Source: Spirosoma aerolatum (GTDB lineage: Bacteria > Bacteroidota > Bacteroidia > Cytophagales > Spirosomataceae). Taken from it: a DNA stretch of 64,000 nt. Below are positions 1 through 64,000 of the stretch, in pieces (the first letter of the stretch is position 1; every line of letters starts with the position of its first letter). The notes under the pieces were generated by a model, which was not told the DNA's origin, searched no databases, and worked only from the letters and a program-made list of their open reading frames with translations. Location: assembly GCF_002056795.1 (NCBI RefSeq), contig NZ_CP020104.1:6333501-6397500 (forward strand), given 5' to 3'. The translations under genes and the position numbers were made by a program.

Positions 1-1342
1 TCAGCACCGATTTTTTATCGGCCCTTAGTTCGGTCGTCAAGTCCGTCTGATAGGCATAGTATGTATTCGGCGACAGATCAAGCGTAGCCCCGGCAATCAG
101 TTTGCTATTCAGGAAATTCAATCGCTGCGTATGCTGGGCAATGAATCCCGAACTACTGAAATCGTTACTGTTGATCTGCCCGGTAGCCGTTGCCGAACCT
201 GTTGTCCAGCGAATCGAATAGGCCGGATTCTGCCCTACGCTATTGTTTCGCACAAACGCCGTTATGAATGACTGAGATCCGTTCTTCCAGTCGTGTTCGA
301 GGGTAAGGCGGCTACGAAAGGAAACCGTTTTTCGATACGTAAAATCCGTTGTGCTGACATATTGCCGGGCAAAAAAGGCCGTGCTGTCTACACTACCGCT
401 GGTCTGTGAATTGTAATCGTTGTACGATACGGTGCCGGTCAGGCGGGTTTGCGGAGTAAAGGCATATTCGAGCCGGGCGAAGTACGATGCCTTGTCATAG
501 TTGGAACTGGCTAACCACGAATTCCGCTGACGGGCTACCAGGCCACCTACATAGATGCCAAATTTACCCTGCCGGGCCCCCGCGCCAAACTGAATCCGTT
601 TATACCCCCACTGATCGAATTGAATACCGACTCGGGCCGTTGGCACAGCCGTAGGGCGCTGGGTGATAAAATTGACGGCTCCGCCTACCGCTTCCGGCCC
701 GTAAATCGACGAAACAGGCCCTTTTACGACCTCAATCGAGCTAACCGTAAACTGATTCAACTCCAGCAGCGCATTGTGATTAAACACGCCCATCGGTCGA
801 ATCGGCACGCCATCTTCCATGTACAGGAAATACGCATTGGTGGTCATCGGCTGCCGGATGGCCATCATATGCTGCTCATTGTTGAGGTTGACCATCAGCA
901 CACCAGGCGTTTTGTTGATAACCTCATAAATGCTCGTTGGCCTGGTATCGTCAATAAGTTTGGGCGACAGTTTGGAGATCGCAATGGGGGTTTCGGTGCG
1001 CAGAGCCGCTTCCCGATTGCCCGTAACCACCACGGTTTGTAAATCTTCCACAGCCGGTTCCAACGCAATCCGAACAGGCTGACCCGGACTGATTGACACT
1101 TCCTGGTGACGATACCCTACGGCCGATACACGTACTTTTGACGGGAGTTGAGCCAGTGTAAAATGACCGTTGGCATCGGTAACCACACCGGACTTACCGT
1201 CCTGCCAAGACAGCGTTACGCCCGGTATGGGTTCTTTGGTTTGGGCATCGAAAACAAGCCCTTGACTGGTGTTCTGTGCGTAAGCACAAAACGCGGTAAT
1301 AGCCCATAGCCCACAAGCTACGAGGAGTTTATATGTATTCAC
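1..1342 (-). CDS. TonB-dependent outer-membrane receptor, 3' end cut by window edge
   Basis: Outer-membrane receptor for TonB-driven uptake of a scarce substrate. I translated the reverse strand from a GTG at 1342; an in-frame TAA lies three codons upstream, so no earlier start is possible. A signal peptide ending in Ala-Tyr-Ala-Gln is followed by a carboxypeptidase-regulatory-like domain (about residues 25-100). The plug domain follows, with the hallmark VVVTGNR near its start, EVVKGPVSSIYGPEAVGGAV in the middle and NFITQRP at its end, then barrel strands that run off the window. A Cys-rich secreted protein lies 123 bp upstream on the same strand and is probably in the same operon. Receptors paired with such small Cys proteins are often linked to metal uptake, but the substrate is inferred, not shown. 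Confidence 0.9.
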   Translation of the reverse strand, partial: MNTYKLLVACGLWAITAFCAYAQNTSQGLVFDAQTKEPIPGVTLSWQDGKSGVVTDANGHFTLAQLPSKVRVSAVGYRHQEVSISPGQPVRIALEPAVEDLQTVVVTGNREAALRTETPIAISKLSPKLIDDTRPTSIYEVINKTPGVLMVNLNNEQHMMAIRQPMTTNAYFLYMEDGVPIRPMGVFNHNALLELNQFTVSSIEVVKGPVSSIYGPEAVGGAVNFITQRPTAVPTARVGIQFDQWGYKRIQFGAGARQGKFGIYVGGLVARQRNSWLASSNYDKASYFARLEYAFTPQTRLTGTVSYNDYNSQTSGSVDSTAFFARQYVSTTDFTYRKTVSFRSRLTLEHDWKNGSQSFITAFVRNNSVGQNPAYSIRWTTGSATATGQINSNDFSSSGFIAQHTQRLNFLNSKLIAGATLDLSPNTYYAYQTDLTTELRADKKSVL

Positions 1343-1465
1343 GAAAGCTTAGTTTAATACTGAAATAAACGAGTTACCTGACGCTAAGGAATGGCAAATA
1401 CTACACACCTTGTTGAACAGGATCTGTCAGACAGCTTATCGGGTGATAAGCCTAGGTAAGCTTCG

Positions 1466-1843
1466 TTAGACGCAGGGTGGGTGAAAAAATGAGGTAGCAG
1501 GAGCCGCGTAAACAGGTACTTCGTATACCAGATGGGCAGAAGAAAGCAGCGCCGTCCAGAATGGCTGAAACAGGAAAGCTGGATTACAATCGCAGAACAA
1601 CTGCATAATGGGCGTATTCTGTACCCGTTCGGTCGTTTCTTTATCCTGTTTTTCCTGCTGGGTTTTCAGTCTTTTCGCCAGGTAGCATTGCCCATCACAA
1701 TGGAGTTCGGGCTTATCACGATTTTCGCACAGAACGCGGGCAATGTAGTCTTTATTGACCTGATAATACGCGATAGTCCCCCACTGACTGACCGTTGGCA
1801 GTAGCGTTGCAAGAACGAGGATGTACAGAAGCGTAGTTTTCAT
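1466..1843 (-). CDS. Small exported Cys-rich protein upstream of TonB receptor
   Basis: A 125-residue protein with an N-terminal signal or anchor helix (residues 1-18) and a compact Cys cluster, CENRDKPELHCDGQCYLAKR, then a second pair CDC near residue 84 and a C-terminal HPPCV. I know this as a conserved Bacteroidota family without assigned function that sits next to TonB receptors. The Cys spacing suggests metal binding or disulfides (inference). It is co-oriented with the receptor downstream. An exact TATCTTTG box lies only 7 bases before the ATG. The reverse strand also has an open frame here, which lacks a signal peptide or family match and is taken to be a shadow. Confidence 0.75.
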   Translation of the reverse strand: MKTTLLYILVLATLLPTVSQWGTIAYYQVNKDYIARVLCENRDKPELHCDGQCYLAKRLKTQQEKQDKETTERVQNTPIMQLFCDCNPAFLFQPFWTALLSSAHLVYEVPVYAAPATSFFHPPCV

Positions 1844-1850
1844 GTCGCAG

Positions 1851-1858
1851 CAAAGATA
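1851..1858 (-). promoter_or_regulatory. Bacteroidota -7 box (TATCTTTG)
   Basis: Exact match to TAnnTTTG on the minus strand, 7 bases upstream of the ATG at 1843. No clear TTTG element is seen at the usual spacing upstream. If used, it would give an almost leaderless mRNA. Confidence 0.45.
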
Positions 1859-1978
1859 GAATCCTTTTGCCGTATATGCCGCTCAACGGACAAAAATCAT
1901 CGATCCTCTCTGTAGATACAAGGGTGCCTTGTATCTACAAACCCGACTAACCAAATAGCGATAATCCATTCGTAAAGA

Positions 1979-2266
1979 ATGAGCATAACCTATCGAAATG
2001 GCTACACCGAATTGATTGTCAACGATAACGGCACAGGTATACCGCAAACTATTCGTGAGAAAATATTCCGGCCCTTTTTCACCACTAAACCTACTGGCGA
2101 GGGAACAAGAATCGGCCTAAGCCATGCCATTATCACTAAAGGGTATGAAGGATCTCGCTGGAGGTGAAAAGTGAGCAGGACAACAGGAACAAATTTATCA
2201 TTCAACTACCCACTTCATCGTCTCATACTCTGAACGAAGCAGCAGGAGGCAATCGGCACATAAACA
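1979..2266 (+). pseudogene. Remnant of a sensor histidine kinase ATPase domain
   Basis: The first 58 codons give [25 protein letters not shown] and [10 protein letters not shown], which are the N, G1 and G2 boxes of a HATPase_c domain. That frame then ends in SRWR and a stop. A one-base shift restores the expected ending, with ISLEVKSE and then FIIQLP (about 2149-2215), which is how such kinases normally finish. There is no dimerisation domain or His box upstream, so this is the last third of a kinase with a frameshift. The second frame overlaps the 3' end of the convergent CWC gene. I see no promoter or start context, and it is almost certainly not functional. Confidence 0.8.
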
Positions 2267-2443
2267 CGCCTGATATAGAGAATTAACATACTGCCGCTGG
2301 GCATCGGTCAGCGGAACAGCCTGGCACTGGCAGAGATTTATACTCCCTACCCGACATTCAAATAGACGACCACAACGGGGACAGGCCGTATGCTCATACT
2401 TTGCGTTTTCGTTCACGGGCTGGTAATTCCTGCTCAAAAGCAA
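2198..2443 (-). CDS. Cysteine-rich CWC family protein
   Basis: An 81-residue protein with CPRCGRLFEC followed by CQCQAVPL and, later, CLCADCLLLL. This is the Cys pattern of the cysteine-rich CWC family (four or more Cys pairs, probably a small zinc-binding fold), whose role is unknown. Its 5' end overlaps the upstream PAS gene by 50 bases in another frame, so the two are probably co-transcribed and perhaps translationally coupled. An internal start is possible but would still keep all cysteines. Confidence 0.75.
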   Translation of the reverse strand: MLLSRNYQPVNENAKYEHTACPRCGRLFECRVGSINLCQCQAVPLTDAQRQYVNSLYQACLCADCLLLLRSEYETMKWVVE

Positions 2444-2921
2444 TAAAATTGACTACCTCCCTCTGGCTGTTCAGAATGGGGCGAATTTTTACGTGACAAA
2501 CATAAGGTGTCTGGTCTTTTCGGTAGTTGATCAATCGACCATTGATCGGCTTCCGTTTGCCAATTGCTTCGCGCATACGCTGACGAGCCGCTAGCGAGGT
2601 GGCTTGCCCCTGCAAAAAACTGGGCCGACGGCCAACAGCCTCTTCAGATACATATCCGGTCATTTTCTCAAAAGACTCATTTACGTACTGGATTAACTGA
2701 TTCACGTCGGTAATCACGACAGCCTGGTTACCAGACAGTAACTCCTCGCGAAGAAACTTTGTCAGCACCCAGTCGTTCACTTTGGCTAGTGTCTGCCACC
2801 CTGCTTTTCCCTGCAAGGGCGAAGACCTATCCCAGAACTCCCATCCCGCCAGCAAAGGTGTTTTTAGCGTAGGCCGATGCTGGTCGGCAAGTTGCTTATC
2901 GTATGGTCCACAAAAATCCAT
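2394..2921 (-). CDS. Single PAS-domain protein, LOV-like but without the photoactive Cys
   Basis: A 175-residue soluble protein whose residues about 60-165 form a PAS domain: AVVITDVNQLIQYVNESFEK, TGYVSEEAVGRRPSFLQG and the Y(R)KDQTPY beta strand. The segment GRRPSFLQGQAT resembles the LOV signature GRNCRFLQG, but the flavin-reactive Cys is replaced by Pro, so light sensing through a cysteinyl adduct is excluded. No output domain follows; the protein must act by interaction or be a sensory module for something encoded elsewhere. The CWC gene overlaps its 3' end. Confidence 0.8.
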   Translation of the reverse strand: MDFCGPYDKQLADQHRPTLKTPLLAGWEFWDRSSPLQGKAGWQTLAKVNDWVLTKFLREELLSGNQAVVITDVNQLIQYVNESFEKMTGYVSEEAVGRRPSFLQGQATSLAARQRMREAIGKRKPINGRLINYRKDQTPYVCHVKIRPILNSQREVVNFIAFEQELPARERKRKV

Positions 2922-3173
2922 TGCTACAAAAGTACAACGTCCTTGTCGAAGCTCAATTAAAATCGTACAGGGTAAAGAGTCATGCCACGTTTAGCGTGTT
3001 CACTACACTTCCTGATTTTGCGTAACAACTCATAAACTAATTTAGAGGATGAATGGATTCTAATTTGTTATTATTCGGCAAGTAATTCATCAAATTAGGC
3101 AGACAGCTACGCGTAGCCTATTTTCTTCTTTTTTGACTACCTGTTGCATGAACCTATAGGCTATTTTTGAATC

Positions 3174-3497
3174 GTGAAAGCGGTACTTTTTCTTTTGTCG
3201 GCCTGGTTACTCTTACTGGCAGGGCTTCCCTGCCCCGATACAGACTGCCATGCTCATGAAACAACAGCCGCCACTTCCCACTCAGACCGGGCAAATGGGC
3301 ATGCGAATGACCATAAAGCCCCCTGTAGTCCATTCTGCCACTGTGCTACCTGTCTGGGTTTTTCGGCTCCTCAACCATTCGGGTATCTTCTTCCCGAACA
3401 TGTTAACGAGCCCGCCCGAACTCAACAGCTATTCACCTATCAATCGCCCAGCCAGACCGATGTTCTGATAGGCATCTGGCAACCACCCAAGCTGTAA
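3174..3497 (+). CDS. DUF6660-type small exported Cys/His-rich protein
   Basis: A 107-residue protein that starts at GTG 3174 with a hydrophobic signal segment (residues 3-18). It carries CPDTDCHAH, a His-rich stretch (HSDRANGHANDHK) and CSPFCHCATC. This is the layout of Bacteroidota DUF6660 proteins, which lie just upstream of TonB receptors and cation exporters. The Cys/His clusters suggest a periplasmic metal binder (inference). It is followed 70 bases later by the receptor gene and then by a CDF exporter, which suggests one transcription unit. A TATTTTTG box lies 4 bases upstream of the GTG. Confidence 0.75.
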   Translation: MKAVLFLLSAWLLLLAGLPCPDTDCHAHETTAATSHSDRANGHANDHKAPCSPFCHCATCLGFSAPQPFGYLLPEHVNEPARTQQLFTYQSPSQTDVLIGIWQPPKL

Positions 3498-3567
3498 GCG
3501 TTTTCATGGATTTTTTATCGGCTGGCCATCACCAGCCGGAATGTTTCCTTGTATTCTTACAAATTGG

Positions 3568-5775
3568 ATGAAAAACCTCATTTGCTTTCTAGTCTCATTC
3601 CTTGTTTTTATTCATACAGCTGCTGGTCAGGATACCCTACGCGTCTCCGTCCGTCATTCACGGACCAATCGACCCATACCGGGTGCAACTGTAGTACTCA
3701 TCGGTACCTCCAATGGTACTAATACCGACCCCAACGGTATAGCTTTACTCCGCACGTCGGCAACAGGCCCTCAACCAATTCGAATTTCGGCCGTTGGTTT
3801 TCTGTCGATAACGCAATCGATCAATTTACCTCACACCGACACGCTCCGAATCGCACTTGAACCATCAGAAGAAGAGTTGGCGGAAATCACCGTTTCATCC
3901 ACCCGAACCGGGCGGAGCGTAGCCGACGAACCCACCCGCGTGGAGGTGGTGGACGCCGAAGAACTGGACGAAAAAGCCAATATGCAACCGGCCAACATTG
4001 CGGTTATTCTGCGCGAAAGTCCGGGGATTCAGGTGCAGCAAACGTCGGTGATGTCGGCCAATGCCACCTTTCGCATTCAGGGCCTGGATGGCCGCTACAC
4101 GCAGCTTTTACAGGATGGCTTACCGCTTTACAGTGGTTTTTCGAGTGGGCTGAGTCTGATGCAGGTCCCTCCGTTGAATCTGAAGCAGGTCGAAGCAATT
4201 AAAGGCTGCCAATCGACACTGTATGGGAGTGGAGCCATTGCAGGGCTGGTCAATCTGGTCACTAAGGAGCCCACCCGCAAACGCGACCTGGCGTTTCTAC
4301 TCAATGGCACGTCGGCGCTTGGGCTTGACCTGAATGGGTATTTCGCCCAGCGAAACGACAAAATAGGCTTCGCATTCTACGCGACCCGTAACCTGCAACG
4401 AGCTTACGACCCTAATCACGATCAGTTTTCGGATCTGCCTCAAATTGCCCGGACAACCCTGCAACCCAAATTGTTCTGGTATCCAACTGCAACGGTAACG
4501 GTCTCGGCCGGTCTTATCTGGTTCGACGAACAGCGAACAGGTGGCTATTTACCTACCATCCGAAACGAATCAGCAGGGTATACCGAAGCCAATGACTCGC
4601 GACGACTGGCCACTCAGTTTCGGCTGGAAAAGCGGTTTTCCAACGAAGCGGTGCTGACAGTCAAAAATAGCTATAGCCGTTTCAGGCGCGCCATCAACCT
4701 GCCCGACTATCAGCTCGGCGGTTTCCAGCAATCATCCTTTTCGGAAATCAGCTATTACAAACACCATCCAAAATCAGACTGGATCGCAGGCACGAATCTA
4801 TGGACCGATCAATTTCGCGACGAAAGCCCGGCCTATGCCCTCGGCCCTACTCCTATTTATGAACAAGCCATTGCCGGAGCCTTTGTGCAGAATACATTGA
4901 CAATTACCGAAAAGCTGAGCCTGGAAACCGGTTTGCGTACCGATCTGGTTATGACTACGGTTCGGGCAACTAATGAAGCAACGAAGCCACACCTGTTTTT
5001 ACTACCCCGGTTTTCGCTTCTGTATCGGGCTTCGGAACACTGGACAAGTCGAGTGGGGGGCGGTTTGGGCTACAAAGCACCCACTCTATTTACCGAAGAT
5101 GCCGAGCGATTATCCTTTCGGGGAGTCGATCTGCAATCGATCCGGCAAGACCAGACTGAATCGTCAATGGGCTTGAATTGGGATGTCAATTACCGAACCG
5201 AACTTTCTGAGGAAACAACCTTATCCGTCAATCAGTTGTTTTTCTACACGCAGCTGAACCGACTAACGGTGTTAACGCCTACGGGAACCCGTTACGCTTT
5301 TCGTACCGCCGATGGCCACCTGTCGACGCGAGGATTTGAGACGAATGTGCGGTTGGTTTATCATGACCTACATACGTTCCTGGGCTATTCATTCATTGAT
5401 ACCCGGCGTCGGTACGATCAACTGACAGGTCCGCTCCCGCTTACGGCCAAACATCGGCTTTACTTTACGACACTGTACGAAACCGAAAACCTTAAAACGG
5501 GTTTTGAAGCTTTCTACTCAGGGCCACAACAGCGATCAGATGGATCAAAATCGCCCGATTACTGGACTTTAGGGTATATGATCGAGAAAAAATGGACGTT
5601 CGGCCAAAACACAAAAGGCAGCATTTTTATTAACTTCGAAAACCTCCTTGATGTCCGGCAGTCCCGTTTTGAAGCACTGGTTACTGGCTCCATTACCCAG
5701 CCTGTTTTTGTCACCGACATTTATGCCCCTACTGACGGTCGGGTAATTAATGCGGGATTTAAACTAAATCTGTAA
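3568..5775 (+). CDS. TonB-dependent receptor of a metal-handling cluster
   Basis: An outer-membrane receptor of about 735 residues. I chose ATG 3568 because it begins a textbook signal peptide (KNLICFLVSFLVFIHTAAGQ); an ATG at 3541 would add nine residues. A carboxypeptidase-regulatory-like domain comes first (about 25-105), then a plug domain with GIQVQQTSVMSANATFRIQG, LLQDGLPLYSG and EAIKGCQSTLYGSGAIAGLV, then a 22-strand barrel ending in a short aromatic-poor tail (NAGFKLNL). It lies between a DUF6660 gene and a zinc-type CDF exporter, so the transported ligand is plausibly a metal or metal chelate. The substrate is inferred from context only. Confidence 0.9.
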   Translation: MKNLICFLVSFLVFIHTAAGQDTLRVSVRHSRTNRPIPGATVVLIGTSNGTNTDPNGIALLRTSATGPQPIRISAVGFLSITQSINLPHTDTLRIALEPSEEELAEITVSSTRTGRSVADEPTRVEVVDAEELDEKANMQPANIAVILRESPGIQVQQTSVMSANATFRIQGLDGRYTQLLQDGLPLYSGFSSGLSLMQVPPLNLKQVEAIKGCQSTLYGSGAIAGLVNLVTKEPTRKRDLAFLLNGTSALGLDLNGYFAQRNDKIGFAFYATRNLQRAYDPNHDQFSDLPQIARTTLQPKLFWYPTATVTVSAGLIWFDEQRTGGYLPTIRNESAGYTEANDSRRLATQFRLEKRFSNEAVLTVKNSYSRFRRAINLPDYQLGGFQQSSFSEISYYKHHPKSDWIAGTNLWTDQFRDESPAYALGPTPIYEQAIAGAFVQNTLTITEKLSLETGLRTDLVMTTVRATNEATKPHLFLLPRFSLLYRASEHWTSRVGGGLGYKAPTLFTEDAERLSFRGVDLQSIRQDQTESSMGLNWDVNYRTELSEETTLSVNQLFFYTQLNRLTVLTPTGTRYAFRTADGHLSTRGFETNVRLVYHDLHTFLGYSFIDTRRRYDQLTGPLPLTAKHRLYFTTLYETENLKTGFEAFYSGPQQRSDGSKSPDYWTLGYMIEKKWTFGQNTKGSIFINFENLLDVRQSRFEALVTGSITQPVFVTDIYAPTDGRVINAGFKLNL

Positions 5776-5814
5776 CCTAGGCATCTAGTTGACAGGTTAT
5801 AGACAAAAAATTAA

Positions 5815-6780
5815 ATGAACAGCTACGTGGGCCAGGGGTCCGCGCTATCTATGGCAAACGAACACGATCACCACGATCATTCCGGGCACCATCACGGTCC
5901 TACGGTACTAACCTCTATCAACCGGGCGCTCATTATCGGGGCTGTCCTGAATACAGTATATGTGGTGGTGGAGTTTGGTCTTGGTTTCTATTATAATTCC
6001 CTGGCGCTTACCGCCGATGCAGGACATAACCTAAGCGATGTAGCTAGTTTATTATTATCGCTGCTAGCCTTTCGACTGGCTCGCGTCCGGCAAACGCCTG
6101 GGTTCACATATGGCTATCGGAAAAGTACCGTATTGGCTTCGCTCACCAACGCCGTTGTATTGCTGATCACGATTGGGGCTATTTTATGGGAAAGTATTCA
6201 CCGATTTCGTCAACCGGAGCCGGTAGCAGGGGGCGCTGTGGCCTGGGTAGCTGGATTTGGCATCCTGGTCAATGCAGGTTCGGCCTTGCTTTTCTTTCGG
6301 AATAAAGAGCACGATCTGAATGCCCAGGGCGCTTACTTACACCTGGCCACCGACGCCCTGGTATCGCTGGGCGTGGTTATTGCAGGGATTCTCATCACCT
6401 ATACCGGCTGGTCATGGCTCGACCCTGTCATTGGCATTCTGGTGGCCATCGTGATCATGGGGTCCACCTGGCGTTTACTGACCGACAGCCTTCGCCTATC
6501 GATGGATGGTGTTCCGGTGGATGTTGACCTGACCGATGTACTGGCCGAATTACGGGCTGTGACGGGTGTGCAGGATGTCCATCATGTGCATGTGTGGGCT
6601 ATGAGTACCACTGAAAATGCGCTCACCGCGCACCTGGTGCTGAAACCGGGCCTCACCGACGAACAAATAGCTACCCTCAAACACGAAGCCCGCCATCGTC
6701 TCGAACACCAGAAGATTAGTCACGCTACGCTCGAAACCGAAACGATAGCATCCGACGATTGTGAAACCGAGATTTGCTAA
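5815..6780 (+). CDS. CDF family cation (zinc-type) efflux transporter
   Basis: An inner-membrane proton-coupled exporter of Zn2+, Cd2+ or Co2+. The 321-residue protein has a His-rich N-terminus (HDHHDHSGHHHG), six predicted membrane segments, and the two transport-site signatures: ALTADAGHNLSDVASLL in helix II (HxxxD) and HLATDALVSLGVV in helix V (HxxxD). The cytoplasmic ferredoxin-like domain contains GVQDVHHVHVWAMS, and the C-terminus carries DDCETEIC. Thirty-nine bases separate it from the receptor gene. ATG 5851, just before the His run, is an alternative start. The pattern fits CzcD/ZitB-type CDF proteins. Confidence 0.92.
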   Translation: MNSYVGQGSALSMANEHDHHDHSGHHHGPTVLTSINRALIIGAVLNTVYVVVEFGLGFYYNSLALTADAGHNLSDVASLLLSLLAFRLARVRQTPGFTYGYRKSTVLASLTNAVVLLITIGAILWESIHRFRQPEPVAGGAVAWVAGFGILVNAGSALLFFRNKEHDLNAQGAYLHLATDALVSLGVVIAGILITYTGWSWLDPVIGILVAIVIMGSTWRLLTDSLRLSMDGVPVDVDLTDVLAELRAVTGVQDVHHVHVWAMSTTENALTAHLVLKPGLTDEQIATLKHEARHRLEHQKISHATLETETIASDDCETEIC

Positions 6781-6946
6781 GCTGACAACTGATTCAATTT
6801 TGTGGGTTAAACGCCTTGGCGATAAGTAGGATTTCGACGCTCGCTTCTCTCCTATAAAGTATCTTCCCATACTGGTTTCTGCTTTACTACGAAGCGGTTA
6901 ACTTTACGAAGATCAAGTACGGTCAGGACGTTTTTAATGAACAATC

Positions 6947-7660
6947 ATGAAACGCAGAGAAGCAATCCTTCAGGTAGCCCTTACGATGGGCAGTGCCCTA
7001 TCGGCCCCAACGATGGCGTCGATCCTCGAAGGTTACCAACCTCATCGATCCATAAAACGGGCACCCTCAACCTTTGCGTTGCAGGGGAATCAGGCGGCCT
7101 TGCTCGATGAAATTACGGAGGTCATTATGCCAACGACCTCGACCCCAGGGGCCAAAGCCGCGAAGGTCGGTGAAACCATCCAGCTCATCCTGAAAGACTG
7201 TTATAAGCCTACTCAGCAGGAACATTTTCTGAACGGCCTGAACGCCGTTGAAGCCGAAAGCCAGAAAACCTACAGCAAATCGTTCGTCGATCTGAGCATA
7301 GAGCATAAAACAGCCATTCTGAAAGAATTTGAACAACGGGCTAAAATCGAAGCGAAGCAAAATCCGAAGAAGCAGGAGAAACTGGCGAAAGACCCCGAAA
7401 CTACCCTAAGCGCTGTTGCAGCCTCAGGCAGCGAACAGACGCAGGCCAAACTGGTAGATGCCGAAACAGGGGTGGTGGTGAAAGATGCCGCGAAAAATGC
7501 TCCGCTCACTCCGTTTTTCACACTCGTCAAAGAATTGACCATTCTGGGCTATTTCAGCTCAGAAATCGGCTGTACACAGGCGCTCTCGTATGTAAAAATC
7601 CCCGGCCGTTACGAAGGCGTTGTCAAACTCAAAGAAGGCCAGAAAGCGTGGGCAACGTAA
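6947..7660 (+). CDS. Gluconate 2-dehydrogenase subunit 3 family protein
   Basis: A 237-residue exported protein with a twin-basic N-terminus (MKRREAILQVALTMGSALSA), which suggests Tat export or a Tat-like leader. The core region ALLDEITEVIMPTTSTPGAK is the family signature, and FFTLVKELTILGYFSSEIG lies near the C-terminus. Members act as the small subunit of flavin GMC dehydrogenases and help export or assemble the partner. The GMC gene follows after a palindromic spacer, as expected for this pair. The actual sugar or alcohol substrate cannot be told from the sequence. Confidence 0.88.
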   Translation: MKRREAILQVALTMGSALSAPTMASILEGYQPHRSIKRAPSTFALQGNQAALLDEITEVIMPTTSTPGAKAAKVGETIQLILKDCYKPTQQEHFLNGLNAVEAESQKTYSKSFVDLSIEHKTAILKEFEQRAKIEAKQNPKKQEKLAKDPETTLSAVAASGSEQTQAKLVDAETGVVVKDAAKNAPLTPFFTLVKELTILGYFSSEIGCTQALSYVKIPGRYEGVVKLKEGQKAWAT

Positions 7661-7676
7661 ACTATAGTATTCAGGA

Positions 7677-7750
7677 GTTAGGAGCGGGGAGTGAGCATGC
7701 TGACGCGAATTTTTCTTGAAGCACTAGCATGCTCATTCCCCGCTCCTAAC
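7677..7750. repeat. Inverted repeat between subunit 3 and GMC genes
   Basis: The 25-base arms 7677-7701 and 7726-7750 match at 24 of 25 positions around a 24-base spacer. The left arm starts 16 bases after a stop codon. The repeat lies upstream of ATG 7769, so the longer reading frame beginning at 7691 would translate repeat sequence and is unlikely. The GGAGCGGGGAG core resembles part of the repeat at 58461. Confidence 0.85.
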
Positions 7751-7768
7751 CCCGCACTCCTTAAAACT

Positions 7769-9487
7769 ATGAACCTTAATCTTGACGCTAAAAAAGGAAT
7801 GACCTACGATGCCATCGTCGTCGGTTCGGGCATATCGGGTGGCTGGGCGGCCAAGGAACTGACCCAGAAAGGACTCAAAGTGCTGATGCTGGAGCGCGGC
7901 CCCGATCTGAAACACGTTACGGATTACCCAACGGCCATGAAAGACCCCTGGGAGTTTCCGCACCGGGGGAAAATCGAATTGTGGGCAGCCGAAGAATACT
8001 GGGCCAATGCGCGCTCGGGTGGCAAACCTGGCGAAGACCAGCGGCATATGTTTACTAAAGATGTCGACTTCCCTTACATTGAAAAGCGTCCCTACGACTG
8101 GATTCGGGGTTATCACCTTGGCGGGCGTTCATTAATGTGGGGACGCCAAAGCTATCGGCTCAACGAACGGGACTTCACAGCCAATCTGGAAGACGGACAC
8201 GGTGTCGACTGGCCCATTCGGTATAAGGATCTGGCTCCCTGGTATTCGTATGTAGAGCGATTTGCCGGTATTTCGGGGAATAAAGATGGGCTGGCGGTTT
8301 TACCCGATGGCGACTTTGTGCCACCCATGCAGATGAACAGCATCGAGCTGAAAGCCAAAGAAGGAATCGAAAAGAATTTCAAGGGTCGCCATCTGGTAAT
8401 TGGTCGTCCGGCAATCATCTCGGTTGCCCAAAAAGTCCATACCGATCTGGGCAGGGCTTCGTGCCAATTCCGAAATCTGTGCGTGCGGGGCTGCCCGTTC
8501 GGGGCTTATTTCAGCACCCAGTCGTCAACCTTACCGGCAGCGATGAAAACGGGTAACCTGACAATTATTACGGATAAAATTGCCTATCAGGTTATTTACG
8601 ACGATCAGAAAGGTAAGGCGACGGGAGTGCGCGTCATTGACCAGAACACCAAACAACAGCAGGAATACTACGCCAAAATCATCTTCCTAAACGCATCCAC
8701 GATCAATACCGCCTGGATCATGATGCAGTCCACGTCGAAACGGTTTCCGAACGGGTTGGGCAACGACTCCGACCAGTTGGGCCGCAACCTGATGGACCAT
8801 CACCTGGGCGCGGGCGCATCGGGCGAGTTCGAAGGATTGCAGGAGTGGTACTATTATGGTCGCCGGGGCAATGGTATTTACATTCCCCGTTTTGCCAACT
8901 GGGGCGACGATAAACGGAAAGATTTTGTACGTGGTTTTGGCTATCAGGGCCGAGGGGCTCGGCAGGACTGGGTAGCGGGGGCAAGCAAAGAAGGCTTTGG
9001 ACCCGAATTCAAAGATAATCTGACCAAACCCGGTCGCTGGGAGTTCAATATTGGCGGGTTCGGCGAAACCCTGCCCGACCCCAATAACCGTATGCGCCTG
9101 TCCGGTAAGAAAGACAAATGGGGACTACCCATTGTCGAGTTCGATGCAGGCTGGGGCGAAAACACCGTCGGGATGCGCAAAGCGATGATGAATGATGCCG
9201 CCGAAATGCTCGAAGCTGCCGGACTAAAGAACATTAAAACCCGTAACGATCAGGACAAAAATCAGGGTATTGGCATTCACGAGATGGGTTCGGCACGCAT
9301 GGGCCGCGACCCCAAAACATCGGTACTCAATGCCTGGAACCAGGTTTGGGGCGCTAAGAATGTGTTCGTTACCGATGGAGCCGCTATGGTATCCTCATCC
9401 TGTGTAAATCCATCACTCACCTACATGGCTCTAACGGCCCGCGCAGCCGATTATGCCGTTCGGGAGTTGAAGCGGATGAACCTTTAA
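7769..9487 (+). CDS. GMC family oxidoreductase (large dehydrogenase subunit)
   Basis: A 572-residue FAD-dependent dehydrogenase. It has an N-terminal dinucleotide-binding motif, DAIVVGSGISGGWAAKEL, a GMC N-terminal signature around RGYHLGGRSLMWGR, and a C-terminal region with GIHEMGSARMG and NPSLTYMALTARAA, where the catalytic His/Asn of the family lies. A Cys cluster, CQFRNLCVRGCPFGA, fits the GMC_oxred_C / ferredoxin-like insertion of gluconate dehydrogenase-type enzymes. There is no signal peptide of its own; it probably travels with the Tat-type subunit 3. I place the start at 7769 because the sequence before it is a palindromic intergenic repeat. The electron acceptor is likely a cytochrome encoded elsewhere. 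Confidence 0.9.
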   Translation: MNLNLDAKKGMTYDAIVVGSGISGGWAAKELTQKGLKVLMLERGPDLKHVTDYPTAMKDPWEFPHRGKIELWAAEEYWANARSGGKPGEDQRHMFTKDVDFPYIEKRPYDWIRGYHLGGRSLMWGRQSYRLNERDFTANLEDGHGVDWPIRYKDLAPWYSYVERFAGISGNKDGLAVLPDGDFVPPMQMNSIELKAKEGIEKNFKGRHLVIGRPAIISVAQKVHTDLGRASCQFRNLCVRGCPFGAYFSTQSSTLPAAMKTGNLTIITDKIAYQVIYDDQKGKATGVRVIDQNTKQQQEYYAKIIFLNASTINTAWIMMQSTSKRFPNGLGNDSDQLGRNLMDHHLGAGASGEFEGLQEWYYYGRRGNGIYIPRFANWGDDKRKDFVRGFGYQGRGARQDWVAGASKEGFGPEFKDNLTKPGRWEFNIGGFGETLPDPNNRMRLSGKKDKWGLPIVEFDAGWGENTVGMRKAMMNDAAEMLEAAGLKNIKTRNDQDKNQGIGIHEMGSARMGRDPKTSVLNAWNQVWGAKNVFVTDGAAMVSSSCVNPSLTYMALTARAADYAVRELKRMNL

Positions 9488-9556
9488 AATAGTCCGCAGA
9501 CTGTTATGATGAACCTGTTTAAACTTTTTAACTTTCAAAGTCAACCGAGTACTCGG

Positions 9557-9787
9557 TTAGAAAGCCCGTAGTTTTTGTTCATTGGCCTGATTAGATTGGC
9601 CTGGATTAAAGCCTTTGCGATTTGTGCCCGTTGGACGTTTTTAGCTGGATGAGCTCGTTACAGCAACCACAAAGCATTTTTTACAAGCCAGATTGGTAAC
9701 GAGGTCAACTTTTTCACCTTTGAAAGAACCTTCGAATTCATAAGAGAAAGCTGGTTTTGGGGGCGCCCGAGTGGTTGGCTTAAGCAC
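9557..9787 (-). pseudogene. Possible small CxxC protein gene with an in-frame stop, in a 525-base gene-poor gap
   Basis: The stretch 9488-10012 has no long gene. On the minus strand a frame opens at GTG 9787 and reads GVLKPTTRAPPKPAFSYEF, then GEKVDLVTNLACKKCFVVAV, before TAA at 9641-9643. The same frame continues with KRPTGTNRKGFNPGQSNQAN to a second TAA at 9557. Farther upstream, ATG 9829 would read MVN, stop, then the same frame. It looks protein-like (CKKC knuckle, basic tail) but is interrupted twice. It could be a real 48-residue protein from GTG, a decayed gene, or chance. I do not recognise a family. The rest of the gap holds only a 16-base palindrome at 9544 and a terminator at 9957. 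Confidence 0.4.
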
Positions 9788-9956
9788 CCCAAAATTCAGC
9801 TTTTTCTGCTTTCTAAACTAATTAACCATTTTCTTCCGGCAGGTACAATTACGTACCTATTGACGTTGACGCCAGATCACTTTTTTATGTAAACTGATGA
9901 ATTATAGGTAAGGCTTAAGCAATTCCAGGGCGTTTTTCACACTTATTAAAAACAGC

Positions 9957-9986
9957 GAGGCCCGTTCGATATATCGAACGGGCCTC
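9957..9986 (-). terminator. Hairpin terminator after the fatty-acid hydroxylase gene
   Basis: A perfect 30-base palindrome with 15-bp arms (GAGGCCCGTTCGATA and its complement), 26 bases beyond the stop codon at 10013. On the minus strand it is followed by GCTGTTTTTAAT, a T-rich tail. It could also stop readthrough from the plus strand. Confidence 0.75.
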
Positions 9987-10012
9987 ATTACGAATAAGCC
10001 GTAGCCAGTTAA

Positions 10013-10660
10013 TTACTTCTGGAAAGATCCAAATACATAATCCCAAATTGGTGACGATACGCCGTAGTTACTTTCTGGATTCTTGTAGTGATGAACACTA
10101 TGGTTAACCCATAACTGCTTAAAGAAATTCTTCGGTGGCGCATAGGCATGTACGATGAAGTGCGTAGCCAGATACCCCGAATATCCCACCAAAAAACCAG
10201 GAAAGAATGCATAAGCGGCCTCGCCCATCAACAGGAAAAACATACCAAAAAAGAAGGCTGCAACAAAAACGGCTAGTGCAGGTGGCATAGCCAGTCGGGT
10301 CTTATCTTTCGGATATTCGTGGTGAACACCATGAAATGTATACTGTATTTTGGCGCGACTAGGTGTTGTGGGAGCCAGATGATACAGATACCGATGCAAA
10401 ATGTACTCGAATAGGGTAAATGAGAACAATCCAACTACAAAAAGGCCACCGATTGTCCAGTTGCCCATATCCGTATACGTAAACGCATACCAAACCAGAA
10501 AGGCTGATAAAATCAGCCACATTGAAATAGGCACCATAATATGCGTTCTCGACAAAGCTTCTAAAATTGGATTGTCGAATAGCTGTTTCGTGCCACTATT
10601 CTTGGGCCGGGTTTTTCCATGCCCTGCTATTGTCTGTAACTTCTCTTTTTCAGATTCCAT
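10013..10660 (-). CDS. Sterol desaturase / fatty-acid 2-hydroxylase family membrane enzyme
   Basis: A 215-residue integral membrane di-iron oxygenase. It has four or more predicted helices and the histidine boxes HRYLYH, HGVHHEYP, THFIVHAY and HSVHHYKNPE in the order found in fatty-acid hydroxylases. It most likely 2-hydroxylates fatty acyl chains of sphingolipids or other membrane lipids, which many Bacteroidota make; the lipid substrate is inferred. The frame is open up to GTG 10684, but a -7 box lies at 10684-10691, so the ATG at 10660 (MESEKEK) is preferred. A palindromic terminator follows the stop. Confidence 0.88.
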   Translation of the reverse strand: MESEKEKLQTIAGHGKTRPKNSGTKQLFDNPILEALSRTHIMVPISMWLILSAFLVWYAFTYTDMGNWTIGGLFVVGLFSFTLFEYILHRYLYHLAPTTPSRAKIQYTFHGVHHEYPKDKTRLAMPPALAVFVAAFFFGMFFLLMGEAAYAFFPGFLVGYSGYLATHFIVHAYAPPKNFFKQLWVNHSVHHYKNPESNYGVSSPIWDYVFGSFQK

Positions 10661-10683
10661 AGAGTCGTACTCAGTTAACACCA

Positions 10684-10691
10684 CAAAAATA
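10684..10691 (-). promoter_or_regulatory. -7 box (TATTTTTG) of the hydroxylase gene
   Basis: Exact TAnnTTTG match on the minus strand, about 24 bases upstream of ATG 10660. It overlaps the alternative GTG start and so favours the shorter protein. The -33 element is not clear. Confidence 0.5.
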
Positions 10692-10748
10692 ATAGGAAAA
10701 CCCGTTCATTAGCCCCGATTCAATAGTAAAATAAGTTTACCATCTTGG

Positions 10749-12083
10749 TTATGTCCTAACTTCCACCTGATCAGAAAGTTTTTCCTGCATAGCCTTTACA
10801 TCGCCTTTGGGTAGTTTAGGCTTTATGATCAGACGCAATGAATTACTGTAAGTCAGATAGTTGACCATCCAGTTCAGGAAAATAAATAAACGATTTTTAA
10901 CGCCAACAATCGACATTAAGTGAACAAAGAGCCAGGTTAACCAGGCAAAAAATCCTTGAAATTTTAAATACGGCAGGTCAACCACAGCTAATCCGCGTCC
11001 AATAGTAGCCATTGTTCCCAGATCGTTATACGTAAACGCTTCAGGTTGTTCGTTACGTACCCAGTGGAGCAGATTTTTTGCCAAATGCCGCCCTTGCTGA
11101 ATAGCAGGCTGAGCTACCTGAGGGTGCCCGTTCGGCCATTTTTCTTCCGTCATTAGAGCCACATCACCGATGGCAAAAATGTCGGTAAAGCCCTGTACCT
11201 GACTGTATCGATTCACTAACACACGCCCTCCCCGCCCCAGTACATCAGGTGGTAGGCCTGCTAATGGGTTGGCTTTTACCCCGGCAGCCCAGATTAGGTT
11301 ATTAGTACGGAGCGTTGAGCCGTCATTCATTGTCACAATACGTCCATCAAAGTCTTTTACCCGCGTATTGAGCTTCACAATCACGCCTAACTCCCGTAAG
11401 TAATTCAGTGAATGCTCCTGCGATTGTACCGACATAGGACCCAGCAACTCTGCACCCGATTCGATGAGGAAAATATCCATCATCTTGAAATCCAGTTCTG
11501 GATAGTCGACAGGTAACACTGTTTTCCGCATTTCGGCCAATGTGCCACAGAGTTCCACCCCAGTTGGTCCTCCGCCTACTACGACCACATCCATCAACCC
11601 CTCTCGCTCATCCTGCGTTTCAACGCTGAGGGCATCCTCAAAATTCTGAAGCATTCGGTTCCGCAGCGCAATCGCTTCCGATACCGACTTCATAGGTAAC
11701 GCTTTTTCAATGATATTCTGCTGATTGAAAAAGTTAGTGTCGGCCCCGGTGGCTATTACCAGATAATCGTACGTAACGGGACCAAGCTCTGTATCAACAG
11801 TTTTATCGGCCGTACGAATTCCCGTTACCGTCGTTACCCGGATATGAACGTTTTTACAACCGCCAAATACGGCCCGTAACGGAAATAATATGGAGTTGGC
11901 TTCCAGACCAGCCGTTGCTACCTGATAATAAAGGGGCTGAAATTCGTGGTAGTTCTGTTTATTGATAAGAACTACCTGAAACTCTTTCCGATGCGATAAT
12001 TTCCGGGCTAATTTAAGCCCACCAAAGCCCGCACCGACAATAACGACACGTTTGCGATCCGTTTGGGGTATGTTTGGATTCAT
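10749..12083 (-). CDS. ndh: Type II NADH:quinone dehydrogenase (NDH-2)
   Basis: A 444-residue single-subunit flavoprotein that oxidises NADH and reduces quinone at the inner membrane without pumping protons. Residues about 11-40 hold the FAD site VVIVGAGFGGLKLARKL. A second Rossmann motif, DVVVVGGGPTGVELCGTLAE (about residue 165-185), binds NADH, and FAIGDVALM (about 305) is the FAD-contacting motif. AQPAIQQGRHLAKNL is also conserved. The C-terminus has an amphipathic/hydrophobic stretch (LFIFLNWMVNYLTYS) for membrane attachment. It lies between a lipid hydroxylase and bshA, all on the minus strand, with gaps of about 60-100 bases. Confidence 0.93.
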   Translation of the reverse strand: MNPNIPQTDRKRVVIVGAGFGGLKLARKLSHRKEFQVVLINKQNYHEFQPLYYQVATAGLEANSILFPLRAVFGGCKNVHIRVTTVTGIRTADKTVDTELGPVTYDYLVIATGADTNFFNQQNIIEKALPMKSVSEAIALRNRMLQNFEDALSVETQDEREGLMDVVVVGGGPTGVELCGTLAEMRKTVLPVDYPELDFKMMDIFLIESGAELLGPMSVQSQEHSLNYLRELGVIVKLNTRVKDFDGRIVTMNDGSTLRTNNLIWAAGVKANPLAGLPPDVLGRGGRVLVNRYSQVQGFTDIFAIGDVALMTEEKWPNGHPQVAQPAIQQGRHLAKNLLHWVRNEQPEAFTYNDLGTMATIGRGLAVVDLPYLKFQGFFAWLTWLFVHLMSIVGVKNRLFIFLNWMVNYLTYSNSLRLIIKPKLPKGDVKAMQEKLSDQVEVRT

Positions 12084-12177
12084 GGGTATCTGTTTACGGT
12101 TTAGCGTTTCCGGCTTTCGGCAGTTGATGCGTTACTCATTCTCACATCAGCCCACAAAACCGAAACCGGTAAACCCA

Positions 12178-13317
12178 TTAACTAACAAGCGGTTTCGCTT
12201 CCTGCAAAACGCGCTCATAATACGCTTCATACCGGGGCAAGATACGCGATAACTCAAACTCTTTAGCTCTTGCCAGGGCATTTTGTTTGAACGTTGGTAG
12301 ATGATTATCGTCAAGTATATACAAGGCATTTCTGACCATGTCGTCTACATCGCCAACCGGGCTTAGAAACCCCGTTACACCATGTATGTTCAACTCAGGC
12401 AACCCACCCGCATTCGACGTAATCAAGGGCACCTCGCAAGCCATGGCTTCCAGAGCAGCCAATCCAAAACTTTCGTTTTCGGAAGGCATAATAAACAGAT
12501 CGGCAACCGACAGAACCTCTTCAACCTGATCGAGCTTACCCAGAAAGCGTACCTGATCGTAAATACCCAGATCACGCACTAGCCGCTCAATACGGGCTCG
12601 CTCCGGTCCATCGCCCACCAGCAACAGCTTGGCAGGAATGCCCTGTTGAATATGATAAAACGCCATCACGGCATCGTCGATACGTTTCACACGACGGAAG
12701 TTGGAAGTATGCACAATCAACTTTTCGCCGTTGGGGCAAATTGCTTTTTTGAAATGCTCTTTCTGCTGCCGTTTGAACCGATCCAGATCAATAAAGTTTG
12801 GAATAACTTCAATTTCCCGGTGAACTTTGAAATGTTTGTAGGTATCCTGCCGCAAATCTTCCGACACTGACGTAACACCATCCGACTCGTTGATACTGAA
12901 TGTAACGACGGGTTCGTAGGAAGCATCTTTACCGACCAGCGTGATGTCGGTTCCATGAAGCGTCGTTACAACAGGTACAATTCGCCCCTGCGAACGAAGA
13001 ATCATTTTGGCCATATAAGCCGCTGATGCATGAGGAATGGCGTAGTGAACATGCAGTAAATCAACGTTCTCGTTCTGAACCACATTGACCATTTCACTCG
13101 CCAGCGCCGATTCATACGGAGCATACTGGAAGAGCGGGTACGAGGGTATATTTACTTCATGATAAAAAACATTTTCGTTGAAAAAGTCAAGTCGAGGTGG
13201 TTGCTGATAGGTAATGAAGTGAATCTGGTGACCATTTTTGGCTAACGCTTTACCAAGTTCGGTAGCCACCACGCCACTGCCCCCAAAAGTCGGGTAGCAC
13301 ACAATGCCAATTTTCAT
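12178..13317 (-). CDS. bshA: N-acetyl-alpha-D-glucosaminyl L-malate synthase BshA
   Basis: First enzyme of bacillithiol synthesis; it transfers GlcNAc from UDP-GlcNAc to L-malate. The 379-residue GT4 protein starts MKIGIVCYPTFGGSGVVATE, the BshA hallmark, and has DLLHVHYAIPHASAAYMAK and TTLHGTDITLVG in the N-domain. The C-domain has VHTSNFRRVKR, LLLVGDGPERARIE and the nucleotide-sugar site MPSENESFGLAALEAMACEV. The frame extends to 13350, but ATG 13317 gives the family's standard N-terminus. Its presence implies a bacillithiol-based thiol pool; bshB and bshC are not in this window. Confidence 0.95.
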   Translation of the reverse strand: MKIGIVCYPTFGGSGVVATELGKALAKNGHQIHFITYQQPPRLDFFNENVFYHEVNIPSYPLFQYAPYESALASEMVNVVQNENVDLLHVHYAIPHASAAYMAKMILRSQGRIVPVVTTLHGTDITLVGKDASYEPVVTFSINESDGVTSVSEDLRQDTYKHFKVHREIEVIPNFIDLDRFKRQQKEHFKKAICPNGEKLIVHTSNFRRVKRIDDAVMAFYHIQQGIPAKLLLVGDGPERARIERLVRDLGIYDQVRFLGKLDQVEEVLSVADLFIMPSENESFGLAALEAMACEVPLITSNAGGLPELNIHGVTGFLSPVGDVDDMVRNALYILDDNHLPTFKQNALARAKEFELSRILPRYEAYYERVLQEAKPLVS

Positions 13318-13580
13318 GCGCAAGAGAACGAGTTTGTCTCTCAACAACAAATGGATGCAAAAAGAATCCCATTAGTGATGAAGGATATATAAAAGAAAAT
13401 CAACAAACGATACAATAGGATTAACGAATAACTCCAGGTATGTGTTTTTATCAATCCAAAGTGCAGCGGTTTGGCAACAACCGGGTCTTTATAACGAAAC
13501 AGGCTCGTTAGCTCGTGTTCATTGGAAAAGTGTATCACTCTTTCATCTAAAAGCCTTAATTTTGATTCAAATAACTCGTC

Positions 13581-14456
13581 ATGCTTGCGCGTCAACAGGC
13601 TACCTTTTCCGCTTTTACGTTCGGTTTTTTGCGGCTCATTCGGCTGCAGAATCTGCTGATTGTTGTGCTGATGCAGGTAATGGCGCGTCTGTTTTTAGTA
13701 GGCCCCCGTCAGGAAGGGCTACAGCTTCTGATCGATCCCGGTATTTGGCTGCTCTGCCTGTCGACCGTTTGTATTGCTGCGGCAGGTTATATCATCAATG
13801 ATTATTTCGATGTTAAAATAGACCTGGTCAACAAGCCTGATCGAGTCATTATCGGGCGGTATCTGAAACGCCGGGTGGCTATGGGTGTACACCAGGTTTT
13901 GAATGTGATTGGCTGCCTGATAGGCCTTTACCTGAGTAAATGGGTATTTCTAATCGATGTAGTTGCCGTTACACTACTGTGGTTTTATTCGGCTCTGTTC
14001 AAACGCCAGATGCTGATCGGCAATATCGTCATTTCCTTCCTGTCAGCTCTTTCGCTGCTGGTTATGGCCATCTATTATCGGCATAATACCGAGCTGATAC
14101 TGATGTATGCCCTCTTTTCGTTTGGTATCTCGATTATTCGTGAGATCATCAAAGACATGCAGGATATTCGGGGCGACGCCCGATTTGGTTGCCGTACTCT
14201 GCCCATTGTGCTGGGATTACGCCAAACCAAATATGTGTTGTATATGCTGATTGGTTTATTTACCTGTTCCCTTTTCATCATCGCTGGCTCTCTCCATAAC
14301 CCGCGACTTACTTTGCTTTTCCTGCTTTTGCTCCTGCCAATGGGCTGGTTGGTTTATCGGCTCATACTGGCCGATACGCGACGCGATTTCGGTTACCTCA
14401 GTAACCTCTGCAAGATTATTATGCTGCTGGGTATCATTAGCATGGGATGGGCGTAG
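13581..14456 (+). CDS. UbiA family prenyltransferase
   Basis: A 291-residue membrane protein with about eight hydrophobic helices. The two Asp-rich motifs of UbiA enzymes are present: NDYFDVKIDLVNKPDR (about residue 73) and IIKDMQDIRGDARFG (about 190). It transfers a prenyl chain from a prenyl diphosphate to an acceptor; the closest group I recall is geranylgeranylglycerol-phosphate geranylgeranyltransferase-like proteins in Bacteroidota, but menaquinone or haem acceptors cannot be excluded. It is divergent from bshA across 263 bases. Its last codon and stop form the outer end of a perfect 33-bp inverted repeat. Confidence 0.85.
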   Translation: MLARQQATFSAFTFGFLRLIRLQNLLIVVLMQVMARLFLVGPRQEGLQLLIDPGIWLLCLSTVCIAAAGYIINDYFDVKIDLVNKPDRVIIGRYLKRRVAMGVHQVLNVIGCLIGLYLSKWVFLIDVVAVTLLWFYSALFKRQMLIGNIVISFLSALSLLVMAIYYRHNTELILMYALFSFGISIIREIIKDMQDIRGDARFGCRTLPIVLGLRQTKYVLYMLIGLFTCSLFIIAGSLHNPRLTLLFLLLLLPMGWLVYRLILADTRRDFGYLSNLCKIIMLLGIISMGWA

Positions 14457-14528
14457 GAGTTTATGTAGGATGTATAATGTATGGACGCTGCTGATCATAC
14501 ATTATACATCCTACATAAACTCCTACGC
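14451..14528. repeat. Perfect 33-bp inverted repeat overlapping the UbiA stop codon
   Basis: Arms 14451-14483 and 14496-14528 are exact reverse complements (33/33) with a 12-base loop, GACGCTGCTGAT. The outermost six bases of the left arm are the final Ala codon and TAG of the prenyltransferase gene. This stem is far longer than ordinary terminators. Confidence 0.95.
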
Positions 14529-14605
14529 CGTTCCCTAAAGCATTTGACTATTCGGTGCGGTCTTCTAGTAGCTTTGAGACTTAACACTTAACAGACTCTA
14601 TCTGC

Positions 14606-15304
14606 ATGAAAACGCTCACGTTATCGTTGCTTCTGATTTTTTCAATACTGATAAACGCTCAGGCTCAGGAATGTCTGGGGATCCCGTTTAAAAGTGGTAT
14701 GAGTTTCGAACTTAGCCACTTCAATGCAAAAGAAAAACTGACGGGTAAGGTGAATTATCAGGTAAAAGATGTTCGCAAGGAAGGCGGATCGACCGTGGTA
14801 GATATAACGGCGCTGTTTGAAGATGACAAAGGCAAACAACGCCCTCCCTATACGATTCGGTATACCTGCTCAGGCAATGAACTGGTAGCCGACATGTCGG
14901 GCATGCTCCAGTCGATGCAGTCAACTATGAAAGACATGGAAATGCGGTTGAAGTCCAATAAATTGGTGTATCCAGCCAAGCTTAGCGTGGGGCAGAAACT
15001 GGATGATGGACAAATGGAAGCCGACATGCTAAACAATGGAACCACCATGATGACCATGAACATGACCATGACAAACCGGCAAGTCGATGGGAAAGAATCC
15101 ATTACGACGCCAGCCGGAACTTTCGACACGTACAAAATCTCATCGGATGTTAGTTTTGAGAACCGAGCTATGGGCATTCCCATTCGCAGTTCAATGCGCG
15201 TAGTGAGCTATCGGACCGACAACAAGATTTTTGACATAAAATCAGAAACGTACAACAAAAACGGCAAATTGCTCGGTTCATCTGTGCTTACCAAAGCCAA
15301 TTGA
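14606..15304 (+). CDS. Exported TapB-like / DUF3108-like protein
   Basis: A 232-residue secreted protein with a cleavable signal (MKTLTLSLLLIFSILINAQA). The rest is beta-rich, starting at LGIPFKSGMSFELSHFNAKE and including TTPAGTFDTYKISSDV and VVSYRTDNKIFDIKSETYNK. This order matches the TapB/DUF3108-type fold seen in Bacteroidota; the central Met-rich stretch (MTMNMTMTN) is unusual but may be structural. The function is unknown and may involve envelope maintenance. It is isolated between a palindromic repeat and the MerC gene. Confidence 0.65.
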   Translation: MKTLTLSLLLIFSILINAQAQECLGIPFKSGMSFELSHFNAKEKLTGKVNYQVKDVRKEGGSTVVDITALFEDDKGKQRPPYTIRYTCSGNELVADMSGMLQSMQSTMKDMEMRLKSNKLVYPAKLSVGQKLDDGQMEADMLNNGTTMMTMNMTMTNRQVDGKESITTPAGTFDTYKISSDVSFENRAMGIPIRSSMRVVSYRTDNKIFDIKSETYNKNGKLLGSSVLTKAN

Positions 15305-15360
15305 TAGGCGCTTACCCATTGGCTGCTGGATTATTTCCCTCACAATTTGTCGAACTTTAC

Positions 15361-15373
15361 GCAACTTAGTTGC
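15361..15373. promoter_or_regulatory. Zur/Fur-like palindrome upstream of merC-type gene
   Basis: GCAAC-TTA-GTTGC, an inverted repeat with flanking A/T (TAC..., ...AAA). It resembles TTGCAAC-N-GTTGCAA boxes of Fur-family zinc regulators. It lies about 43 bases upstream of the -7 box of the MerC gene. Single-site similarity only. Confidence 0.4.
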
Positions 15374-15415
15374 AAAAAAGTGGGTTAAGGAGAAGTACGA
15401 TTCCCAATCGTATCG

Positions 15416-15423
15416 TACTTTTG
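15416..15423 (+). promoter_or_regulatory. -7 box (TACTTTTG) of merC-type gene
   Basis: Exact TAnnTTTG match 9 bases before ATG 15433, which would leave a leader of about 5 bases. The -33 motif is not evident. Confidence 0.5.
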
Positions 15424-15432
15424 TATCCGCTT

Positions 15433-15813
15433 ATGAAAACAGGTATTCTTTCCCGCAAAGCTGACTATATAGGTATTACCGGCTCTATATTATGCATTAT
15501 TCACTGCATGATTACGCCAGTTATGCTCTTAACTACGTCGCTAATGCAGAATTCAACGCTTCGAGTCAGTTATCTCAGTCTGGATTATGTGTTTATCGGA
15601 GTGAATATCGTAGCCGTTTACTTTGCTACCCGGCATTATGCTCCACCCGTCATAAAACGGAGCCTTTGGGGATTCCTGAGCCTCTTCAGCATTGCCCTCC
15701 TGCTGGAAGAAACCGCTCCTGTTTTCGAATACATTGCCTATCTGGCCTCTGCCGGACTGGTCATCACCCACTTCCTGAATATTCGCCAGCACAGGCTAAG
15801 CCACGTGCATTAA
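15433..15813 (+). CDS. MerC domain inner-membrane protein
   Basis: A 126-residue protein with four hydrophobic helices and the MerC-type motif ILCIIHCMITPVMLL (C-x3-H-C) in the first helix, plus a C-terminal His-rich tail (RQHRLSHVH). MerC of mercury operons imports Hg2+, but stand-alone Bacteroidota members are more often linked to zinc or other metals under Fur/Zur control. No mer genes are nearby, so mercury resistance is not supported. ATG 15433 is chosen because the promoter box lies just upstream and an earlier TTG (15370) would sit inside the operator. It is convergent with the di-haem gene. Confidence 0.8.
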   Translation: MKTGILSRKADYIGITGSILCIIHCMITPVMLLTTSLMQNSTLRVSYLSLDYVFIGVNIVAVYFATRHYAPPVIKRSLWGFLSLFSIALLLEETAPVFEYIAYLASAGLVITHFLNIRQHRLSHVH

Positions 15814-15817
15814 TCTA

Positions 15818-15917
15818 AACCGGGATTTATAGGCTTAAACTGACCGACCTTGATTGGCTTTCTTTGAAGGCTTTTATAAAATCAGAATCCATCAGTTCAA
15901 TTCTACAAATCCCGGTT
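15818..15917. repeat. Inverted repeat filling the gap between two convergent genes
   Basis: Arms 15818-15832 and 15903-15917 pair at 14 of 15 positions (core AACCGGGATTT). The left arm begins 4 bases after the MerC stop, and the right arm ends directly against the stop codon of the di-haem gene at 15918. Inner short complementary stretches (AAACTGA with TCAGTT) suggest a second stem. Confidence 0.7.
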
Positions 15918-17033
15918 CTAATTTGGACTGAATGCTCTGTTACTGATAAATGTATTGTCGGTCAGAGTTTTCAGGAAGGCGACGAGCTGATTTTTCTGTG
16001 CGTCGGTCAGGGAAACACCTAATTGGCCATTAGCCTTCAACGCTGGGTCGAGGGTGGGGCTATCCTGAACACCCGTTCGGTAATGCTCAATGACCTGATC
16101 CAGCGTTGCAAATCGCCCATCGTGCATGTATGGAAAGGTTTTTTCCACATTACGAAGGCTAGGGACTTTGAATTTCAAACGATCGGCTTCATTGAGTGTA
16201 ATTCGATAGCGCCCCTGATCGTTGATTGAACTAACCTGCAAACCGTTGTTTCGATAGCTTTTATCGGTAAATAAATCTGTTGCATGGCAGGTAGCACATT
16301 TCTGTTGAAACAGTGTCAGGCCAGCCAATTCATCGCTGGTCAAATCGCCACCGGCCTCCTTTCGGACATACTTATCATAGCGCGAATCAGCCGAAACCAG
16401 CGTTAGTAAAAACTGTGAAATGGCTTTCAGGAATCGAGCCGTTGTGACGGTATCGGAGCCGAAAGCAGCCTGAAATAGGGGCGGGTATTTGGGATTTTTC
16501 TGAACGCGGCTAAGGGCTTCCGAGAATTTCAAATCCATCTCCACGGGGTTTTGAATGGGCGCAATGGGGAGTTCATCAAGGCTCGTAACACCCCCATCCC
16601 AAAAAAACTCACGATCCCAGCCCAGATTTTGCAAACCGGGCACATTGCGTGTACCAAACTGACTTCCAATGCCATGGCTTAACGCGTGATCGGAATGCCC
16701 AAATCCGGCAAATTGCTGATGACAAAATCCACAGCTAACGGTGGTATCCCGCGAGAGTTGTGCGTCATAAAATAACGTTTTGCCTAATGCAACTCCTTCT
16801 ACAGTGAGCGGATTCTGGCTCAGATCATATACTAGTGCCGGGAAATTAGCGGGCTGGCGAAGCGTAACCGGAGTTGGTTTATAGACTACCCCACCACCAC
16901 CTGGATCGGTTGGGCCAGGACCGGGGTCTGGATCAGGGCTGTCGGCTTTCTGGCAACTGATAGCCAATAGAAATACCAGCAGACTACTCAGGAGTCCGAT
17001 CCGTATAGGCGATATAGAAATGGGCCGAATCAT
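15918..17033 (-). CDS. Di-haem cytochrome-c peroxidase / MauG-MbnH-like lipoprotein
   Basis: A 371-residue periplasmic enzyme with two haem-c sites, CGFCH (101-105) and CATCH (246-250), typical of bacterial cytochrome-c peroxidase and MauG. The N-terminus is a lipoprotein signal (FLLAISC, Cys27) followed by a Pro/Gly/Asp-rich linker (30-48). Other conserved parts are GTRNVPGLQN, FFWDGGVTSL and FPYMHDGRFATL. Its start overlaps the stop of the upstream MbnP-like gene by four bases (ATGA). MbnH, a MauG relative, oxidises a Trp of its partner MbnP; the tight coupling here suggests that job rather than plain peroxide removal. The pairing is inference, the haem enzyme is clear. Confidence 0.9.
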   Translation of the reverse strand: MIRPISISPIRIGLLSSLLVFLLAISCQKADSPDPDPGPGPTDPGGGGVVYKPTPVTLRQPANFPALVYDLSQNPLTVEGVALGKTLFYDAQLSRDTTVSCGFCHQQFAGFGHSDHALSHGIGSQFGTRNVPGLQNLGWDREFFWDGGVTSLDELPIAPIQNPVEMDLKFSEALSRVQKNPKYPPLFQAAFGSDTVTTARFLKAISQFLLTLVSADSRYDKYVRKEAGGDLTSDELAGLTLFQQKCATCHATDLFTDKSYRNNGLQVSSINDQGRYRITLNEADRLKFKVPSLRNVEKTFPYMHDGRFATLDQVIEHYRTGVQDSPTLDPALKANGQLGVSLTDAQKNQLVAFLKTLTDNTFISNRAFSPN

Positions 17034-17851
17034 GGGGTAGCCAGAATCCGGTCGTAACTAAACATTTGCGCGTAATTATTGGCAATGTTGGGCGAGTAAT
17101 CGTCGAACATAACCGACGGATGCTGGGCAATACTGAGCTTGGTTGACCCATTAAAAATCTTCATGGCGTCGGTTACAATTCGAACCGATGGTACAGAACT
17201 GGTTTGAACATTGGCGCCACTATCCGTAAAAGCAAGGCTAACGGTGCGTAGATTATTGAGCGTCTTTTTACCATTATACCCACCACCAAATCCGCCGATA
17301 TGATAAAAGAAGGCATTATTCTGCGCTGCGGGTGCAACGGGTGAGGTGCCTTCGATCTTCATAAATATATAGCCCGAATTCCAGTCCCAGTACATACCGT
17401 CGTTGAGGGCAGGATCGAGCGCGCCAGTTCGGAGACTGATATTGGCCAGGCTTCGGGCGCTATCCACCCCAATCATAAACGACATACCAGTATAATTGCC
17501 CGTGGGGATTTTAGAAAGCGTAATGGTTTGAGAGGCCGGTTTCTCTTCCTGAATCAGAAAGTAGCTACTATCCTGGGGCACAGTGTATTCGCTACCGTCG
17601 GCTTTACGGAGCTTGATGTTACTGACAAAGTAGTTGAATTTCGTAATGGTGAACGATTCACCCGAAGCGTTTTGATACGTAGTTGACCCCAGTTTTAAGT
17701 CGGACGAACTTACTACATTGTCAAACGTAATCCGAAGTTTTCCGGTATTTTCTGGATCAAATGAGGTATCCGTATCTTTTGTATCACAAGCCAGAACGGC
17801 GATACCGATAACGAATACGAGTAATAGTCCGGTTGTAACAGTTGCTTTCAT
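17030..17851 (-). CDS. MbnP-like lipoprotein (copper/di-haem partner)
   Basis: A 273-residue secreted lipoprotein (signal to Cys22, IAVLAC). It has the MbnP family pattern: LRITFDNVV, then FTITKFNYFVSNIKLRKADG, PTGNYTGMSFMIGVDSAR and MYWDWNSGYIFMKIEG (about 153-168). MbnP proteins bind copper and carry a Trp that MbnH turns into kynurenine. Trp155 and Trp157 in the WDW motif, and His in FFYHIGG, are candidate functional residues, but I cannot map them to the known sites. It is first in the two-gene unit, with a four-base overlap with the di-haem gene. No methanobactin genes are visible. Confidence 0.82.
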   Translation of the reverse strand: MKATVTTGLLLVFVIGIAVLACDTKDTDTSFDPENTGKLRITFDNVVSSSDLKLGSTTYQNASGESFTITKFNYFVSNIKLRKADGSEYTVPQDSSYFLIQEEKPASQTITLSKIPTGNYTGMSFMIGVDSARSLANISLRTGALDPALNDGMYWDWNSGYIFMKIEGTSPVAPAAQNNAFFYHIGGFGGGYNGKKTLNNLRTVSLAFTDSGANVQTSSVPSVRIVTDAMKIFNGSTKLSIAQHPSVMFDDYSPNIANNYAQMFSYDRILATP

Positions 17852-17964
17852 AGACTATACATTCTTTATAGGCTGAAGTCCCTTTGCTCTTAGCTAACGA
17901 AAAGACCCGTAAAATCATGCACAGTATATATTAAATGGGCGTTATAAAATCCCTTTAGCGGCCA

Positions 17965-18040
17965 ACAATAAACGAGGAGCGGAATATGATCTGTTCTGCC
18001 CATTGTTAAAACAGATCATATTCCGCTCCTCGTTTATTGT
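17965..18040. repeat. Perfect 31-bp inverted repeat
   Basis: Arms 17965-17995 and 18010-18040 are exact complements (31/31) with a 14-base loop. The repeat lies 8 bases downstream of the stop of the sugar isomerase gene (18049, minus strand) and upstream of the MbnP-like gene. The arm contains CGAGGAGCGGAATATG. Confidence 0.95.
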
Positions 18041-18048
18041 AGTTAAGC

Positions 18049-18909
18049 TTACAAGCTTTTCAGATAAGCCATACTTTGTGGCACCTGCTGCTCAGGAATT
18101 CGGCTTTCATCTTCGATGTAGAAGTGATCGACGGATGATTTGCGAGCGGCTTTCAATACGGCTGGCCAGTCAATTTGCCCAGTTCCCATAACTACACACT
18201 CTTCGGCCGTCATGCCACCTTTATCGCTATGCGGGACCCCTTTTTTCACATCTTTCAGGTGCATGAGCCGAAACCGTTTGGGGTATTTTTCCAGTAACTT
18301 AGCCGGGTCTTGACCGGGTAAAAATGTCCAGGTAACATCCATTTCGTACCCTACATGATCAGGATTGGTTTTGGTTACCAAATAATCGAACAGCGTACCG
18401 TTCTCATACGGCTGAAATTCAAAGCCATGGTTATGGTAGCAAAACATAAAGCCTTTATCGTGCGCCTGTTTGCCAAAGCGGTTGAAGACTTCAATGGCTT
18501 TATCCATAATTTCGAGCGTTGCCGGACCTTTGTGCGGGATGGAGCCGATACGAATGTATTTCACACCAAGCGCCTTGGCATTGGCCAGAATAGAGTCTGG
18601 CTTATGATCGATAGCGTCATAGCTCACGCCGTAGCTGCTGCAATGCAACCCACGCTCGTCCAGCAACTTACGAAGTTCAGGAGCGGTTTTGCCAAACAGG
18701 CCCGAAAACTCAATGTCGGTAATTCCCCATGACTTGATCAGGTCCAGCGTGCCGGGAACATCCTTGCCAAGTTTTTCTCGTAACGTATAGGAAACGATAC
18801 CGGGTGTTTTCGGAACCAGTTTACCGAAAGGTTGCGCCTGACTGATGAATGAACCAGCCAGCAGGGCAATCAAAAACAAAGTTGTACGTGTCATCTTGGG
18901 AATTAGCAT
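18049..18909 (-). CDS. Exported sugar-phosphate isomerase/epimerase-like TIM barrel
   Basis: A 286-residue protein of the xylose-isomerase-like TIM-barrel (AP endonuclease 2) superfamily, with a signal peptide (TTLFLIALLAGSFISQAQ). Barrel motifs include GIVSYTLREKLG, DIEFSGLFGK, ALGVKYIRIGS, FCYHNHGFEFQPY (metal-binding His/Glu), VGYEMDVTWTF and FRLMHLKDVKKG (metal His-x-Lys-Asp). The metal-binding residues look intact. It probably isomerises or epimerises a sugar in the periplasm; substrate unknown. It is 39 bases downstream of the GH127 gene and likely co-transcribed, which suggests a role in arabinose or plant glycan use. Confidence 0.85.
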   Translation of the reverse strand: MLIPKMTRTTLFLIALLAGSFISQAQPFGKLVPKTPGIVSYTLREKLGKDVPGTLDLIKSWGITDIEFSGLFGKTAPELRKLLDERGLHCSSYGVSYDAIDHKPDSILANAKALGVKYIRIGSIPHKGPATLEIMDKAIEVFNRFGKQAHDKGFMFCYHNHGFEFQPYENGTLFDYLVTKTNPDHVGYEMDVTWTFLPGQDPAKLLEKYPKRFRLMHLKDVKKGVPHSDKGGMTAEECVVMGTGQIDWPAVLKAARKSSVDHFYIEDESRIPEQQVPQSMAYLKSL

Positions 18910-18948
18910 TGGTTATTGTTTCGGTTAATACAGGTAAGTAAGCAAACA

Positions 18949-20979
18949 TTATTTCACCACTGGGAACGCAACTACCCGTAGTTTGGTACAACCATAAGGA
19001 ATCAACGTCAGGGTTTCTACTTCATTGGCAACCTCGCCCTGATAAATGCCCTCACGGGTGGTAACGGGTTGTCGGGCCACTCCGTCCACCAGTTTCCAGT
19101 TCGGAATTTGACGCCCCGTGGTTTTGATTTCGATAGGCGCACTGGCTTCATTCCAGACAAAAGTAGCAGGCATTGGCTTGATGGTCACCGTTGTGTTTTT
19201 TTCGGGATCGTCAAGTATCGCCTTCGGAAGCCCGTAGTTCCAGGTACTTTTCGGCTGGTACTCATAATACGTCCCCTCCGTTTTCTCTGTCTTTTCTGCT
19301 ACCGTCGATTCTACTTTCAGCGCATAGACTAGAGGACCACGTTCGATAGCACGGGAGTTTTTGGCCCAGTTGCTGGTCCGAACCAACATGGGCAGTTTCA
19401 GCGTCAACTTATCTCCATTGTTCCAGGCACGATTCAGACTAACGACCTGACCGCCTTTATCCGTACGCAACAGTTGGCCATTCAACGAAATCGTCGCTTC
19501 GGTACACCAGCCAGGAATGCGTAAGTCGAGAGGAAATGTAGTCGTTTTGGGTAAGCTGATCGTAAACGTTATCTGGTCATCGAACGGGTAATTGGTTGCT
19601 TCCTGAATGGTGACGTCAGTGCCGCCTGCTACTTTCGTTTTCAATGTATTGGGCGCATATTCCAGCGCAGCAACGCCTTTGGTGGGTGTGGCATACCAGA
19701 GATGAGACGCAAATTTTGTCCACCCCTGGTGCATGTTGGCGGTACAGCACGTATAGCCTGCGTAGGGCCCAAATACATTGTTCATACCCCGACCGAAGGG
19801 CAACGAAAAATCGAATACCCCCCGCGACACCTGTACCTGATTGGCAATCTGAAAATACTGCCGTGAGCGATAATCGTCGGTCGTTTGGGTGGGCAGCGCG
19901 TTGAAGGTCATTCGCTCCAGCGCATCCATATAGGCAGGCTCTCCTGTGATGCCGATGATTTCTTCGAGAGAGAACATGGCTTCAACAATCGCACAGAGTT
20001 CAACGCCCTGGGTAGGCTCGTTGCCATGCAGGTCTTCATCGCCCGAAAACATACCATGTGGAAGCCCATGCAGGGTCATCAAGTCATGAAACCCGGTCCG
20101 TACGGCGTTGAGGTAGTTAACATCTTTTTTACCGCGATAATATTCAGCGGGCATTTTCAGTCCCATGCCGACATTAACGGCATGACGATCCATCCATTTT
20201 TCGCCTGTCTGGTTTACGGCTGCCCCGATGGCCCAGTTTCGTCCGCCCAGCAGACTGGTCCAGTCAGTGGTTTGTTTATAAAGAATGTCGGCCAGGTCAA
20301 GCAAAAAACGGTCGCCTGTTCGCTCGTATAGCCAGTAGACGCTCATGATGTTATCGCCACCCCGCGACTCCGACCACTCTGTCCATTTGTTCAACGGGCA
20401 GGTTTTCAAGTTTTCAAACTGGTAGCGAAAGTACCTGGTCATGAACGGAATCACCCGCGCATCATTCGTAGCGGTGTAATACTGCTGCAGCACCTTGAGC
20501 ATAATCATCCGTGGCCACCAGTCGGCCCCATCAGCGCAGGACTCCATCGGTTTACCTTCCAGTTCTTTCTTCGTCAATGGCCCGAAAAAACCGCTTGAGC
20601 GCTGATGATCGAGTGTCCAGTTAACGTATTTTACTACTTTATCTTTCAAGTCTTTATCGTCGAGCAAATAGGCCAGTGGCAACGCACCATCCAGCCAGTA
20701 GGGTGTTTCTTCCCAGCCATCGCCTTTGCCCCCCAGCCAGCCGTTGTCGTTTTTTACTTTCGGATAATATTCGTCCAGATGCCCAGTGGCTCCATTTTTC
20801 ATGATTACCAGTTGCTGCTGCAACCAGCCTTCAGGGCGGATAGCGCCCACTGGCAGATCCTGATAATGGGCCGAAGCCAGGGCAGAACGACTACCAGCTG
20901 ACGTTTTCTGTTGCGCCTGTACGAACGTGGTCGGCAAGCCAAGTAGGCCAACAGCCAGCGCAATACTAATTTTTTTCAT
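18949..20979 (-). CDS. Glycoside hydrolase family 127 (DUF1680) protein
   Basis: A 676-residue secreted protein (signal to about residue 22, FVQAQQ) with an alpha/alpha-barrel followed by beta-sandwich domains. GH127 enzymes are beta-L-arabinofuranosidases using a zinc-bound Cys nucleophile. Here GYTCCTANMHQGW places Cys411-Cys412, and GNEPTQGVELCAIVEA supplies Glu321/Glu327 as candidate acid and ligand residues. The first Cys of the C-x-C-C zinc set of characterised enzymes seems absent (Tyr409), so zinc coordination may differ. Substrate is therefore uncertain. First gene of a unit with the sugar isomerase. Confidence 0.88.
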   Translation of the reverse strand: MKKISIALAVGLLGLPTTFVQAQQKTSAGSRSALASAHYQDLPVGAIRPEGWLQQQLVIMKNGATGHLDEYYPKVKNDNGWLGGKGDGWEETPYWLDGALPLAYLLDDKDLKDKVVKYVNWTLDHQRSSGFFGPLTKKELEGKPMESCADGADWWPRMIMLKVLQQYYTATNDARVIPFMTRYFRYQFENLKTCPLNKWTEWSESRGGDNIMSVYWLYERTGDRFLLDLADILYKQTTDWTSLLGGRNWAIGAAVNQTGEKWMDRHAVNVGMGLKMPAEYYRGKKDVNYLNAVRTGFHDLMTLHGLPHGMFSGDEDLHGNEPTQGVELCAIVEAMFSLEEIIGITGEPAYMDALERMTFNALPTQTTDDYRSRQYFQIANQVQVSRGVFDFSLPFGRGMNNVFGPYAGYTCCTANMHQGWTKFASHLWYATPTKGVAALEYAPNTLKTKVAGGTDVTIQEATNYPFDDQITFTISLPKTTTFPLDLRIPGWCTEATISLNGQLLRTDKGGQVVSLNRAWNNGDKLTLKLPMLVRTSNWAKNSRAIERGPLVYALKVESTVAEKTEKTEGTYYEYQPKSTWNYGLPKAILDDPEKNTTVTIKPMPATFVWNEASAPIEIKTTGRQIPNWKLVDGVARQPVTTREGIYQGEVANEVETLTLIPYGCTKLRVVAFPVVK

Positions 20980-21094
20980 AGATAAAGGAATGGCAATCTC
21001 TTTCCAAAAAGCCGCAAGCCAGCTATTTTACCCTATTCGCAGCCACATACGAAGAACCCAAATCCGGCCAGCCCGGATGTATCGCTTACCGTAC

Positions 21095-21108
21095 GCGAAC
21101 AAGTTCGC
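21095..21108. promoter_or_regulatory. Operator-like palindrome upstream of GH127 gene
   Basis: GCGAAC-AA-GTTCGC, perfect 6-bp arms, about 115 bases upstream of the GH127 start. It has the look of a LacI-type or similar operator, but only one copy is seen. Confidence 0.3.
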
Positions 21109-21214
21109 ATACTAACTGATCAGTCGATTGTATCTTGATGGTACGAATTTGAGAAGCTTCTATGAGAATCATTAAGGAACAGGTTAATAAAAAACGCTTT
21201 AATCGTTTCAAAAC

Positions 21215-21772
21215 ATGGAAGAGCCCTCTCAGTTTTCAGTGACGTCTGACCAATTACAGGCGCATCAAAGCATTGAAACCCCTAAGCTCAAGCGTCTGAA
21301 CCGGGCGCAATTAGCCAGACAGATTATCGATCTGACAGCCAAAGGCCGAGTTAGCCTGGAGACCAACCCACCCCTCATGGAATTGACGGCCCGACATCCG
21401 TATCAGGATGCAGGCTTTATGGACTTTTACCGACCTGGTCGCTGGGATTGCGAAAGTAATCTGGTATTTATGGAAGGAATCCGGCAAACGGGCCCGTCGC
21501 CGGGGCAGTGGGAAGGTACGGTCGGCTATTTGCGGTTTAAAGCCCCTAAAGCTGGCTCATATCTTATTGTGATCAACTTTACCGGCTATCAAACAACGAT
21601 GCAACTTTCCGGCCCCTGGGGTATCAATACGGCCTATTCTGCCACCACTTCTTCGACTGGAGTGGCAACCGCAATCTGGAATGGTACCAAAGGCGCTCAG
21701 GTCTTTTTCACCATTTCCTGCCAAGGGGGCGTTATGGGTTATCTGCAATCGGCGCAGGTGTTCCTACTGTAA
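21215..21772 (+). CDS. Uncharacterised 185-residue protein
   Basis: No signal peptide and no family that I recognise. The N-terminal third is polar and helical (LNRAQLARQIIDLTAKGRVS), followed by a segment with HPYQDAGFMDFYRPGRWD. The C-terminal half is Gly/Thr/Ser-rich beta sequence (APKAGSYLIVINFTGYQTTM, SGPWGINTAYSA, TISCQGGVMGYLQS), which suggests a jelly-roll or beta-sandwich. It stands alone, divergent from the GH127 gene and convergent with the GNAT gene. The long, clean frame, start context and typical codon use support a real gene. Confidence 0.6.
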   Translation: MEEPSQFSVTSDQLQAHQSIETPKLKRLNRAQLARQIIDLTAKGRVSLETNPPLMELTARHPYQDAGFMDFYRPGRWDCESNLVFMEGIRQTGPSPGQWEGTVGYLRFKAPKAGSYLIVINFTGYQTTMQLSGPWGINTAYSATTSSTGVATAIWNGTKGAQVFFTISCQGGVMGYLQSAQVFLL

Positions 21773-21787
21773 ATCAGGTTGGAGAGA

Positions 21788-22330
21788 TCACAGATTAGCA
21801 CGTTGTTTACGATACAACACATGCCGACGCATAGGATGGCCCTCGGGCAGTCGTGGGTGGTCAAAATCGTCGATGGGGTTATGTGTCATGCCGAGACGTT
21901 CCATCAATCGCCAGGAACGAACATTGGCCGGAATGGTGAATGATACAATTTCGGGTAAACCAAGCGTATCGAGGCCAAACGCTAGAGCTGCCTGTGCAGC
22001 CTCAAACGCATATCCATTATCCCAAAAGGGACGAGCCAGTCGCCAACCGATCTCAACCGCAGGTGTAAACGGAGCGTCGAACGAAACGGTCCATAAGCCA
22101 CAGAAACCAATGAACGGCGCAAGAGTTGGCGCTTCAAGGGCCCACAGTCCCCAGCCTTTCGTGGTCATGTGATTGCTTATGCGTTCGATCATTGCATCAC
22201 TTTCAGCGCGGGTCAGACAAGCCGGAAAGTGTTCCATTACGGCCGAGTCGGCATTCATAGCCGCAAACAGCTCCGCATCCGCAGATTGCCAGGGACGAAG
22301 CAGAAGGCGTTGGGTATGTAGTTGAACCAT
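21788..22330 (-). CDS. GNAT N-acetyltransferase (RimJ/RimL type)
   Basis: A 180-residue acetyl-CoA dependent acetyltransferase. The family order is clear: TQRLLLRPWQSADAELFAAM, then FIGFCGLW and VEIGWRLARPFWDNGYAFEA (acetyl-CoA loop), then IVSFTIPANVRSWRLMERLG. These features match the RimJ/RimL/Acetyltransf_3 group, which acetylates ribosomal protein N-termini or small molecules; the target is unknown. The frame extends to 22378, but the extra residues would run through a terminator hairpin, so ATG 22330 (MVQLHTQRL) is preferred. Confidence 0.85.
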   Translation of the reverse strand: MVQLHTQRLLLRPWQSADAELFAAMNADSAVMEHFPACLTRAESDAMIERISNHMTTKGWGLWALEAPTLAPFIGFCGLWTVSFDAPFTPAVEIGWRLARPFWDNGYAFEAAQAALAFGLDTLGLPEIVSFTIPANVRSWRLMERLGMTHNPIDDFDHPRLPEGHPMRRHVLYRKQRANL

Positions 22331-22349
22331 TCGATTGTGGTTGATGAAC

Positions 22350-22379
22350 AGTGCCTCACCGACAAAGCGGTGAGGCACT
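22350..22379 (-). terminator. Hairpin terminator after the alpha/beta hydrolase gene
   Basis: A 12-bp perfect stem (AGTGCCTCACCG) with a 6-base loop, beginning 2 bases after the TAA at 22382-22384. On the minus strand it is followed by GTTCATC, so the T-tract is weak. Confidence 0.65.
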
Positions 22380-22381
22380 AT

Positions 22382-23683
22382 TTACGGTTTGGTATGACGC
22401 ATTTCCAGGCCGATGGAAGTACGTGGTTTGAAGCCAGCCCAGGGCCCAATAGCATCTGTTTCTGGAAGATTCAGGTAATTGGCGTAGTCTTGTTTCTTCA
22501 GGTGAATACCGAGAAAGGCGGTTACAAAATGCTGATTGATGTTGTTGATGCGATGCTCATTCCAGACAGGCTCGGCATAATGACCATATTCTTCAGGCGA
22601 TACACCGGGCTGAAGCGTTGCCGCTGGGGGCGGGTTCGGTGCTACATTATGTCGGGCATTCACGTACGTGAGCAAGTAGCGGTCAGCATTGACGGCCCCA
22701 TCGTAAATAGCTTTGATGCCCTTTTCGTAGCCGGAAATATCATCCTTGCTTCCCGCTATAAACAGTGTTGGTAACGTCAACCCGGCTAATCCGGCTGCAT
22801 CCCATACACCCCGCTCCATACCCCAGGGAGCAAACGCAACTACGGCCTTGATCCGCGAGTCGAGCGTAGGCTTATAAGCGGGTGAGTTCATGGTGCGAGA
22901 CTCTAGTGCGGTGCTTCCATTGGTCATTTGCCCAAACAGCTTCAATGCTTCGGCACTAAAACCAGCCCCTGTCGTGTTAAGCACGCCATAACCGCCCATC
23001 GAATACCCAATCAGCGCCGTATTGTCAGCATTTAGCAACCCCGCCAGAAAGTTGTTACTGGTTTTTGCGCTCAGTCGCGCCATTTCGTTCAGGACAAACA
23101 AATCGTCGAGCGGGCGATTCACCAGCGTACTCGGGAAAGCGGCCAAATCGCTGTAGGTAGATTCGGTATGATCGATGGCAACGACAACATACCCTTTCGA
23201 GGCCAGATTTTCGGTCAGATAGGTCAGCAACAACCGTGACCCCGGATAGCCATGTGAAACAATAACCAGTGGGTACGCTCCTCCATTTCGGTCGGGTTCG
23301 GCATCACGGCTGGCACGACCCGGAAACGTAAACGGAACGATGGGTCGTTTGGGGTCATTCGATCGGCCCAGCACCGATTCGTACTGTACAATAGCCGATT
23401 TGTTGTCAGGAGTTCGGGCCGGATACCAGATTTCGAGCGTAAGTGGCCGATCATACAGCGGATGCTTTCCATCCTTTGTATGCAACACATCGACCTGATC
23501 CTTGTGCATTAATTTTATCGTTCGTACGCCAACCGGATAGCTTCCACGAGCCGCCAGTTCTGGCGCATTGGGCAACAGATCGCCATTGACAAACGTATCG
23601 CTGGATGTTTGGGCGATAACCTGCGACACCGTTGTCAATGATAGGAACAGGAAAAACAGGTAACGAATAGTGGTTAATTTCAT
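22382..23683 (-). CDS. Exported alpha/beta hydrolase (dienelactone/PAF-hydrolase type)
   Basis: A 433-residue secreted hydrolase (signal ending QVIAQ). It contains [17 protein letters not shown] (oxyanion HG motif), [14 protein letters not shown] (nucleophile elbow GYSMGG), [15 protein letters not shown] (acid Asp) and [11 protein letters not shown] (catalytic His). These features match alpha/beta hydrolases of the platelet-activating-factor-acetylhydrolase/dienelactone hydrolase group. The ester substrate is unknown. A hairpin follows the stop. Confidence 0.85.
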
Positions 23684-23783
23684 CGGTTTCAGAAAATAGG
23701 AATAGGATTTAGTAAATCTATTGCAAACTTTCCAAACCCGAGAAAGTCGCTCGTTTTTTATTAGCGGGTACGTTACTATCTAC

Positions 23784-23791
23784 TATCTTTG
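23784..23791 (+). promoter_or_regulatory. -7 box (TATCTTTG) of the thiamine operon
   Basis: Exact TAnnTTTG match placed so that transcription would start within a few bases of the P1 helix of the TPP riboswitch. The upstream TTG element is not obvious. Confidence 0.6.
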
Positions 23792-23795
23792 TCCT

Positions 23796-23887
23796 ACAAC
23801 TTTAGGGGTGTCTGACCGGATCGGTTCGGACTGAGAGAATACCCTCACTACCTGATGCAGTTCGTACTGCCGTAGGGAAAAGTTAAC
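23796..23887 (+). promoter_or_regulatory. TPP riboswitch (THI element)
   Basis: The conserved THI-box parts are in order: AGGGGTGTC at 23803, CTGAGAGAATACCC at 23831, ACCTGATGCAGTTCG at 23850 and GCCGTAGGGAAA at 23869, closed by AACTT/AAGTT in P1. It lies 57 bases ahead of thiM. Further on, AACGAAGCTTCGTT (23885-23898) is a perfect palindrome, and TAAAGTTG (23909-23916) can pair with CAACTTTA (23798-23805), which would compete with P1. This is a plausible expression platform, mechanism not resolved. Confidence 0.92.
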
Positions 23888-23943
23888 GAAGCTTCGTTTG
23901 CTCTCCTCTAAAGTTGCTGTATCCGTATTTCATAAACAGCAAC

Positions 23944-24750
23944 ATGACTCAACTCGCAACGCTAATCTGGACCGATGTCGAACGCATTCGCGCACAGGCT
24001 CCCCTGGTTCACAGCATTACTAACTTTGTGGTTATGAACAACACGGCCAACGCGCTGCTGGCGCTTGGGGCTTCGCCCGCGATGGTTCATGCACCCGAAG
24101 AAGTCGAAGAATTCGTTTCCATTTCAAGTGCCCTGGTCATTAATATTGGCACACTCGATGCCACGTTTGTGGCTGGGATGAAACGGGCCATGAAACAGGC
24201 CAAAGCCCTGGGGAAGCCCATTGTTTTTGATCCAGTCGGCGTTGGGGCTACTTCGTTTCGCAATCAGGTTAGTGAAGAGTTACTGACGCTGGCGGCTCCA
24301 GATATCATTCGCGGCAATGCCTCCGAAATTATGGCACTGGCTGGTTTAAACGCTCAAACCAAAGGCGTCGATAGTTTGTATGGTTCGGAAGCAGCTGTCG
24401 ATGCGGCTAAACGATTGAGTTCGGTGTGGGGATCGGTAGTAGTAATCAGTGGCGAAACCGACTACATCATTCACGGCGACCAAATCGCTAAAGTGGCCAA
24501 CGGGCATCCGTTGATGACCAAAGTGACCGGCATGGGGTGCACAGCTACAGCCTTAATTGGCGCGTTTGCCGCTGTGAACACCAACTATGTTCAGGCAGCT
24601 ACGCATGCCATGGCGGTAATGGGTATTGCCGGAGAGCTGGCCGTAGCCCGGAATTCTGCCCCCGGTAGCTTGCAGGTCAACTTCCTGGATACACTGTATC
24701 AACTGACCGAAGCCAACATTACCGATACCCTCAACCTGACTCTGTCATGA
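23944..24750 (+). CDS. thiM: Hydroxyethylthiazole kinase
   Basis: Phosphorylates the thiazole alcohol for thiamine salvage. The 268-residue ribokinase-like protein has LVHSITNFVVMNNTANALLA and GASPAMVHAPEEV near the N-terminus, KPIVFDPVGVGATSFR in the centre and VTGMGCTATALIGAFAA at the catalytic Cys/Asp region. I start at ATG 23944, which matches the family's N-terminus; the upstream frame would enter the riboswitch spacer. First gene after the TPP riboswitch; its stop overlaps thiE by four bases (ATGA). Confidence 0.96.
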   Translation: MTQLATLIWTDVERIRAQAPLVHSITNFVVMNNTANALLALGASPAMVHAPEEVEEFVSISSALVINIGTLDATFVAGMKRAMKQAKALGKPIVFDPVGVGATSFRNQVSEELLTLAAPDIIRGNASEIMALAGLNAQTKGVDSLYGSEAAVDAAKRLSSVWGSVVVISGETDYIIHGDQIAKVANGHPLMTKVTGMGCTATALIGAFAAVNTNYVQAATHAMAVMGIAGELAVARNSAPGSLQVNFLDTLYQLTEANITDTLNLTLS

Positions 24751-25376
24751 ACCGCTTATATCTGGTGACGGACAGTACCGTAGCCCGAAGGGCAGGTCAT
24801 ACTCTTCCGTTCGTAGTTGAAGCAGCTTGCCGGGCGGGCGTTCGATGGGTACAGCTTCGAGAAAAGGAATTGTCTACACGGGCTTTTCTAGCGCTTGGTA
24901 CCGAAATTAAGGCAATCACGCAGGCCTACGGTGCTCACCTGATCATCAACGACCGGGTCGATATAGCCCTGGCTCTCGATGCCGATGGCGTTCATGTAGG
25001 CCAGGACGATATGCCCTATCCGATGGTTCGGTCGCTGATTGGGCCGGAAAAAATCATTGGGTTGTCGATTAACAATTTGGCCGAATTACAAGGCATTGAC
25101 AGTGACGAACTGGACTATCTGGGCATCGCTACCGTTTTTCCAACGGGCACCAAACAGGATACGTCGAGTTTATTAGGGTTGGAGGGCCTTCAGAACATAT
25201 GCAGTCAAACGAGCATTCCAACGGTTGCAATTGGCGGTATTAACGCCCAAAACATTCAGCAGATAATGCAAACCGGTGTAACGGGTGCCGCCGTCGTTTC
25301 AGCCATTTGCGGTCAGCCGTCACCGTATGAAGCTAGCAGAGAATTACTAGTAAAGAGCGAAAGAGTGAATGAGTGA
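24747..25376 (+). CDS. thiE: Thiamine-phosphate synthase
   Basis: Joins HMP-PP and thiazole phosphate to thiamine phosphate. The 209-residue TIM barrel contains GVRWVQLREKELSTRAFLAL, LIINDRVDIALALDADGVHV, GQDDMP, YLGIATVFPTGTKQDT and PTVAIGGINAQNI, all in family order. ATGA overlap with thiM indicates coupling. The last codons (KSERVNE) run into the left arm of a 24-bp inverted repeat, so the C-terminus has been partly replaced or extended by repeat DNA; the barrel is complete before that point. Confidence 0.95.
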   Translation: MNRLYLVTDSTVARRAGHTLPFVVEAACRAGVRWVQLREKELSTRAFLALGTEIKAITQAYGAHLIINDRVDIALALDADGVHVGQDDMPYPMVRSLIGPEKIIGLSINNLAELQGIDSDELDYLGIATVFPTGTKQDTSSLLGLEGLQNICSQTSIPTVAIGGINAQNIQQIMQTGVTGAAVVSAICGQPSPYEASRELLVKSERVNE

Positions 25377-25428
25377 AAGAGTGTAATGCTGACGCAAACC
25401 ACTTCGCTCTTTCACTCATTCACTCTTT
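25360..25428. repeat. 24-bp inverted repeat overlapping the thiE stop codon
   Basis: Arms 25360-25383 and 25405-25428 match at 23 of 24 positions (AAAGAGTGAATGAGTGAAAG core). The thiE TGA at 25374-25376 lies inside the left arm and thiD starts 7 bases after the right arm. The loop contains GCTGACGC, as does the spacer of the repeat at 7677. Confidence 0.9.
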
Positions 25429-25434
25429 ATACTT

Positions 25435-26241
25435 ATGAACACATACACTCGAACATTGACCATTGCAGGCTCCGATAGTGGTGGCGGGGCTGGTATTCAG
25501 GCCGATCTGAAAACGTTTTCGGCGCTGGGCTGCTATGGCATGTCGGTCCTGACCGCTCTGACGGCTCAGAATACCAAAGCCGTTACGGGCATTTTTCCGG
25601 TAGAGCCTTCTTTTATTGTTGAGCAGTTGAAAGCTGTACTGAGCGACATTGGCGCCGATGCGGTAAAGATCGGAATGTTGCATTCGCCCGATGTTATCGA
25701 ACAGGTGGCAACTACTCTTCGAGAGTTTGGGGTATCGACCATTGTGCTCGACCCGGTTATGGTCGCCAAGAGTGGCGATAAGCTCTTGCAGGACGAAGCC
25801 GTCGATGCATTAAGAACGTATCTGTTACCGATGGCATCGGTCATTACGCCAAACCTACCCGAAGCCAGCGTATTACTGGGCCGATCTGTAGAGACGAAAG
25901 CCGACATGTTGCCTGCGGCTGTCGATCTGGCAACGCTCTGCCCGGGTGCTATTCTGGTGAAAGGTGGTCATTTAGTTGATGCCGAAAGCACCGATTTACT
26001 CTATGTTTCGGCCAGTGAACAGCATTGGTTTCCAACAGCACGTATCCAAACGAATAACTCGCACGGAACGGGCTGTACGCTTTCGTCGGCTATTGCGGCT
26101 GGTTTGGCTAAAGGGCTATCGGTTGCCGATGCCGTTGCAATGGCTAAAGCCTACCTGACAGGAGCATTACAAGCCGGGGCCGATTATCGGTTAGGGCATG
26201 GACATGGGCCTGTTCATCATTTTTATAACCTCTGGCAATAA
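25435..26241 (+). CDS. thiD: Hydroxymethylpyrimidine/phosphomethylpyrimidine kinase
   Basis: Phosphorylates HMP and HMP-P to the diphosphate used by ThiE. The 268-residue ribokinase-fold protein begins TLTIAGSDSGGGAGIQADLK, the ThiD signature, and has TALTAQNTKAV, VLDPVMVAKSGDKLL, VITPNLPEASVLLG and the ATP/anion motif NNSHGTGCTLSSAIAAGLAK. A palindromic spacer of about 58 bases separates it from thiE; same strand and pathway, so presumably one operon under the riboswitch. Confidence 0.96.
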   Translation: MNTYTRTLTIAGSDSGGGAGIQADLKTFSALGCYGMSVLTALTAQNTKAVTGIFPVEPSFIVEQLKAVLSDIGADAVKIGMLHSPDVIEQVATTLREFGVSTIVLDPVMVAKSGDKLLQDEAVDALRTYLLPMASVITPNLPEASVLLGRSVETKADMLPAAVDLATLCPGAILVKGGHLVDAESTDLLYVSASEQHWFPTARIQTNNSHGTGCTLSSAIAAGLAKGLSVADAVAMAKAYLTGALQAGADYRLGHGHGPVHHFYNLWQ

Positions 26242-26249
26242 GGTATAGA

Positions 26250-26290
26250 ACACAGATCTTTATGATTCTTATGATCTTTAAGATCTGTGT
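26250..26290. repeat. ACACAGATCTT inverted repeat after thiD
   Basis: Arms 26250-26260 and 26280-26290 are perfect 11-bp complements; the loop is TATGATTCTTATGATCTTT-like. It begins 8 bases after the thiD stop and shares ACACAGATnTTTATGATT with the larger repeat at 55407. Confidence 0.75.
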
Positions 26291-26329
26291 AAATCATAAC
26301 CGATCATACGAATCCGCGTTCCATTCAGC

Positions 26330-26980
26330 ATGAAATTCACCGAACAACTCTGGCAGGACATTGCTCCTATTTACGAATCGATTCTGAAACACGGTTTTGT
26401 GGATGAACTGATGACGGGCAGTCTGCCCACGGCTCTATTTCAGTACTACATTCAGCAGGATGCCCTGTATCTGGCCGATTTCAGCCGTGCGCTCAATCTG
26501 CTGGCTGCTCGGTCGGTCAGTACGGACGATGGATTGCAGTTTACTCAGTTTGCACAAAATGCCATCCTGGTCGAGCGAGCGTTGCACGAAACCTATTTTT
26601 CGCTCTATGGTATCGAGCCGACTTCGTCAAAAATGCCAGCCTGTTTTGCCTATACGAATTACGTGCTAGCCACTACGTCACTTCAATCGGTTGCCGTCGG
26701 AGCAGCGGCTGTTTTGCCCTGTTTCTGGATTTACCGGCAGGTCGGAACGCATATTTATCAACAAGCCATTCAGGAAAATCCGTACCGAGCCTGGATCAAT
26801 ACCTATGCTGGAGAAGCGTTTGATGAATCCGTCAACCAAATGCTGGCGGTAACTGATCGTTTAGCTGAACAGGCTGGAGAGACCGAACAAATGCGAATGC
26901 GCGACGCTTTCCGAATGTCGAGCCAACTGGAATGGTACTTCTGGAACGATGCTTATACGCAGAACCGGTGGCAGGTATGA
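26330..26980 (+). CDS. tenA: TenA family aminopyrimidine hydrolase
   Basis: Salvages degraded thiamine by hydrolysing aminopyrimidines to HMP (thiaminase II). The 216-residue helical protein shows LPTALFQYYIQQDALYLADF, a conserved TenA start, AAVLPCFWIYRQVG with the candidate catalytic Cys, and FDESVNQMLAVTDRLAEQ near the end. It closes a thiM-thiE-thiD-tenA salvage set; de novo genes (thiC, thiG, thiS) are absent here. The downstream DNA is scrambled, so tenA is the last intact gene of the unit. Confidence 0.94.
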   Translation: MKFTEQLWQDIAPIYESILKHGFVDELMTGSLPTALFQYYIQQDALYLADFSRALNLLAARSVSTDDGLQFTQFAQNAILVERALHETYFSLYGIEPTSSKMPACFAYTNYVLATTSLQSVAVGAAAVLPCFWIYRQVGTHIYQQAIQENPYRAWINTYAGEAFDESVNQMLAVTDRLAEQAGETEQMRMRDAFRMSSQLEWYFWNDAYTQNRWQV

Positions 26981-27074
26981 TCCATAGTAACAATCTAACA
27001 AACCGATAAATAAAAAAATGATTATCAGATACATAATCAGAGCGAAATATTCTATTTACCAACCTGCAAGTTAG

Positions 27075-27119
27075 TTCTTTAAAGAAAAGATAGCGGCTGC
27101 TATGTTTTTCTTTAAAGAA
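27075..27119. repeat. Near-palindrome built of two self-palindromic units
   Basis: The 45 bases consist of TTCTTTAAAGAA (itself a perfect palindrome), a spacer around ATAGCGGCTGCTAT, and a second TTCTTTAAAGAA. Outer 14-base arms match perfectly. The minus-strand Uma2 reading frame loses family similarity exactly where this element begins. Confidence 0.8.
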
Positions 27120-27272
27120 TACGCTCCTCACCAACGCCTGTAATGTACTCGACCCCATAAGTTCTGAGACCTTTTTTGTACCTGCCAATACATCCCGGTA
27201 GCCCTTATAGTGAATAGGCTTACCGTCCATGATTTCGTAAATGAGGTATTCAGGTATCTTGGCCTGGGGGTA
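27120..27272 (-). pseudogene. N-terminal fragment of an Uma2-family (DUF820) protein
   Basis: On the minus strand the frame reads PQAKIPEYLIYEIMDGKPIH and YKGYRDVLAGTKKVSELMGS followed by STLQALV. I recognise this as the start of a Uma2/DUF820 protein of the Bacteroidota. It stops at the 45-base palindrome; the nuclease-like core (about 130 residues) is missing and no recovery is seen on the far side. The other end abuts a broken amidohydrolase on the opposite strand within a few bases. Family assignment is from memory of related proteins and moderately sure. Confidence 0.6.
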
Positions 27273-28019
27273 CCGTCGATATTGAGAAACTGGCGAACCG
27301 ACAAACCAAACGACTCAATTTAGGCGGAATGCTCGTCGTACCGGGATTCAACAAAGCCCACAATCATTTACCCAGCGGACTAAAGTCGGTAAGAATCTCG
27401 TTGGCAGGTATGGACCCCTCGTGGGAGACCGTGCAGGATTCACTAAGAAAAGTCGAAGGGCGCACTCCCGAAAGCCAATGGATTGAGGCTACTATTGGCC
27501 CCTCCATCGCCAATTCGCCGGAGGCCACCCGATTTGTGCTGGATAAAATTGCGCCCAACCATCCGGTTCGGCTGCTTTCGTGGTGGGGGCATGTCGGGCT
27601 GTATAATTCGTTAGGGCTCCGCGAAATGGGTATTGCCGAAGACCAGCCTGATCCCAAAGGTGGTTTTTACGAACGAGTGACTAATGGTAAAACGCTAACG
27701 GGCAAAGGCTGCGAAAAGAACGCCTACTTGGCCTCACACCAGTTATGCAAAAATGGCCCCATTGCGCGACGAGAACATTATGGTCGCTGAATTTAAAGGC
27801 ATGACGCAGGCCGTTATCGCCTATACGCGCACAGCCGCCTATGCCGAGTTTGCCGAGCCGCAAAAAGAGCCGTTGACCGTTGGTAAAGTGGCTGATTTGG
27901 CGGTACTATCCCAGAATATTTTCAAAGTCCCCGTTCCTAAGCTATTTCAGACGGAGAGTATACTGACACTGGTGAATGGCGTTGTTGTATACGATGCAGG
28001 CTTACTGACCGTTAACTAG
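27272..28019 (+). pseudogene. Amidohydrolase (YtcJ-like) with large internal deletion
   Basis: The plus-strand N-part (27272-27745) reads VDIEKLANRQTKRLNLGGML, then VVPGFNKAHNH, the metal-binding start of YtcJ-type amidohydrolases, and DKIAPNHPVRLLSWWGHVGL. It then enters CEKNAYLASHQL and hits a stop at 27790. The C-part in another frame (about 27768-28019) has AVIAYTRTAAYAEFAE, GKVADLAVLSQNIF and TLVNGVVVYDAG, the normal ending of the same family. About 300 central residues, including most catalytic ligands, and the signal peptide are gone. It cannot be functional. It ends 2 bases before the response-regulator stop codon. Confidence 0.82.
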
Positions 28020-28021
28020 TG

Positions 28022-28762
28022 CTACAACCAGCCAAACCGCTGTATCAATTTGTCTTTCTGGTTACGGGCGACGGGGATACTTACATCGTTGGTCATAACC
28101 AGATAGGCGCCTTCGCCCTTCATAAATAGTTTAATGTGATCGAGGTTGACGACGTATTGCCGATGTACACGCAAAAAGTTGCGTTCTTCCAGCACCTCCT
28201 GTACCTCACGAAGCGTTCGTGTAAGCAGATAAGATCGGTTCTGGGTAGCAATAACTTTGGTGTAATTACTATCAGACTCGCAGTAGAGAACCTCACCAAC
28301 AGGCAAAAAAATAACGCCCTGTTGGTAAGGAACGGCAATTTTATCGCTGACCCGGTGCGACTGTAACTGGTGTCGAAGCTGGTCGATTTGGCGAACATCA
28401 ACCCGTTGCTGGCGTTCGGCTTTCCGAACAGCCTCCTGCAAATCCTGCGAATCGATGGGTTTCAATAAATAGTCGAGCGCCGAAAACCGGAACGCTTTGA
28501 CCGCAAACTCGTTATAAGCTGTTACAAAAATCAGGCTGAACGAAATGGAGCCAAGCTTCTCCAGCAACTGAAACCCATTCATTCGGGGCATTTCAATATC
28601 CAGGAATACCACGTCGGGTTGTAGAATCTGAATCAACCGTAGACCATCTTCGCTGCTCGTCGTTTGACCAATCACTTGAATATGTGGACAATACGCTCCC
28701 AGTTCGTGCGCCAGCAGCCGCACACAATCAGGTTCATCGTCAATAAGAATCGCTTTCAACAT
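28022..28762 (-). CDS. LytTR-family response regulator
   Basis: A 246-residue DNA-binding response regulator. The receiver domain (1-120) has AILIDDEPDC, phospho-acceptor Asp in DVVFLDIEMPRMNGFQLLEK, SLIFVTAYNEFAVKAF and DYLLKPIDSQDL. The C-terminal LytTR domain (140-246) contains VLYCESDSNYTKV and FLRVHRQYVVNLDHI. ATG 28762 gives the usual start (MLKAILIDDE). Its partner kinase is directly upstream, across a 64-base spacer with a palindrome. Target genes are unknown. Confidence 0.93.
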   Translation of the reverse strand: MLKAILIDDEPDCVRLLAHELGAYCPHIQVIGQTTSSEDGLRLIQILQPDVVFLDIEMPRMNGFQLLEKLGSISFSLIFVTAYNEFAVKAFRFSALDYLLKPIDSQDLQEAVRKAERQQRVDVRQIDQLRHQLQSHRVSDKIAVPYQQGVIFLPVGEVLYCESDSNYTKVIATQNRSYLLTRTLREVQEVLEERNFLRVHRQYVVNLDHIKLFMKGEGAYLVMTNDVSIPVARNQKDKLIQRFGWL

Positions 28763-28781
28763 AATCAATGATTGACTGGTA

Positions 28782-28821
28782 GAATGATTGAATAAGGTCT
28801 AAATCAGCTATTCAATCATTC
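28782..28821. repeat. Inverted repeat between kinase and regulator genes
   Basis: Perfect 13-bp arms (GAATGATTGAATA) at 28782-28794 and 28809-28821, 4 bases beyond the kinase stop codon. It separates two genes of one expected operon, so full termination there seems unlikely. Confidence 0.75.
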
Positions 28822-28825
28822 AAAA

Positions 28826-30805
28826 TTAAATAGGGATCTCCACGACCACTTCGGTTCCGGCAGGGTGGCCTTCGGAGTCGACAAGGTCGGTGAGCTGAAT
28901 ATGAGTTTGGGTTTTATAAAGCTGGTTGATCAGGGCAATTCGCTCGCTGGTTACGTTCATACCAAACGACTTTTGGGGCATGGCCGATTTACTTTTTAGC
29001 TCGGCGGCCTTTGCCCGGCCAATGCCATCGTCCGTGATTGTTACCCGCAACCGATTGTCGGTCGGTTGTTCTACCCGAACCTGTACACTGCCGCCTTCCA
29101 GTTTGTGCATCAATCCATGCCAGATGGCGTTTTCGACAAACGGCTGAAGTAGTAGGGGCGGTATGTCGACAAACTCGGTATCAATCGATTCGGCTACTTC
29201 AATCGCGAAGCGAAGTTTGGTTTTAAACCGCATGGCTTCCATCTCCAGATAAAGCTGTAACGCATCGAGTTCGTTGCGGAGCGTTACCCGTTCGGAGCGG
29301 GAGTTTTCGAGTACAAGCCGAATCAACCGACTGAATTTAGTCAGGTAGTCGGAAGCTTTGGCGGCATTGTTTTCGGTGGCGTAGAGCTTGATCGAATTCA
29401 GGCAGTTGAATATAAAATGCGGGTTCATCTGCGCCCGAAGTGCCGTCATTTCAGTTTCGCCCAGTTTCTGTTCAAAACTCAGTTCGAGTTGCCGGATGCG
29501 CTGCTCTTCCAGCCGTTGACTCTGCATCTGCATTTCGGACGTTCGTTCAGTCAGTTGTTTTTCAAGTTCCTGCGTATAATGCGTGTGTAGCGAGGTGTTT
29601 TCCAGCTCGACCAATCGACTCCGATAAGCCAGCGCCATTGCAAAACAGAGCGATTCGATAGCCAGCCCGGTCAGGCTCCAAAAGCCGGGGTTGTTCACAA
29701 AAATTTCGATTCGTGGGGGTAGGTTCGGCACAAACGGGTTCAGAAACTGCGGTAAGAAAGCCAATACAGCCAACGTAGCTACACCAACCAACAAATACTT
29801 TTTTATCGGAACCTGACTGCGAACTAAGGCCAGGGTAAGTACCAGTAGCAGCAACCATGCTGGCAGCAGTTTAAATCGGTATAAGAAGTTGTTGCTAAGA
29901 AATAAGCTTCCCGTAAATTCTTCAAGCCCTGTCCAGACAATCTCAACAATAACCAGTCCCCAAAACGCTTTCACCCACGGCCAAATACGCGGCTGCTGCG
30001 ACCGGATGGCCAACAATTGATTCATAAAAAAGGCGTAGAAGACAAAGAGTAATGCCAGTGAAAAGCGGGGTAACTGGAGCATATCCAGCCCAAATCGGTC
30101 ATCGACATGCTGAACCGTCAGATAGAACCCCATTAACGTATAAAGACCATAGTACAGAAACGCCCTATCGCGGTTTAGCCAGTACGAATAAAACGCAAAC
30201 AGGCTCATAAACAGCAAACTACCCGCTAACAACGACAGATAAACCAGCAAAGGCGATTCGAGATAGGCGTTTTCGAGGGTCGTCCTGTAAATAGCTTCGG
30301 GTGTATACAGCAGCGATACAATGGGGAGCACACTCATTACCCGGCTAATGGATTGCACGTAATAGGTATAGGTCTGCCCCGGCGGAATTCGGAGCAGGAC
30401 TGCCGACGTATTGGGCGAGCCTTTAGGCCGAACAACACCTACGCCCACACGCGCCAGTTGGCGGTTGTTTTCATACGCATTGATGTAAAGTCCCTGCCAG
30501 CAGTCGTAAAAGAGTCGGACGGTATCGGTCGGGTGGGTGTTCTGAATCCGAAAGCGGAGCCAGGTTACCAGCAAAGGTTGTTCGGCGTTGGTAGTGCGTT
30601 CGTTGCGTTTTTGGGCAAAGGGCCGAAACCGTTGCTGCTGAATAACCGAAAGGGGTAACGTATCGCCAGAAGTATCTTCAAAAAATTCCGTAAACGGCCC
30701 AATGTTTCGGGGTGGTGGTAACTTACCTACCTCAACCGGCGGCACCGTTTGGGCCAATAGAGCCAGGCGAGCCAAGGCCAGAAAAAGGCAGAGAATCCAC
30801 CGCAT
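28826..30805 (-). CDS. LytS-type sensor histidine kinase with 7TMR-DISM module
   Basis: A 659-residue membrane sensor. After a signal peptide (to about residue 20) lies a periplasmic 7TMR-DISM extracellular domain (about 35-165), then seven membrane helices (about 180-390), a coiled coil (about 400-455) and a His_kinase domain with MTALRAQMNPHFIFNCLNSI, where the His is the phospho-site. The ATPase part contains LLLQPFVENAIWHGLM, VTITDDGIGRAKA and GMNVTSERIALINQLY. It pairs with the LytTR regulator. Such 7TMR-DISM kinases often sense carbohydrates or envelope ligands; the signal here is not known. Confidence 0.94.
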   Translation of the reverse strand: MRWILCLFLALARLALLAQTVPPVEVGKLPPPRNIGPFTEFFEDTSGDTLPLSVIQQQRFRPFAQKRNERTTNAEQPLLVTWLRFRIQNTHPTDTVRLFYDCWQGLYINAYENNRQLARVGVGVVRPKGSPNTSAVLLRIPPGQTYTYYVQSISRVMSVLPIVSLLYTPEAIYRTTLENAYLESPLLVYLSLLAGSLLFMSLFAFYSYWLNRDRAFLYYGLYTLMGFYLTVQHVDDRFGLDMLQLPRFSLALLFVFYAFFMNQLLAIRSQQPRIWPWVKAFWGLVIVEIVWTGLEEFTGSLFLSNNFLYRFKLLPAWLLLLVLTLALVRSQVPIKKYLLVGVATLAVLAFLPQFLNPFVPNLPPRIEIFVNNPGFWSLTGLAIESLCFAMALAYRSRLVELENTSLHTHYTQELEKQLTERTSEMQMQSQRLEEQRIRQLELSFEQKLGETEMTALRAQMNPHFIFNCLNSIKLYATENNAAKASDYLTKFSRLIRLVLENSRSERVTLRNELDALQLYLEMEAMRFKTKLRFAIEVAESIDTEFVDIPPLLLQPFVENAIWHGLMHKLEGGSVQVRVEQPTDNRLRVTITDDGIGRAKAAELKSKSAMPQKSFGMNVTSERIALINQLYKTQTHIQLTDLVDSEGHPAGTEVVVEIPI

Positions 30806-31029
30806 CGTGTTTGATTATTCTTGTTCGAATATCCACAGAAAGCGACGTAAATCCTTGAGCTTCTTTGCGAATGGTAGACAGAAGCGGCTGAACGACCGGA
30901 TTTTTGAGGGAAGCATTACGCTAAAAAGAACCGCCATTGGCAGGCTGGTTTCGGCTGCTGGCATTGAAAAGGTGGAAATGGAGTAGGGCGTGTCTGTAGT
31001 TTCGGTCGAACCTAATTTTTTCGATCATC

Positions 31030-31683
31030 ATGGAAAAAGCCTACCGAAACGTCAGTTACCTGTTTGGGGCCGTTTTGCTCCTTGTGTTTATTGCTTTTTA
31101 CAAAACCTATTTCGGGTTGTTTCCGCAGTTTGTGGGCATTCATGGTCTTATTCATATTCATGCCGTCACGGTACTCATCTGGCTTTCATTATTGATTATC
31201 CAGCCGATTTTAATTGTTCGGAAGCAGGTAGCTCTGCACCGTTTATTGGGGAAGGCTACCTATGGTTTTGTGCCCGTGATGGTTATTCTACTGATAATGG
31301 TAGCCCGGTCGGGGCAGTTACACCAGAAACACCTGGGCATTTTTCTGGTCAATATTCTCGATGTGAGCCAGTTTATTGCGTTTTACGCGCTGGCTATTGC
31401 GTACCGACACAATCCAGCCTACCATGCCCGATTTATGGTCATGACCATTCTGCCGTTTATTGGTCCGGCATTGGGTCGACTCCCACAAATCCCATTTCCG
31501 CCAGGAGTACCGCACCTGCTCATAATTGGCGGCTTATTGCTGTATGAACGCTTTCACCGGAAAGTATACAAGCCGTATTTAATGTCGTTGGGTGTCTTTC
31601 TGGGTCTGTTTCTGCCGCTAATGGGTCTGTTTCTGGCTGGGCAGCCACTCGTTGAGCAATTGTGGCAGGTTTGTTTTGGGTAA
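31030..31683 (+). CDS. Conserved multi-helix membrane protein
   Basis: A 217-residue inner-membrane protein with about six hydrophobic helices. His residues are frequent near helix ends: GIHGLIHIHAVTVLIWLSLL, VALHRLLGKATYGFVPV and HNPAYHARFMVMTILPFIG. The His pairs recall DUF-type haem or quinone-linked membrane proteins, but I cannot place it in a named family with confidence. It is divergent from the kinase gene across 224 bases and is followed by an AraC gene. Confidence 0.7.
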   Translation: MEKAYRNVSYLFGAVLLLVFIAFYKTYFGLFPQFVGIHGLIHIHAVTVLIWLSLLIIQPILIVRKQVALHRLLGKATYGFVPVMVILLIMVARSGQLHQKHLGIFLVNILDVSQFIAFYALAIAYRHNPAYHARFMVMTILPFIGPALGRLPQIPFPPGVPHLLIIGGLLLYERFHRKVYKPYLMSLGVFLGLFLPLMGLFLAGQPLVEQLWQVCFG

Positions 31684-31810
31684 ATAACCCTACAGAGCGC
31701 AAGTCGAATAAGTTTCAGGAAGGAGTTCAGTTGTAAACCACACGTTAATACCTCTTAACAAACTCACTATAGATTACTTACCTTTACAAAAGCTACTTGC
31801 TGATTTGGTT

Positions 31811-32641
31811 ATGGTTTTCATGCCGCGCATACCACCTCACCCTGCCTTGCGCCCGTATGTGCGGCATTATTTGTTGCTTCATGTACAAATGCATGAGGTT
31901 CCTGTACACCAACGCATCAAGCCCATTCCGCCCGACGCCGACCAGTCACTCTTTTTTTATCCGCGCAGTTCGGTCAAAGCAATCACCAATAGCACCGCCG
32001 AAAGTCGTACATCAGCCGCCAGCATTTTTGTAGGCCAGCAGACCTCTCGCATCAATATCCAGTTTGGCGACGATCATCTGATTATTCAGGTCTGTTTTCA
32101 GCCCGGTTTTCTGTATCAGTTGTTAGGTAAAATACCCATCAGTTCATTTCAAAATGAGGAAATGAACGCCGAATACCTGACCGATGCAGGTATGAAAGAC
32201 CTCAACGAGCAATTGCGGGAAGAAACGGATTATGGCCGAATGATCGGCCTCATCGAAGCGTATCTGCTGAAGAAACTGGCTCAACTTCGCCCCGAAGTTT
32301 TACCCATCGACAAGGTTATTCTGGCACTAAAAGACACGCATCTGCCGCTTTCGCTCGATTGGTTGGCCGATCAGGCTTGTTTGAGTCCGAGGCAGTTGGA
32401 ACGGAAATTCCAGGAACGGATGGGCATGAGCCCGAAGTTTTACGCCCGTATTGCCCGGTTTGATCGTACCTTTAAGTTGAAACAACAACAACCCCAACTC
32501 GACTGGCACGACGTGGCTTATGCCTGTGGTTATTTCGACTACTCACACCTGATGCGCGATTTCCGGCAATTTGCCGAAGTGCCTCCTTCAATGCTTCTGG
32601 CCCAGGACATGGCTTCGCCCGACTGGGGCAACCGCTTTTAG
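31811..32641 (+). CDS. AraC-family transcriptional regulator
   Basis: A 276-residue regulator. The N-terminal half begins PHPALRPYVRHYLLLHV and resembles the DUF6597-like effector domain of Bacteroidota AraC proteins. The C-terminal 100 residues form two HTH motifs: LSLDWLADQACLSPRQLERK and DWHDVAYACGYFDYSHLMRD, with the conserved FxxxG/P ending (FAEVPPSML). ATG 31811 is preferred over TTG 31805; ATG 31820 is also possible. A target is not evident, although the cupin gene follows 74 bases later. Confidence 0.92.
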   Translation: MVFMPRIPPHPALRPYVRHYLLLHVQMHEVPVHQRIKPIPPDADQSLFFYPRSSVKAITNSTAESRTSAASIFVGQQTSRINIQFGDDHLIIQVCFQPGFLYQLLGKIPISSFQNEEMNAEYLTDAGMKDLNEQLREETDYGRMIGLIEAYLLKKLAQLRPEVLPIDKVILALKDTHLPLSLDWLADQACLSPRQLERKFQERMGMSPKFYARIARFDRTFKLKQQQPQLDWHDVAYACGYFDYSHLMRDFRQFAEVPPSMLLAQDMASPDWGNRF

Positions 32642-32715
32642 GAATGTCGTTTTTTTACAGCCAGCACCCGACGGATATTGGTTTAGTTCGCTCCGAAATC
32701 AACCATGCTGAGTGA

Positions 32716-33396
32716 ATGAAAACGTCTCTACATTTTTTAGGCTATACACTAGTCGGTTATCTGGTTGTGGCGATTATCTGTCAGTTTCTTCCAACCAATC
32801 GGCCTGATTTTGCTCAGGTATTTATACCCAACAGCCGATTTGGCAATGCCATACAAGGCAACGAGGAGATTATTTTGGGGTACGCAAATGGGCGGGTTCA
32901 GATCCAGGGCAACGTGAAACCTCACGCAGCAGGCCCTGCTGAACACGTACACACAGGCTTCGACGAGCCATTTTCCGTTTCCAGCGGGACATTATCCCTA
33001 TTGGTCGATGGTAAAATCAAACGACTTCGGGCAGGTGAGTCGTTTACGGTGCCACACGGGACGTATCATAAATTCTTCAATGAAACCGATTCAATAGCAA
33101 CCGCCACGGGCGATGCACCAGCCGAGTTTGTATTTGTACTAACGCAACTATATGGCCTAATGAACACCGATCCTTCTATCTTTTCCTCACTCCGTTTTTT
33201 GCTACAACTAGCCGTGTGGGGCAACGATTTCGATTCGTATCTTAAAGAAGGGCCACCACCAATTGTCGTGAAGACGCTTAAATTCTTAGCGTTACCCATC
33301 GCCAAAATCGCGGGTTATCAATATGCAAACCCAGCTTATTACCCGAAACCATCCCCACCAATCACTGTGGCCGTACCATCGGAATCTGCAAATTAG
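32716..33396 (+). CDS. Membrane-anchored cupin protein
   Basis: A 226-residue protein with one N-terminal hydrophobic segment (GYTLVGYLVVAIICQF) and a cupin domain (about 60-150). PAEHVHTGFDEPFSVSSGTL supplies the metal-binding His-x-His and Glu, and GESFTVPHGTYHKFFNE the second His. The C-terminal tail (about 150-226) is not part of the cupin fold and contains an amphipathic helix region. It could be a metal-dependent small-molecule binder or enzyme. Its 3' end overlaps a convergent gene by 35 bases. Confidence 0.75.
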   Translation: MKTSLHFLGYTLVGYLVVAIICQFLPTNRPDFAQVFIPNSRFGNAIQGNEEIILGYANGRVQIQGNVKPHAAGPAEHVHTGFDEPFSVSSGTLSLLVDGKIKRLRAGESFTVPHGTYHKFFNETDSIATATGDAPAEFVFVLTQLYGLMNTDPSIFSSLRFLLQLAVWGNDFDSYLKEGPPPIVVKTLKFLALPIAKIAGYQYANPAYYPKPSPPITVAVPSESAN

Positions 33397-33955
33397 TGGG
33401 CCGGTTTTCTTGGGTGTCGAAGCCGCGCCCATCAACGTGCCTCGCTCCCCAAAACAGCATGTTATTCAGGACATACATCAAATCGTATTCCTTAAAGATT
33501 TGTCCTCCAGTCAGGCCAAACGGTGCAAACGCTTTGCCTAAAATGCTTTGCGTACCGTTGACTTCCCATGCCTTGAACCCTGTGCTGGCAAACTGATTCA
33601 GAATACCCACAAAACCCGGATGTAATGGTGTTACGTCATACGCTTCATCGGCAACAAAGTCTACTTTCTGGGCACCGGCAACTATCGGATGTTCACCCTG
33701 CCAAAGCACATGCCCTTTGAGGAAGAGGTTGGCTAACGGCACTTTCCCGTAGGCATCGGCAAAATTGATGATCTCCAAGGTAAACGTATCGTCGGTCTGG
33801 TACGTAAAGCGTCGGGACAGGTAAAATGGTTTGGCACTTCCATCTTCGTTGCGCGAAAGACTTGGGCGCACTTCGGGCGTAATACTAACCCATTCACCGC
33901 TCGCTATCGCTTCTTTAATTTGCTCGATTGTCATTGTTTCTGTAGTTGAATCCAC
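33362..33955 (-). CDS. Uncharacterised protein, possibly APCDD1-like fold
   Basis: A 197-residue soluble protein without signal peptide. After a short helix (TIEQIKEAIASGEWVSITPE) comes EVRPSLSRNEDGSAKPFYLS, RRFTYQTDDTFTLEIINFAD and a Gly/Val-rich stretch with VAGAQKVDFVADEAYDVTPL. The order of I-x-G-x-W-S, EVRP, YLxRxF and a GAxxxDF motif reminds me of the eukaryotic APCDD1 domain; this is a weak, memory-based match. The C-terminus (YVLNNMLFWGARHVDGRGFD) is well conserved in character. It is divergent from an HxlR regulator across a palindrome, so it is a likely HxlR target. Confidence 0.6.
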   Translation of the reverse strand: MDSTTETMTIEQIKEAIASGEWVSITPEVRPSLSRNEDGSAKPFYLSRRFTYQTDDTFTLEIINFADAYGKVPLANLFLKGHVLWQGEHPIVAGAQKVDFVADEAYDVTPLHPGFVGILNQFASTGFKAWEVNGTQSILGKAFAPFGLTGGQIFKEYDLMYVLNNMLFWGARHVDGRGFDTQENRPTNLQIPMVRPQ

Positions 33956-33969
33956 AAAGCTGTTATCTT

Positions 33970-34002
33970 AGTGTAAAAGAGACAAGTAGTCTATTTTACA
34001 CT
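33970..34002. promoter_or_regulatory. Palindrome between divergent gene and hxlR-type regulator
   Basis: AGTGTAAAA at 33970-33978 and TTTTACACT at 33994-34002, perfect 9-bp arms 15 bases apart, in the 70-base divergent gap. Spacing and position fit an operator for a dimeric winged-helix regulator such as the adjacent HxlR protein. Confidence 0.55.
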
Positions 34003-34025
34003 CGCTAGTACATCTTTCTAGACTA

Positions 34026-34373
34026 ATGGCTAATTCGCGCAAAAACAAGGATTTTAATCCGCACAACTGCCCGGTTACGCACTGCCTGAACCGAATTGGC
34101 GGTCAGTGGAAAGTGCTGATTCTGTACGGCATCAGCAAAAACTGTAATCGGTTCAGTAAGTTGCAACGCGCCATTCCCACCATCAGCAAACAAATGCTGG
34201 TCAACCAATTGCGCGAACTGGAAGATGACGGTATTATCGAACGAACGATTTACCCGGAAATTCCACCCCGTGTCGAGTACAAACTGACCGGCTACGGCGA
34301 GTCGCTGATGCCCGTGATTTATGTCATGCAGGACTGGGGATTGAAGGCGATGGAGGCTGAAAGCCAGCTATAA
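34026..34373 (+). CDS. HxlR-family winged-helix regulator
   Basis: A 115-residue transcription factor with the HxlR pattern: NCPVTHCLNRIGGQWKVLIL, RFSKLQRAIPTISKQMLVNQ, LRELEDDGIIERTIYPEIPP, RVEYKLTGYGESLMPVI. The Cys at residue about 14 is the conserved N-terminal Cys used by some members for redox or quinone sensing; a second Cys sits two or three turns on. It is divergent from the 197-residue gene and likely controls it. Confidence 0.93.
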   Translation: MANSRKNKDFNPHNCPVTHCLNRIGGQWKVLILYGISKNCNRFSKLQRAIPTISKQMLVNQLRELEDDGIIERTIYPEIPPRVEYKLTGYGESLMPVIYVMQDWGLKAMEAESQL

Positions 34374-34484
34374 GGCAAAGCCTTCGATATAGGCTATAGA
34401 CGTTGGTCAGGCTTGCTCAACAACCTTCGTTTATTGCACTCCCATGCCTTATCTTTAGGAACCGAACGTTCTCTGCCAAACGCT

Positions 34485-36761
34485 ATGCCTCTTTCTCTGG
34501 TTGCTTCGTCCTATCGACACGTATTTGTTTGCTTAATTGCCTTACTTCTGCCTTTTGCAGGTCGAACACAGGGAACATTAGCCGACTACCAACGGGCCGA
34601 AATGCTGAACGGTACGTTTCAAAACAAGGTGTACGATGCCCCTGGCCAAATTCAGTGGTTGCCCAAAGCGCATTCGTTCTGGTACCTCAAAACGACAGCC
34701 AATGGCAAGGAATTTATCAAGGTCGATGCCGACAGAGCGGCAAAAGAATCTGCTTTCGACCAGCAACGGCTGGCTACGTCGCTGAGTCAATTGACAGGGC
34801 GTCCGGTTCTACCTTATCAATTGCCCTTCTCCGATATTACGCTGCAACCAACTGAGGTTTCGTTTCGCATTAAAGACTCCTTGTTCACCTGCCCGTTCGA
34901 TACTTACCAATGTCGACTAAACGGGGTGATTAGTCCACCAGCCAATGGGTATTGGGGTAATCAGGTCAATGAACGGGAAGGAAAACCCGTTCCGTCGCCC
35001 GATGGTACCTATGAAGCATTTATTAAAAATTACAATGTGTACATTCGTCCAAGCCGTCGGCCTACCGAAGAAGTTGCGTTAAGTTATGATGGATCGGAAG
35101 GCGAGTTTTATTCCACCTACATGGCCTGGTCGCCCGACTCTAAAAAGCTGGTGGTCAATAAGGTTCGTCCCAATACTCCGCATCTGATTTACCTGATCGA
35201 GTCATCGCCAACCGACCAGCTACAACCCAAGCTTCAGTCGCGTCAGTATCTGAAACCGGGTGATGCCCTTCCTCAGCGGTTTCCTACCCTGTTTCTAATC
35301 GACACGAAACGGCAGATACCCATACCCGCTTCGGTCATTCCAGACCAATATACCATCACGATGCCTCACTGGCGGAACGACAGCCGGGCGTTTACGTTCG
35401 AATACAACCAGCGGGGCCATCAGCGGTATACCGTTTTCGAGATGAATAGTGCGGGTAATGTGCGACCTCTGATCGACGAAACGAGTAAGACCTTTATTCA
35501 TTACAGCGGAAAAAATTACCGCTACGATGTGGCGGATGGTAAGGAAATCATCTGGGCATCGGAACGCGACGGCTGGAACCACCTCTATCTGTACGATGGT
35601 AATGGAAAAGTAAAGGCCCAGATTACCAAAGGTGAATGGGTCGTGCGTCGGGTGGTTCATGTTGACGAAGCCAAACGAACTATTTTATTCGAAGGGAGCG
35701 GTCGGGAAGCCAGCCAGGACCCTTATTTCATCCAACTCTACCGGGTCAATTTCGACGGAACGGGTCTGACGGCCTTAACGCACGAAAACGGGAATCATCG
35801 ACTGATCTTCTCCGACGATTATCAGTATATGGTCGATAGCTATTCCCGCGTCGACGAACCACCCACTACCGTCCTTAGACAAACGGCAACGGGCAAAGTG
35901 GCGATGGAATTGGAAAAGGGCGATATTCAGCCACTCCTGGCTACGGGTTGGAAACTCCCGGAAGTGTTCACGGCCAAAGGTCGGGATGGGAAAACGGATA
36001 TTTGGGGTATTATTGTGCGTCCGTCCAATTTCGACCCGAAGAAAACCTATCCCGTTATCGAGTACATTTATGCTGGACCACACGACTCATTTGTACCCAA
36101 AAGTTTCGTGACCGATTCGCGGGGCTCCCTGCACGAAATGGCTGAGCTGGGCTTTATCGTGGTGCAATGTGATGGTATGGGTACTGCCAACCGCTCGAAA
36201 GCCTTCCACGACGTATGCTGGAAAAACCTGAAAGACAGCGGCTTCCCTGACCGGATCGCCTGGATGAAAGCAGCTACCCAGAAATACCCGTATATGGATC
36301 TGAGCCGGGTGGGTATCTGGGGCAATTCGGCAGGAGGCCAAAGCTCGGCAGCGGCATTGCTCCACTATCCAGACTTTTATAAAGTGGCCGTTTCGTCGTC
36401 GGGCTGTCACGATAACCGGATGGATAAACTATGGTGGAATGAGCAATGGATGGGCTATCCGATAGGCGAACAGTATACCGAATCCTCCAACACAACCCAC
36501 GCTAAAAACCTGAAGGGTAAGCTTTTATTGATTCTGGGCGAGCTGGACGACAACGTCGATCCCTCTTCGACCTATCAGTTCATCAATGCGCTAATCAAAG
36601 CCAACAAAAATTTCGATTTCCTGATGGTTCCGGGTATGGGCCATTCACTGGGTGGTGACTATGGTGAACACAAACGACGTGATTTCTTCGTAAAACACCT
36701 GCTGGGCGTAGAGCCGCCCGAATGGAACTGGCAACCCAACATCACGATCCCCAAGCCATAA
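34485..36761 (+). CDS. S9 family peptidase (dipeptidyl peptidase IV type)
   Basis: A 758-residue secreted serine peptidase (signal ending GRTQG). The N-terminal beta-propeller (DPP IV N domain, about 100-480) is followed by an alpha/beta hydrolase domain. The nucleophile is in VGIWGNSAGGQSSAAAL (GxSxGG), the acid in LLILGELDDNVDPSS and the His in LMVPGMGHSLGGDYG. VIEYIYAGPHDSFVPKSF marks the start of the catalytic domain. Such enzymes cleave dipeptides after Pro or Ala. ATG 34485 gives the expected signal; a TATCTTTA box at 34450 is close to the -7 consensus. Confidence 0.92.
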   Translation: MPLSLVASSYRHVFVCLIALLLPFAGRTQGTLADYQRAEMLNGTFQNKVYDAPGQIQWLPKAHSFWYLKTTANGKEFIKVDADRAAKESAFDQQRLATSLSQLTGRPVLPYQLPFSDITLQPTEVSFRIKDSLFTCPFDTYQCRLNGVISPPANGYWGNQVNEREGKPVPSPDGTYEAFIKNYNVYIRPSRRPTEEVALSYDGSEGEFYSTYMAWSPDSKKLVVNKVRPNTPHLIYLIESSPTDQLQPKLQSRQYLKPGDALPQRFPTLFLIDTKRQIPIPASVIPDQYTITMPHWRNDSRAFTFEYNQRGHQRYTVFEMNSAGNVRPLIDETSKTFIHYSGKNYRYDVADGKEIIWASERDGWNHLYLYDGNGKVKAQITKGEWVVRRVVHVDEAKRTILFEGSGREASQDPYFIQLYRVNFDGTGLTALTHENGNHRLIFSDDYQYMVDSYSRVDEPPTTVLRQTATGKVAMELEKGDIQPLLATGWKLPEVFTAKGRDGKTDIWGIIVRPSNFDPKKTYPVIEYIYAGPHDSFVPKSFVTDSRGSLHEMAELGFIVVQCDGMGTANRSKAFHDVCWKNLKDSGFPDRIAWMKAATQKYPYMDLSRVGIWGNSAGGQSSAAALLHYPDFYKVAVSSSGCHDNRMDKLWWNEQWMGYPIGEQYTESSNTTHAKNLKGKLLLILGELDDNVDPSSTYQFINALIKANKNFDFLMVPGMGHSLGGDYGEHKRRDFFVKHLLGVEPPEWNWQPNITIPKP

Positions 36762-36826
36762 TTGATCATTACTCAAACGTAAAGCGAGAAAGGTCTCTGC
36801 CAGTATCTCAGGCTGAAATCAGTTGG

Positions 36827-37948
36827 TCAATAGGCCATCATGTGCTTAAACTTTTGGTCGGCAGCATAGCGGCAAAGGGCGGTGAAATTTTCCTCCAGAT
36901 TCGGTTCTTCCACATCGTGCATCAGTTCCCGAAGAATCTGCATATCGAACGTGTAATCATCGGCCAGGAGGTACTGGCTGAGTTGCGCACCGGCAGTACG
37001 ATAATACAGCTTTTCAATTTCGTTCTGATCGGTCGGAATTTCGGTAACGAACGCATAATTGGTCCACCCAGCCGCTTCCAGCATTGTCGGCACGGCAAAG
37101 GTATTGGGGACATACCGACTGTGAACGATGTTCAAATCGTTAATTTCTGTAGACAAAGCCCGTACAATTACCTTGGCCGCATAATCGACAGGCACCATAT
37201 TCAATCCGGCCTTAGGATTCAACGCAATCCGAATATTCATGTGGCCATACATCTCCTTGGCGCGGTAAAAAAAGGCACCAAACAGATAGAAGACCAAAAA
37301 CCGATAGATGACGTGGTACGGCGCATCCATCAATCGACCAGCAATAATACTCGGCCGAAGTATCTGCCAGTCCAGCCCATACTGTTCACATAAGTTAGGG
37401 ATATCCTCCTCGATTTTAGCCTTAAACGATTCGTAGTGATTCCGGTAGCTGGCCAGGTTCTGCTCTTTCAGAAACTGTGGTCTGAACGCAAAAGCGGTGC
37501 TGACGTAGCTAACTTTGATAATATAGGGCTGTAGCTGATTAATTAGCTGGATGGTTCCGTAATAATTTGTCCTTTTGATCTCTTCACACGCACTGGGTGT
37601 AGTGCCCAGATTAACCGAAGCGGCACAATGAATCAGGTGATATTTTTCCGTTTTGGTAGTCAGGTATTGCGTTAAATCGGTAGCGTTACTGATGTCGTAG
37701 CTGATCAGATCAATATGGTCTGTTTTTAGCCGATCAATATCCAGTTGGTTCATATACTCGGGCATCAGATCGGGGTTAAGTAACTCGTCAAACCGTTCCT
37801 GCACCGACTTAGTACGTTTACTGCGTATCAGCAGGATTAGTTTACCGACATAGCCACTTTGGTGGATGCGTACCATCAGTTCGTAAACAATGTGCGATCC
37901 TAAAACACCCGTTGATCCGGTTAAGATGAAGTTGTTGACTGGTTTCAT
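36827..37948 (-). CDS. Thioester reductase-like NAD(P)-dependent SDR
   Basis: A 373-residue extended short-chain reductase. It has NFILTGSTGVLGSHIVYEL (TGxxGxxG), HLIHCAASVNLGTTPSACEE, VSYVSTAFAFRP and a Y-x-x-x-K-like SFKAKIEEDIP region, as in male-sterility/thioester-reductase domains that reduce acyl-CoA or acyl-ACP to aldehydes or alcohols. Unlike NRPS-linked R domains it stands alone. The acyl substrate is unknown; it could serve wax or membrane lipid modification. It is convergent with the S9 peptidase gene with a 65-base gap. Confidence 0.75.
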   Translation of the reverse strand: MKPVNNFILTGSTGVLGSHIVYELMVRIHQSGYVGKLILLIRSKRTKSVQERFDELLNPDLMPEYMNQLDIDRLKTDHIDLISYDISNATDLTQYLTTKTEKYHLIHCAASVNLGTTPSACEEIKRTNYYGTIQLINQLQPYIIKVSYVSTAFAFRPQFLKEQNLASYRNHYESFKAKIEEDIPNLCEQYGLDWQILRPSIIAGRLMDAPYHVIYRFLVFYLFGAFFYRAKEMYGHMNIRIALNPKAGLNMVPVDYAAKVIVRALSTEINDLNIVHSRYVPNTFAVPTMLEAAGWTNYAFVTEIPTDQNEIEKLYYRTAGAQLSQYLLADDYTFDMQILRELMHDVEEPNLEENFTALCRYAADQKFKHMMAY

Positions 37949-37967
37949 TTGGATAATAAGAGGTATG

Positions 37968-37993
37968 GTTTGGCCCTGTAATCAGGGTCAAAC
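37968..37993. repeat. Short inverted repeat upstream of the SDR gene
   Basis: GTTTGGCCCT and AGGGTCAAAC pair at 9 of 10 positions around a 6-base loop, about 20 bases upstream of the SDR start. It could be a 5' leader hairpin or a remnant terminator. Confidence 0.45.
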
Positions 37994-38180
37994 AATCAAG
38001 CATGGTTTCGAAATAGATACAGCTTAGTTGGCGATCAGCTCATCGACGCCCTTAAAAACAAGATAACCAGGGGATGTATACGTCACATTGGTTCGGCCTC
38101 AACAGAAGCTGATAACAAGGCAAAGTTCAGCATCGGCCTTCAGAGTTTTTTTGACAAAAGTCAAAATCGGAACGTGATCG

Positions 38181-38744
38181 TCATTTTTTTGCCCGAATTC
38201 GGCTTAGGGTCTCCTGCGAAATACCCAGAAAAGAAGCAATGTGCCCCAGCGAAGCTTTTTGGAGGAGTTGGGGATGCTTTTCGATTAATTGATGGTACCG
38301 TTCCGCAGCGGATTGAAACTGAAACGACAGGGTACGTTCTTCCAGTTCAATGAAGTACTTTTCGGTCATCAGGCGCCCAATCAGATTAAACTCTGGATAG
38401 TTTCGGTAGAGTTCGTTTAACTGATCGTAACTGATGCCGGTAATGATACTGTCTTCCAGCATTTCAATTGTCGTATAGCTGGGCTTGTGCGACACAAACG
38501 AGTAAAGTGAGGCCAACATATCTCCTTCGAAAGCGAACCAGAGGCTTATATCCCGACCCTCCTGCCTGTAGTAGCCTCGGGCAAACCCTTTCTCCAGAAT
38601 ATACAGATGCCTGCATAGTTGTCCATGCTCCAGAAGCACATACCCTTTAGGCACTTCTTTTCTGACCAACACACTTGCCAGGGCCATCTGCCCCTCTAAA
38701 CTAATAGGAGCAAACTGACTGATTTGATTGAGTAACCAGATCAA
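38181..38744 (-). CDS. Crp/Fnr-family transcriptional regulator
   Basis: A 187-residue regulator with a cyclic-nucleotide-binding-like domain (about 20-120: VLLEHGQLCRHLYILEKGFA, RDISLWFAFEGDMLASLYSF) and a short HTH at the C-terminus (LGHIASFLGISQETLSRIRA). Residues for cAMP contact (the RxA-type phosphate cassette) are not obvious, so the ligand may not be cAMP. This is a common Bacteroidota form. Divergence or operon partners are not clear, 40 bases from the next gene upstream on the same strand. Confidence 0.92.
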   Translation of the reverse strand: MIWLLNQISQFAPISLEGQMALASVLVRKEVPKGYVLLEHGQLCRHLYILEKGFARGYYRQEGRDISLWFAFEGDMLASLYSFVSHKPSYTTIEMLEDSIITGISYDQLNELYRNYPEFNLIGRLMTEKYFIELEERTLSFQFQSAAERYHQLIEKHPQLLQKASLGHIASFLGISQETLSRIRAKK

Positions 38745-38784
38745 GGTTATTTATCTGTTTTAATCCTGACTACGTCAAAAAGGC

Positions 38785-39906
38785 TCACTTTGCCTGGCCG
38801 GCAACTACTTGTTCAAGAGTTTTGAGCACCTCCGGCATTTTCTCATGAGCATTGTTGCAGAGGACAATGATGGTTTTGTCGGCGTCGGTAAAACGGATGA
38901 TTTCCGTTTTGTAGCCAGGGTTATCGCCACTATGCTGTACTACCTTTCCCAGTTTATCATTCTGCGTCAGTTCCCAGCCAAATCCATACTGTGATAATGT
39001 GCCGTTAGTGAGTTTTGCGGGTTTAAAAGCCTCAGCAAGCGTTTGCTGACTCACCAGTTTGTTGGTATACAACGTCCGATCCCATTTGAGTAAATCCTCG
39101 GCCGTTGAACTGATACGACCCGGCCCTTTGCGATTGCCGAGCCAGATGGCATAATTAAATTCAGGAAACGAATCGGCCCGAACATACCGTTTCTTTTCGG
39201 GCACATACATGTGTCCCCAGGCCATTTCAGGCAGTTTAAGTTTCTCGTCACGCGTGCGAATAGCCGTATGCGTCATGCCTACGGCCTTGAAGATGCGCGT
39301 CCGACAAAACTGAATAAAATCCTGCCCCGATACTTTCTCGGCAATACTCGCCAGGAGCATGTAGCCCGTATTGCTGTATTCGTATTTCGCTCCCGGCTCA
39401 AACGACTTAGCTGGGTGGTATTTGATCAGATAGGCTATGTTATCAGCATTACCGGCCACTTTACGCTTATCCCAATGCTTATCCATCACATCCTGATAAT
39501 CGGGCAGTCCCGATGTGTGATTGAGCAGATGCCGAATGGTAATACCTTGATAGGGCAAACCCGGAATGTATTTGTCGATCAGGTCATCATAATCTAGTTT
39601 ACGTTCCTGCTTCAGCATCAGGATCGTCATGGCCGTAAACTGCTTTGAGACGGAAGCCAGTTCAAAAATCGCGCCCATCGTCATGGGCGACTTCGTCTCA
39701 AAATCCCGATAGCCGAAGGCTTTTTCATACACGGGTTTCCCTTTGTCGGCAACCAGCACAACGCCACTAAAATCAGGGATTTGGGCGAAGAAGTTGGTTA
39801 ATTCGTCGTTGATTTTGGCAGACGAACGCATTTGAGCGATGGCAGCGAAATTGGATAATAGGCTAGCCAGCAAGAAGGATACGAAATGGAACCGATGGAT
39901 CAACAA
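38785..39906 (-). CDS. Exported serine hydrolase (class C beta-lactamase type)
   Basis: A 373-residue secreted protein (signal to AIAQ, residue 25) of the beta-lactamase/transpeptidase-like class C fold. Motifs: Ser85-Val-Ser-Lys88 (ELASVSKQF), the Tyr motif YEYSNTGYMLL and HSGDNPGYKTEIIRF (the K/H-x-G motif). These are more often esterases, D-aminopeptidases or PBP-like hydrolases than true beta-lactamases. Nothing next to it indicates antibiotic resistance regulation. It is on the same strand as the Crp gene, 40 bases upstream of it. Confidence 0.88.
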   Translation of the reverse strand: MLIHRFHFVSFLLASLLSNFAAIAQMRSSAKINDELTNFFAQIPDFSGVVLVADKGKPVYEKAFGYRDFETKSPMTMGAIFELASVSKQFTAMTILMLKQERKLDYDDLIDKYIPGLPYQGITIRHLLNHTSGLPDYQDVMDKHWDKRKVAGNADNIAYLIKYHPAKSFEPGAKYEYSNTGYMLLASIAEKVSGQDFIQFCRTRIFKAVGMTHTAIRTRDEKLKLPEMAWGHMYVPEKKRYVRADSFPEFNYAIWLGNRKGPGRISSTAEDLLKWDRTLYTNKLVSQQTLAEAFKPAKLTNGTLSQYGFGWELTQNDKLGKVVQHSGDNPGYKTEIIRFTDADKTIIVLCNNAHEKMPEVLKTLEQVVAGQAK

Positions 39907-40002
39907 GAGGATTAAGCAGTTTCGGTTATTGCTTCCAATTTACGGAGTTGGGCCAAAATACGCAATTGTACAAGATGTCTTCGTCGCATATTTAAATAAA
40001 CA

Positions 40003-40198
40003 GCAAGGACGCGAGGGCGCAAAGAATATGGCACTCAATCTTCACTAGTTTAGTTATTCATTTTTTGTCATCCCGACGCAGGAGGGATTTCAAGGTTAAA
40101 GATATTTGAGATCCCTCCTGCGTCGGGATGACAAAAATGATCTGATGTCTTTCATTTAGCTAATTTTAACCATATTCTTTGCGTCTTCGCGTCCTTGC
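40003..40198. repeat. Nested double inverted repeat (REP-like doublet within outer arms)
   Basis: Outer arms 40003-40031 and 40170-40198 pair at 27 of 29 positions (GCAAGGACGCGAnGnCGCAA). Inner arms 40062-40088 and 40111-40137 pair perfectly (27/27; TTTTTGTCATCCCGACGCAG core) and continue into TCAA/TTGA. Each inner arm contains ATCCC...GGGAT, a mini-hairpin of its own. It lies 33 bases past the PHP-GDPD stop at 40232, and with flanks accounts for most of the 325-base gap 39907-40231. Confidence 0.95.
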
Positions 40199-40231
40199 GG
40201 TTTACTTGAAAGTCTTTTAAATCCCAAAAAC

Positions 40232-42169
40232 TCATTTAGCCTTACCTTTATTCAGAAAATCCCGCACCAGTTCCTGCTGATCGGTGCTTAGGAAATCAAC
40301 TCCCGCTTCACGCAGCCTAGCCCAGACCGCCGGATCTTCGGGACTGGCCCAAAGACGGAGTTTCTTTCCTTCCTGGTGCACTCGGTCAACCAATTGGCGA
40401 AGTTTCTGAAACTCAGTCGCTGGCATGTCGCCTTGTCCGCGCCAGCCAAGCTGATTGGGATACGAATCGCTAATGATCGGCATAACCGTTTTTGAAAAGC
40501 CTTTGCCCAAATCGGATGGTCGACCATCGAGCGTTATCAGATGATCTTTTGTCTTCGCCACCGCCGACATAGGTCGATTTCCCGACAAGACGATGGTAAC
40601 CGGCCCCGCCGGATTTTTACCACCTGAAGCGATTAATGAGCGATAGCGTTGAAGGAGTTTAGCGAGTGCCTGATACGTACTATCGGCTCCGGTTTTCGCG
40701 TCGATCATCAGGTAAAATGGGCCCTTATAGCCTGGAAACACCCGCCCGTTATGCTGACGGATTCGTTCTGCTAATGGTTTCAGATACAGATTTTCGAGGG
40801 TTGTCGCAGCGTTTTTAAACGATGGCCGATCATGCGTTACATACAAAGTATCATCGATCAAATGAACATCGGCTTCGACGCTGGTAAACCCATTTTCGAG
40901 CGCATCCCACAATGGCCGCGATTGTTCATAATCGTTGTGTGCGTGAGCGTTGAGCAACGGCGTAACACCCGCCGTTGATTGTGGAATCAGTTTCGACGCA
41001 ATGGGTTGCGTCCAGGCCGTTTCGACATCACCGGGCATAAAGGGATTATACTTTGGTTTGCTGGAAATGACCTTGGCCCGGAGCAGTACAAGATCATCCG
41101 TCAGCGCGTATGCTGCCGCCGAATCGGTCACTTCCTTAAGCAGTTCAGCTTGCTGGCTTCCTTTTCGGATGCCGAAAAACTGAATACGATAAGTTACGTC
41201 TTTCTCCGGGCTGACGCGTACAACCAGTGAACTGCCCACCTGAGGCAGTTGCTTCAACGTAACGCCCGAACTGGCGTAGAACCGTCCGGCTTCCATCGCT
41301 TCAACAATCGCTTTGGGGGTTAATTCTGGCGCATCGACCATTACCCAACCCCGACCTGAATTGCTGAACGATGGCCCAAAAAAGTAGTAATTGTGGCTAT
41401 CGTCGGTACCAAGCCCATACATCAGCGGACGGCCCTGCTGCACAAAATGGAGGTTGATTTTATCCCACATCGATTCGGTGCCTTCGTGGGTACTATCGCC
41501 ATAGTTATTCACCAGATGGTGCCCATTGAACACCTCAAAAAAACGCTCGTAGCGTAGCTGCATCAAATCTTCGGCCTTAATGGCGTAGTAAAAGTTCGGA
41601 TGGTTGATGTGTGGAAACATGGGCTGGCCCGTTTGCCGACGCTGGGCGACCACCATATCAATGTTATTCTGCATCACCTCGGCCACACTATTGCCGGGAA
41701 GCGGACGAACGAGGTTTTTCACGTTGGTAATATTCATGTGAATAGGCTTACCCTGGTACCCCGTCGATACTTCTTCGCTTTTGATAATCATGAACTTACC
41801 CGGCTCCTCGAAGTAATTTCGGTATTCGTCCAGCTTTTTCAGCCGCACCCGGAGCGAGTCGTTTCCTCCTTTCTTATACACGACCCAATCCGGCCCGAAC
41901 TGGCGCAGATAACGGTCGAACGTTCGACGTCGGTCCTGCTGATGCGGCACATTCACCCACTTCTCGACGTCCTGAATCACGTTATGGTCAGACAAACCAA
42001 CGAACTGATACCCATTGGCTTTGTACCAGTCCATAATCATCTCGGGATAATCATCGCCATCGCTCCACAACGAATGCGTGTGCAAATTGCCTTTGTACCA
42101 ATGCTGAGCCTGGGTAAGTGATGAAAGCAGAACAGCGCATAAGGTAATCCAATAGAAGCTCTTGTTCAT
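40232..42169 (-). CDS. Exported PHP-domain / GDPD-like fusion phosphoesterase
   Basis: A 645-residue secreted protein with two catalytic modules. Residues about 22-290 are a PHP domain: GNLHTHSLWSDGDDYPEM, VGLSDHNV, EEVSTGYQGKPIHMN and YGLGTDDSHNYYF supply the metal ligands. Residues about 395-640 resemble the glycerophosphodiester/PI-PLC-like phosphodiesterase barrel: LNAHAHNDYEQSRPLWDALE, GFTSVEADVHLIDDTLYVTH and FLSTDQQELV. The signal peptide (to TQAQ) puts both in the periplasm or outside. A likely role is degradation of phosphodiester polymers or lipids; no substrate can be named. The fusion is in one uninterrupted frame. Confidence 0.9.
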   Translation of the reverse strand: MNKSFYWITLCAVLLSSLTQAQHWYKGNLHTHSLWSDGDDYPEMIMDWYKANGYQFVGLSDHNVIQDVEKWVNVPHQQDRRRTFDRYLRQFGPDWVVYKKGGNDSLRVRLKKLDEYRNYFEEPGKFMIIKSEEVSTGYQGKPIHMNITNVKNLVRPLPGNSVAEVMQNNIDMVVAQRRQTGQPMFPHINHPNFYYAIKAEDLMQLRYERFFEVFNGHHLVNNYGDSTHEGTESMWDKINLHFVQQGRPLMYGLGTDDSHNYYFFGPSFSNSGRGWVMVDAPELTPKAIVEAMEAGRFYASSGVTLKQLPQVGSSLVVRVSPEKDVTYRIQFFGIRKGSQQAELLKEVTDSAAAYALTDDLVLLRAKVISSKPKYNPFMPGDVETAWTQPIASKLIPQSTAGVTPLLNAHAHNDYEQSRPLWDALENGFTSVEADVHLIDDTLYVTHDRPSFKNAATTLENLYLKPLAERIRQHNGRVFPGYKGPFYLMIDAKTGADSTYQALAKLLQRYRSLIASGGKNPAGPVTIVLSGNRPMSAVAKTKDHLITLDGRPSDLGKGFSKTVMPIISDSYPNQLGWRGQGDMPATEFQKLRQLVDRVHQEGKKLRLWASPEDPAVWARLREAGVDFLSTDQQELVRDFLNKGKAK

Positions 42170-42330
42170 ATCGACAACTCGAAAATGTCAGCGGTAAAGG
42201 TAGCTACAAGCAGATTGCCTGATGCTATGCGTATGTTATCTACCTGTTAAAGCTGTAAAGCGACTATCCCAACGAGCCTACCCAATCCCGATTTTTCAGT
42301 TTTTTGCTCTAAATTTCGGAACAATAGACG

Positions 42331-43191
42331 ATGCCTGACTTTCCAAAAAGTGTGATCCTTTTGGAACGTCTACAACTTGCCCAAACACTCATGGTGCGCA
42401 CTACTCAACCTGAACTCCGAACGGTCAACGTCACACGCTATGTTACGCCACTGCGTGAAGGCGGTTCGCTACCGGCCATTGTCGAAGCCGATGACAATTT
42501 TTTGTATGTGCTGAAGTTTCGCGGAGCGGGTCAGGGCACCAAAGCATTGATTGCCGAATTAGTGGCCGGTGAGATCGCACGATTACTGGGTTTTCGTGTG
42601 CCTGAAATCGTCTTTATCAATCTGGATGTGGCCTTTGGACGCAGCGAACCCGACGAAGAAATTCAGGATTTGCTACGTGCCAGTGAAGGGCTAAATCTGG
42701 GCCTTCATTATCTGTCGGGCGCCATTACCTTCGACCCGATCCTGAACGACCTATCGCCCCGGCTGGCTTCGCAGATTGTCTGGCTCGATGCATTCGTGAT
42801 GAATGTGGACCGGACGGCCCGTAATACGAACATGCTCATGTGGCATAAGGAGTTGTGGCTGATCGATCATGGGGCTTCACTCTACGTGCATCATACCGGC
42901 CCTACCTGGCCAGAGCAAAGCCGACGACCGTTTACCCAGATCAAAGACCACGTATTGCTGCCCCAGGCAACAGAACTGGATGCCGTAGATGCCGAATTCC
43001 GGCAGTTACTAACCCCAGACCATATCCAAGCCATTGTATCGCTCATACCCGACGACTGGTTGATGAACAATGGCTCAACGGACTTCCCCTCCGACCAGCG
43101 GCAGGTGTATGCCCGTTTTTTAGAGGACCGACTAGCCTCATCCGAACTATTTGTCAACGAAGCGAAGAATGCCAGAAATACACTTGTTTGA
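42331..43191 (+). CDS. HipA_2-type kinase-like protein
   Basis: A 286-residue cytoplasmic protein resembling HipA kinases without the N-terminal HipS-like part. Candidate kinase residues: Lys62 in YVLKFRGAGQ, Asp160 with Asn165 in MNVDRTARNTNMLMW (catalytic loop), and Asp179 in WLIDHGASLY (Mg-binding). It matches the HipA_2 family, which usually precedes a DUF3037 gene, as here (23-base overlap). HipA proteins phosphorylate tRNA synthetases as toxins, but a role for this form is not established. There is no HipB-like antitoxin in the pair. Confidence 0.83.
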   Translation: MPDFPKSVILLERLQLAQTLMVRTTQPELRTVNVTRYVTPLREGGSLPAIVEADDNFLYVLKFRGAGQGTKALIAELVAGEIARLLGFRVPEIVFINLDVAFGRSEPDEEIQDLLRASEGLNLGLHYLSGAITFDPILNDLSPRLASQIVWLDAFVMNVDRTARNTNMLMWHKELWLIDHGASLYVHHTGPTWPEQSRRPFTQIKDHVLLPQATELDAVDAEFRQLLTPDHIQAIVSLIPDDWLMNNGSTDFPSDQRQVYARFLEDRLASSELFVNEAKNARNTLV

Positions 43192-43552
43192 GTACGCCGT
43201 TATCCGGGTGGTGCCCTGCGTTGAGCGGCAAGAGTTTCTGAATGTCGGTGTTATTGTCTACTGCCGGGCTCAGGGCTTTTTACAGACGCGATTCGCGCTC
43301 AACGAAGCCCGTCTTAAAGCATTTTCTGCTAAACTGGACCTGGACGAACTAATCGGACGACTTGGGGCTTTTGAACGAATCTGCGCAGGAAAAGCGGACG
43401 GGGGGCCAATAGGAAAACTAGCCATTGCCGAACGGTTTCGCTGGCTGACGGCTACCCGCAGTACGGTTGTGCAAACTTCGCCCGTACATCCGGGCCTTTG
43501 TACCAACGCAGCCGAAACGCTGGACAACCTGTTCGAGCAACTGGTGCTATGA
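43169..43552 (+). CDS. DUF3037 family protein
   Basis: A 127-residue protein beginning MPEIHLFEYAVIRVVPCVER, the usual DUF3037 start, with EFLNVGVIVYCRAQGF and RTVVQTSP-like C-terminal RSTVVQTSPVHPGL. ATG 43169 is chosen over TTG 43151. It overlaps the HipA_2 gene by 23 bases, and the two families occur together in many bacteria, which points to a functional unit. The biochemical role is unknown; it may be a partner or antidote of the kinase (inference). Confidence 0.85.
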   Translation: MPEIHLFEYAVIRVVPCVERQEFLNVGVIVYCRAQGFLQTRFALNEARLKAFSAKLDLDELIGRLGAFERICAGKADGGPIGKLAIAERFRWLTATRSTVVQTSPVHPGLCTNAAETLDNLFEQLVL

Positions 43553-43561
43553 TTTCTTTTC

Positions 43562-43629
43562 GACAAGATTTACAGGGTTTTGCCGACATATTCACATAGT
43601 CGATCCCTATTCATCCTGTAAATCTTGTC
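43562..43629. repeat. Inverted repeat after DUF3037 gene
   Basis: GACAAGATTTACAGG (43562-43576) is perfectly complementary to 43615-43629. The right side carries a second CCTGTCGA unit that pairs with TCGACA at the left edge. It begins 9 bases after the stop. Confidence 0.75.
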
Positions 43630-43663
43630 AATCCTGTCGAAAAAACGAATTGGTGTAATCCCT

Positions 43664-44950
43664 ATGAAGCACTTTACCCTGATCCTTTTCCTCTGCCCAC
43701 TCCTCACGACGTTAGCACAGCCCCGAACAGATGCTTTTCTGACGAAGCTACTGGCAACGAACCCAAGTGCTGTTTTTAAGGAAGTGATGCGGCATCCCGA
43801 AACGTATCGACTGCAAATTATCTACACCCAGATTGATCGCGACAAAGCCAATAAGCCGTCGTTTAAACACTACTACTTCCGCGTCGACAGCACCGAATAC
43901 TTCAACCCCGCTTCGACCGTAAAACTGCCGCTAGCCCTCCTCTCGCTCGAAAAACTGAACCGACTCAGCATACCCGGTGTCACTAAATACACCGCCATGC
44001 AGTTCGACAGCGCCTATAGCAAACAAACGAAAGAGTGGATCGATACGACTTCGGAGAGCGGCTATCCATCCATTGCCCATTGCATTAAAAAGGCATTTCT
44101 GGTCAGTGAAAACGATCCCTACAGCCGTATGTATGAGTTTGTCGGGCAAAGCGAAATCAACCGATCACTGCACGCCAAAGGGTATCTGGACACGCGCATT
44201 ACCCACCGATTTGTCCGCATGACCGCCGACGAAAACCGCCACACCAACCCCATCCGGTTTATTCGGTCAGATGGCCGTTTAATCTATACCCAACCAGCAG
44301 CGTTTAATACCGACCCATTCGATTTTCGACGGGAAGCCCGGCTTGGCAAAGGCTATTATGTGCGCGATAGTCTGGTGCATGAGCCGTTCAACTTTACTGA
44401 GCGTAATAAATTCCCGCTGGAAGCTTTTCAACAAATTTTGCAGTCGGTACTGTTTCCCGAATCGGTTACTCCCAACCAACGATTTAACCTGACTAATGAC
44501 GACTATCGACTCGTTTATCAGTACCTGTCGCAGTATCCGGGCGAGACAAATTATCCGAAATACGACGCCAAACAATATTACGACAGCTACGTAAAATTCT
44601 TCTTCATGGACAGTCTCCATCATCAGATGCCAACCGATGTCCGGGTATTCAACAAGGTGGGTTGGGCCTATGGCTTCCTAACCGATGCATCCTACGTGGT
44701 AGATTTCAAAAACAAGGTCGAGTACATGCTGACAGCCACAATCTATGTTAACAGCGATGGCATTCTGAACGACGACAAGTACGAGTACGACACTGTTGGC
44801 AATCCGTTTCTGTATCAGTTGGGCCAAACGATCTATCAGTATGAACGAAGCCGAAAACGACTTTATAAACCTGATCTGAGCAAATTTCAAATCACTTACG
44901 AAAAACGAATCAACGACAACCGCCCAACCATAAAAAACGTTGACAATTAA
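43664..44950 (+). CDS. Exported class A beta-lactamase-like serine hydrolase
   Basis: A 428-residue secreted protein (signal to LAQ, residue 19). Active-site motifs of class A/PBP-like folds: Ser84-Thr-Val-Lys87 (NPASTVKLPLAL), VSENDPYSRMYEFVG (SEN in place of SDN) and FNKVGWAYGFLTDASYVVDF (KVG in place of KTG). The size is larger than classic class A enzymes (about 290) because of an inserted segment between the first two motifs and the third. Likely a beta-lactamase2-family hydrolase; substrate unknown. The earlier GTG/TTG frame would extend into a repeat, so ATG 43664 is used. Confidence 0.83.
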   Translation: MKHFTLILFLCPLLTTLAQPRTDAFLTKLLATNPSAVFKEVMRHPETYRLQIIYTQIDRDKANKPSFKHYYFRVDSTEYFNPASTVKLPLALLSLEKLNRLSIPGVTKYTAMQFDSAYSKQTKEWIDTTSESGYPSIAHCIKKAFLVSENDPYSRMYEFVGQSEINRSLHAKGYLDTRITHRFVRMTADENRHTNPIRFIRSDGRLIYTQPAAFNTDPFDFRREARLGKGYYVRDSLVHEPFNFTERNKFPLEAFQQILQSVLFPESVTPNQRFNLTNDDYRLVYQYLSQYPGETNYPKYDAKQYYDSYVKFFFMDSLHHQMPTDVRVFNKVGWAYGFLTDASYVVDFKNKVEYMLTATIYVNSDGILNDDKYEYDTVGNPFLYQLGQTIYQYERSRKRLYKPDLSKFQITYEKRINDNRPTIKNVDN

Positions 44951-44992
44951 ATCGTTACCGACCAAGCCCGTTTACACTTAACCTTTAACCTT

Positions 44993-46312
44993 ATGCATCT
45001 TCAATCTACTTTTCGCACACTAGCGCTGATCGTCCTGACAGCGCTGTCTGTGCAGGCCCAAACTGCCACCAGGCAAAATTCTCCGCAATTAACGACATCG
45101 ACTCCCGAATCGGCTGGTTTCTCATCAGAACGGCTCAACCGGCTCGACGGGCTCCTTCAGTCGTACATCGACAAAGGAGCTTTTCCGGGCGCATCGGCCA
45201 TTGTGGTTCGGGATGGCAAAATTGTGTATTACAAAGCCTTCGGCAAATCGGACCTCGACGACAATAAGCCGTTAGCCAAAGACGCCATTTACCGAATTGC
45301 GTCGATGACCAAAGCCATCACGTCGCTGGCTGTTATGATGCTGCACGAAGAGGGAAAAATCATGCTCGACGACCCCATCAGCAAATATATCCCTGAATTT
45401 GCCAAACCCGTTGTGCTCGACAAATTCAACGAGAAAGATAGTACCTACACTACCGTACCAGCCAAGCGGGAAATTACTGTCCGGCATTTACTGTCGCATA
45501 TGTCGGGAATCAACTACAACGTCATTGCCAGCGATCCCCGCATGCGGGCTATTTATACCAAAGCGGGCGGTATTCCCGATGCGTTTGTGACCCAGAATTA
45601 CACCCTCGGACAAATGGTGAAGCAACTGGCTAAACAACCCCTCAATCACCAGCCCGGTGAAAAATGGACCTACGGCCTGAGTATTGATGTGCTTGGTTAT
45701 CTGGTCGAAGTCGTGTCGGGGCAAAGTCTGGCGCAGTTTTTTGAAAAGCGTATCTTCGAGCCACTGGGCATGAAAGACACTTTCTTCTACCTACCCGATG
45801 CCAAGAAAGACCGACTGGTGAAACTGTATTCGGAAGACAAAGACAAAAAGCTGGTCAAAACCTCCAGTATAAAAACCCTCCCCGTTGATCCCGATTACCC
45901 AATTATGGGTGCCAAAACCTACTATTCGGGTGGTGGCGGCTTATCTAGTACGGCCTATGATTATGCCATTTTTCTGCAAATGCTGCTGAACAATGGCGTT
46001 TACAACGGGAAGCGATTCCTCAGTCGCAAAAGCATCGACCTGTTTACGCAGAGCGACCAGACCGGCACGCTGTTTCCAGAACCCGGCAACTATTTCAGTC
46101 TGGGCTTCCGGGTCGTCGGCGAAAAAGGTCATAACAACGACCTGAACAGCATTGGTACCTACGCCTGGGGCGGTGCGTTCAGCACACACTACATTGCTGA
46201 TCCGAAAGAGAAAATTGCCATCGTCCTGATGAAACAGATGTGGGGCACTACTTACGGCGGTGAACTCGACAGAAAGTTTGATGTGCTGGTGTATCAGGCG
46301 CTGGATGATTAG
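44993..46312 (+). CDS. Exported serine hydrolase (class C beta-lactamase type)
   Basis: A 439-residue secreted protein (signal to QAQ, residue 23). Ser104-Met-Thr-Lys107 (IASMTKAITS) is the nucleophile motif; WTYGLSIDVLGYLVEVVSG holds the Tyr motif (Y-G-L instead of Y-x-N); the Gly-rich ending includes WGGAFSTHYIADP. This matches the EstB/PBP-like esterase group of Bacteroidota. It follows the class A-like gene by 42 bases on the same strand and could be co-transcribed, giving a pair of unlike serine hydrolases. Confidence 0.9.
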   Translation: MHLQSTFRTLALIVLTALSVQAQTATRQNSPQLTTSTPESAGFSSERLNRLDGLLQSYIDKGAFPGASAIVVRDGKIVYYKAFGKSDLDDNKPLAKDAIYRIASMTKAITSLAVMMLHEEGKIMLDDPISKYIPEFAKPVVLDKFNEKDSTYTTVPAKREITVRHLLSHMSGINYNVIASDPRMRAIYTKAGGIPDAFVTQNYTLGQMVKQLAKQPLNHQPGEKWTYGLSIDVLGYLVEVVSGQSLAQFFEKRIFEPLGMKDTFFYLPDAKKDRLVKLYSEDKDKKLVKTSSIKTLPVDPDYPIMGAKTYYSGGGGLSSTAYDYAIFLQMLLNNGVYNGKRFLSRKSIDLFTQSDQTGTLFPEPGNYFSLGFRVVGEKGHNNDLNSIGTYAWGGAFSTHYIADPKEKIAIVLMKQMWGTTYGGELDRKFDVLVYQALDD

Positions 46313-46386
46313 TCTTTGCCAATGCATTTCTGGAAATACTAACTAATACGTATGAGTATGGCCCCGATGGAGTCACACGTTTCCGT

Positions 46387-46412
46387 GAAGTCAGATTTAA
46401 GAATCTGACTTC
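46387..46412. repeat. Hairpin GAAGTCAGATT
   Basis: Perfect 11-bp stem with a 4-base loop (TAAG). It is the first of two hairpins in the 325-base gap 46313-46637, where no gene is seen. Self-contained unit, not followed by a T-tract. Confidence 0.8.
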
Positions 46413-46415
46413 GTG

Positions 46416-46462
46416 CGGTTTCTCAAAACCGAATGAGTACAGGGTTCGGTTTTGAGAAACCG
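46416..46462. repeat. Inverted doublet of CGGTTTCTCAAAACCGAA
   Basis: Arms 46416-46433 and 46445-46462 are perfect 18-base complements with an 11-base loop. Each arm is itself a hairpin (CGGTTT-CTCA-AAACCG), so the element is two inverted self-palindromic units, like the doublets at 40062, 47883 and 49922. Confidence 0.85.
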
Positions 46463-46637
46463 TCCAGGGAAGGTTTGAGCACCCTCCTACACAAAGACGG
46501 CTATTGCAAGGCATGTACTTTTTGCACCACTTCCACAAAGTCCTGAAAACACTTTCTGGCAAGAATCGCTTTCTACAATCAGACAGAATCGTATACGTTA
46601 CTAATTCAGCCTGGTTGAGTTCGAAAGCATTCAATAC

Positions 46638-47873
46638 ATGAAAAAAATAGCCTTTATTGTTCAACGGTATGGATTGGAAGTGAATGGGGGAGCCGAATAT
46701 TATTGCCGGATATTGGCCGAACGGTTAGCTGGCACTTATGAAGTGGATGTACTAACCAGTTGCGCACTGGACTACATTACCTGGGCTAACTGGTATCCGC
46801 CCGAAATGACCCCAATTAATGGGGTTAAAGTCCATCGATTTGCCACCGAATACGAACGACAGGAAAAGGCTTGTGGCCGAGCTGAGCATAAAATCAAGAA
46901 ATGGTCACGGCCCGAAGAATGGCAGGGATTCGGCTGGATTCGGATGTGGGGCCGGGCGCTTGTTGGTAAAACCGTTCGGCGGTATAGCTGGTTATGGGCC
47001 AAAGCGCAGGGACCTTACGCACCCGATTTGATCACTTATCTACAACGCAACCACCACCAATACGACGCGCTGATCTTCATTACGTACCTGTATTATCCAA
47101 CCATTGTCGGTTTGAATGTTGCCCCGCACAAGTCGATTTTCATTCCGACTGCCCACGACGAAACGCCCATTTACCTACCTATTTTCCGGCCAGTATTCCA
47201 TAAACCCCGGGCCATTTTATTCCTCACGGAAGGCGAAAAACGCTTTGTTCATCAGTTCTTTAAAAACGAAGCCATTTACAATGATGTGATCGGCGTCGGT
47301 ATCGAAACCTTAAAAATACCGCCAGCCGAAACAGCTGCTACGATCCTAAAAACCGATGCGCCATACCTGATTTATATTGGGCGGATTGCCGAAGCCAAGG
47401 GGTGCGATATGCTGTTCGCGTATTTTATTCAGTACAAACAGGCTCACCCATCGTCTTTAAAACTCGTGCTGGTCGGTCAGGCGTTCATGACCATTCCTGA
47501 GCATCCAGACATTATTACGGCCGGTTTTGTGGACGAAGAGGTGAAAGTTGCCTTGCTGAAAGGAGCCAAAGCCCTAGTGATTCCCTCGCAATATGAAAGC
47601 CTCTCCATGGTAACGCTGGAAAGCTTTGCGTATGGCATACCCGTAATCGCCAATGAAAAATGTGAGATTCTGAAAGATCATATCGAACTCAGCCAGGGAG
47701 GTCTTTTATACGCCGAATACGACCGTTTTGAACAAGCCGTTCAACAGCTTTCTACCAGCGACTCAGGCGAAATGGGTGAAAAAGCGCAGGCATACATCGA
47801 GCAAAATTACACCTGGGACAAGGTACTGAGCCGTTTCGATAAAGCGGTGAATTATGTAACTGATTGGAAATGA
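46638..47873 (+). CDS. GT4-family glycosyltransferase
   Basis: A 411-residue cytoplasmic glycosyltransferase. GT-B fold features: N-domain KKIAFIVQRYGLEVNGGAEY and SIFIPTAHDETPIYLPIF; C-domain PYLIYIGRIAEAKGCDMLFA and VIPSQYESLSMVTLESFAYG, the nucleotide-sugar site (E-x7-E). Long N-terminal variant of the rhamnosyl/mannosyl type. It is convergent with an MsbA-like exporter; together with the two GT4 genes downstream it suggests assembly of a surface glycan or glycolipid. Confidence 0.9.
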   Translation: MKKIAFIVQRYGLEVNGGAEYYCRILAERLAGTYEVDVLTSCALDYITWANWYPPEMTPINGVKVHRFATEYERQEKACGRAEHKIKKWSRPEEWQGFGWIRMWGRALVGKTVRRYSWLWAKAQGPYAPDLITYLQRNHHQYDALIFITYLYYPTIVGLNVAPHKSIFIPTAHDETPIYLPIFRPVFHKPRAILFLTEGEKRFVHQFFKNEAIYNDVIGVGIETLKIPPAETAATILKTDAPYLIYIGRIAEAKGCDMLFAYFIQYKQAHPSSLKLVLVGQAFMTIPEHPDIITAGFVDEEVKVALLKGAKALVIPSQYESLSMVTLESFAYGIPVIANEKCEILKDHIELSQGGLLYAEYDRFEQAVQQLSTSDSGEMGEKAQAYIEQNYTWDKVLSRFDKAVNYVTDWK

Positions 47874-47882
47874 TAAACGCTA

Positions 47883-47967
47883 TTTTCTGTCATTCCGACG
47901 AAGGAGGAATCTCAAAGTTGCTTATTAGTCAAGCTTGAGATTCCTCCTTCGTCGGAATGACAGAAAA
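47883..47967. repeat. Perfect 33-bp inverted repeat filling a convergent gap
   Basis: Arms 47883-47915 and 47935-47967 are exact complements (33/33; TCATTCCGACGAAGGAGGAA core). The left arm starts 9 bases after the GT stop, and the right arm ends 4 bases before the convergent ABC gene's stop. Each arm has ATTCC...GGAAT as an internal mini-hairpin. Confidence 0.97.
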
Positions 47968-47971
47968 ATAG

Positions 47972-49810
47972 TTACTGAACCAGCTCCTGCATCATATTCA
48001 GTCGTTTATACACGCTGTCCTGGCTACTGATGAGTTCGTAATGATTGCCCCGCTCGATGATTTTCCCCCCTTCCATAATCAGGATTTCGTCGGCTTCTTT
48101 AATGGTACTGAGCCGGTGGGCAATCACCAGCGTTGTGCGACCTTCCATCAGGTTGTTCAATGCCTCCTGCACCGATTTCTCGGATTCAATATCCAATGCC
48201 GATGTAGCTTCGTCCAGAATCAGAATCAAAGGTTTTTTGAATACGGCGCGGGCAATACTTAACCGTTGCCGCTGGCCACCACTTAGCCGAAGGCCTCTGT
48301 CGCCAATGACGGTGTTGTAGCCATCTTCCGTGTCCATGATAAACGTATGGGCATTGGCAATTTTGGCCGCTTCGATCACCTCATCCAGACTGGCATCCGG
48401 TCGCCCGAGGGCAATGTTGTTGAAAATCGTGTCGTGAAACAGGATGATCTCCTGCGTGACAAAGCTCATCTGTTGCCGAAGCGACTCCATGGTATAATCC
48501 CGAACATCAACGCCATCAATTTTTACACTCCCCCGCGTTACTTCATAAAACCGGGGAAGCAGGTCGGCAATGGTCGATTTCCCAACCCCCGAAGGCCCGA
48601 CCAGCGCTATTTTCTGCCCCTTGGCAATTCGGAAATTGATGTTTTTCAACACGGGTTTGTCGCCGTATTGAAAACTTACATCGTCAAAAACAATGTCTCG
48701 CCGGAAGCTTTTCAGTTCCTGCGCCGTTGGTTTATCCTGTATTTCTATGGGCTTATCTAGCAGCTCAATGATGCGTTCGCCCGCAGCCTGCCCCTGTTGA
48801 ATGTTCGTCAGAGCCACCACAATCGCCTTAGCGGGACGAATTACCTGCGAGAAAATAGCGATGAACGCAATGAACGAACTGGCCTGTAAATTGCTCTGGC
48901 TACTCAACACCAGACTACCGCCATACACCAGAATACAGGCGACGACAAATACCCCCGATGCCTCAGAAAACGCCGGAGCCAGCTCGCGACGTTTAAACCC
49001 CTCCAGACTTGCCTGCCGATAAAAGTCATTCTCCTGACTAAAGCGTTTGAGTACGAAACCCGTTGCGTTGAACGACCGGATAATCCGCATACCGAGTAGG
49101 GTCTCATCCATCAGGGTCAGCATCCGCCCCATCGATGACTGTACATCCTGCGCTTCTTTTTTGAGCTTCTTGGTCACAGCCGCGATACCAACCGCCGAAA
49201 TCGGAATAATGACCAGCGTAAACAGAGTGAGTTTTACTGAAATCGCAAACAACGCCACGAAATAGCCAATCAGCAGGTATGGTTCCTTAAATACCACTTC
49301 GATAGAACTACCAGCTACACTTTCGATGGCGTAAACGTCGCCGTTCAGCCGGGAAAGCAGATCGCCTTTGTGCTCTTTGGTAAAATAGCCCAGGTGTAGC
49401 GAATTGATCTTTTCGAACAAAGCCTCCCGCAACCGCTTGACAAGCAGCGTTCGGGCGTTTAGCAAACAACGCTGGGCCAGAAACCGAAACAGATTGGTCA
49501 GCACAACCGACACCACAATCATTCCCGCCAGAAAATAAAGCGCGTGTATAGGATTGGTCGTTTTGAACTGATAAATGAAATGGTAAAACGTATCTTTAAA
49601 ATACGCTGGCGACAGTTGAAACTCAGGAGCTGAAGCAAACCGGGCGGCCTCGGCCGTGTTGATCGGATCGAACAGAAAATTGAGCAACGGAATGATCAGC
49701 GCAAACTGAAATACGTTGAAAAACACCCCGATGAGGGTAAATACAAAAAAAGGGATAACAAATTTTCCATAAGGCCGGGCGTATGCCATCAGCCGCCTAT
49801 AAATCTTCAT
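47972..49810 (-). CDS. MsbA-like ABC exporter (fused membrane and ATPase domains)
   Basis: A 612-residue half-transporter that forms a homodimer or heterodimer. Six membrane helices lie in residues about 15-320; the ATPase has Walker A VGPSGVGKSTIADLLPRF, signature RLSGGQRQRLSIARAVF and Walker B LILDEATSALD with an intact catalytic Glu, then VIAHRLSTI. The family exports lipid-linked glycans, lipid A or drugs. Its neighbours are glycosyltransferases, so lipid or glycan flipping is more likely than drug export. Confidence 0.93.
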   Translation of the reverse strand: MKIYRRLMAYARPYGKFVIPFFVFTLIGVFFNVFQFALIIPLLNFLFDPINTAEAARFASAPEFQLSPAYFKDTFYHFIYQFKTTNPIHALYFLAGMIVVSVVLTNLFRFLAQRCLLNARTLLVKRLREALFEKINSLHLGYFTKEHKGDLLSRLNGDVYAIESVAGSSIEVVFKEPYLLIGYFVALFAISVKLTLFTLVIIPISAVGIAAVTKKLKKEAQDVQSSMGRMLTLMDETLLGMRIIRSFNATGFVLKRFSQENDFYRQASLEGFKRRELAPAFSEASGVFVVACILVYGGSLVLSSQSNLQASSFIAFIAIFSQVIRPAKAIVVALTNIQQGQAAGERIIELLDKPIEIQDKPTAQELKSFRRDIVFDDVSFQYGDKPVLKNINFRIAKGQKIALVGPSGVGKSTIADLLPRFYEVTRGSVKIDGVDVRDYTMESLRQQMSFVTQEIILFHDTIFNNIALGRPDASLDEVIEAAKIANAHTFIMDTEDGYNTVIGDRGLRLSGGQRQRLSIARAVFKKPLILILDEATSALDIESEKSVQEALNNLMEGRTTLVIAHRLSTIKEADEILIMEGGKIIERGNHYELISSQDSVYKRLNMMQELVQ

Positions 49811-49837
49811 TCGGTGCGCTTAATTCTTTTCTTCATG

Positions 49838-50064
49838 AACCGCAAGAGCGCGAAGGCGCAAGATGACCCTGTTTAATATTGAGGCTGTTTAAACTTTTAC
49901 AAATTGAGCCCCAATAGGTGCGTTTTTGTCATGCTGAGGAACGAAGCATCTTGAGGTCTTCAGTTCACAGGCAAGCTTAAAGATGCTTCGTTCCTCAGCA
50001 TGACAAAAACCATTCGTTTGAACAAACTTGATTTAAAATTGTGTCCTCGCGTTTTTGCGGTTTT
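49838..50064. repeat. Nested inverted repeat with a perfect 31-bp inner doublet
   Basis: Inner arms 49922-49952 and 49980-50010 are exact complements (31/31; GTCATGCTGAGGAACGAAGC core), each containing ATGCT...AGCAT as a mini-hairpin. Outer arms AACCGCAAGAGCGCGAAGG (from 49838) and its partner near 50041-50062 pair partially (about 20 of 25) and belong to the same outer family as at 40003. It lies between the GT stop at 50078 and the ABC start at 49810. Confidence 0.9.
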
Positions 50065-50077
50065 ACTTACTTTTTGA

Positions 50078-51130
50078 TTATACCAGTGATCGGTACACAT
50101 TCATATATTTTCGGGCCGAATCCTCCCAGTTAAACTGGGCACTGTATGCCTTCAGGGCTTCCTTCATCTCGTTACCTGCCCGTTTGTACTGCTGCATACC
50201 CATCATAAAATCATGATGCATATTGTCGAAGTCCTGGAAGTAAAACGCCAGATCTTTCCCAATTTCAGGTAGGGCTGTGTGTCTCGATAAAAATACGGGT
50301 TTCCCTACCGACATAGCTTCTGTTACAGGCAAGCCAAAACCTTCGGCCAGGGAAGGCATCACCACAGCCTGACAATTGTGATAATACCACGATTTCTCTT
50401 CTTCCGTAATTTCATTGACCAGGTGCATCCGATCGTCCACCCGTAGCTCCGAGGCATGTTGCCGCAGGAAATGCGCATAATCCTTATCCTCATGACGACC
50501 AGCCAGAATCAACTCAAGGGAAGGATTTTTTTGCAGCAATGGTAGAATCTGGTGCTGATTTTTCTTGCGGGTAATTACCCCGACGTTGAATAAAAACGGG
50601 ATTCTGGGCCGATACGAACGAGGCATCAATATAGGCTGATGCAGGCGGTTTGTACCGTTATAAATCACATAAACCGGCTTATTTCCTGTATCGCAATGGG
50701 CTAGTACGTCCTTTCTGGTAAATTCAGAAATGCAAACGATGGCATCGCTCCGGTCAATGTTCTGCTGTAACTGAGCCAGGCAACGCGCTTTTTTATGCGT
50801 TGGCTTGTCTTCATGCAGAAAATTAAGGTCATGAATCGTCAGTAATACCTTAATTTTTCTGTTGCGCTGGGGCAGATACTGCGAGCTTTGATAGGTACTA
50901 TGCCAAATGTTATACTGACTCACCGATGGCATCAGGAACTTTTGCAATGAGTGTTGGGCAATGCAGGCTGTTGTTGGCTCAAATGTGGCCCGAACGTGGT
51001 CTGGAATAAAAACGGCCAGTTCCTCCCGGCTCATTGTATCCCGCAAAGCCTTACCCAAATTCAGACAATAATAGTAAAGCCCCGTGTTGACATATTTCAT
51101 CCGCTCGCAATCAAAAACGACACGCATCAT
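50078..51130 (-). CDS. GT4-family glycosyltransferase
   Basis: A 350-residue glycosyltransferase with RVVFDCERMKYVNTGLYYYC at the start, VLLTIHDLNFLHED in the N-domain, PFLFNVGVITRKKNQHQILP and VMPSLAEGFGLPVTEAMSVG (sugar-nucleotide site) in the C-domain. It is closely similar to the divergent gene at 51402, in matching motifs such as the F-D-C-x-x-M-K start, and the two are probably duplicates. The acceptor is unknown. The first codon may be the second Met (51127). Confidence 0.9.
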   Translation of the reverse strand: MMRVVFDCERMKYVNTGLYYYCLNLGKALRDTMSREELAVFIPDHVRATFEPTTACIAQHSLQKFLMPSVSQYNIWHSTYQSSQYLPQRNRKIKVLLTIHDLNFLHEDKPTHKKARCLAQLQQNIDRSDAIVCISEFTRKDVLAHCDTGNKPVYVIYNGTNRLHQPILMPRSYRPRIPFLFNVGVITRKKNQHQILPLLQKNPSLELILAGRHEDKDYAHFLRQHASELRVDDRMHLVNEITEEEKSWYYHNCQAVVMPSLAEGFGLPVTEAMSVGKPVFLSRHTALPEIGKDLAFYFQDFDNMHHDFMMGMQQYKRAGNEMKEALKAYSAQFNWEDSARKYMNVYRSLV

Positions 51131-51401
51131 ACGATAAACCCTCCTAACGTTGAGAAACTGATTGAAACATTTTATAACTGACCACCCACTCTAACCGTTA
51201 TACAAACAATATGCAGGTTTTACAACCTGTTCGAACAAACCCTGGCCTTCTATTGAGGCCATTCAGTAAGAAACTGCGAGAAAAGGTGTAGGTGGTGCAA
51301 CGAAGGGTTTAGTATTAACGGTACGGGTTGAGCGGGGTAAATGTTGCATAAAGCGCAAAAAAGCGATTGTGCGGCCCTATTTCAATCCTCTTTTTAGGCT
51401 T

Positions 51402-52475
51402 ATGTCCCGAATTATTTTTGACTGCAACCTGATGAAATTCCCCCATTCTGGCCTGTATTATTACTGCCAGAATTTGAGTGATCATATCAATAAACTGCTG
51501 GTGGAAACCGATCAGCCACTCATGAGGATGTATTTACCTCCTCGTAAAAAGCTGTCGCTGCATCCGAAACCATACCACCTGATTGAGCAGAAATGGCATA
51601 AACTGATTCAGCCGTTTCTACTCAAGTGCCGGGTGTGGCATGCACCGTTTCAGTCTGGACGAATTTTGCCCGACAAAAATCGATTTCCACACCTGAAGGT
51701 TGTGCTGACCATCCACGATCTGAATGTACTCCACGAAGGAAAACCGGACGATGTTCAGCAAAAAAGTCTGGCTCATACTCAATCGTTGATCGATCAGAGC
51801 GATGTAATTATTTGTATATCGGAATTTACCAAAAACGACGTGCTGACGCATTGCACCGTTGGCGATAAACCTATTTATGTAATTCATAACGGGGTCAATA
51901 AACTACCGGGTTCGATAGAAGCAGAAGAGAGTCTGTACAAGCCCAACCGGGAGTTTATGCTGGGAATAGGCTATCTGAATAAAAAGAAGAACTTCCATGT
52001 GCTGCTGCCTTTGTTACAGCTCAATCCAGAGCTGGAGTTGATCGTCATCGGCTGTCACGACGACCCTGATTATGTAGCTACCATGTGGCAACAGGCGCAG
52101 CAGTTAGGCGTTGCGGATCGGCTGCGTTTGCCGGGTATGGTGTCGGAAGCGGCTAAAATCTGGTATCTGCAACACTGCAAAGCTCTGGTCCACCCCTCAC
52201 TGGCCGAAGGCTTTGGTCTCACCGTAATCGAAGCCATGCAATTCGGTAAGCCTGTTTTTCTATCGCCCCTTACATCCTTACCCGAAGTAGGTGGCGATGC
52301 AGCGTTTTACTTTCCCAGCTTTGATGCCGAGGCCATGCAGGAAACCTTTCTGCAAGGACTAAAAGCGGCCACCTGCCCCAAACACCAGGAAGCCATCTTA
52401 AAAAATGCCGCCCGTTTCGACTGGGAGAAAACTGCTCAGCAATACCTGTCCGTTTACCAATCCATTGCGGGTTAA
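51402..52475 (+). CDS. GT4-family glycosyltransferase, divergent paralogue
   Basis: A 357-residue glycosyltransferase that starts MSRIIFDCNLMKFPHSGLYY, aligned with its divergent neighbour's RVVFDC start. Shared motifs: VVLTIHDLNVLHEGKPDD, VIICISEFTKNDVLTH, NKKKNFHVLLPLLQLNPELE and VHPSLAEGFGLTVIEAMQFG. ATG 51402 is chosen by this alignment; the frame opens at GTG 51369. The pair shares a 271-base divergent promoter region in which I find no clear box. Confidence 0.9.
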   Translation: MSRIIFDCNLMKFPHSGLYYYCQNLSDHINKLLVETDQPLMRMYLPPRKKLSLHPKPYHLIEQKWHKLIQPFLLKCRVWHAPFQSGRILPDKNRFPHLKVVLTIHDLNVLHEGKPDDVQQKSLAHTQSLIDQSDVIICISEFTKNDVLTHCTVGDKPIYVIHNGVNKLPGSIEAEESLYKPNREFMLGIGYLNKKKNFHVLLPLLQLNPELELIVIGCHDDPDYVATMWQQAQQLGVADRLRLPGMVSEAAKIWYLQHCKALVHPSLAEGFGLTVIEAMQFGKPVFLSPLTSLPEVGGDAAFYFPSFDAEAMQETFLQGLKAATCPKHQEAILKNAARFDWEKTAQQYLSVYQSIAG

Positions 52476-52490
52476 TTTTCTTGCCCCTCG

Positions 52491-52519
52491 GCTCGTCCGC
52501 CCTGCAATCACGGACGAGC
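52491..52519 (+). terminator. Possible terminator after GT4 gene
   Basis: GCTCGTCCG and CGGACGAGC, 9-bp perfect stem with an 11-base loop, 15 bases past the stop. No T-tract follows, so factor-independent termination is uncertain. Confidence 0.4.
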
Positions 52520-52610
52520 GTGCCAATCCTGCATACTGAGCGATTAGAAAAACATACACCTTCTGCTTTATCTTACCTGTTGGTGCGCATCTGTCAAACG
52601 TTTCCATTGG

Positions 52611-54797
52611 ATGAGATTTCTTTTCTGCACATTCTATTGCTGTCTACTAGTCACGGCTGGATTCTCCCAGGTCCAGAAACTACCTGTCTATCAAGCCAAA
52701 GCCTTTACAGCCGACTGGCTTATCTCGCCCGTTACGCAGAAAGCAGGCGTCTATCAGGCCAATAATGGAAAAGATCTGGTTCTATCGAACGGCTTACTTA
52801 CACGTCGATTCCGAATCACCCCTAATCTGGCTACGGTCGATTACAAAAACCTGACGACAGGTGAGCAGTTTGTCCGCTCAGTCCGGCCCGAAGCCATATT
52901 AGTTCTGAACGGCAAAACGCACCGGGTTGGCGGGCTTTACGGCCAGAAAGAACATGCGTACCTTCTCGAAGAATGGGTCGATCAATTTACGGCCAATCCA
53001 ACTGATTTCCAGTTCAAATCCTTTAGTGTAGCCCCCATAAAGGCCTACCTAAACTGGCAGCCACGTACCTGGACAATGAATCGACAGCAGCCAACTGGTC
53101 AGGAATTGCAACTGGTTTTTACCGCTAATTCGCCTGAGTTGAACGGTCTTGACGTAACAGTCCATTATGCACTCTACGACGGCATTCCCAGTCTCTGCAA
53201 ATGGGTAACGCTCAATAATAAATCAGGGACTCCCATCCACATTAATCAGATCATCAGCGAAGTACTGGCAACTCCCGAGGAAGAGTCGGCTGTGGTGGGA
53301 AAGCCGGAGCAGATGAAAAAACCGCAGCGGATTTACATAGAAAACAACTTTGCGTTCAACAACGCCATGCGATACGATCTATCCGATCAGGCCACGCATT
53401 GGCATACCGATTCGCTCTATACATCGCAGGTCAATTACAACTACGAAACCCCCTGTCTGCTGGAAGTATACCCAACTGTCGGGGTGGGTATTGATCTGGC
53501 GCCTGCGCAAACCTATACATCCATCCGTACCTACGAATTACTGCTCGACTCCTACGACCGCGAACGTAACGGGCTGGCTCGTCGGCGGTTTTATCAGGCT
53601 GTTGCGCCCTGGACAACCCAGAATCCAATATTCATGCACCTGGTCAATACCGAACCGGCCGTGGTCAAAAACGCAATCGATCAATGTACGCAAACGGGAT
53701 ATGAACTGGTCATCCTGAGTTTTGGCAGTGGCCTCAATATGGAAGATACGAGCCAGACCAACATTCAGAAATTTAAAGCCCTGGCCGATTATGCACATAG
53801 CAAAGGCATTTTACTAGGCGGCTATTCGCTCTTCAGCAGCCGCCGAATCGACGATGAAAACGACGTGATTGACCCTAAAACCGGACTACCCGATAAAGGG
53901 GCATTTTTCGGTCATGCACCCTGTCTGGCCAGTCAATGGGGCATTCGTTACCTGAACAGCCTGAAAAAATTCATTACCGAAACCGGATTCGATCTGCTCG
54001 AACACGATGGCCCCTATCCGGGCGATGTTTGTGCATCGACTAAACATCCCGGCCACAAAGGTCTGGACGATTCGCAATGGGTACAGATGGAGATGCAAAA
54101 GGGCTTTTACCGATTTCTGAACGAGCGAGGTGTTTACATCAACGCACCCGACTGGTATTTTATGGATGGTACCAACAAAATAGCCCTGGGCTATCGGGAA
54201 GTCAATTTTTCTCTCTCGCGTGAACAGCAAAAACTCCTAAACCGACAGAATATTTTCGACGGAACCTGGGAAAAAACAGCCACCATGAGCTGGGGATTCG
54301 TGCCCCTTACCAAATACCAGGGTGGCGGACCTGAAGCCGTTCTGGAACCCCTTAGCGAACATCTGACCGACTACGAACAACTGATGATGCAGTATTATGG
54401 CGCGGGAGTTCAGGCTTGCTACCGGGGACCTCGGCTGTACGATACTGAAACAACCCAACAAACCGTCAAACGTGTAATCGACTGGTATAAAAAGTACCGC
54501 CTGATTCTGAACGCCGATCTGATTCACCTGCGCCGACCCGACGGTCGAGACTGGGACGGCATCCTGCATGTGAATCCAACGGGTAAAGAGAAAGGGCTGG
54601 TCATGTTATACAACCCGCTAAAAACCAGAATGACGCGAACCATAAAACTACCCTTGTATTATACGGGTCTTCGTCAGACGGCCCAGATTAGACAAGGTGA
54701 GGGAAAGGCGCAACCTTACACCTTAAATCGACAGTATGAAGTCGAACTGCCCGTTACGATTGAACCTGAAAGCTATGGTTGGTGGGTCATTGAATAA
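52611..54797 (+). CDS. Exported clan GH-D-like glycoside hydrolase (alpha-galactosidase type)
   Basis: A 728-residue secreted protein (signal to GFSQ). The N-terminal beta-sandwich (about 40-330: VLSNGLLTRRFRITPNLATV, TVHYALYDGIPSLCKWVTLN) precedes a TIM barrel (about 355-640) with LVILSFGSGLNMEDTSQTNI, KGILLGGYSLFSSRR and TGFDLLEHDGPYPGDVCAST, in which Asp is a candidate nucleophile. GH36/GH27-type enzymes share this layout, but the exact family and substrate are not certain. It overlaps the convergent MarR gene by 11 bases. Confidence 0.75.
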   Translation: MRFLFCTFYCCLLVTAGFSQVQKLPVYQAKAFTADWLISPVTQKAGVYQANNGKDLVLSNGLLTRRFRITPNLATVDYKNLTTGEQFVRSVRPEAILVLNGKTHRVGGLYGQKEHAYLLEEWVDQFTANPTDFQFKSFSVAPIKAYLNWQPRTWTMNRQQPTGQELQLVFTANSPELNGLDVTVHYALYDGIPSLCKWVTLNNKSGTPIHINQIISEVLATPEEESAVVGKPEQMKKPQRIYIENNFAFNNAMRYDLSDQATHWHTDSLYTSQVNYNYETPCLLEVYPTVGVGIDLAPAQTYTSIRTYELLLDSYDRERNGLARRRFYQAVAPWTTQNPIFMHLVNTEPAVVKNAIDQCTQTGYELVILSFGSGLNMEDTSQTNIQKFKALADYAHSKGILLGGYSLFSSRRIDDENDVIDPKTGLPDKGAFFGHAPCLASQWGIRYLNSLKKFITETGFDLLEHDGPYPGDVCASTKHPGHKGLDDSQWVQMEMQKGFYRFLNERGVYINAPDWYFMDGTNKIALGYREVNFSLSREQQKLLNRQNIFDGTWEKTATMSWGFVPLTKYQGGGPEAVLEPLSEHLTDYEQLMMQYYGAGVQACYRGPRLYDTETTQQTVKRVIDWYKKYRLILNADLIHLRRPDGRDWDGILHVNPTGKEKGLVMLYNPLKTRMTRTIKLPLYYTGLRQTAQIRQGEGKAQPYTLNRQYEVELPVTIEPESYGWWVIE

Positions 54798-55302
54798 TGG
54801 AAAACCGCTCGCTATCCTCGTCAGATTCGTTTAGTGATTCGTGATAAGCCGTGATTTGATAGAGTACGTCTACGGCTATAGCGAAGTTGTTTTCCCCAAC
54901 CAGCGCTTTGTAGGTATCCGTCAATTTCTTCTGTTCTTTTTTAGCCGTTAGCAATAGCTTCTGGCCTTCTTTGGTTAGTGTAATTTTGGAGCTACGACCA
55001 TCGCGTTTACTGCGCTCGGTGGTAATTAGCCCCAGCGCTTCCATCTCTTTTACCGTTCGGCTCATCGCCTGTTTAGGCTGCATAGCGCGTCTTGCCAGTT
55101 CCTGATTTGTAACGCCCTCCAGGCTAATATTGGTCAAAAACCGCATAAAGGAGGCTTTGAAGGGAGCATCGGCTTTTTCATTCATCGTCCGTTGCATCCA
55201 TAAATCCGACAGACGCTTGGTTACTGCAATCAGCCGCCCCCAGTTGCGATCGTTATGTTGCATATAATCGACCAATTCCTTCTCTAGTTTCTTTTTCTTC
55301 AT
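54787..55302 (-). CDS. MarR-family winged-helix regulator
   Basis: A 171-residue regulator. The DNA-binding core is FMRFLTNISLEGVTNQELAR, RAMQPKQAMSRTVKEMEALG, LITTERSKRDGRSSKITLTK, followed by a long dimerisation helix (EGQKLLLTAKKEQKKLTDTY). ATG 55302 (MKKKKLEKELVD) is preferred over an upstream start because the next 5' bases look non-coding. It is convergent with the glycoside hydrolase and divergent from a VOC gene; either may be a target. Confidence 0.86.
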   Translation of the reverse strand: MKKKKLEKELVDYMQHNDRNWGRLIAVTKRLSDLWMQRTMNEKADAPFKASFMRFLTNISLEGVTNQELARRAMQPKQAMSRTVKEMEALGLITTERSKRDGRSSKITLTKEGQKLLLTAKKEQKKLTDTYKALVGENNFAIAVDVLYQITAYHESLNESDEDSERFSIIQ

Positions 55303-55406
55303 CCTATTCGGTATGTATCCCTGGAACAAATATAGGCTCAATTTAAATAGTCAACAATGATTACTAAATAGTCAACAATTATGACTAATTTTGTTTTAAC
55401 TACTAG

Positions 55407-55521
55407 AGCACAGATTTTTATGATTACTATGATTAACTATGATCTCCTCCTCAAAACAAGCTGATTATCAAGACACCTGTTTTATATCATAATAAATCAT
55501 ATCGATCATAAAAGTCTGTGT
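55407..55521. repeat. Long imperfect inverted repeat (CACAGATTTTTATGATT family)
   Basis: The left part from 55407 and the right part to 55521 pair over about 38 bases with about 29 matches (CACAGAnTTTTATGATn, nested ATGATT units). The centre has AAAACA/TGTTTT. The same core occurs at 26250. It lies between divergent MarR and VOC genes, unlike most repeats here, and may hold their promoters. Confidence 0.6.
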
Positions 55522-55554
55522 TCCATCATTATCTCAAATCGATCAACCAACACA

Positions 55555-55929
55555 ATGTCGTTTAAACATCTGAATCTGGCTGTGCCCGATGTGGTACAAA
55601 CCAAAATCTTTTTTGAAACCTATTTTGGCTTTCAATGCCAGGAACTAAAAGGCGATAATATCATCGCTATTCTGGAAGATCAGGACGGGTTTATTCTGTC
55701 AATTAGTAACTTCTCAAAAAACGAAATTCCGCAGTACCCTACTGATTTTCACGTAGGCTTTGTACAGGAGACACCCGAACAGGTTATGGCAATTTATCAA
55801 GCCATGAAAGCAGACGGTATTACGGTAGGAAAAGAACCTCGCAACTACGGTGGCCGTGGTACGATGTCTTTTTATGTCGAAGCGCCCGGTAAGCTACTGG
55901 TCGAAGTGTTGTGCATAACGGCCGACTGA
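55555..55929 (+). CDS. VOC (glyoxalase/bleomycin-resistance) superfamily protein
   Basis: A 124-residue beta-alpha-beta-beta-beta fold protein: FKHLNLAVPDVVQTKIFFET, YFGFQCQELKGDNI, DFHVGFVQETPEQVMAIYQA and GTMSFYVEAPGKLLVEVLC. Metal-binding candidates are His at residue 4, His in DFHVGF and Glu near the end. Members include dioxygenases, glyoxalases and resistance proteins; which one this is cannot be told. Confidence 0.88.
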   Translation: MSFKHLNLAVPDVVQTKIFFETYFGFQCQELKGDNIIAILEDQDGFILSISNFSKNEIPQYPTDFHVGFVQETPEQVMAIYQAMKADGITVGKEPRNYGGRGTMSFYVEAPGKLLVEVLCITAD

Positions 55930-56022
55930 CCCAACATGACCTTTTGCTCAATTGGTACTCATCCACTTGGGCCGCCTAGGTGATAATGAGTACATTGTGC
56001 CCAAAACCGAACGCACGTACGT

Positions 56023-56550
56023 ATGCCTCAACTTGACCAGCTTTTAGCCGAAGTAGCCGCAGCCCGCACCCAATACATAACCGATGTCGGTAAACTAACC
56101 GAAGAACAGGCCCAATGGAAGCCCTCACCCGATGTATGGAATGCCGTGGAAAACACTGAACATTTGTACTGGGCCGAACATGGGGGTATCTGGGGCATGT
56201 GGCGAGCCTATCACGCCCAAAAAGCGGGAAAACCCATCTGGGAAGGTGAATTGACCAACAAGGGCCTAACAGCCGACGAAATTGTCGCCCGAACCTGGCG
56301 CGAAAAAGAGCAGGTGCCAGCCATTGCGGCTCCTCGTATGGGTGGTTCGTTAGCCTTCTGGCTATCGGCGCTGGCCAGTCTACAACAACCACTTGCCGAT
56401 CTGGCAACCGCACTGGCTGATGAAGATCTGGAAACTATTATTCATCCGCATGTGCTGTCTGGCCCATTAGACATTCGGCAGCGGTTCCAGTTCCTGCGCT
56501 TCCACATCGACCGCCACCGAAATCAGGTTATGGCACTGGGGCTACTCTAA
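56023..56550 (+). CDS. DinB superfamily protein
   Basis: A 175-residue four-helix-bundle protein. Metal ligands of the DinB fold: His in WNAVENTEHLYWAEHGG, and the final HxxxH in FQFLRFHIDRHRNQVMAL. The family contains metal-dependent thiol transferases such as bacillithiol transferases (BstA), which would fit the BshA gene in this genome; that link is inference. Confidence 0.88.
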   Translation: MPQLDQLLAEVAAARTQYITDVGKLTEEQAQWKPSPDVWNAVENTEHLYWAEHGGIWGMWRAYHAQKAGKPIWEGELTNKGLTADEIVARTWREKEQVPAIAAPRMGGSLAFWLSALASLQQPLADLATALADEDLETIIHPHVLSGPLDIRQRFQFLRFHIDRHRNQVMALGLL

Positions 56551-56618
56551 AAACGAATCAGGCGAAGATACCAAACTATCTCCGCCCGACCGTCAACTGG
56601 AAACCAAAAACTGTCTTA

Positions 56619-58409
56619 TTAAACCTCTTCTGTCTGTAACTGTTTTTCGTAGAGTTCACGATAAGCCCCATTCATTGCCAGCAACTCCTCATGCGTGCCT
56701 TGTTCAATGATTTCGCCATCGTCGAGCATAATGATGTGGTCGGCTAGTTTGGCCGATGAAACCCGGTGCGAAATCACAACCGATGTACGGTCGGCCATGA
56801 TGCGCTGGAGATTATTCAGGATGATGTTTTCAGTGTTCGTATCTACGGCCGACAGGCAATCGTCCAGAATCAGAATTTTGGGGTCGCGGGCAATAGCACG
56901 AGCAATACTCAGCCGCTGCTTTTGTCCACCCGAAAGCGTAACGCCCCGTTCGCCCACGCGCGTATCGAACTGTTCAGGAAAATCGATTACATTCTGGTAG
57001 AGATCGGCGTCGCGCAGGGCCTGTTCAACCCGCTCCTGTGGCAAATCGGGCTTACCGAAGCGTACGTTGTTGCTGATGGTTTCGGAAAACAGGAACACGT
57101 CCTGCGGCACATAGCCCATCTGTCCGCGTAACGACGTCAGGTTATAATCTTTGACTGGAATACCATCAATCCTGATCTCGCCGAACGTCACATCGTACAT
57201 GCGGGTCAGCAGGTTAGCCAACGTACTCTTACCCGATCCGGTTGTGCCCAGAATAGCCACCGTTTCGCCCGCCCGAACGTGCATGGAGAAATCTTTAATG
57301 GCCGTTATCCCCGAATCAGGATAAACGAACCGGACATTTTTGAATTCTATTTCACCCTGTATTGTGTGCTGAATATCCTTCTGCGATACGATGTCGGTTT
57401 TGATCGTCAGGAATTCGTTAATGCGCTGTTGGGAAGCTGCTGCCCGTTGGGTCTGGCTGGTTGTCCAGCCCAACGCCATTACCGGCCAGGTCAGCATATT
57501 TACGTAGAGGATAAACTCGGTGATGTTTCCCGGTGTCAGTTGCCCGGCAATAATTTCCTGGCCACCCACATAAATGACTAGCACGTTGCTCAACCCGACG
57601 AGGATGGCAACCATCGGAAAAAACAACGAATCGACGCGCGTCAGTCCCAGCGATTTTGCCCGGTACTCATCGCTTTCAATTTCAAATTTGGCGGCCGAAT
57701 TGGCTTCCTGCACAAACGATTTCAACACCCGAATACCCGAAAACGCTTCCTGTACATAGGTAGACAACCGCGAAAGACTCTTCTGGATTTCCTCGGACCG
57801 TTGAATAATTATGTTATTGACCAGGTAGATCGCCACCGACAAAACCGGCAGAGGCAGCAGCACATAGAGCGACAACCGGGCGTTAATACTCACCATGTAG
57901 CTGATCACGAGTATAAACAGTACGATCAGGTTCAACCCGTACATGATACTTGGCCCAATGTACATCCGCACTTTACTCACATCTTCTGAAATACGAGCCA
58001 TCAAATCGCCCGTGTTATGCTGGCGATAAAAACTAAGCGGCAAGGTCTGGTAGTGGTCGTAAATCTCATTTTTCAGATCATACTCCACGTGCCGCGACAT
58101 CACAATAAGCGTTTGCCGAACCAGAAACAGGAAGAATCCTTTCATGAGGGCCATCACCAACGTCAGCACGCCAAACAGCAAAATACTCGTTCCAAAAATC
58201 TGGTATAGTCCCGACTGCAATGGGGAACCATCATAGAGATAGTAGACATCCAGCGTTTCGCGGACTAGATCAAGGGCATACCGAACCAGCTGCGCCGGAA
58301 AAATGCCAAACAGATTGGAGACAGCCGTAAAAACCGTCCCCAGAATCAGGTACCACTTGTATTTAAGGAGGTATTTATTAAGATAGGAAAGAGCTTTCAC
58401 AGAGACCAA
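56619..58409 (-). CDS. ABC exporter with Asp in place of the catalytic Glu
   Basis: A 596-residue half-transporter: six helices (about 20-330), then Walker A VAILGTTGSGKSTLANLL, signature TLSGGQKQRLSIARAIA and Walker B ILILDDCLSAVD. The residue after the Walker B Asp is Asp, not Glu, a change found in one subunit of heterodimeric exporters (TM287-, BmrC- or MdlA-like). No second half-transporter is adjacent; the MsbA-like gene at 47972 has the Glu. It may pair with another gene or work slowly as a homodimer. Substrate unknown. Confidence 0.92.
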   Translation of the reverse strand: MVSVKALSYLNKYLLKYKWYLILGTVFTAVSNLFGIFPAQLVRYALDLVRETLDVYYLYDGSPLQSGLYQIFGTSILLFGVLTLVMALMKGFFLFLVRQTLIVMSRHVEYDLKNEIYDHYQTLPLSFYRQHNTGDLMARISEDVSKVRMYIGPSIMYGLNLIVLFILVISYMVSINARLSLYVLLPLPVLSVAIYLVNNIIIQRSEEIQKSLSRLSTYVQEAFSGIRVLKSFVQEANSAAKFEIESDEYRAKSLGLTRVDSLFFPMVAILVGLSNVLVIYVGGQEIIAGQLTPGNITEFILYVNMLTWPVMALGWTTSQTQRAAASQQRINEFLTIKTDIVSQKDIQHTIQGEIEFKNVRFVYPDSGITAIKDFSMHVRAGETVAILGTTGSGKSTLANLLTRMYDVTFGEIRIDGIPVKDYNLTSLRGQMGYVPQDVFLFSETISNNVRFGKPDLPQERVEQALRDADLYQNVIDFPEQFDTRVGERGVTLSGGQKQRLSIARAIARDPKILILDDCLSAVDTNTENIILNNLQRIMADRTSVVISHRVSSAKLADHIIMLDDGEIIEQGTHEELLAMNGAYRELYEKQLQTEEV

Positions 58410-58460
58410 ACAGCATTTTTTTCGTAACGGCTCAGCCTGCGGAAAAGTTGCAAAGAGTAG

Positions 58461-58525
58461 GGTGCGTGGGGCGGGGAGCAGGGAGAGGTATCCCAGGAAT
58501 AGTCCCTACTCCCTGCCCCTTGCAC
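58461..58525. repeat. G-rich inverted repeat between divergent ABC and nusB genes
   Basis: GGTGCGTGGGGCGGGGAGCA (from 58461) pairs with the complement strand ending at about 58525, about 21 of 25 positions. Further GGTGC units follow (CACGCTCCATGCACC). It lies just upstream of the nusB promoter, in a divergent gap. Confidence 0.65.
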
Positions 58526-58570
58526 CACGCTCCATGCACCATACACCTTGCACCTTGCCTAAAAAAGTCG

Positions 58571-58578
58571 TACTTTTG
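58571..58578 (+). promoter_or_regulatory. nusB promoter (CTTG-N20-TACTTTTG)
   Basis: Exact TAnnTTTG -7 box with CTTG at 58547-58550, 20 bases upstream, close to the Bacteroidota TTTG-N19-TAnnTTTG pattern. A leader of about 45 bases follows to ATG 58629. Confidence 0.65.
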
Positions 58579-58628
58579 TACCCATATTCAGTTCTTTAAA
58601 ATATCGGTAGAATTTAAGATTTAGGCGG

Positions 58629-59798
58629 ATGCTCAACAGGCGACTACTCCGAATAAAGGTCATGCAGGCGTTATACGCACTTCGGCAGGCCGAATTTTCC
58701 AATCAACAACTAGCCCTCGACGGCATCAACGAACTCTTCCAACCCGACCTAAACTCGATGCAGCCGCAAAACAAGCGGCAACTCGAAGGCTACCGAAAAC
58801 TGGCCTGTGCGCTCTTTGAAGAAGCCATTAAAACCAGTCAACCTGCCCAGGACGATGATGCTCCCCGACAAGTTTTGAAAGCCGCTAACGACGGTTTTGT
58901 CTTTTACCAAAGTCGGACCAAGAAAGATCGTCAGCATATGGCTCAACTGATGATCACACAGGTCAATGGTATTTATGACGATTACCTGCGCGTCATGCTG
59001 CTATTGCCCGAACTGGCCCGTGCTGCCCGTATTGACCGCGAACGCCCCTACCGTGACCCCGACGAGACCCCATTCCCGTTCGAGTCGGATCTGGCCGACA
59101 ACACGGTTATACAGGCGTTGGCGAACCATCAGCCTCTGAAAAATGAAGTTCTTCGACACAACATTTCCTGGGCCGATGATCAGCCGTTTGTTCGGAAAGC
59201 CCTGCGTGAAGCGCTGAAAACCGATGAAACCTACCGAGCCTATTGTAGCCAGCAAACGCACACAGCCGACGAAGATCAGGCTTTGGCACAATACGTGTTG
59301 CGGACGCTGATATTCAAGCACGATACAATCCGGGACCACCTGGCCGAAATCGACCTAAGCTGGACCGAAAATAGTGAAGTAGTCCGGGGATTAGCCATCC
59401 GTACCTTAAAATCGGTGCAGAGTGCAACAGGTTTACAGCTCGAACCACTGACCGACGATTGGGAAGAGGACGAATTTTTCCTGAATACGCTGTTTCAGAA
59501 ATCGCTGGAAAACGACGCTGAGTATGAGCAACTGCTGGCCGAACAGCTTCAGAACTGGGATATGGAACGGGTAGCGATGATCGATAAAATCATTCTAAAA
59601 CTGGCGGTTTGTGAATTACTGAGTTTTCCAAACATTCCAGTCAAAGTAACGATTAATGAATATATTGAGCTGGCAAAGGCCTATAGTACGCCTAAAAGCG
59701 GTAAGTTTGTCAATGGGATTTTAGACAATTTATCCGAAAAATTGCAGGCATCCGGTCATTTGCGCAAAAGTGGACGAGGCTTATTGGACAATAAATAG
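58629..59798 (+). CDS. nusB: Transcription antitermination factor NusB, long Bacteroidota form
   Basis: The protein has 389 residues compared with about 140 in E. coli. The C-terminal part (about 255-385) contains the NusB domain with MERVAMIDKIILKLAVCELL, SFPNIPVKVTINEYIELAKA and KSGKFVNGILDNL. The N-terminal 250 residues are helical and specific to the phylum; the start MLNRRLLRIKVMQALYALRQ resembles a second, degenerate NusB start. NusB with NusE binds boxA RNA to prevent termination in rRNA operons. First of a housekeeping run. Confidence 0.93.
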   Translation: MLNRRLLRIKVMQALYALRQAEFSNQQLALDGINELFQPDLNSMQPQNKRQLEGYRKLACALFEEAIKTSQPAQDDDAPRQVLKAANDGFVFYQSRTKKDRQHMAQLMITQVNGIYDDYLRVMLLLPELARAARIDRERPYRDPDETPFPFESDLADNTVIQALANHQPLKNEVLRHNISWADDQPFVRKALREALKTDETYRAYCSQQTHTADEDQALAQYVLRTLIFKHDTIRDHLAEIDLSWTENSEVVRGLAIRTLKSVQSATGLQLEPLTDDWEEDEFFLNTLFQKSLENDAEYEQLLAEQLQNWDMERVAMIDKIILKLAVCELLSFPNIPVKVTINEYIELAKAYSTPKSGKFVNGILDNLSEKLQASGHLRKSGRGLLDNK

Positions 59799-59911
59799 TT
59801 TATGGTTATGCGTTTATGGTTTACGATTTTCTGTTTCAATGACGAGCTATAGTAATACACTAACCCATTGAGAGCCGAAAACCGAAATCGAAACCCGAAA
59901 ACTCCACAGAA

Positions 59912-60214
59912 ATGAATAGACTTGGTCGTGACTTAACGTTTTTAGTGACAGGCATAGCTGTTGGTTCACTATTTGGCTTATTGTATGCGCCTGACAAGGG
60001 CAAAATCACCCGTGATCGGCTCTCGTTCCGCTTATCGAAATACAGAGAGCAGATCAATGCATTACTCCAGGACTTAGGTGGCTCAACCGATCAGCCCGAA
60101 AACTCATCGAAGAATGAGGGCCAGCGCGTCGTAAACGATGCCCGCGAAAAAGCGGAACGGCTACTCGAAGATGTAGACCGGCTAATGGCTCAAATTAAGC
60201 AACAGAACGCGTGA
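59912..60214 (+). CDS. YtxH-domain small membrane protein
   Basis: A 100-residue protein with one N-terminal membrane helix (LTFLVTGIAVGSLFGLLYAP), the APDKGKITRDRL motif of YtxH/gas-vesicle-like small proteins, and a helical, charged C-terminus (NDAREKAERLLEDVDRLMAQ). Function unknown, perhaps stress-related. It follows nusB in the common Bacteroidota order. Confidence 0.8.
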   Translation: MNRLGRDLTFLVTGIAVGSLFGLLYAPDKGKITRDRLSFRLSKYREQINALLQDLGGSTDQPENSSKNEGQRVVNDAREKAERLLEDVDRLMAQIKQQNA

Positions 60215-60217
60215 AAT

Positions 60218-60244
60218 CGATGTAGAGCTTAAAGCTCTACATCG
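60218..60244. repeat. 27-base near-perfect palindrome
   Basis: CGATGTAGAGCTT, one A, then the exact complement AAGCTCTACATCG. It starts 3 bases after the YtxH stop, and the DUF1573 start follows 14 bases after it. A terminator between two operon genes would be odd; an RNA-processing or stabilising hairpin is possible. Confidence 0.85.
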
Positions 60245-60258
60245 TAAACTATACAAAA

Positions 60259-60711
60259 ATGCACCTTAGAAGTTGGCTATTGGTAGCCATTACGGTTGGC
60301 GTCGGGTTTGGGCAGATTAGCTGCGACAATCGAAAACAAGGGGAAGCATCAAAAGAAGTGGCTTCCGAAAAAATGCCGAAAATTACATTTGCCGAGAAAG
60401 GTATTTATGACTTCGGTACGCTTATCGAAGGCGACACCGTCGATCACGTATTTACATTCACTAATACCGGCGAATTCCCGCTGATTATCAACAACATCAC
60501 GGCGTCCTGTGGCTGTACTACGCCCGAATGGCCCCGCCAACCTGTGGCACCAGGCGAAAAGTCATCGGTACGCGTTCGATTCAATAGTCGGGGGAAAATG
60601 GGGCAGCAAAACAAAACCATTACCATCTTTGCCAACACGGAGCCTGCAATGACCGATCTTCAATTTAAAGCAATGGTCAATCCAAAACCTGACTCCGCTA
60701 AAAAATCGTAA
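60259..60711 (+). CDS. DUF1573 lipoprotein
   Basis: A 150-residue lipoprotein (lipobox GQISC, Cys22) with a DUF1573 immunoglobulin-like domain: YDFGTLIEGDTVDHVFTFTN, FPLIINNITASCGCTTPEWP and VRVRFNSRGKMGQQNKTITI. The CGCT motif is invariant in the family. It is an abundant envelope protein type in Bacteroidota with unknown role, commonly next to yajC, as here. Confidence 0.9.
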   Translation: MHLRSWLLVAITVGVGFGQISCDNRKQGEASKEVASEKMPKITFAEKGIYDFGTLIEGDTVDHVFTFTNTGEFPLIINNITASCGCTTPEWPRQPVAPGEKSSVRVRFNSRGKMGQQNKTITIFANTEPAMTDLQFKAMVNPKPDSAKKS

Positions 60712-60727
60712 CTAACCTAACAAAACT

Positions 60728-61048
60728 ATGCTTTCAATTTTATTAGAGGCTCCGGCCGGCTCCAACACATCCATGATTTATAATGTGTTGCTCTGGGTGG
60801 GTATTATTGGTATTTTCTACTTCTTTATGATTCGTCCGCAACAAAAGAAGCAGAAAGACCAGAAGTCATTTATCGACAACCTTAAAAAAGGCGATAATGT
60901 GGTCACCATCGGAGGTCTACACGGCAAAGTTGTTTCGGTAGAAGCCGCCACCGTTACACTCGAAGTCGATAAAGGTACCAAACTGACTTTCGAACGCACC
61001 TCCATCTCGCGGGAAGCCAGTGTTAAGCCAGATGACGAGAAGAAGTAA
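60728..61048 (+). CDS. yajC: Preprotein translocase subunit YajC
   Basis: A 106-residue single-helix inner-membrane accessory of SecDF-YidC. It shows VLLWVGIIGIFYFFMIRPQQ followed by KKQKDQKSFIDNLKKGDNVV and TIGGLHGKVVSVEAATVTLE, the family signature. Length and layout are standard. Confidence 0.95.
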   Translation: MLSILLEAPAGSNTSMIYNVLLWVGIIGIFYFFMIRPQQKKQKDQKSFIDNLKKGDNVVTIGGLHGKVVSVEAATVTLEVDKGTKLTFERTSISREASVKPDDEKK

Positions 61049-61069
61049 TTCCGAATACAGTATATTGAG

Positions 61070-61110
61070 GGGCAGTACGTAGACGAGTCTAATGAATGAG
61101 CGTACTGCCC
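61070..61110 (+). terminator. Possible terminator between yajC and ybbR-type gene
   Basis: GGGCAGTACG and CGTACTGCCC, 10-bp perfect stem, 21-base loop, followed by TTATTATAG. The T-rich tail and position after yajC suggest partial termination. Confidence 0.5.
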
Positions 61111-61135
61111 TTATTATAGTTACTGCACTGACCCC

Positions 61136-61861
61136 GTGAACACACACGCACCCGATACCAAATCGTTTCAGCCAACGAAGTTGCTACTCTGCCTGTTAGC
61201 CGCAACGTTGTTCTGGTTTTTGAGTGCGCTTAATAAACCGGGCTACACGCTCAATGTTGACTATCCGATACGGTTTATCTATAATGATTCGCTCTATATC
61301 CCAACAACCCCTTTGCCTAAAACGGTACGAGTCAATGTGTCGAGCGATGGCTGGGGCTTATTGCGGCATACGTGGTTACCATTCCGGGTTGAACCTGTAA
61401 CCTACACAATAAAGGCACCACTTCAGGCAACGGCTATCAATACGTCTTTGCTAACAGCCGCATTGGCCGAACACATTAAAAAGCTTCATATCAATTACGT
61501 TGTATCGGATAAGCTCGATGTTCATTTTGATCGGCGAATGCGGAAAACCATTCCGTTAAAAGCCGATAGTTTGCACATCAATATGCTTCCCCCTTTTGTG
61601 GTGACCAGTGTGATCAACTTAACTCCCCGAAGTATTGAGGTCGATGGACCTGCCAGGCTGGTACGTGGTTTGCCCGATACATTGTGGGTAAAGATTCCCC
61701 GGAAACGCATTTCCGATAATTACGACGATGAGATTTCGCTGAATCAACTTCGCCATCCGCTTCTTCACACGAGTGCCGACCGCGTGGCGGTTAGTTTCGA
61801 AGTTGGCGAACTGCTCTCTCCACAACTTAAACTCAATGGAGAAAAAGTGAAAGAGCGATAG
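61136..61861 (+). CDS. YbbR-like (CdaR regulatory-type) protein
   Basis: A 241-residue membrane-anchored protein, start GTG 61136, with one helix (LLLCLLAATLFWFLSALNKP) and two YbbR-like beta domains (VRVNVSSDGWGLLRH region; FVVTSVINLTPRSIEVDGPA). In Firmicutes CdaR controls the diadenylate cyclase CdaA; here the partner is not known, and no dac gene is near. Its last residues (KVKER) derive from the GTGAAAGAGCGA repeat motif seen at thiE. Confidence 0.83.
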   Translation: MNTHAPDTKSFQPTKLLLCLLAATLFWFLSALNKPGYTLNVDYPIRFIYNDSLYIPTTPLPKTVRVNVSSDGWGLLRHTWLPFRVEPVTYTIKAPLQATAINTSLLTAALAEHIKKLHINYVVSDKLDVHFDRRMRKTIPLKADSLHINMLPPFVVTSVINLTPRSIEVDGPARLVRGLPDTLWVKIPRKRISDNYDDEISLNQLRHPLLHTSADRVAVSFEVGELLSPQLKLNGEKVKER

Positions 61862-61933
61862 AGCGAATAGGTAATTTACTCAGCTTCGTTTTTCTACTCT
61901 TTCACTCCGATTCGGCATTCCGATTCACGCTTT

Positions 61934-62542
61934 ATGAAATCTCCTCTTCAGATCGGTGTCACAGGTGGAATAGGCTCTGGCAAAACCATTGTTTGCCAGG
62001 TATTTCGGGCATTAGGTATTCCCGTATATGAAGCCGATGAGCGCGCCAAATGGCTAACCGAACATGACCCAATCCTGAAAGCGGATATTAAGCGCGTGCT
62101 TGGTCCGCAAGCCTATGATGTGTCGGGGCATTATAATCGGGCCTGGGTAGCCTCCCAGGTGTTTGGAAACCCCGAACAATTAACGGCCCTCAACGCTGTG
62201 ATTCACCCCCGTGTTTTTGCCGATACAGCTTCCTGGATAACCCAGCAGACTGGTAAACCGTATGTCATTAAAGAAGCGGCTTTGATGAAAGGGGCTGGCG
62301 ATAATAATTCGCTCGACAAAGTGGTGGTGGTTCAGGCTCCGGTTTCGCTACGCATCGAACGGATTCGGAAACGTGATCCGCATCGGTCTGAAAGCGAAAT
62401 TCAGAACATTATTGCCCGGCAGATTAGCGATGAAGACCGGATGAAAATTGCTGACTACATTCTCGAAAACGACGAAAGCCAGTTGCTGCTTCCACAGATT
62501 ATCCGACTTCACGAGGAATTTCTGCGTCTTGCTGCCAACTAA
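61934..62542 (+). CDS. coaE: Dephospho-CoA kinase
   Basis: Final step of CoA synthesis, phosphorylating dephospho-CoA with ATP. The 202-residue protein has P-loop GVTGGIGSGKTIVCQVF, then EADERAKWLTEHDP, LNAVIHPRVFAD, VIKEAALMKGAGDNNSLDK and RIRKRDPHRSESEIQNIIAR, in the family order. Length is typical. Confidence 0.96.
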   Translation: MKSPLQIGVTGGIGSGKTIVCQVFRALGIPVYEADERAKWLTEHDPILKADIKRVLGPQAYDVSGHYNRAWVASQVFGNPEQLTALNAVIHPRVFADTASWITQQTGKPYVIKEAALMKGAGDNNSLDKVVVVQAPVSLRIERIRKRDPHRSESEIQNIIARQISDEDRMKIADYILENDESQLLLPQIIRLHEEFLRLAAN

Positions 62543-62593
62543 TACCCTTTCGGCTGTAATTTGTGGGCTATCACTCATCAATAGTCCAATCGA

Positions 62594-64000
62594 ATGAAAC
62601 AACGTTTCCTCTTCTTCGCTGGCTGTGCCAGTGGTTTTCTGCTGGGTGCTTTTGTGGCCAGCAACGACCCCAAAAAACCAATTACCTCCGATGTTGTCGA
62701 AGTAGCTTCCCGCATTTTCGATCTGGAATTTACGTCTGCCGAACGTGATTCCATGCTCGATAATCTGAACAATGCCCGACTCAATTACGAAGCCCTTCGC
62801 AAGATCGATTTACCGAACAATATAGCTCCGGCGCTTTATTTCAACCCCTTACCAGCCGGTTTTACGATGCCAACTGGCCCTTCGTCGTTTAAGGCATCTA
62901 CACAAGCCAACGTCACTCTTCCCAAAAATCGCGATGAATTAGCGTATTATACTGTGGGGCAGTTGGGTCAGTTGATTCGTACCAAACAAATCACCTCGGT
63001 TGAGTTGACGCAGTTTTTTCTGAATCGGCTCAAGACCTACGATCCAAAACTGCACTGTGTGATTACCACTACCGACGATCTGGCCATGGCTCAGGCTAAA
63101 CGTGCGGATGCGGAATTGAAAGCAGGAAAATACCGGGGGCCATTACACGGTATTCCCTACGGAGCCAAAGATTTGCTAGCTACAAAAGGCTACAAAACAA
63201 CCTGGGGAGCGAATCCATATAAGGACCAGACAATTGATATGGACGCTACCGTTATCAAAAAACTTGAAGAAGCGGGTGCCATACTGTGCGCTAAAATGAC
63301 GCTGGGCGCTTTAGCTATGGGCGACGTTTGGTATGGTGGCATGACGCGAAATCCCTGGAATCCAGCTACCGGCTCCAGCGGTTCATCGGCGGGTTCGGCT
63401 TCGAGTGTTTCGGCCGGTTTGTTACCGTTCGCCATTGGCACCGAAACGTTAGGGTCAATAGTCTCGCCTTCAACCATTTGTGGCACTACAGGCCTTCGCC
63501 CGACGTTCGGGCGAGTCAGTCGTCATGGCGCTATGGCGTTAAGCTGGAGCATGGATAAAATCGGACCAATTACCCGGTCGGTCGAGGATTGTGCACTGGT
63601 TTTCAACGCGATTTATGGCCCCGATGGAGCCGACCCAACGGTCATGGCAGCACCTTTCCGGTATGCTCCCCTAGCCACGCTGAAAGGTATGCGGATTGGC
63701 TATGTCAAGAAAGCATTTGAAAGCAATTATCCCAATCGCACCAATGATTCACTTACGCTGCAAACCCTGCGTGATCTGGGAGCCGAACTGGTCCCCTTCG
63801 ACCTGCCAACGAGCGTACCAGCCAACCGGATTTCATTTTTGCTGGGCGTTGAAGCGGCCGCAGCTTTCGATGAGCTTACCCGATCAGGTCGGGATGATTT
63901 ACTGACCCGACAGACCAAAAATGCCTGGCCCAACTCGTTTCGTTCGTCACGTTTTGTTCCTGCCGTTGAATATGTTCAGGCCAACCGGGCCCGTACCAAA
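62594..64000 (+). CDS. Amidase-signature enzyme, 3' end cut by window edge
   Basis: A secreted or anchored amidase (469 codons seen). The N-terminus has a hydrophobic segment (RFLFFAGCASGFLLGAFVAS). The catalytic triad of the amidase-signature family is visible: Lys in LHGIPYGAKDLLATKGY, and the two Ser residues in ATGSSGSSAGSASSVSAG, followed by FAIGTETLGSIVSP. It hydrolyses an amide; a Glu/Asp-tRNA amidotransferase role is unlikely because of the export signal. ATG 62594 fits the exported start. Confidence 0.92.
   Translation, partial: MKQRFLFFAGCASGFLLGAFVASNDPKKPITSDVVEVASRIFDLEFTSAERDSMLDNLNNARLNYEALRKIDLPNNIAPALYFNPLPAGFTMPTGPSSFKASTQANVTLPKNRDELAYYTVGQLGQLIRTKQITSVELTQFFLNRLKTYDPKLHCVITTTDDLAMAQAKRADAELKAGKYRGPLHGIPYGAKDLLATKGYKTTWGANPYKDQTIDMDATVIKKLEEAGAILCAKMTLGALAMGDVWYGGMTRNPWNPATGSSGSSAGSASSVSAGLLPFAIGTETLGSIVSPSTICGTTGLRPTFGRVSRHGAMALSWSMDKIGPITRSVEDCALVFNAIYGPDGADPTVMAAPFRYAPLATLKGMRIGYVKKAFESNYPNRTNDSLTLQTLRDLGAELVPFDLPTSVPANRISFLLGVEAAAAFDELTRSGRDDLLTRQTKNAWPNSFRSSRFVPAVEYVQANRARTK

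Follow-up and report, generated by a model that had tools for sequence, protein, structure and literature searches.

Inverted TGTC-tagged repeats of Spirosoma aerolatum resemble CGTC REPs and, in part, form the cores of IS5-type MITEs

The window analysed here is a stretch of 64,000 nucleotides from Spirosoma aerolatum, which occupies positions 6333501-6397500 of a genome (G000) of 7,959,595 b in one contig. Three loci of the window each carry a short unit in two inverted copies (Table 1). A first-pass annotation of this DNA had described the loci as inverted pairs of one unit whose flanks also pair internally, and direct reading of the sequence bears out both the pairs, with two identical 22-b units per locus, and the internal pairing. 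Its statement that the window contains no RAYT gene also holds, as both the Y1_Tnp model and the RAYT model are without a match there. The doublet at locus 3 is carried by an IS5-type MITE, and the ATT outside both of its ends (49878-49880 and 50031-50033) is, by eye, a possible 3-bp target duplication. No IS5-type ends were seen around the locus 2 doublet.

Table 1. Features of the three TGTC loci and of a site that is occupied in a relative (window coordinates)
Feature	Position	Strand	Remarks
Locus 1, left unit	40067..40088	+	tag GTC, stem ATCCC/GGGAT, GA-C-GCA-G-GA; read from sequence
Locus 1, right unit	40111..40132	-	same 22-b sequence as left unit
Locus 1, complete inverted doublet	40062..40137	.	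T5/A5 ends
Locus 1, outer inverted repeat of GCAAGGACGCG type, left arm	40001..40031	+	
Locus 1, outer inverted repeat of GCAAGGACGCG type, right arm	40170..40200	-	
Locus 2, left unit	47889..47910	+	ATTCC/GGAAT, GA-C-GAA-G-GA
Locus 2, right unit	47940..47961	-	same 22-b sequence as left unit
Locus 2, complete doublet	47883..47967	.	flanked by two convergent ORFs
Locus 3, left unit	49928..49949	+	ATGCT/AGCAT, GA-G-GAA-C-GA
Locus 3, right unit	49983..50004	-	same 22-b sequence as left unit
Locus 3, complete doublet	49922..50010	.	
Locus 3, left terminal inverted repeat of IS5-type MITE	49881..49897	+	
Locus 3, right terminal repeat of MITE, decayed	50015..50030	-	alignment by eye
Locus 3, degenerate outer repeat of GCAAGGACGCG type, left arm	49840..49864	+	by eye
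Locus 3, degenerate outer repeat of GCAAGGACGCG type, right arm	50040..50060	-	by eye
Empty site in G000 (relative G027 occupied)	55475..55498	.	sequence comparison

The unit has the consensus TGTC-ATnnn-GA-S-loop-S'-GA-n'n'n'AT-CT. Pairing within it was counted in 199 units from fetched DNA that were anchored solely on GTCATnnnGA and ATCT, with the arms counted singly. The variable triplet is fully Watson-Crick in 183 of the 199, where 1000 shuffles give a mean of 47 and a maximum of 66. Among the 67 distinct units the triplet is fully paired in 51 (shuffled mean 9.4, maximum 20). The fully paired triplets are of eight types, which are related by descent, and the 16 distinct units without full triplet pairing include some that are evidently chance matches. 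An additional covarying pair closes the loop, which reads either GA-C-nnn-G-GA or GA-G-nnn-C-GA. Its first and last bases are C-G in 139 and G-C in 48 of the 199 units, and the pair is Watson-Crick in 57 of the 67 distinct units (shuffled mean 37, maximum 50). The stem and the closing pair of the TGTC unit covary, which bears out the claim of structure-keeping covariation in REP-like inverted doublets.

The GA/GA step between stem and loop is nearly invariant, with the second (3') GA found in 191 of the 199 units. Of the five-base loops, 155 of 160 have the form S-GNA-S, and 32 of 38 six-base loops enclose GNNA. In single-stranded DNA a GNA loop with a C-G closing pair, such as that of the GCGAAGC mini-hairpin, is exceptionally stable, and tandem GA is able to form sheared pairs. 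The unit can fold as a tag followed by a 5-bp stem, a tandem GA/GA step, one or two further pairs and, at the tip, a GNA or GNNA loop, and the GA/GA step may consist of sheared G-A pairs. Complete doublets folded as single-stranded DNA lie far beyond their shuffles (z from -11.5 to -16.3). Single mini-hairpins are not singled out from shuffles in the energy model (z from -0.07 to -1.15), and the folding programme predicts for single units the 5-bp stem alone, with weak energies. Since the energies of single units are uninformative, the argument for the mini-hairpins rests on covariation.

The unit also occurs elsewhere in the genome, as expected of the repeat proposed in the first-pass annotation. 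The pattern GTCATNNNGASN{3,12}NNNATCT matches the 7.96-Mb genome 84+89 = 173 times, and in reversed form it matches 1+5 = 6 times. A stricter unit pattern has 75+79 matches in G000 and 0+0 for the reversed control. Of 59 genomes that were searched as relatives the stricter pattern is present in 40 (reversed control in 4); these include 34 of 36 genomes of the genus (G000 counted), several of which have one to three matches. In a sample of 296 genomes from across the phylum, TGTC units are found in 127, many with one or few matches, against 9 for the reversed control. Because the reversed control matches some genomes, those with a single match may owe it to chance. The same stricter pattern finds 236+244 units (480) in the relative G004. 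A plasmid collection searched at E 1e-5 contains nothing that matches the 85-b doublet, and a query of the literature with the letters of the unit returned nothing evidently related among the matches listed. Ten Rfam matches, all to microRNA models and below the gathering scores, were taken as chance matches to a long hairpin.

Some doublets lie within a shell bounded by IS5-type terminal inverted repeats (TIRs). The TIR pattern has 46 matches in G000 (control 1), which include nine pairs with a spacing of 160-170 b. All seven shells examined in this genome contain the unit, and three of the seven have an exact 3-bp duplication. A non-random sample of 20 elements from relatives, picked from paired TIR matches, ranges from 126 to 171 b, and 15 of the 20 have exact 3-bp duplications. 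Their cores are a TGTC unit in 12, a CGCAAAG-type hairpin in 6 (all in G013), a TGTC derivative in 1 and a CCCCTAAA-type hairpin in 1. A scan for TIR plus TGTC in 84,980 named species genomes (G000 perhaps omitted) returned 47 stretches, all 47 from Spirosoma. The right end falls below the threshold in 16 of these; the 31 with both ends measure 116-191 b, and 20 of them have a 3-bp duplication, in a set that overlaps the one in which 15 of 20 were counted. Target duplications of 4 bp or more were found neither among the 20 elements nor among the 31, and complete shells are mostly 158-171 bp. A subset of TGTC doublets is thus the core of IS5-type MITEs with 3-bp target duplications.

IS5-type TIRs do not surround every doublet. 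Among 89 doublets in stretches that had been fetched without use of the TIR, 22 have an IS5-type end with a score of at least 12 in at least one flank (shuffled 4-10%), and 13 have ends in both flanks once the score is lowered (shuffled about 1%); the share of G000 doublets with a recognisable IS5-type end is 9 of 51. When a flank common to all doublets was sought, the IS5-type end stood out, and the weaker shared words TACAGTGTA and AATACATTA were found at 4 of 86 doublets each. A 929-bp element bounded by such ends is present in the relatives G034 and G020, and its products of 281 and 291 aa match PF13340 and PF01609 above the cut-off and reach 109.2 and 105.8 bits against NF033580, just below its cut-off of 110. 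The copy in G020 has the 3-bp duplication ATA, and that in G034 has no duplication. This element, whose products are IS5-type transposases, is a candidate autonomous IS5-family partner of the MITEs. Relatives of the transposase at E<=1e-40 are found in 8 of the 36 genus genomes, several of them in pieces or with stops, and in neither G000 nor G027. Because the MITEs have their ends in common with this IS and have 3-bp duplications, its transposase can presumably carry doublets. The combination of MITE and TGTC core is found in Spirosoma only and TGTC units occur across the phylum, which makes the IS5 route insufficient for the family as a whole.

Synteny was read against two relatives, G020 and G027, the latter being 87-96% identical to G000 in the longer blocks. 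At window position 55486, where G000 is empty, G027 holds an insertion of 166 b with ends GAAGCTG..CTTC, a central TGTC doublet and the 3-bp repeat ATC. Empty sites together with target duplications demonstrate insertion. Loss of doublets also happens: doublet 6506992 is reduced to a remnant in G027, and doublet 10156 of L147 appears to be spanned by a deletion there. At locus 1, the G020 orthologue has the outer GCAAGGACGCG-type inverted repeat without the doublet. At locus 2, G020 has a related doublet in which the internal pairing is broken in both arms (3 of 5 pairs), and the same site holds a different hairpin in G027, a different palindrome in G009 and no hairpin in seven other relatives. 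In G000, locus 12206 of L147 is a naked doublet with no recognisable end; its G027 orthologue is, by eye, a collapsed MITE remnant, which suggests that erosion of MITEs may account for some naked doublets. A general conservation of hairpin sites with families swapped was considered but is not claimed, as the mapped G000 hairpins are mostly similar or absent in G027 and less often different, a comparison that has no proper control.

The two arms of a doublet resemble one another closely. Of the 89 doublets not fetched by TIR, 72 could be parsed and 17 could not; the arms are identical in 59 of the 72, against 6.5 on average and at most 15 after re-pairing within groups. Stem and loop types vary among loci, yet they are mostly equal inside one doublet. 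Covariation within a unit and covariation between arms are easily confounded, and the TGTC system allows them to be separated. Identity of the arms may result from template switching between them at replication or from replacement of the whole doublet. Arms were also compared in 34 long hairpins of any family that are orthologous in G000 and G027, picked for pairing in G000 and mostly non-TGTC. Pairing was retained after a change in both arms at 32 arm pairs (independent changes would give 2.6), alongside 5 non-pairing double changes and 81 one-sided changes, and the 32 are concentrated in 13 of the 34 hairpins. In 49 doublets, moreover, the symmetry of the flanks extends past the element at -6 to -10, a degree reached by 4 of 2000 permutations, and in one G000 doublet (L147) the loops of the two arms each contain a GC-rich palindrome of 17 b, in keeping with copying from one arm to the other.

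The excess of complementary double changes and the symmetry beyond the element would follow if covariation and arm identity were mainly mutational, with template switching making and mending palindromes and no selection on structure. As an account of the family this is very unlikely, because pairing inside one arm, the GA/GA step and the GNA loop are not products of template switching between arms alone, and because insertion is shown by the empty sites with target duplications. Nor do the three TGTC hairpins in the G000/G027 comparison behave uniformly. At locus 11141 of L147 all five changes are compensated and none is single. The stem there has switched from ATCCC to ATGCT and the loop from CGCAG to CGAAG, which could reflect replacement of the entire doublet; the other two hairpins have single changes only (4 and 5).

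The first-pass annotation attributed the spread of the doublets to RAYT transposases and proposed that a RAYT-like gene carrying the unit in its flanks be sought. RAYT-type genes are common, the RAYT model having 158 matches in 33 of 35 genomes at E<=0.001 and exceeding its cut-off in 20 of the 35. Fifty stretches were screened (30 as a rule with 1.5 kb on each side, 20 with about 1 kb). They hold 49 genes, L124 and L127 being the same, which is about one third of the 158 matches and includes some weak, IS200-type ones. The screen demanded at least 4 of the 5 stem pairs plus the closing pair, a rule that misses more degenerate units, and no TGTC unit adjoins any of the 49 RAYT- or IS200-type genes. 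The units nearest to RAYT matches lie about 1.2 kb (L107) and about 0.9 kb (L112) away, and the five Y1_Tnp loci of G000 have no unit within 1.5 kb. Several of the RAYT-type genes, L035 among them, are flanked by palindromes of other kinds. G004, with its 480 units, has only two weak model matches (28.2 and 26.8 bits), and G003 (45 units) and G299 (36 units) have none. Spread by RAYT transposases is thus not supported. Non-adjacency is compatible with movement in trans, in the manner of GTAG REPs, by a RAYT or a different HUH transposase able to recognise the mini-hairpin. Such movement would accord with tagged unit hairpins that have a covarying stem and with the absence of IS5 ends from most doublets; given the counts above, it is nevertheless unlikely.

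The position of the doublets relative to genes was taken from crude ORF calls for 88 of the 89 doublets. Tandem gaps hold 57 of these, convergent gaps 26 and divergent gaps 1, with 2 inside ORFs and 2 at edges, against a background of 102 tandem, 18 convergent and 30 divergent gaps over 100 b (doublet-bearing gaps included). By the same crude calls, the nearest 3' end lies at a median distance of 38 b. Given this avoidance of divergent promoter regions, the transcribed hairpin may have a role at gene ends. A stronger form of this idea, in which the family is mainly functional and the hairpins are kept for an RNA-level job such as mRNA protection or a transcription boundary, could also draw on the compensation between arms and on the presence of a hairpin of another family at some orthologous sites. 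It is improbable, however, as several orthologous sites lack a long hairpin, and the 33 of 57 tandem-gap doublets that are closer to a 3' end amount to no strong preference. In addition, the stem is followed by A rather than U on either strand, as read from the sequence, which is not a standard intrinsic terminator, and avoidance of promoters can be explained by purifying selection alone.

The preferred explanation, which is probable on the whole, is that the TGTC repeats are CGTC-REP-like elements, probably kin of the CGTC REPs, that exist as inverted homodimers outside any RAYT system and some copies of which are cores of IS5-type MITEs. Part of the first-pass reading is retained here, namely REP-like inverted doublets with covariation, and the part concerning RAYT-driven spread is not. 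Some naked doublets may be old MITEs with decayed ends, and others may have moved or arisen by a route other than the IS5 MITE. The ends in common, the target duplications, the empty site and the candidate autonomous partner make the spread of this subset of REPs testable. A more tentative proposal, which at present seems rather doubtful, is that the IS5-type shell is an open hairpin cassette in Spirosoma, in which unrelated palindromes enter or swap in hairpin loops and are spread by the shell. The families concerned would be TGTC doublets, RAYT-type REPs, CGCAAAG-type repeats and the CCCCTAAA hairpin. At locus 378 of L147, the G000 MITE has a TGTC core, and the G027 element has, by eye, similar ends around a RAYT-type palindrome core. 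If the cassette proposal were true, orphan CGTC-type REPs would gain a vehicle, and hairpin loops would be a landing site common to several families.

Several known systems share features with the TGTC doublets. GTAG REPs, including REPtrons and REPINs, are alike in their small palindromes, unpaired tag, inverted pairs and intergenic location, but the TGTC units have no GTAG tag and no adjoining RAYT at the 49 genes and the 5 loci of the own genome. The BIMEs of E. coli contain REPs of the Y and Z types and bind IHF, gyrase and Pol I. IS5-family MITEs are alike in having the TIRs of a candidate autonomous element, a 3-bp duplication and a length of mostly 158-171 bp, but the core here is a hairpin of varying family (TGTC, CGCAAAG-type or CCCCTAAA-type) rather than a remnant of an IS. 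Hairpins that evolve by template switching, in the portions of PMC8794818 and PMC8604942 available here, have homogenised arms, as do the TGTC doublets, which add pairing inside each arm and mobility.

The tag TGTC, rather than GTAG, points to the CGTC superfamily. In the available portion of the paper by Di Nocera, De Gregorio and Rocco (2013, PMC3733652), CGTC REPs are described from several phyla, with TGTC variants and opposed dimers also in Bacteroidetes, without a transposase of their own; the few associations with other transposase genes are regarded as fortuitous. The tag described there is CGTC, or TGTC or CCTC, and TGTC is found at the units here. The stem starts with AT in both, which is partly built into the search patterns used here. 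Opposed dimers predominate there, as inverted doublets do here, a flanking tyrosine transposase is lacking in both (0 of 49 genes examined here), and in one species of that survey the dimers are enclosed in longer palindromes. The stem of CGTC REPs is given as 8-9 bp and the loop as 4-5 b; the TGTC unit has five Watson-Crick pairs, the GA/GA step and one or two pairs, or 8-9 positions if G-A counts, and a loop of mostly 3-4 b. The differences lie in the 3-b tail, which is CCA in most CGTC REPs, a trait that is not strictly defining, and mostly CTC or CTT here, in the nearly invariant GA/GA that breaks the stem, in the GNA or GNNA loop, and in the location of part of the TGTC copies inside IS5-type MITEs with target duplications. 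The TGTC family is therefore likely a divergent relative of the CGTC REPs, on a comparison made by description rather than letter by letter. No paper that joins CGTC-type REPs with IS5-type MITEs was found among the matches listed from the open-access literature. A subset of CGTC-type repeats, which the available portion of PMC3733652 describes without a dedicated transposase, is here tied to a named transposase family.

Long hairpins (at least 15 pairs) number 45 in 204 kb, which covers the window (1-64000) and the onward sequence of the same genome to 6537500, and none was found in one single-base shuffle. These hairpins fall into several families, for example AAAGAGCGAAAGAGTGAATGAG, besides the TGTC units, which are short tagged hairpin repeats arranged as inverted pairs (doublets).

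A 17-base GC-rich palindrome with a sequence close to CCGGNCCGCCGGNGCGG is present in 18 copies in 1.46 Mb of fetched DNA, compared with 2 in the reversed control. About eight of the copies are sited in the loops of other palindromes, and the hosts include TGTC units as well as a palindrome flanking a gene of the RAYT type (REP-associated transposase). In one doublet, both arms carry the 17-base sequence. This palindrome resembles a mobile element of minute size.

Positions of the 17-base palindrome and of other features
Feature	Source	Position
17-base palindrome	L147	16973, 17032, 19460
17-base palindrome	L162	14013
17-base palindrome	L194	1444
17-base palindrome	L238	1568
17-base palindrome	L138	946, 1529
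Stacked TTTTTGTCATCCC fragments	L147	3000-3100, 5280-5440, 8330-8400
Doublets with shared flank words	G000 (own genome)	1283303, 1692994, 2120244, 2235117, 2549983
Segment inverted in G027	window	9946 to about 39758-42415
Lone IS5-type end	window	9511

Unit-end fragments are stacked next to doublets in L147 when inspected by eye, as if new doublets had landed inside older ones. Weaker words common to doublet flanks (TACAGTGTA, AATACATTA and AGTTTAGAGTAT) may indicate that a second type of shell surrounds some doublets.

One segment of the window is flipped in the relative G027 with respect to the segment that follows it; one break is near the lone IS5-type end and the other is near the locus 1 doublet.

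Inverted doublets of a non-TGTC palindrome, GTAACGCGGGTGGRAACCCGCGC, lie on either side of a broken RAYT-type gene in L035 (G000:C1:5894230). RAYT-type genes from Spirosoma and other Bacteroidota (L098-L100, L110, L122 and L126) are likewise flanked by palindromes of their own, such as the GTGTCGGTTTCTTAAAACCGACACC and CCTAACAGGTTT types.
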